Shown here: in pieces, positions 1-14,269 of the stretch
Layout of the letters: each line of letters begins with the position of its first letter
Numbering within the stretch: position 1 is the first letter of the stretch
NCBI GenBank assembly: GCA_021734045.1
Contig: JAIPJR010000067.1
Location: forward strand, 1-14,269
Reading direction: 5' to 3'
DNA length: 14,269 nt
From: Fidelibacterota bacterium
Lineage (GTDB): Bacteria; Fidelibacterota; UBA8477
Notes under the pieces: model-generated
Told to the model about the DNA's origin: nothing
The model's database searches: none
What the model saw: only the letters and a program-made list of their open reading frames with translations
Position numbers and translations under genes: made by a program

Positions 1-46
1 ATCGCCAAGGGGGTTCTAAATATTATTCCGGCCTATACCCTGAAAG

Positions 47-120
47 TGTCCGATATTTTCCGGAATCACTGTCCGGTAAAAAACGGAATGCTGTCCGGTA
101 ACTTCCGGAATCGGTGTCCG
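47..120. repeat. Array of TGTCCG repeats, IS21-like transposon end
   Basis: TGTCCG occurs at 47, 70, 92 and 115, so the spacing is 23, 22 and 23 bases, about two helical turns. The first and third units carry the palindrome TTCCGGAA (58-65 and 103-110) and the second a degenerate version. Several short transposase-binding repeats starting with TGT at an end are typical of IS21-family elements; assignment to that family is from memory of such ends. No istA or istB coding sequence is seen in the 46 bases to the left. TG-first repeats on the plus strand would place the outer tip at 47 with the element running right, yet the right side holds a truncated antitoxin gene. The element is therefore a remnant, or the array belongs to an element whose body lies outside the window. 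Confidence 0.5.
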
Positions 121-284
121 AAGTCCTCCGGATTTTCCACCAATATATCCAGATCGCTTTCAGGTGTTGCTTTTCCCCGAACAAAAGAGCCAAAAAGTTT
201 CATTGAGTCGACACCGTACTCTGTTTCCAGTCGGGGAAGCTCTTTCCGTAAAATTTTGCGGAATTGGTTTATTTGCGACTTCAT
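66..284 (-). pseudogene. MNT-family nucleotidyltransferase antitoxin, N-terminal half, truncated by the repeat array
   Basis: The translation shows the minimal nucleotidyltransferase signature: KLFGSFVRGKATPESDLDIL, with the GSF-x-RG turn and the DLD metal-binding pair. Such MNT proteins are antitoxins to HEPN toxins; the characterised MntA AMPylates its partner. Family members run to about 95-110 residues and end in a helix plus a strand of the kind 'LLGxKVDLV'. Here the recognisable sequence stops after DILVENPEDFG near position 121. The remaining codons to the stop at 66 are simply a translation of the TGTCCG repeats. The protein is therefore broken at its C-terminus. No HEPN partner is adjacent and no clear ribosome-binding site precedes the ATG at 284. 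The family call is confident; activity is unlikely. Confidence 0.75.
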
Positions 285-371
285 GAGCTAAACATGCAGA
301 ACTTTCCGGGTAAATGCAAAATCAATAACGGGTTGTTCAGCTTGACGTCAAGGAGAAAGAAGTGGGTGGAA

Positions 372-461
372 TTAAACCACTTCAATAACCAGGTCGACTT
401 TCACGGCCAGCAAATCGCTGAGATGATTTTTCGGTCTGATGACCTCCAGTGATAAATCCAT
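372..461 (-). pseudogene. C-terminal fragment of an MNT-type nucleotidyltransferase
   Basis: This frame reads M-D-L-S-L-E-V-I-R-P-K and then NHLSDLLAVKVDLVIEVV before a TAA stop. 'LSDLLxVKVDLV' is the usual C-terminal helix and strand of minimal nucleotidyltransferases, the part missing from the fragment at 66-284. The catalytic GSF and DLD motifs are absent upstream: the frame stays open for a few codons towards 487 without them, then meets the end of the Hsp70-like gene. It is either the tail of a second MNT gene whose front was lost, or the displaced tail of the neighbouring one. It lies upstream of the N-terminal piece, so a simple frameshift cannot join the two. Short length limits confidence. 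Confidence 0.55.
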
Positions 462-487
462 GGAAATAATCTTAGTGAATCCAGAGC

Positions 488-1912
488 TCATACCATTTCC
501 TGTCCAATAAACCGATTGGTATAATCCTTTACTGGTATCTCCATTACTAAATCATCGATCTCATCCTTATTTAAAATTTCCCCAAACAACAATGGATTAA
601 AACTAAGTCCATAAGCGATTTGCATGCGATGATATTGGGGAAAGGGAAGTCCGGGAGCAATTAAATTATCAGGGTATTCCAGATCCTTCATGATAAAACT
701 ATTAAAATGGAGATTTCTAATTCTATCAGAGGCAAGATTCAGTACCTCTCTGTAGAATTCAATGTTTCTTCCTCCTCCAGTCAGAAAGACGGGTAAACCT
801 GTATCCCATTCATTCGCTTTTGGATTTCTTCTTCGAATCGAATTTACCACAAGGCTTTTCACCATATTAACACACTGCCGCGAAAAATCGTCATCTTCCC
901 TAATTCCGTACCGAAGAGACCTGTCGATGGGGGGAATGGGGTCTCTCAGTGGATTGATCTTCCATAAATCTCTGGTCTGATGAATTACTGCAGACCGATC
1001 CAGGTCACCACTCTCTATCAGTTGGTCAACTTTACCCAGAATTTGTCGGAAATATCGGGTCGTTCCCAACTGCCGAACATCGGTTTCAAAAATACTGTAT
1101 CGGGCAATACCATCGGTGCGACCCACATTGAAAAGTACCGCATCATAAGTCGAGGAACCCACATCAATCAAATAATACATACCATCCAGGCAGGCTGGAG
1201 AAAGAACATAACCAAACATGCTTGCGATAACCTCAGGGACGATATTTATACGTTCGGGTGTAAACTGATTTCGTTCACCACTTCCTGTTTTGTCAAAATT
1301 ACGTTTGCTGCTTTCCAGGTATTTTTTTATTGATTCCAGGTGAATTAGCTCCCCTGAAATAGCTAAAAACCAAGCTGCCAAAGCAACTTGCTTGAATTCT
1401 ATGATTAATTTCTCGTCGGTACAGTTTTTGGCGGGAAGACCAATATTCAGCCAAAATTTTATCTTATTGTCACCGGAGTATTGCGCTTGATTTTCATCAA
1501 TCCAACGAAGTGTATCACGAAGAACAAAAGCCAAATAAGCAGTCGCAATTTCAGCTCCAGAATGTTCGATCCCGTGAATTGTCTTCTTTTTCCCAAATAA
1601 AAATTTGAGCTTGATGTCCTCGATCACAATCCCCTCGCCCGCACGATTGAAAATTCCGTCTTGGGTTAAACTGAGCACTGTGGGCATCAAGTAGGGATTA
1701 TTAGAATCACCATCCATTGCGGGAATTGCGTATTTACGTCGTGTGGACATATCTTGTATGACAACTTTGGTACAGGAGGTACCAAAATCCAGCCCGATAC
1801 CTATCTCTGTGGTCCCTCGTTGCTTGGGAGCAGTAGTATCACGACCCTTGGCTTCTTGGGATGTTTGAGCATTTTGGGAAAAGAGTTGTATAAATTTTTG
1901 GAAGAACCCCAT
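488..1912 (-). CDS. Hsp70/actin-fold ATPase partner of the SNF2 helicase
   Basis: A 474-residue protein with the ATP-binding layout of the actin/Hsp70/sugar-kinase fold. Phosphate-1 is GLDFGTSCTKV (residues 40-50), a connect-1-like stretch is PEVIASMFGY (226-235), phosphate-2 is LIDVGSSTYDAVLF (248-261), and the adenosine motif is VFLTGGGRNIEFY (375-387). The first 34 residues are polar and probably disordered. At 474 residues it holds a nucleotide-binding domain but lacks the substrate-binding and lid domains of DnaK (about 640 residues), so it is not a general chaperone. It could act as an ATP-dependent switch for the helicase. The start is supported by AAGGGG seven bases upstream, just behind the helicase stop, with a 12-base gap that suggests translational coupling. 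Fold assignment is secure; biological role is inferred from the neighbour only. Confidence 0.85.
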   Translation of the reverse strand: MGFFQKFIQLFSQNAQTSQEAKGRDTTAPKQRGTTEIGIGLDFGTSCTKVVIQDMSTRRKYAIPAMDGDSNNPYLMPTVLSLTQDGIFNRAGEGIVIEDIKLKFLFGKKKTIHGIEHSGAEIATAYLAFVLRDTLRWIDENQAQYSGDNKIKFWLNIGLPAKNCTDEKLIIEFKQVALAAWFLAISGELIHLESIKKYLESSKRNFDKTGSGERNQFTPERINIVPEVIASMFGYVLSPACLDGMYYLIDVGSSTYDAVLFNVGRTDGIARYSIFETDVRQLGTTRYFRQILGKVDQLIESGDLDRSAVIHQTRDLWKINPLRDPIPPIDRSLRYGIREDDDFSRQCVNMVKSLVVNSIRRRNPKANEWDTGLPVFLTGGGRNIEFYREVLNLASDRIRNLHFNSFIMKDLEYPDNLIAPGLPFPQYHRMQIAYGLSFNPLLFGEILNKDEIDDLVMEIPVKDYTNRFIGQEMV

Positions 1913-1924
1913 GGTTAGCCCCTT

Positions 1925-4900
1925 TTAGACAATTTTAATAATACCTGCAGCTACTGTTCTTGGCGAAGGATCAATTTTACGCTTATGTTCAATTTCACTC
2001 ATTCGCTGGCTCATTCGACGCGTTAAGGTTTCGATTTGACCTTCAATCAATTTGGTCCAGCGTTCTTTCCCTTCCCGCTGGCTGCGCTCATGACGTTCAT
2101 GCAAACTGGCCAATTGCCGGTTTTTATAGTTTAAGAGGTTCTTAGTTTGGATTTCCGCGCGGTCCTGATTTTCGATTTCGAGCCTATGAACAAATTTCTG
2201 ATATTCGCTCTCCGCGTTTTCCCAACACTTTTCCAATAGTTCTGACCAAGACTCTAAATTCAATTCATCCGGTTTCAACATAAGATCTGATCCAACAATG
2301 GCGGCTTTGTTTACTATTCGTTCTGTTAGATCGCCCTGGATCAGTTCACCTGTATTCACATCGACAGCTTGATAAAAAATGTGATCAATACTTCGGATCC
2401 CAGCTATGGACCAGAGCTTAACTAAAAAAACATACATTCCCGGGATTAGGTGTGAATCGGCGGTATGATTTAATTGTAAGGCAGTTACTTGGTAAAAGGA
2501 AGGTATTCGTTTTTCGATCTGGTTTGAAACGAAACGGACGATGGGATGCCATTGATTAATGCGTTCGATCCGAGTCGGAGGTCTTCCACCCGTAATATTT
2601 GTGAATTGGCATCGGATATTCGTTGTTGAAGCTCGGGAAAATTTAGAATTATAACCGATGTTTTCCTGTCGCATGAACCACTGCAGATCATCAATTGCGG
2701 GAATAGCGAGCGTGACATCAATTAAATCGTGATTCCCTTCATGTATCGGTGAAAAAACTGACCCCGGATAGTGTTCAACAAAAAAATCGCGAATGTAAGT
2801 TAAGAGCTCTTCTCCCCGAATCGTGCGGTTTAGGTCTCTCGCTGCATTTACCTGACGAAGGACATATTCTCCATGGGCAATCAGTTGTGAAGCATTGTCC
2901 TCTAGTTCTTGTTCTTGATGGTGGAGATTTGCAATCGCTGTCTCAGTTTGTGCGATGCGCCTGCGTTCTTGTTCAGGCGTCAGTTTTTCCCGGATTAAGT
3001 CCCCCGTCAATTTTTGTATTTCCTCGCCTAATACAGCCTCAAAATCTCCTAAAGCATACCTGAAAATATTTAATCTATCATACAATGCAGTGAAGATTCT
3101 ATCATCGATTGTATCACGATAGAAGAGGTTCCAAATACTGATTTTCGGTGATCGTTGACCAATACGGTCGATACGCCCGATTCGTTGTTCCACCCGCATG
3201 GGATTCCAAGGTAAGTCATAATTAACTAAGAAACGGGAGAATTGGAGATCGACACCTTCACTAGCAACTTCGGTCGATAGCAAGATATTGGCTGCACTAG
3301 AATCACGGAAATGTTCGATAAATTCATATTTTGATGTTTTTGTGTCCCCGGAAAGAACGGTGGGTTTGAAACCATCTTCCCTTAAGCGTTGATCAAGATA
3401 CCTGAGTGTCGGTTTGAAATAAGAGAATAAGATGACTTTTCCATAGCGATCTTCTTTTAGGTAGTGCGTCAAAATATCGCGTAATCCGATATATTTGGAA
3501 TCAGACGCCCAAAGATTATCGAGATCACCCAGGTCCCCAGAAGCTTCCAATAATCGCCGTACGAGTGGACCTATTTTTTGAGGATCATCATCATACCCCA
3601 GATCTTCGTATAAAGCAGGACCGAATTCAGTAGCTCGGTCTTGCCAGGATTTTAACGCGGCTGCCATCGAACTGGACATTTGTCGCTGAGGAGTTACAAG
3701 CAGGAAAGCTTCAAACTGCCAATGCTCCATAGCATACTCACGCACAAGATTTGTCACATTGTCATAGAATTCCTGCTCATATTGGTTCAGATCTACCCGC
3801 TGTGTGAAGGGCTGGCGAATAACCCGATTTTCAATAACATCTTTTTTACGAGTACGTGTCAAGACCTGCCCAAGGATATTAATATTGTCTAATTCACCCG
3901 CCAGGTCTACTCGACGATCCACATTTCCCAATTCATCGTCAGTTGGGGGGTTCTCAGACAATGCCTGCAACTGTCTGCTTGTAGAGAGAAGCGGATGTCG
4001 TTGAGCGCGGCATACTCCATCCAAGAATTCGGTTTGCGATATCTCATGATTCAGGATCTGATGCGTTAAATTGACGACCGGGGCGTTGGCGTTTAACAGC
4101 TCCTCAAAATCCCTCTCACGCTGAAAGGTGTCAGGATCAACCATGTGCATTAATTGGTATAAATCTCGATTTCTTAGATGGATGGGGGTAGCCGATAATA
4201 GTAATACCTGAGCTGCCACACCATGGAACAATGTTCCAAGATCGGCCGTGACGGTCTCAGGATTCCGCATGTAGTGGGCTTCGTCGATTACGAGCAAATC
4301 GACTAATGGATCATTCTCAGCATTATCCCTCAGATAATAGGCAAGTGAGTTAAGGGAATTGGTACCCCCCTCTTCTTGTGCCCAACCTTTCCTCGGCCTT
4401 AATCCTTGAAAACTACCAATAATTGCCTGATCCAATAGTGGAAGATTGCGCCCCTTATTTAATGCTTTTATAGCTCCATCTTTATTGACAATTTCACCAG
4501 AAATACCAAATTTTTCTTCTAGCTCGTATTTCCACTTTTCACACAACATCGCTGGACACATCACCATTAAGCGTCGATAGTCAAATCGGCTCTTCAACTC
4601 GGTCCAAATAAGACCAGCTTCAATAGTTTTTCCCAAGCCGACTTCATCGGCGATCAACATATTACCCGATGGCGATCTGAGGAAGTTCAGAACAGGTTTG
4701 AATTGGTGAGGATAAAAATCGGTGTTCGTTGTATCAAGACTGTATATCAAATTGGCGACTCGGCCATTTAGGCGAATATGGGTAATGGAACCGCGTAAAT
4801 CTTGTTGCCGACCAAATTTACCTTGACTGAAAAGGTCGAAGATATCTTCATATCCCGTAACGACCTCAAGGAGCTCTTCATTGATCCAGTCTATGCCATC

Positions 4901-5020
4901 AGGAAAATGAACCATTAAATAGGTGTTAGCACCAATCCGACGATCTTTGCCAGAAAGGGTCCCTTGCCTACCAGGATCTGATTTTAATCTGACAAGGTCA
5001 CCGGAATTCATTTGAGACAT
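1925..5020 (-). CDS. SNF2/RapA-like superfamily 2 helicase or translocase
   Basis: A 1031-residue protein with all SNF2 ATPase motifs. Motif I is IADEVGLGKTIEAG (123-136), motif II VIDEAH (244-249), motif III LLSATP (274-279), motif V STEVASEGVDLQ (582-593), and motif VI VEQRIGRIDRIGQ (610-622). The N-terminus (about 5-54) resembles a small KOW/Tudor-like barrel, as in RapA. Beyond the helicase core are a Glu/Lys-rich coiled-coil stretch near 665-720 and a second charged coiled coil close to the C-terminus. Relatives known to me are RapA (RNA polymerase recycling), DrmD of DISARM and DpdE of the 7-deazaguanine DNA cluster; none of their partner genes is present. ATG at 5020 is preferred because GAGGTGG lies nine bases upstream; a TTG at 5038 would place that site inside the gene. 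It is first in the operon with the Hsp70-like gene. It probably moves along double-stranded nucleic acid using ATP; the substrate is unknown. Confidence 0.9.
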   Translation of the reverse strand: MSQMNSGDLVRLKSDPGRQGTLSGKDRRIGANTYLMVHFPDGIDWINEELLEVVTGYEDIFDLFSQGKFGRQQDLRGSITHIRLNGRVANLIYSLDTTNTDFYPHQFKPVLNFLRSPSGNMLIADEVGLGKTIEAGLIWTELKSRFDYRRLMVMCPAMLCEKWKYELEEKFGISGEIVNKDGAIKALNKGRNLPLLDQAIIGSFQGLRPRKGWAQEEGGTNSLNSLAYYLRDNAENDPLVDLLVIDEAHYMRNPETVTADLGTLFHGVAAQVLLLSATPIHLRNRDLYQLMHMVDPDTFQRERDFEELLNANAPVVNLTHQILNHEISQTEFLDGVCRAQRHPLLSTSRQLQALSENPPTDDELGNVDRRVDLAGELDNINILGQVLTRTRKKDVIENRVIRQPFTQRVDLNQYEQEFYDNVTNLVREYAMEHWQFEAFLLVTPQRQMSSSMAAALKSWQDRATEFGPALYEDLGYDDDPQKIGPLVRRLLEASGDLGDLDNLWASDSKYIGLRDILTHYLKEDRYGKVILFSYFKPTLRYLDQRLREDGFKPTVLSGDTKTSKYEFIEHFRDSSAANILLSTEVASEGVDLQFSRFLVNYDLPWNPMRVEQRIGRIDRIGQRSPKISIWNLFYRDTIDDRIFTALYDRLNIFRYALGDFEAVLGEEIQKLTGDLIREKLTPEQERRRIAQTETAIANLHHQEQELEDNASQLIAHGEYVLRQVNAARDLNRTIRGEELLTYIRDFFVEHYPGSVFSPIHEGNHDLIDVTLAIPAIDDLQWFMRQENIGYNSKFSRASTTNIRCQFTNITGGRPPTRIERINQWHPIVRFVSNQIEKRIPSFYQVTALQLNHTADSHLIPGMYVFLVKLWSIAGIRSIDHIFYQAVDVNTGELIQGDLTERIVNKAAIVGSDLMLKPDELNLESWSELLEKCWENAESEYQKFVHRLEIENQDRAEIQTKNLLNYKNRQLASLHERHERSQREGKERWTKLIEGQIETLTRRMSQRMSEIEHKRKIDPSPRTVAAGIIKIV

Positions 5021-5079
5021 AACAATGGACCACCTCAAAAATTACTGATTCTTTTTAATGTGCCCTACTATTAGTACCA

Positions 5080-5108
5080 TCTAAACTTTGTGTTTAATGT
5101 TTAGTCAA
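5080..5108 (-). promoter_or_regulatory. Possible promoter with operator-like inverted repeat for the helicase operon
   Basis: On the minus strand TTGACT (5108-5103) matches a -35 box. A poor -10 candidate TTTAGA (5085-5080) follows at 17 bases. The perfect inverted repeat CTAAAC...GTTTAG (arms 5081-5086 and 5099-5104, 12-base loop) covers the spacer and both boxes, the usual place for a repressor site. The surrounding 5039-5179 is A+T rich and has no convincing gene. The -10 match is weak, and sigma factor preferences of this group are not known from the sequence. Confidence 0.3.
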
Positions 5109-5179
5109 CTATCCTCAATTTCATAATTATTGATGGAAAGCGATCTTGGGGATGAAAATATGTAATTCTGCCTTGTGTA

Positions 5180-5638
5180 TCAACATAAGTATTCCTTAAA
5201 AAATAACCTCTTCATCGTTGCAAGGATATAGCAAGCTTTCGCATTTTCTGATTCTGAGCTGACACAAATTCTATAAGCGGTTGAAAATGCATGTTCTAAT
5301 CGTAGATAATCTCTCTCTACCGATGGTGTTTTAGTGACAGAGTTCACCTCGGTTTGGGTCATCATGGTTAAGATTAATTTAAGAACTTTATCTGGTTTTG
5401 CTCTCCATCCTTTCACTGAAATCTCCACCTCACACCCCAACACTTCGAGCAGGTTCACCATCTTGTTGGTGGACTTGGTGGTGTTGATCTGGTCCATGAG
5501 GCGGTAGAACTGAGCTGGAGACGTGCCAATTGCTAGCGCTTCACTCAAACCCCTGAAGATCTCGTCGCACTGCAAATCTGGACCAGTCAATCGTTCCCGC
5601 TGATACCGGTGTTGCCACAAACCGGAAAACCGCCACAT
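5180..5638 (-). pseudogene. Remnant of an XRE-type HTH antitoxin with an aberrant C-terminal extension
   Basis: Residues 37-76 (about 5530-5411) read IGTSPAQFYRLMDQ, then an N-x-x-K-S stretch and LLEVLGCEVEISVK. This is the recognition helix and tail of a Cro/C1-type (XRE/HigA-like) antitoxin, a family whose tail normally ends near that point. The first HTH helices are missing or altered: ahead of the match is only CDEIFRGLSEAL, as though about 15-20 residues were deleted. The frame then runs 76 further residues with no family I recognise. The first 98 bases overlap the lipoprotein gene in another frame, so the ATG at 5638 is probably not a true start. No toxin gene is adjacent. It is most simply an eroded antitoxin fused by rearrangement to the end of the lipoprotein gene; a functional regulator of the downstream helicase operon cannot be excluded. 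Confidence 0.5.
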
Positions 5639-6422
5639 TCTGAGAATCTGTGTCCATAAACAGGTCTAAAGTGTCTTCCCTTATCTGGTAACGATAACGA
5701 AACAGGGTGATAAACTTCCAGAGCGGAACGGTAGCGGAATCGCAGGAATCACTGTAGGTTTCCTTGTACAGATTAGCGAAAGCGAGTGTATCCTGATAAA
5801 GAGAAACCTCCCCAAATCGCGTAACGCATGGATCTTCCAGCCCATAATAGCCCGTGGCTGAAAAATTCAGGAAATACCCTTCCGGAACATAAAATGGCGG
5901 CACCGTGTCAAGGACTAAAAACCTGGAATACTGCCAATTGGGTTCATATAACTCTGATGGTGAACCAACCCGGTAGGTCTTGCGCCATCCACTTTTTTTG
6001 TCTGAGGGATCGGTCACCGTGCAGGAAATTTCCAGGTCTCCCACGTTTCCGGTATGGTAGGTGACCCGATTGGTATCGGTCACAATAGTATCGTTATATA
6101 TGTTCCATACAAACGGGTCGTATTCCCGTGAGGTGAAAATCCATGTATATGTGAGCGATACATCATCAGAATCAACTGCTGTACAGCGCAATTCATAATC
6201 TCGGTCAAACAGGAGCGTGTTTCCAATGATAAGCGTGTTCATAAAATGAACCGATGTAATCACGGGCGCTGAATTATCGCCTAATTCAAAATTCCCATTA
6301 TTATTCGGATCGGATGGCGTTCTCTCACAGGCAATCAGAATCAGAATTCCTATCAGTAACGCGTAAATGGTGTGCCGCTGCTTTTTTGAGTTTCGCCGTG
6401 GAACTGCTGCGGAATGCATCAT
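5541..6422 (-). CDS. PKD-like domain lipoprotein
   Basis: A 293-residue secreted lipoprotein. The signal peptide has basic residues at 9-17, a hydrophobic core ALLIGILILI (21-30) and a lipobox ending LIAC, giving Cys32 as the lipidated residue. The mature N-terminus is Asp/Asn-rich. Residues about 50-150 resemble an Ig/PKD fold: APVITSVHF, a DSDDVSLTYTWIF strand pair, and LEISCTVTDPSDKKS. No catalytic motif is seen, so it is probably a surface binding or structural protein. ATG at 6422 is supported by GGGAGG about six bases upstream. The last 98 bases overlap the XRE remnant, so the C-terminus may be an accidental one created by a junction near 5570-5590. An 11-bp inverted repeat sits in its leader. 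Single gene, with no obvious operon partner. Confidence 0.8.
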   Translation of the reverse strand: MMHSAAVPRRNSKKQRHTIYALLIGILILIACERTPSDPNNNGNFELGDNSAPVITSVHFMNTLIIGNTLLFDRDYELRCTAVDSDDVSLTYTWIFTSREYDPFVWNIYNDTIVTDTNRVTYHTGNVGDLEISCTVTDPSDKKSGWRKTYRVGSPSELYEPNWQYSRFLVLDTVPPFYVPEGYFLNFSATGYYGLEDPCVTRFGEVSLYQDTLAFANLYKETYSDSCDSATVPLWKFITLFRYRYQIREDTLDLFMDTDSQNVAVFRFVATPVSAGTIDWSRFAVRRDLQGFE

Positions 6423-6439
6423 GGTTACCTCCCGGTAAA

Positions 6440-6489
6440 AGGATGACCCGATTCAGAGAGAGGGGCGGCTTTTCCAGCCGGGTCATCCT
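6440..6489 (-). promoter_or_regulatory. Perfect 11-bp inverted repeat in the leader of the lipoprotein gene
   Basis: AGGATGACCCG (6440-6450) and CGGGTCATCCT (6479-6489) are exact reverse complements separated by 28 bases. In the lipoprotein mRNA this forms a G+C-rich stem followed by UUUU (CATCCTTTTACC), ending seven bases before the GGGAGG ribosome-binding site. The loop can form a smaller GGCT/AGCC hairpin that competes with the base of the long stem. This resembles an intrinsic terminator or attenuator, though four U residues make a weak tract. It might instead be a protein-binding site. Confidence 0.5.
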
Positions 6490-6734
6490 GATTGTGTGCG
6501 ATTTACGTGACGGGTGAAGATAGTCCGGGATTCGGGATTTCACAAAGGTGAAAAATTCCGCAGCCTGATTGAAAATCAATTCGGGTACGGTTCTAGCGTA
6601 TTAATACCATGGTAAAAGATGAAACCTGTCCGGGCAGCGTGCACTTAGATGAGCAGCAATATATCGAAGCTTGCCACCTACCTTGATTTAAGTAATTCTG
6701 CTCGAAATAATTGTTCAGTACGCATGACATACAG
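6490..6734. other. Stretch with no recognisable gene
   Basis: Neither strand gives a protein with recognisable family features here. A 6-bp hairpin TTTCACaaagGTGAAA lies at 6538-6553. The region separates the minus-strand lipoprotein from the plus-strand toxin-antitoxin relic; the start of the decayed antitoxin presumably lay at its right end. Confidence 0.5.
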
Positions 6735-6909
6735 TACATAGATGTAATCCCCGGTCGCCCGGCCGATGTACTTATCACACCGGAAGAATACAACCGCCTT
6801 GGCCTTTCTGGCTTCGGTTCAGCAGGGCATCGCCGAAGCTGATGCCGGCAAAATAATTTCCACGGATGAAGTGAAAGAAAAGCTGGCGGAATATTGCAAA
6901 AGTCGGTGA
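6735..6909 (+). pseudogene. Decayed Phd/YefM-type antitoxin
   Basis: From 6735 the frame reads YIDVIPGRPADVLITPEEY-NRL, matching the 'GRPxAVLISPEEYERL' core of Phd/YefM antitoxins. At about 6801 the match jumps to the next frame, where AFLASVQQGIAEADAGKI and then STDEVKEKLAEYC follow to the stop TGA at 6907-6909. This is the usual toxin-binding tail. The first half of the DNA-binding domain, including a start codon, is missing. The stop overlaps the toxin start as TGATG, the normal coupling in such pairs. A one-base frameshift plus loss of the N-terminus makes it non-functional. Confidence 0.6.
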
Positions 6910-7117
6910 TGAAGGTTTTCTGGACCCCCACAGCTTTAAAACAATTGAGCGAGTTTGAGCAATTCATCGCCCGGGACAATCCGCTTGCTGCTCTGGAGTT
7001 TATCAGCTACTGATTGATCGGGCGGAATCAATCGCGGAACATCCGAAAATCGGACGGATTGTACCGGAAATTAACGCCAGCGATATTCGTGAAATAATTG
7101 CCCGGAATAATTTCCAT
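6909..7117 (+). pseudogene. Decayed ParE/RelE-family toxin
   Basis: The ATG at 6909 overlaps the antitoxin stop. Residues MKVFWTPTALKQLSEFEQFI and ARDNPLAALEFI match the N-terminal helices of ParE toxins. TGA at 7011 then ends the frame after 34 residues. Dropping one base near 7005-7007 restores LLIDRAESIAEHPKIGRIVP and EINASDIREII, the next helix and the first strands of the same fold. The final strands of the family (the 'YRIVYRI' part carrying key basic residues) are absent. Sequence from about 7118 onward merges into the tail region of the minus-strand DUF1801 gene. Both a frameshift and a lost C-terminus are present, so the toxin is dead. ParE proteins usually poison gyrase; RelE relatives cleave mRNA. 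Confidence 0.65.
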
Positions 7118-7141
7118 GAAAAAGAAAAGTCACCTTTTAAC

Positions 7142-7555
7142 TCAGGAGGCCTCTTTCAAATGCTTCACCGACCTCCGAATCAGCTTTTCCAAAACCGTCA
7201 TGTCCACATCAGACAGGCGTTTGATGTACAAACAGCCTTTGCCGGTTTTGTATTTCCCCAGCTGGCTCAACAGTTCTTCGAAGCGGTTAATGCCCGACAT
7301 TAAATACAGCGTAAGCGCCTGTTTACGCGGTGAAAAACCGGCTAGAAACCAATCGCCTTCCCGGCCGCTGGCGTACTTGTAATGATAATCGCCCACACCG
7401 ATGATTGAAGCGCCCCACATTTTGGCCGGTTCACCAACGATGGATTCCAAAAGCTCAAGGATGGTAAAAGCATCCGTCCGTCTTTGTTCGTCTGAGACGG
7501 TGTTCAAAAAAGTGTGAACATCATTTTCGGTGGGCTTTGTCTTTAAGTCGGACAT
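7142..7555 (-). CDS. DUF1801 (YdhG-like) protein
   Basis: A 137-residue protein matching the DUF1801 pattern along its length: TKPTENDVHTFL near the start, a central MWGASIIGVGDYHYKY, then GDWFLAGFSPRKQALTLYLM, and KTGKGCLYIKRLSDVD near the end. The family has a frataxin/YdhG-like fold and no settled biochemical role; some members were proposed as iron chaperones. Start at 7555 is chosen because relatives begin M-x-x-x-K-TKPT; a TTG at 7585 would add ten residues overlapping the preceding stop. Its start lies 27 bases beyond the stop of the 609-residue gene, in the same direction, so they are probably cotranscribed. The gene is intact and typical in length. Confidence 0.8.
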   Translation of the reverse strand: MSDLKTKPTENDVHTFLNTVSDEQRRTDAFTILELLESIVGEPAKMWGASIIGVGDYHYKYASGREGDWFLAGFSPRKQALTLYLMSGINRFEELLSQLGKYKTGKGCLYIKRLSDVDMTVLEKLIRRSVKHLKEAS

Positions 7556-7581
7556 GGGGTTTCGTTTTTTCCTGTGACTGC

Positions 7582-9411
7582 TCAAGCCGGTTCCGGTACC
7601 AGATGATTCAGCTCCTCGTGCAGTCGGTCCAGGTCACGCAGGATATTGGCTTTCATTTCATCGAATGGTGTTTTCGCGGTTTGAAAGAGTTCCCGATAAT
7701 AAGCAATGCCTGTCCGCAAATTGGCCTGAAAGGTGTGGAAATATTGCTGCTGGGACTCATTGATGCGCTCAGCACTTTCTTCCAGTTTGTCTTTCAGGTA
7801 ATCAATATAAAGTTTCAGTTCTTTGATGAACATGTGTGGACGCTCGGATTTGGCGGGGGTGAGGTTGATTCGCCCATAGATATGATCCACCATCTCACGC
7901 AGCGAAACCACCTTCGAAAAATAGGCCATGTTGGGTCCCGGACAAACCGCCACACCGCGGGTGCCTTTCGCGGAGAGGTAAAGTCCGTTTTGCCAGGCGG
8001 CGGCGTTTCCCAGCCCAACGCACAAACAGACCTTTTCCACAATCCGGTCAAATGCTTTCCGAAATTCGTGCTTGGGCAGGTTTTGGGCTTCCAGCTCCTG
8101 CAATTTTTTATACTGGTACTCCCGGGAAGCCGTGCAAATAGGGATGTCGGTAAATTCTTTGTTGGATTCCAGATACTTTTTCACACAGGGTGCGCCGGGA
8201 CGCCCCTGCGCCGCCCGCTCATATTTTTCCACATCGGCGGAGTTGTGGCGCACCGTATTAAAAGGCACGCCCAAAGGAGAGACGCGGCTCAGGTAGAGAT
8301 CCTTCTCGCCAGCGCGGCTGAGCAGTGTCATTGTTTTTTCGTCGATGGTAACCGCTTCGGGTACCAACAGAAATGGCGTACCCCAGCCCACCGAATCCAT
8401 CTGGTAGTGGTCCAGCAAGAAGCGCTGTTCGGCGGCATTGCCAACACCACCCTGGACTGTAATCTGTACTGGTGGGGGGTCAGCTAGTCCTGCACGACCA
8501 TTATTGGCTAGTCCTTTGTTGTAAATATCAAATAAATCCCGGGTCAGCTGCTCACGATCCCGCTTGAACTCTTCCAGAATGGGTCCTAACAGGTAGCCTT
8601 CAGTGGCAAATGCGTGGCCACCACAATTCAGCCCCGATTCAATTCGGAATTCAGAAACCCATAATCCCTTTTTTGCCAGAAATTTGCCCTGAATCAGCGC
8701 TGAACGGTAATCACTCACCTTCAGGATGATTTTCTTTTTAATGTAGCCGTTTTCGTCAGGAAAAAAGTCGTTAAACTGGGCGATGTAACCATACAGTCGC
8801 GGGTTCATCCCGGCTGAGAACACAACCGATGCTTCCAGATCGCTGTTGGCAAAGCCGCGCAGGGCCGCGTGAGCGTCATTGAATGCCGCCGGAAGGGGCT
8901 GTTTGTTCTTCGCCAGGTTGGCTTTGTCAATCTTGGTCATGATGTTCACATTGATATCACCGGGACGCATTTGGGTGCGCAATTTTTCCTGCAGATGTTC
9001 TATTTCCGCTTTACCGGCAGCCAGCATCTGGTGGTATTCTTTTTTCAATGCAGAAAAATCCGGAAGCATTTCAAAATATTTCACGATTTCACTACCCCGT
9101 TCGAACAGGGAAATCTTGACTTTGCGAAAATTCTCCCGCACCAGGTCATTCACCAGATTCAGGTAAGCGGTGATACGCTTGGCGCGGCTGTCCTCTTCCT
9201 TTTCGGGAATGGGTTCATAGGTCAGGCCGGCCTTCTCACAATGAAATCGGCGCATCTCTTCCGTGAGGCGATGATCAATAATGGAGATGACTGAGGAAAT
9301 GCCGTAATGAGCGACTTTTATGGGCGTGTCAATGGTGAAACTGGTTCCCATGACCGGTATATGAAACGCGTGAACCTGTGAAGGTTGATTTGTCTTGGTC
9401 TGATGTTGCAT
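7582..9411 (-). CDS. Conserved 609-residue protein of unknown function, possible flavin-type TIM barrel
   Basis: I do not recognise a named family. Its opening (HIPVMGTSFTIDTPIKVAHY, residues 17-36) recalls the start of flavin-dependent TIM barrels of the nitronate monooxygenase/glutamate synthase type. A glycine-rich turn VQGGVGNAAEQRF (319-331) followed by DSVGWGTPFLLVPEAVTID (339-357) looks like a phosphate-binding end of such a barrel. Residues 65-150 and 530-600 are helical and charged, probably coiled coils. Seven cysteines occur (58, 263, 409, 426, 462, 464, 490); those in NCGGHAF, CVKK, CTASREY, CLCVG and CPGPN sit in conserved-looking turns and could bind metal or a cluster. There is no signal peptide and no membrane segment, so it is cytoplasmic. 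The start at 9411 has no evident Shine-Dalgarno site. It lies upstream of the DUF1801 gene. Enzyme assignment is speculative. Confidence 0.6.
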   Translation of the reverse strand: MQHQTKTNQPSQVHAFHIPVMGTSFTIDTPIKVAHYGISSVISIIDHRLTEEMRRFHCEKAGLTYEPIPEKEEDSRAKRITAYLNLVNDLVRENFRKVKISLFERGSEIVKYFEMLPDFSALKKEYHQMLAAGKAEIEHLQEKLRTQMRPGDINVNIMTKIDKANLAKNKQPLPAAFNDAHAALRGFANSDLEASVVFSAGMNPRLYGYIAQFNDFFPDENGYIKKKIILKVSDYRSALIQGKFLAKKGLWVSEFRIESGLNCGGHAFATEGYLLGPILEEFKRDREQLTRDLFDIYNKGLANNGRAGLADPPPVQITVQGGVGNAAEQRFLLDHYQMDSVGWGTPFLLVPEAVTIDEKTMTLLSRAGEKDLYLSRVSPLGVPFNTVRHNSADVEKYERAAQGRPGAPCVKKYLESNKEFTDIPICTASREYQYKKLQELEAQNLPKHEFRKAFDRIVEKVCLCVGLGNAAAWQNGLYLSAKGTRGVAVCPGPNMAYFSKVVSLREMVDHIYGRINLTPAKSERPHMFIKELKLYIDYLKDKLEESAERINESQQQYFHTFQANLRTGIAYYRELFQTAKTPFDEMKANILRDLDRLHEELNHLVPEPA

Positions 9412-9611
9412 TTTTTATATCACTCGATTCCCGGGAAGGAATTCGTTGGTTGTTGGTTTTTTTCGCGGTGACTTTTGTCCCCGACATTTACAGATATCTT
9501 TCTGCGAATGACTTTCAATTCACCCCGGTCCTGTTGCTCCCGTTTTTCCCATCAACAGACCGGTTCCATTTTAAAAAAGCGGGGGATTAATATAGACCTG
9601 AATCTCGCCGG

Positions 9612-9632
9612 GGAAAGACTAGAGTCATTTCC
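9612..9632. other. Imperfect stem-loop in the 9412-9687 intergenic gap
   Basis: GGAAAGACTAGAGTCATTTCC forms a GGAAA/TTTCC outer stem and an inner GAC/GTC stem with a one-base bulge. It lies 56 bases past the stop of the cyclic-nucleotide-binding gene. No T-run follows in either direction, so it is a weak terminator candidate at best. The remaining 276-base gap shows no credible gene and no promoter I could defend; it must carry whatever starts transcription of the 609-residue gene, unless that gene is read through from the channel operon. Confidence 0.25.
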
Positions 9633-9687
9633 AGGTTTGTGCTGGTTGAATTCGGCGAGTTGAGGCTGGTGGCGTAGTGCGAAACGG

Positions 9688-10194
9688 TTATTCATCCAGA
9701 ATCAAGCTGAATGCGGTGGTAAGTTTCAGGACATTTTGACTCTCGCGTTGAAGATCACGGGCCAGCTTATTAGCCACATTGTACATGACCTGAAAACCCA
9801 CGTGGGGGTATTGCTTCAGAATTTCCAAAAACTTATCCCGCTCCACCTCAACAATTTCACAATCAGTTTCCGCCTTCACGGTGGCGGTGCGATTCACATT
9901 CTCGCGCACCAGTCCCATTTCACCAAAAAAGGGTTTTGCATCACCGGTCAGCGTAATGAGCGCTTTATCCCTTGTGTCATTGGTGGCATCTGCCGGCTGA
10001 AGTGTGAGCGCTTTTGAGATGGAAACGGTCCCTTTTACGAGAATTTCAATGGCGGTTCCCGGCTCGCCTTCACTGATGATGTTTTGTCCCTCCGGAACAG
10101 ATATTAACTCAAATGCAGGCCGGAAAACACCAACCTCATCCTCAGCCAAGCCCAGGAAAAGGGGACAACTGGCAATACTTTTGATAAAACTCAT
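9688..10194 (-). CDS. Stand-alone cyclic nucleotide-binding domain protein
   Basis: A 168-residue protein made of one cNMP-binding domain. The beta-roll spans roughly 30-120, with EGQNIISEGEPGTAIEILVK in front and a phosphate-binding cassette FFGEMGLVRENVNRTATVKA (89-108). The Glu92 and Arg102 equivalents, which hold the ribose and cyclic phosphate in CAP and cNMP-gated channels, are both present, so ligand binding is plausible. The C-terminal 40 residues are helical; no HTH follows, so it is not a CRP/FNR regulator. ATG at 10194 is preferred over an upstream start at 10260 because GGAGG precedes it closely and the domain begins there. It follows the channel stop by 19 bases, so it probably acts as a soluble sensor subunit of that channel. 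Physical association is inference. Confidence 0.85.
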   Translation of the reverse strand: MSFIKSIASCPLFLGLAEDEVGVFRPAFELISVPEGQNIISEGEPGTAIEILVKGTVSISKALTLQPADATNDTRDKALITLTGDAKPFFGEMGLVRENVNRTATVKAETDCEIVEVERDKFLEILKQYPHVGFQVMYNVANKLARDLQRESQNVLKLTTAFSLILDE

Positions 10195-10213
10195 GAAAAC
10201 CTCCGGGCGCTGG

Positions 10214-11368
10214 TCATTGCAGCACGATAATCTGATCTCGCTCAGTGAGGATATAGTCATCAGGTGGATTGATTCGCAGGTTGGTACGAACTTCCTCTGA
10301 CAATGTCCGGCCTGACTCTTTCAGTTTTCTGGCAATAAATGCATCCAGATAATCCCCCGATTCAGCCGATAGAAATTGATCCACACCCATGGATTCTTCT
10401 TCTGAATAGACTCCCAGGACAGTCTGGCCTTTTTGCTCACGAAAGTCGAAAAACAACTCCCGGTAAGGCTTCTCGATAAACTGCCGGGGAACGGGAACCA
10501 GCGTGAGATGTTGATCGGTTCCCCGCATCACCTCGCTGAGAAACAGGGGCAATCCCGGCTTGAGCAGTTGGACAGCGCTTAAAAAATCACTGAATTCATC
10601 TGCCACAACGATGCCGTCAGCTTTCGCACGGCGCAAATTGGTGCGGTTTTCCCGTAATCGCAGATAGACGTAAACTTTTACTTTGGGGGCAATGGCTTTG
10701 ATGGAGTAGGTGGTAAGGGTGGTTTTTTCGTCCGCATCCTCATCGTCCACCGCTGCCTGGCTGGGCAGAATAAATACAGCCCGGGCTTTATCCACATTGG
10801 CATTTCGCAGAGTCTGCTCCTTGGTGAAATCACCCCTGACGAAGGCCAGGTCGTAGGATTTGAATTTTTGGGTTAAATCTTGAATTTTCTCGATGGGAAG
10901 ATCGTTTACCAGAACAACCTGGAGCCAGGCTCCCTTGGCCTGCTGAAACAGCACTTCCAGCATTCGTTCCGCGTTTTCGTTCCACCCGCAAATGATAAAA
11001 TGATTATGATAATTTACTTTTTCCAAGCCCCGGCCCTCCCGGATTTTGCGTGCCACGAAAATAGAGGAAATCGTAGCGGTGAAAAATGAAATAAGTGCCA
11101 CGGAGAAGAACATCATGATAGACGCAGCGATTTTGGCCGTGGTTGAATGGGGTGTCAAATCCCCGTATCCCACCGTTGTCATGGTCACCCAGGCCCACCA
11201 GAACGCATCAAAAATATTGGTGATTGAGTGTCCATCGCTGCCCCGGTCAAATAAATAGACGGCACCGCCGCCCAGCAGCAAAATCAACCACAATAATCCC
11301 AGGATAGTAAGGACACCTTCGTCATGCAGGTGCTTCAATCCGCGAAAAATAATATTTTCCCGCCACAT
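10214..11368 (-). CDS. Two-TM potassium channel with RCK domain
   Basis: A 384-residue channel subunit. TM1 is about residues 19-40, the pore helix and filter run 52-70 with TMTTVGYGD, and TM2 is about 79-105. TVGYGD is the K+ selectivity filter, so this is a K+ channel and would be tetrameric. A cytoplasmic RCK (TrkA-N-like) domain follows: HFIICGWNENAERMLEVL (123-140) is the first strand and nucleotide-type turn, and FVRGDFTKEQTLRNANV is the classic second region. A C-terminal RCK-C-like part ends in NPPDDYILTERDQIIVLQ. The layout is that of MthK/Kch. No voltage-sensor segments are present. No ribosome-binding site is obvious ahead of the ATG. It is followed by the cNMP-binding gene and preceded by a possible 21-codon peptide. 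Inner-membrane location is expected; gating ligand unknown. Confidence 0.92.
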   Translation of the reverse strand: MWRENIIFRGLKHLHDEGVLTILGLLWLILLLGGGAVYLFDRGSDGHSITNIFDAFWWAWVTMTTVGYGDLTPHSTTAKIAASIMMFFSVALISFFTATISSIFVARKIREGRGLEKVNYHNHFIICGWNENAERMLEVLFQQAKGAWLQVVLVNDLPIEKIQDLTQKFKSYDLAFVRGDFTKEQTLRNANVDKARAVFILPSQAAVDDEDADEKTTLTTYSIKAIAPKVKVYVYLRLRENRTNLRRAKADGIVVADEFSDFLSAVQLLKPGLPLFLSEVMRGTDQHLTLVPVPRQFIEKPYRELFFDFREQKGQTVLGVYSEEESMGVDQFLSAESGDYLDAFIARKLKESGRTLSEEVRTNLRINPPDDYILTERDQIIVLQ

Positions 11369-11378
11369 GGGTCAAAAG

Positions 11379-11444
11379 CTACGTGTGAATCAGGTAAAGC
11401 GGAACGGAAAAGGCGAGGATGTAAAGGAGACTTAGGGTACTCAT
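11379..11444 (-). CDS. Possible 21-residue membrane peptide ahead of the channel gene
   Basis: ATG at 11444 opens a 21-codon frame whose core LSLLYILAFSVPLYLI is a single hydrophobic span, ending with TAG ten bases before the channel ATG. Spacing and strand fit an operon leader or small membrane subunit, and coupled translation could make up for the missing ribosome-binding site at the channel gene. A ribosome-binding site for this frame is itself poor (AGGC about eight bases upstream). Hydrophobic short frames also arise by chance, so support is modest. No database family is recognised. Confidence 0.3.
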   Translation of the reverse strand: MSTLSLLYILAFSVPLYLIHT

Positions 11445-11531
11445 GATGGCGTGCCTATTAGAAAATAAACGAGTCCTTCACGCTTGCGAATTTCCCATTT
11501 CTTCTACCACTAATTTTCCTTAATTCCCGCC

Positions 11532-12911
11532 ATGCCCCGATTACTCCTCATCAATCCCTGGATTACCGATTTTGCAGCCTATGACCTGTGGCTGAAACCG
11601 TTGGGACTGCTCTATGTGGGTGCGTACCTGCGGGCGGCCGGGTATGACATTGACCTCATTGATTGCATGGATCGCAATCATCCATCGGTGAAAGCGTTGA
11701 TGAAACCACGGGACACCAAACCTGACGGCCGTGGGAAGTTTTACAAAACCCAATTACCCAAGCCGGCCATCCTTCAACACATTCCCCGACACTGGGGACG
11801 ATATGGCATACCGGAGGAGGCTTTTCTTACCGAACTCGCACGTCGTGAAAAACCTGATGCTGTCCTGGTTACTTCCGTTATGACCTACTGGTATCCCGGG
11901 GTTCAAATGGTCATCCGCCATGTGAAAGCTCACTGGCCGGGGATTCCCATCATTCTGGGGGGAACCTATGCGACCCTGTGTACGGAACATGCCCGCAAGA
12001 CCAGTGGTGCTGACGCGGTCATTGCCGGTTATGGCGAAAAAGCGGTGTTTGAGCTACTGAAAAACCGCTTTCACCTGTCTCCGGCAGACAAAAAGAATTT
12101 ACCCGATTTTCTCAATGGTGAATTTCCTCTGCCGTGGGACCTCTATCCAAAATTGGATTATGCAGTGATTCTCTCGGCCCGGGGGTGCCCCTACACCTGC
12201 TCGTTCTGTGCAACCCATTTGCTCAATCCGTGTTTTATTCAACGGCCGTACCGGGAAGTTTTTTCTGAAATCCGTGATTTGCACCAAATCCGGGGCCTTC
12301 GGCACTTTGCATTCTACGACGATGCGCTGTTCATCAATAAGCAAAAGCATATTGAACCGTTATTGGAATTGATTATTGAATCGAAGCTCCCGATTCAATT
12401 CCACTGTCCCAATGGCCTTTTCGCGAAAATGATAGATGAAAAGCTGGCGCGGCTGATGGTACAGGCGGGTTTCGCAACCATTCGGCTCAGTCTGGAATCA
12501 GCCAACGAAGCGCAACGCAAGCGCATGTCTTACAAGGTTTCCAACGCCGGGTTTATTGCCGCCCTTGAGAATCTGGAAAAGGCCGGATTTCCGCGCCACC
12601 GGGTCGAAACCTATGTCATTATGGGCCTGCCGGACCAGTCGCCAGAGGAGGTACAGGAAACCATTGATTTTGTTCACGAATGCGGTGCCCGGGTGAGCCT
12701 GGCCTCATTTTCACCCATTCCTGGGACAGCCGATTGGGACGCGGCGGTGGATCATCACGGTCTTGATCCTAACATTGATCCGCTTTTGCTGAACAATACC
12801 ATCTACCCACTGAAGAACGAGCGGTTCTCAGAAGAGATTTTCAGTGAGTTGCGCCACTACGCGAAACAGGGGAATGAGCGAATAAGCTGCTCCACTGAAT
12901 CGACGTTCTGA
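11532..12911 (+). CDS. Radical SAM protein with cobalamin-type N-terminal domain
   Basis: A 459-residue protein. Residues 1-175 have the Rossmann layout of B12-binding domains (LLLINPW, then PLGLLYVGAYLRAAGYDIDL, and a later PIILGGTYATL). The usual DxHxxG cobalamin ligand motif is not visible, so it may bind B12 without a lower His ligand or not at all. The radical SAM domain starts near 208. Its cluster motif is ARGCPYTCSFCATH, with Cys219, Cys223 and Cys226 as CxxxCxxC binding the 4Fe-4S cluster. Later barrel elements include FYDDALFINK, IRLSLESANEAQRKRM and TYVIMGLPDQSPEEV. Proteins of this build carry out methylations or other difficult C-C or C-S bond steps in lipids and natural products; the substrate cannot be read here. 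It stands alone, divergent from the channel operon and convergent with the nuclease. No ribosome-binding site is obvious; the ATG is the first possible start before the N-terminal strand. Confidence 0.9.
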   Translation: MPRLLLINPWITDFAAYDLWLKPLGLLYVGAYLRAAGYDIDLIDCMDRNHPSVKALMKPRDTKPDGRGKFYKTQLPKPAILQHIPRHWGRYGIPEEAFLTELARREKPDAVLVTSVMTYWYPGVQMVIRHVKAHWPGIPIILGGTYATLCTEHARKTSGADAVIAGYGEKAVFELLKNRFHLSPADKKNLPDFLNGEFPLPWDLYPKLDYAVILSARGCPYTCSFCATHLLNPCFIQRPYREVFSEIRDLHQIRGLRHFAFYDDALFINKQKHIEPLLELIIESKLPIQFHCPNGLFAKMIDEKLARLMVQAGFATIRLSLESANEAQRKRMSYKVSNAGFIAALENLEKAGFPRHRVETYVIMGLPDQSPEEVQETIDFVHECGARVSLASFSPIPGTADWDAAVDHHGLDPNIDPLLLNNTIYPLKNERFSEEIFSELRHYAKQGNERISCSTESTF

Positions 12912-12959
12912 TTCCCGTTGCTTTTGACTTTACACGATAGTAATGGTGTTTTTAGAGGC

Positions 12960-14269
12960 TTAGCGTAAAAGCACGACTCTTTCCAAAATTGACTGCTTCG
13001 CTTGTGTAACCCTCACCATATAAATGCCGGATGAAACGTCACGTCCCGCTCGGGTGCGACCATTCCAGGAAATTCTCTGCGTACCATTACCGGCCGGAAT
13101 ATTCCATTGCTGAATCAGCTGGCCCTGCAGGGTAAAAAGCGCCACCTGTGTGAACACCGATTCTGACATTTTAACCGCCAGGTTTATGCTGGCATTGAAG
13201 GGATTGGGATAGGCGTGGAGCAGTTGATAGTTCGCCGGCACGCCCGTTTCCACCATGGCTGAAGCGGGATCATACTGGATGGTTACCGCGCGCGTTACCG
13301 TCCCGGCGTTTGAATCATTATTAAGAATATGCACCTCACCCGTATAGTCTCCCGCGCCATTATCCGGCGCAATCGCCACGCCCAGTTGCTCTACCTCCCC
13401 GGGTGCAATGGTCAGTGGTGTGGTGGTGAAAATCGTTAACCAGCTGTCGTTCTCATTCACACTGATAATTTCTAAGTCCGCATCCCCGGCATTAGCCACG
13501 GTCAGCCAAGCCGTATCTGAACGGGTCATGGAGTAAATCATGGTTTGTGGCGCCACCGCAATTTGTGGTGCGGTTGAGACGGTGGCGGTTCCCACAAAAC
13601 TGGAGATTCTATCCAAAAACTCCGGATGATCCACAAAAGGGTTCCTGTTGTGCTGATGCTGGTCAATACCATTATTTCGGTCTATTTCCTTCTGGCTCAC
13701 CGGGTCCATCCAATACCATTCCCGCAAGGTTGTCTCCTGGTCCTCACCCAGATATCCGCCCAGATTACCATAGCGCGTTATGAAATAAAAAATGGCCCGG
13801 GCAGCGTCACCTTTATGGACATCCCTCGGCTCGAACACCGTTTCCCCATAGCTGTTTTGTCCCAAAACAGAGCCCCCTTCCTGCCAGGTGACATTCTGAG
13901 TCACGTTGTCAAAGGGATAATTGGACCGTCGGCCGTTGGCATCCTGATGGGTGGGAAACAGGTGGTGAATATCGCCACGCATTGGATTGTCCGAATCAAA
14001 AAAGCTCTGGGGCCAGGTGTGTTCGCAATTGATAGGATTGGGGTACGTGCCGGTGCTGCCATAAGGCCAGGCTTGCGTAAATCCCGTATACACGCCAGAG
14101 AGGGAATCGTTGTGATTATCAATAATCCCATACATGGTGGCGCGAGCGCCGTTATACCCCAGATCGGTCTGACCGGGGAAAAGGTTCGGCAGCGCAGCTT
14201 TTAACTCCTCGCCAAATTTGTTAAATGTCAGGGCATAATCCGCACTGCTCCGTCCGGCCCCGGCTAATG
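12960..14269 (-). CDS. Secreted endonuclease I family nuclease with C-terminal sorting domain, 5' end outside the window
   Basis: The frame is open to the right edge, so the N-terminus, including the expected signal peptide, is missing. An ATG at 14135 is internal: the 44 codons before it continue the family (FGEELKAALPNLFP, then DLGYNGARATMYGI). The catalytic domain shows NCEHTWPQS, the counterpart of the NREHVWPKS motif in which Glu binds Mg and His is the general base in Vvn-type nucleases. GDIHHLFPTHQDANGRRSNY follows, with the metal-binding Asn region. These enzymes cut DNA and RNA without sequence preference. About 190 residues on, an Ig-like domain (DTAWLTVANAGDADLEIISV) follows, then a FlgD-like domain starting AYPNPFNASINL and closing in a basic tail with ERVVLLR, typical of cell-surface or type IX-like sorting. 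It is probably extracellular and used to degrade environmental nucleic acid. Its stop lies 48 bases from the convergent radical SAM stop, with no clear terminator between. Confidence 0.9.
   Translation of the reverse strand, partial: LAGAGRSSADYALTFNKFGEELKAALPNLFPGQTDLGYNGARATMYGIIDNHNDSLSGVYTGFTQAWPYGSTGTYPNPINCEHTWPQSFFDSDNPMRGDIHHLFPTHQDANGRRSNYPFDNVTQNVTWQEGGSVLGQNSYGETVFEPRDVHKGDAARAIFYFITRYGNLGGYLGEDQETTLREWYWMDPVSQKEIDRNNGIDQHQHNRNPFVDHPEFLDRISSFVGTATVSTAPQIAVAPQTMIYSMTRSDTAWLTVANAGDADLEIISVNENDSWLTIFTTTPLTIAPGEVEQLGVAIAPDNGAGDYTGEVHILNNDSNAGTVTRAVTIQYDPASAMVETGVPANYQLLHAYPNPFNASINLAVKMSESVFTQVALFTLQGQLIQQWNIPAGNGTQRISWNGRTRAGRDVSSGIYMVRVTQAKQSILERVVLLR

Follow-up and report, generated by a model that had tools for sequence, protein, structure and literature searches.

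A conserved gene pair of a SNF2/RapA-like motor and an Hsp70-fold ATPase: a candidate two-gene defense module

Two adjacent genes in a 14,269-nucleotide stretch of DNA from a Fidelibacterota bacterium (contig JAIPJR010000067.1, in the following the window) encode a SNF2/RapA-like motor and a protein with the predicted fold of an Hsp70 ATPase domain, and the two genes recur side by side in distantly related prokaryotes. Our interpretation, which we hold with modest preference, is that the pair constitutes a mobile anti-invader module of two genes, in which the Hsp70-fold protein switches the motor. It is very likely that both proteins act together, and the genomic context makes a function in the defense against invading DNA probable, while a role of the Hsp70-fold subunit as a nucleotide-state switch on the motor is about as probable as its opposite. 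A stand-alone unit of a SNF2 and an Hsp70-fold protein appears to be new.

The locus and its site in the genome

Both reading frames are uninterrupted and lie on the minus strand, and the SNF2 gene therefore precedes the Hsp70-like gene (Table 1). A preliminary description of this DNA had given the lengths of the two proteins (1031 and 474 aa), the gene order, the 12-bp gap and the ribosome-binding signals, all of which were confirmed in the sequence. Scans for promoters and terminators yielded signals no higher than in shuffled sequences.

In a genome of the same genus (G244, contig L111), blastn found the window regions 208-353 and 5423-6761 conserved at 87-93% identity and gave no match between them; G244 has a different segment of 960 bp instead of the pair between these shared flanks, with contig L111 ending near the left boundary of the variable segment. 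The same flanks with a different segment mean that, within the genus, the pair has been acquired, lost or swapped for another segment. The variable segment of the window contains no gene-sized frame beyond the pair and the tail of an antitoxin relic, and as a different segment replaces positions 354-5422 in G244, the system consists of two genes here. At the position of the pair, the same-genus contig has an unrelated frame of 221 aa (L111:9191-9856).

The antitoxin relics that had been noted at the flanks are real. The HigA-like gene, a relic in the window, is intact in G244 (182 aa), and the truncated MNT-type gene of the left flank matches the NCBIfam MntA model weakly and under its cut-off. 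The site occupied by the pair, between toxin-antitoxin genes, may be a hotspot of exchange. The island that the preliminary description had proposed is supported by defense-rich neighbors in relatives, but in the window itself the antitoxin relics are the sole trait of a defense island. Elsewhere in the window, the gene of a potassium channel with an RCK/TrkA-N domain overlaps that of a cyclic-nucleotide-binding protein (9688-11368), possibly together a two-protein gated channel, and a frame at 12960-14267 resembles, as judged by eye, the gene of a secreted, endonuclease I-type protein bearing a C-terminal sorting domain.

Table 1. Features of the pair, its surroundings and related loci (positions refer to the window unless residues or loci are named)
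Feature	Position	Strand	Remarks
SNF2/RapA-like ATPase gene	1925..5020	-	1031 aa, ATG at 5020
Hsp70-fold ATPase gene	488..1912	-	474 aa
Ribosome-binding site of SNF2 gene	5030..5036	-	GAGGTGG, 9 nt before ATG (sequence)
Ribosome-binding site of Hsp70-like gene	1919..1924	-	AAGGGG, in the 12-bp gap, 6 nt before ATG
Variable segment carrying the pair	354..5422		blastn of window against L111 (same-genus genome G244)
HigA-like antitoxin gene relic	5180..5638	-	N-terminal part gone via a deletion of ~640 bp
Truncated MNT-type nucleotidyltransferase (antitoxin-like)	66..284	-	left flank; Pfam NTP_transf_2 6e-10
SNF2 protein, N-terminal small beta-barrel domain	residues about 9-53
SNF2 protein, two-lobed motor	residues about 90-660
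SNF2 protein, RapA-like C-terminal part	to residue 1031
Loci with sacsin-type partner	L089-L092, L158, L171, L172, L175, L249		also L084 (higher score)

The motor protein

Pfam (Helicase_C, 5e-19; SNF2-rel, 1.3e-18), NCBIfam and PADLOC concur that the larger protein is a SNF2/RapA-like motor, and the statement that its SNF2 motifs are intact is borne out by the Pfam matches and by the invariance of these motifs among 72 relatives. The closest solved structure to its AlphaFold2 model (pLDDT 85.8, based on 72 sequences) is RapA (Foldseek/VIA; Foldseek 1e-33), and 807 residues of the predicted model align with RapA 8t0l, residues 58-1031 being placed on 109-966. As this match covers nearly the full length, the part beyond the motor is predicted to be RapA-like as well, whereas the larger N-terminal part of RapA itself has no counterpart. 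Domain and structure searches recognized no nuclease domain in the SNF2 protein.

The architectural likeness raises the question of whether the pair might simply be a housekeeping RNA polymerase recycling factor of the RapA type with an accessory ATPase and without any link to defense, since among solved structures RapA comes closest, along almost all of the protein, and has its role in transcription, not in defense. In the lineages that have it, RapA proper belongs to the conserved genes of the chromosome, whereas the gene of the window has an Hsp70-fold partner gene and is mobile rather than core. The score of the SNF2 protein on the curated RapA model is 149 bits, with a cut-off of 576. The accessory and patchy spread, the occurrence on plasmids, the defense-rich surroundings and the exchange within a genus all argue against a housekeeping factor, which we regard as highly improbable.

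The Hsp70-fold partner

The 474-aa protein has no match in Pfam, PADLOC (2.0.0) or NCBIfam, and the Pfam Hsp70 models match none of its 68 relatives. Its AlphaFold2 model (pLDDT 87.5) nevertheless has the predicted fold of an Hsp70 nucleotide-binding domain: residues 35-442 of the model superpose on residues 1-351 of DnaK (309 residues, best Z 25.5), and the best 50 matches listed in the structural comparison are all Hsp70/Hsp110 relatives or complexes with one. The protein stops about 30 residues past the nucleotide-binding domain, and a substrate-binding domain is therefore absent. The earlier assignment as an Hsp70-fold ATPase without such a domain thus agrees with the model.

Among the 68 relatives, D42, G44, K49, K101, E227, D250 and G252 are invariant and T255 is nearly so. 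We take K101, E227, D250 and T255 to be the equivalents of the DnaK catalytic residues K70, E171, D194 and T199, and the spacings E227-D250 (23) and D250-T255 (5) are the same in both proteins. The window partner thus shares the predicted fold and the spacing of catalytic residues with the nucleotide-binding domain of DnaK/Hsp70, but it has no substrate-binding domain, no Pfam Hsp70 match, and is paired with a DNA motor.

The two ends of the protein behave differently. The tail of about 30 residues is conserved and its length is kept in most relatives, with an ending of the type [YF][VI]xK[DE]xx in many and a DELYPK-like ending in others, whereas the N-terminal extension may be as short as 13 or as long as 324 residues. 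A constant tail together with a variable head suggests that the tail docks on the constant partner. In three relatives (L021:10167-11603, L024:3063-4637, L040:5012-6589), two CxxCxG repeats (also written CxxCxGxG) that resemble the DnaJ zinc finger replace the usual tail. It is conceivable that the Hsp70-fold protein is a sensor, which licenses the motor upon binding a phage protein or a chaperone pathway perturbed by phage; the Hsp70 fold itself, the high, arms-race-like variability of the N-terminal extensions and the DnaJ-like repeats at the end of the three relatives would agree with such a role, but the domain by which Hsp70 proteins bind substrates is absent, and we consider a sensor function unlikely.

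Conservation and distribution of the pair

A profile made from six SNF2 proteins was run against one genome per species and gave 80 loci. Of the 77 loci from this search that no contig end truncates, 74 have an Hsp70-like gene as same-strand neighbor, with gaps mostly between -4 and +30 bp, and in several cyanobacteria the order is reversed with the Hsp70-like gene first. The three exceptions have a broken SNF2 gene (L034), no partner (L070) or a sacsin-type partner (L084). In the reverse direction, using an Hsp70-like profile in Gammaproteobacteria and Cyanobacteria, a SNF2 gene or its remnant adjoined in 9 of 9 cases, and the genes are adjacent in all six plasmid matches. The adjacency that had been described for a single locus therefore holds in other genomes as well. 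The pairwise distances of the two proteins are strongly correlated (Mantel r 0.877, 65 loci; reached by none of 5000 permutations, the best of which gave 0.13), which indicates that the two genes are transferred and evolve jointly.

Carriers are spread over ten or more bacterial phyla (among them Pseudomonadota, Cyanobacteriota, Spirochaetota, Acidobacteriota, Myxococcota, Planctomycetota, Verrucomicrobiota, Gemmatimonadota, Thermodesulfobacteriota and KSB1) and, in archaea, include Methanosarcinaceae. Cultured examples are Mesorhizobium huakuii (L049), Pseudomonas composti (L026) and an Aminobacter with the pair on a plasmid (L004). The pair is nonetheless rare and patchy, and sometimes plasmid-borne: apart from the genome of the window, one of 244 genomes in the phylum has it, as do one of 273 Gammaproteobacteria and six of 243 Cyanobacteria. 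Of 61 complete loci, 36 have no other gene in the same direction within 60 bp of the pair, and the two genes are therefore the usual unit. Clustering of the neighbors gave no constant third gene, the commonest neighbor family being present in 13 loci and never touching the pair, and no SNF2-Hsp70 fusion was seen among the loci read. The Hsp70-like gene has no match among phage records, and scanning viral contigs directly for it gave nothing, while a scan for SNF2 detected a divergent version of the pair on one IMG/VR contig (L170).

On two cyanobacterial chromosomes (L103:6499-9864, L104:5642-8848), amid housekeeping genes, a broken Hsp70-like gene lies next to a SNF2 gene that is reduced to about 500-540 aa and seems to lack most of the motor; such pairs are decaying or repurposed. 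Near-identical copies of the pair are present on contigs assigned to different phyla (L009 and L010; Desulfocapsaceae and Draconibacterium), which reflects either a recent transfer or a misplaced contig.

Defense genes in the neighborhood

Among the immediate neighbors of the pair, PADLOC recognized 129 families for one set of 65 neighbors and 208 for another of 69 (threshold 1e-10), and one family among 99 control genes from arbitrary places in the carrier genomes. As these are counts of families, and a single protein may match many of them, the contrast is the result, not the number. The pair thus does not show the core housekeeping context that had been considered as evidence to the contrary. 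The families found among the 134 neighbors include BREX, DISARM, Hma, restriction and candidate families, and on plasmids, genes of Hachiman, type I-D CRISPR and HsdR are found close to the pair. At L049, L051 and L058, the pair is embedded in larger DUF499/DUF1156/PLD-helicase-like clusters, names that derive in part from reading the sequences by eye. The enrichment could, however, reflect mere sharing of islands.

A sister group with a different chaperone-fold partner

With a scoring profile built from Hsp70-paired members and applied to the SNF2 sequence alone, most SNF2 proteins in the range of 549-690 bits precede a large protein that has a Pfam sacsin (Hsp90-fold) domain or resembles such proteins (Table 1). 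The sacsin-type partners that were scanned resemble PADLOC TmtA with 174-329 bits. TmtA is presumably Tiamat, which is listed as a one-gene system, and the partner in the window differs from it in being Hsp70-fold. L089-L092, which lie on plasmids, have a further protein of about 180-210 aa encoded ahead of the SNF2 gene. Taking all SNF2 proteins of at least 549 bits, a chaperone-fold partner is present in 95 of 99 edge-free cases (85 Hsp70-fold, 10 sacsin-type); at 348 bits or below, it is present in one of 79 (all loci read).

As two unrelated chaperone-type ATPases fit into one slot, what is required there seems to be a conformational switch driven by ATP, not a nuclease, and the interchangeable chaperone-fold partner is the best hint at the mechanism. 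The Hsp70-fold protein might instead be a specialized chaperone whose main task is to fold, assemble or protect the SNF2 protein, without any part in its working cycle, as one might expect of an Hsp70 fold with intact ATPase residues that is the obligate neighbor of a single candidate client. Such a chaperone would have to act without a substrate-binding domain, and the exchange for an Hsp90-fold partner is compatible with both readings; we judge the probability of a pure chaperone function to be low.

Relation to DISARM and other systems

The preliminary description had pointed out that the expected partners of DISARM, Zorya or Dpd systems are absent. This stands for the window, in which no drmA, drmB, drmC or methylase gene is present, but the SNF2 protein belongs to a wider DrmD/RapA-like group, a few members of which are found in DISARM loci. 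DrmD of class 1 DISARM (NF038317; PDLC02623) is likewise SNF2/RapA-like, equal in length and homologous over the full length, and some relatives of the pair are located in DISARM loci. The SNF2 protein could thus in principle be an orphan DISARM part, i.e. a leftover DrmD or the partner of a DISARM system encoded elsewhere in the genome. Its score of 857 bits over the full length of the PADLOC DrmD model PDLC02623 would agree with this, as would three loci (L042, L045 and L061) in which the pair lies inside DISARM-like loci (DrmMI and DrmA recognized at L042, DrmMI and DrmB at L045) and the SNF2 proteins exceed the NCBIfam DrmD cut-off with 632-694 bits. The window protein, however, reaches 402 bits on the NCBIfam DrmD equivalog (NF038317), for which the cut-off is 610, and the boundaries of the variable segment enclose two genes only, none of them a drm gene.

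Canonical DrmD proteins are also different in their company. Six of 398 Pseudomonadota genomes have a DrmD above the NCBIfam cut-off (939-1372 bits; L142-L147), and at none of these six loci does an Hsp70-like gene lie beside it; the next same-strand gene is large and, as judged by eye, drmMI-looking by its start or length. On the SNF2 profile of the pair, these canonical DrmD proteins reach 193-272 bits, whereas four pair members newly found in the same survey reach 1162-1337 bits and all have the Hsp70-like gene. In a fast tree, made by a quick method and without inference of the root, the members from L042, L045 and L061 group as a single derived branch with full support inside the Hsp70-paired set, and due to this single derived position it seems that a DISARM branch has recruited the pair. 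At all three loci, a GHKL-like ATPase gene lies just upstream of the pair. An orphan DISARM part is therefore quite improbable and was ruled out as the main reading by the cut-off, the gene content, the tree and the six canonical DISARM loci. The pair is not canonical DISARM.

Chaperone-related ATPases have been described in other restriction and defense systems. CnuD of type III CoCoNuT is an Hsp70-like protein that retains nucleotide-binding and substrate-binding domains, has degenerate Walker A-like motifs and is accompanied by McrBC homologs (PMC11090510), whereas the window partner consists of the nucleotide-binding domain only, has intact motifs and is paired with a SNF2 protein; neither a McrB-like NxD GTPase nor a CnuC partner was found among the window proteins scanned. 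In restriction operons, GHKL ATPases of the MORC/paraMORC kind accompany SFII helicases, SNF2 among them (PMC2292703). The principle of a chaperone-related ATPase beside a superfamily II motor is common to these systems and the pair, but the fold is GHKL rather than Hsp70, and nucleases and methylases are encoded alongside. By analogy only, a SNF2 motor is combined with an actin-fold partner also in the eukaryotic SWI/SNF and INO80 complexes with their actin/Arp subunits. The PADLOC library has no entry for a SNF2-Hsp70 pair, in line with the earlier suggestion that the pair is undescribed, and the open-licence literature on Hsp70 or sacsin with SNF2 in defense yielded the CoCoNuT, MORC and HEPN papers, in which the pair is not described.

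A possible switching mechanism

How could such a pair act against an invader? In the mechanism that we favor, the RapA-type motor would travel on the double-stranded DNA of the invader, or on invader DNA bearing polymerase, and the Hsp70-fold protein would bind the motor as an obligate partner. ATP/ADP cycling of the Hsp70-fold protein would then alternately restrain and activate the motor. The conserved C-terminal tail would sit at the position where Hsp70 has its linker to the substrate-binding domain, and in such a constellation the motor would replace the substrate-binding domain. Likely parallels are Hsp70 itself, in which this domain drives the substrate-binding domain of the same protein, and eukaryotic SNF2 remodellers with their actin/Arp subunits.

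As neither protein has a recognized nuclease, the effect on the invader would have to come from the motor or from host nucleases; other recognized effectors were likewise found in neither protein. The motor itself may strip or stall replication or transcription complexes of the phage, or alternatively it may expose the DNA to host nucleases.

SNF2 motors are frequent in defense, and the pair offers a testable answer to the question of how they are controlled, namely by a dedicated chaperone-fold ATPase, in a minimal setting of two genes without nuclease or methylase. Tools that name such SNF2 proteins DrmD overlook the true partner, and the SNF2 profile score provides a clean sequence criterion that predicts a chaperone-fold partner. 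It is possible, although we hold this only tentatively, that these proteins represent a prokaryotic SNF2 family that works only with an Hsp70- or Hsp90-fold ATPase as regulator under nucleotide control, as a counterpart in defense of the actin/Arp modules of eukaryotic SWI/SNF, and that the pair is a separate defense system from which a branch of DISARM has taken its DrmD.
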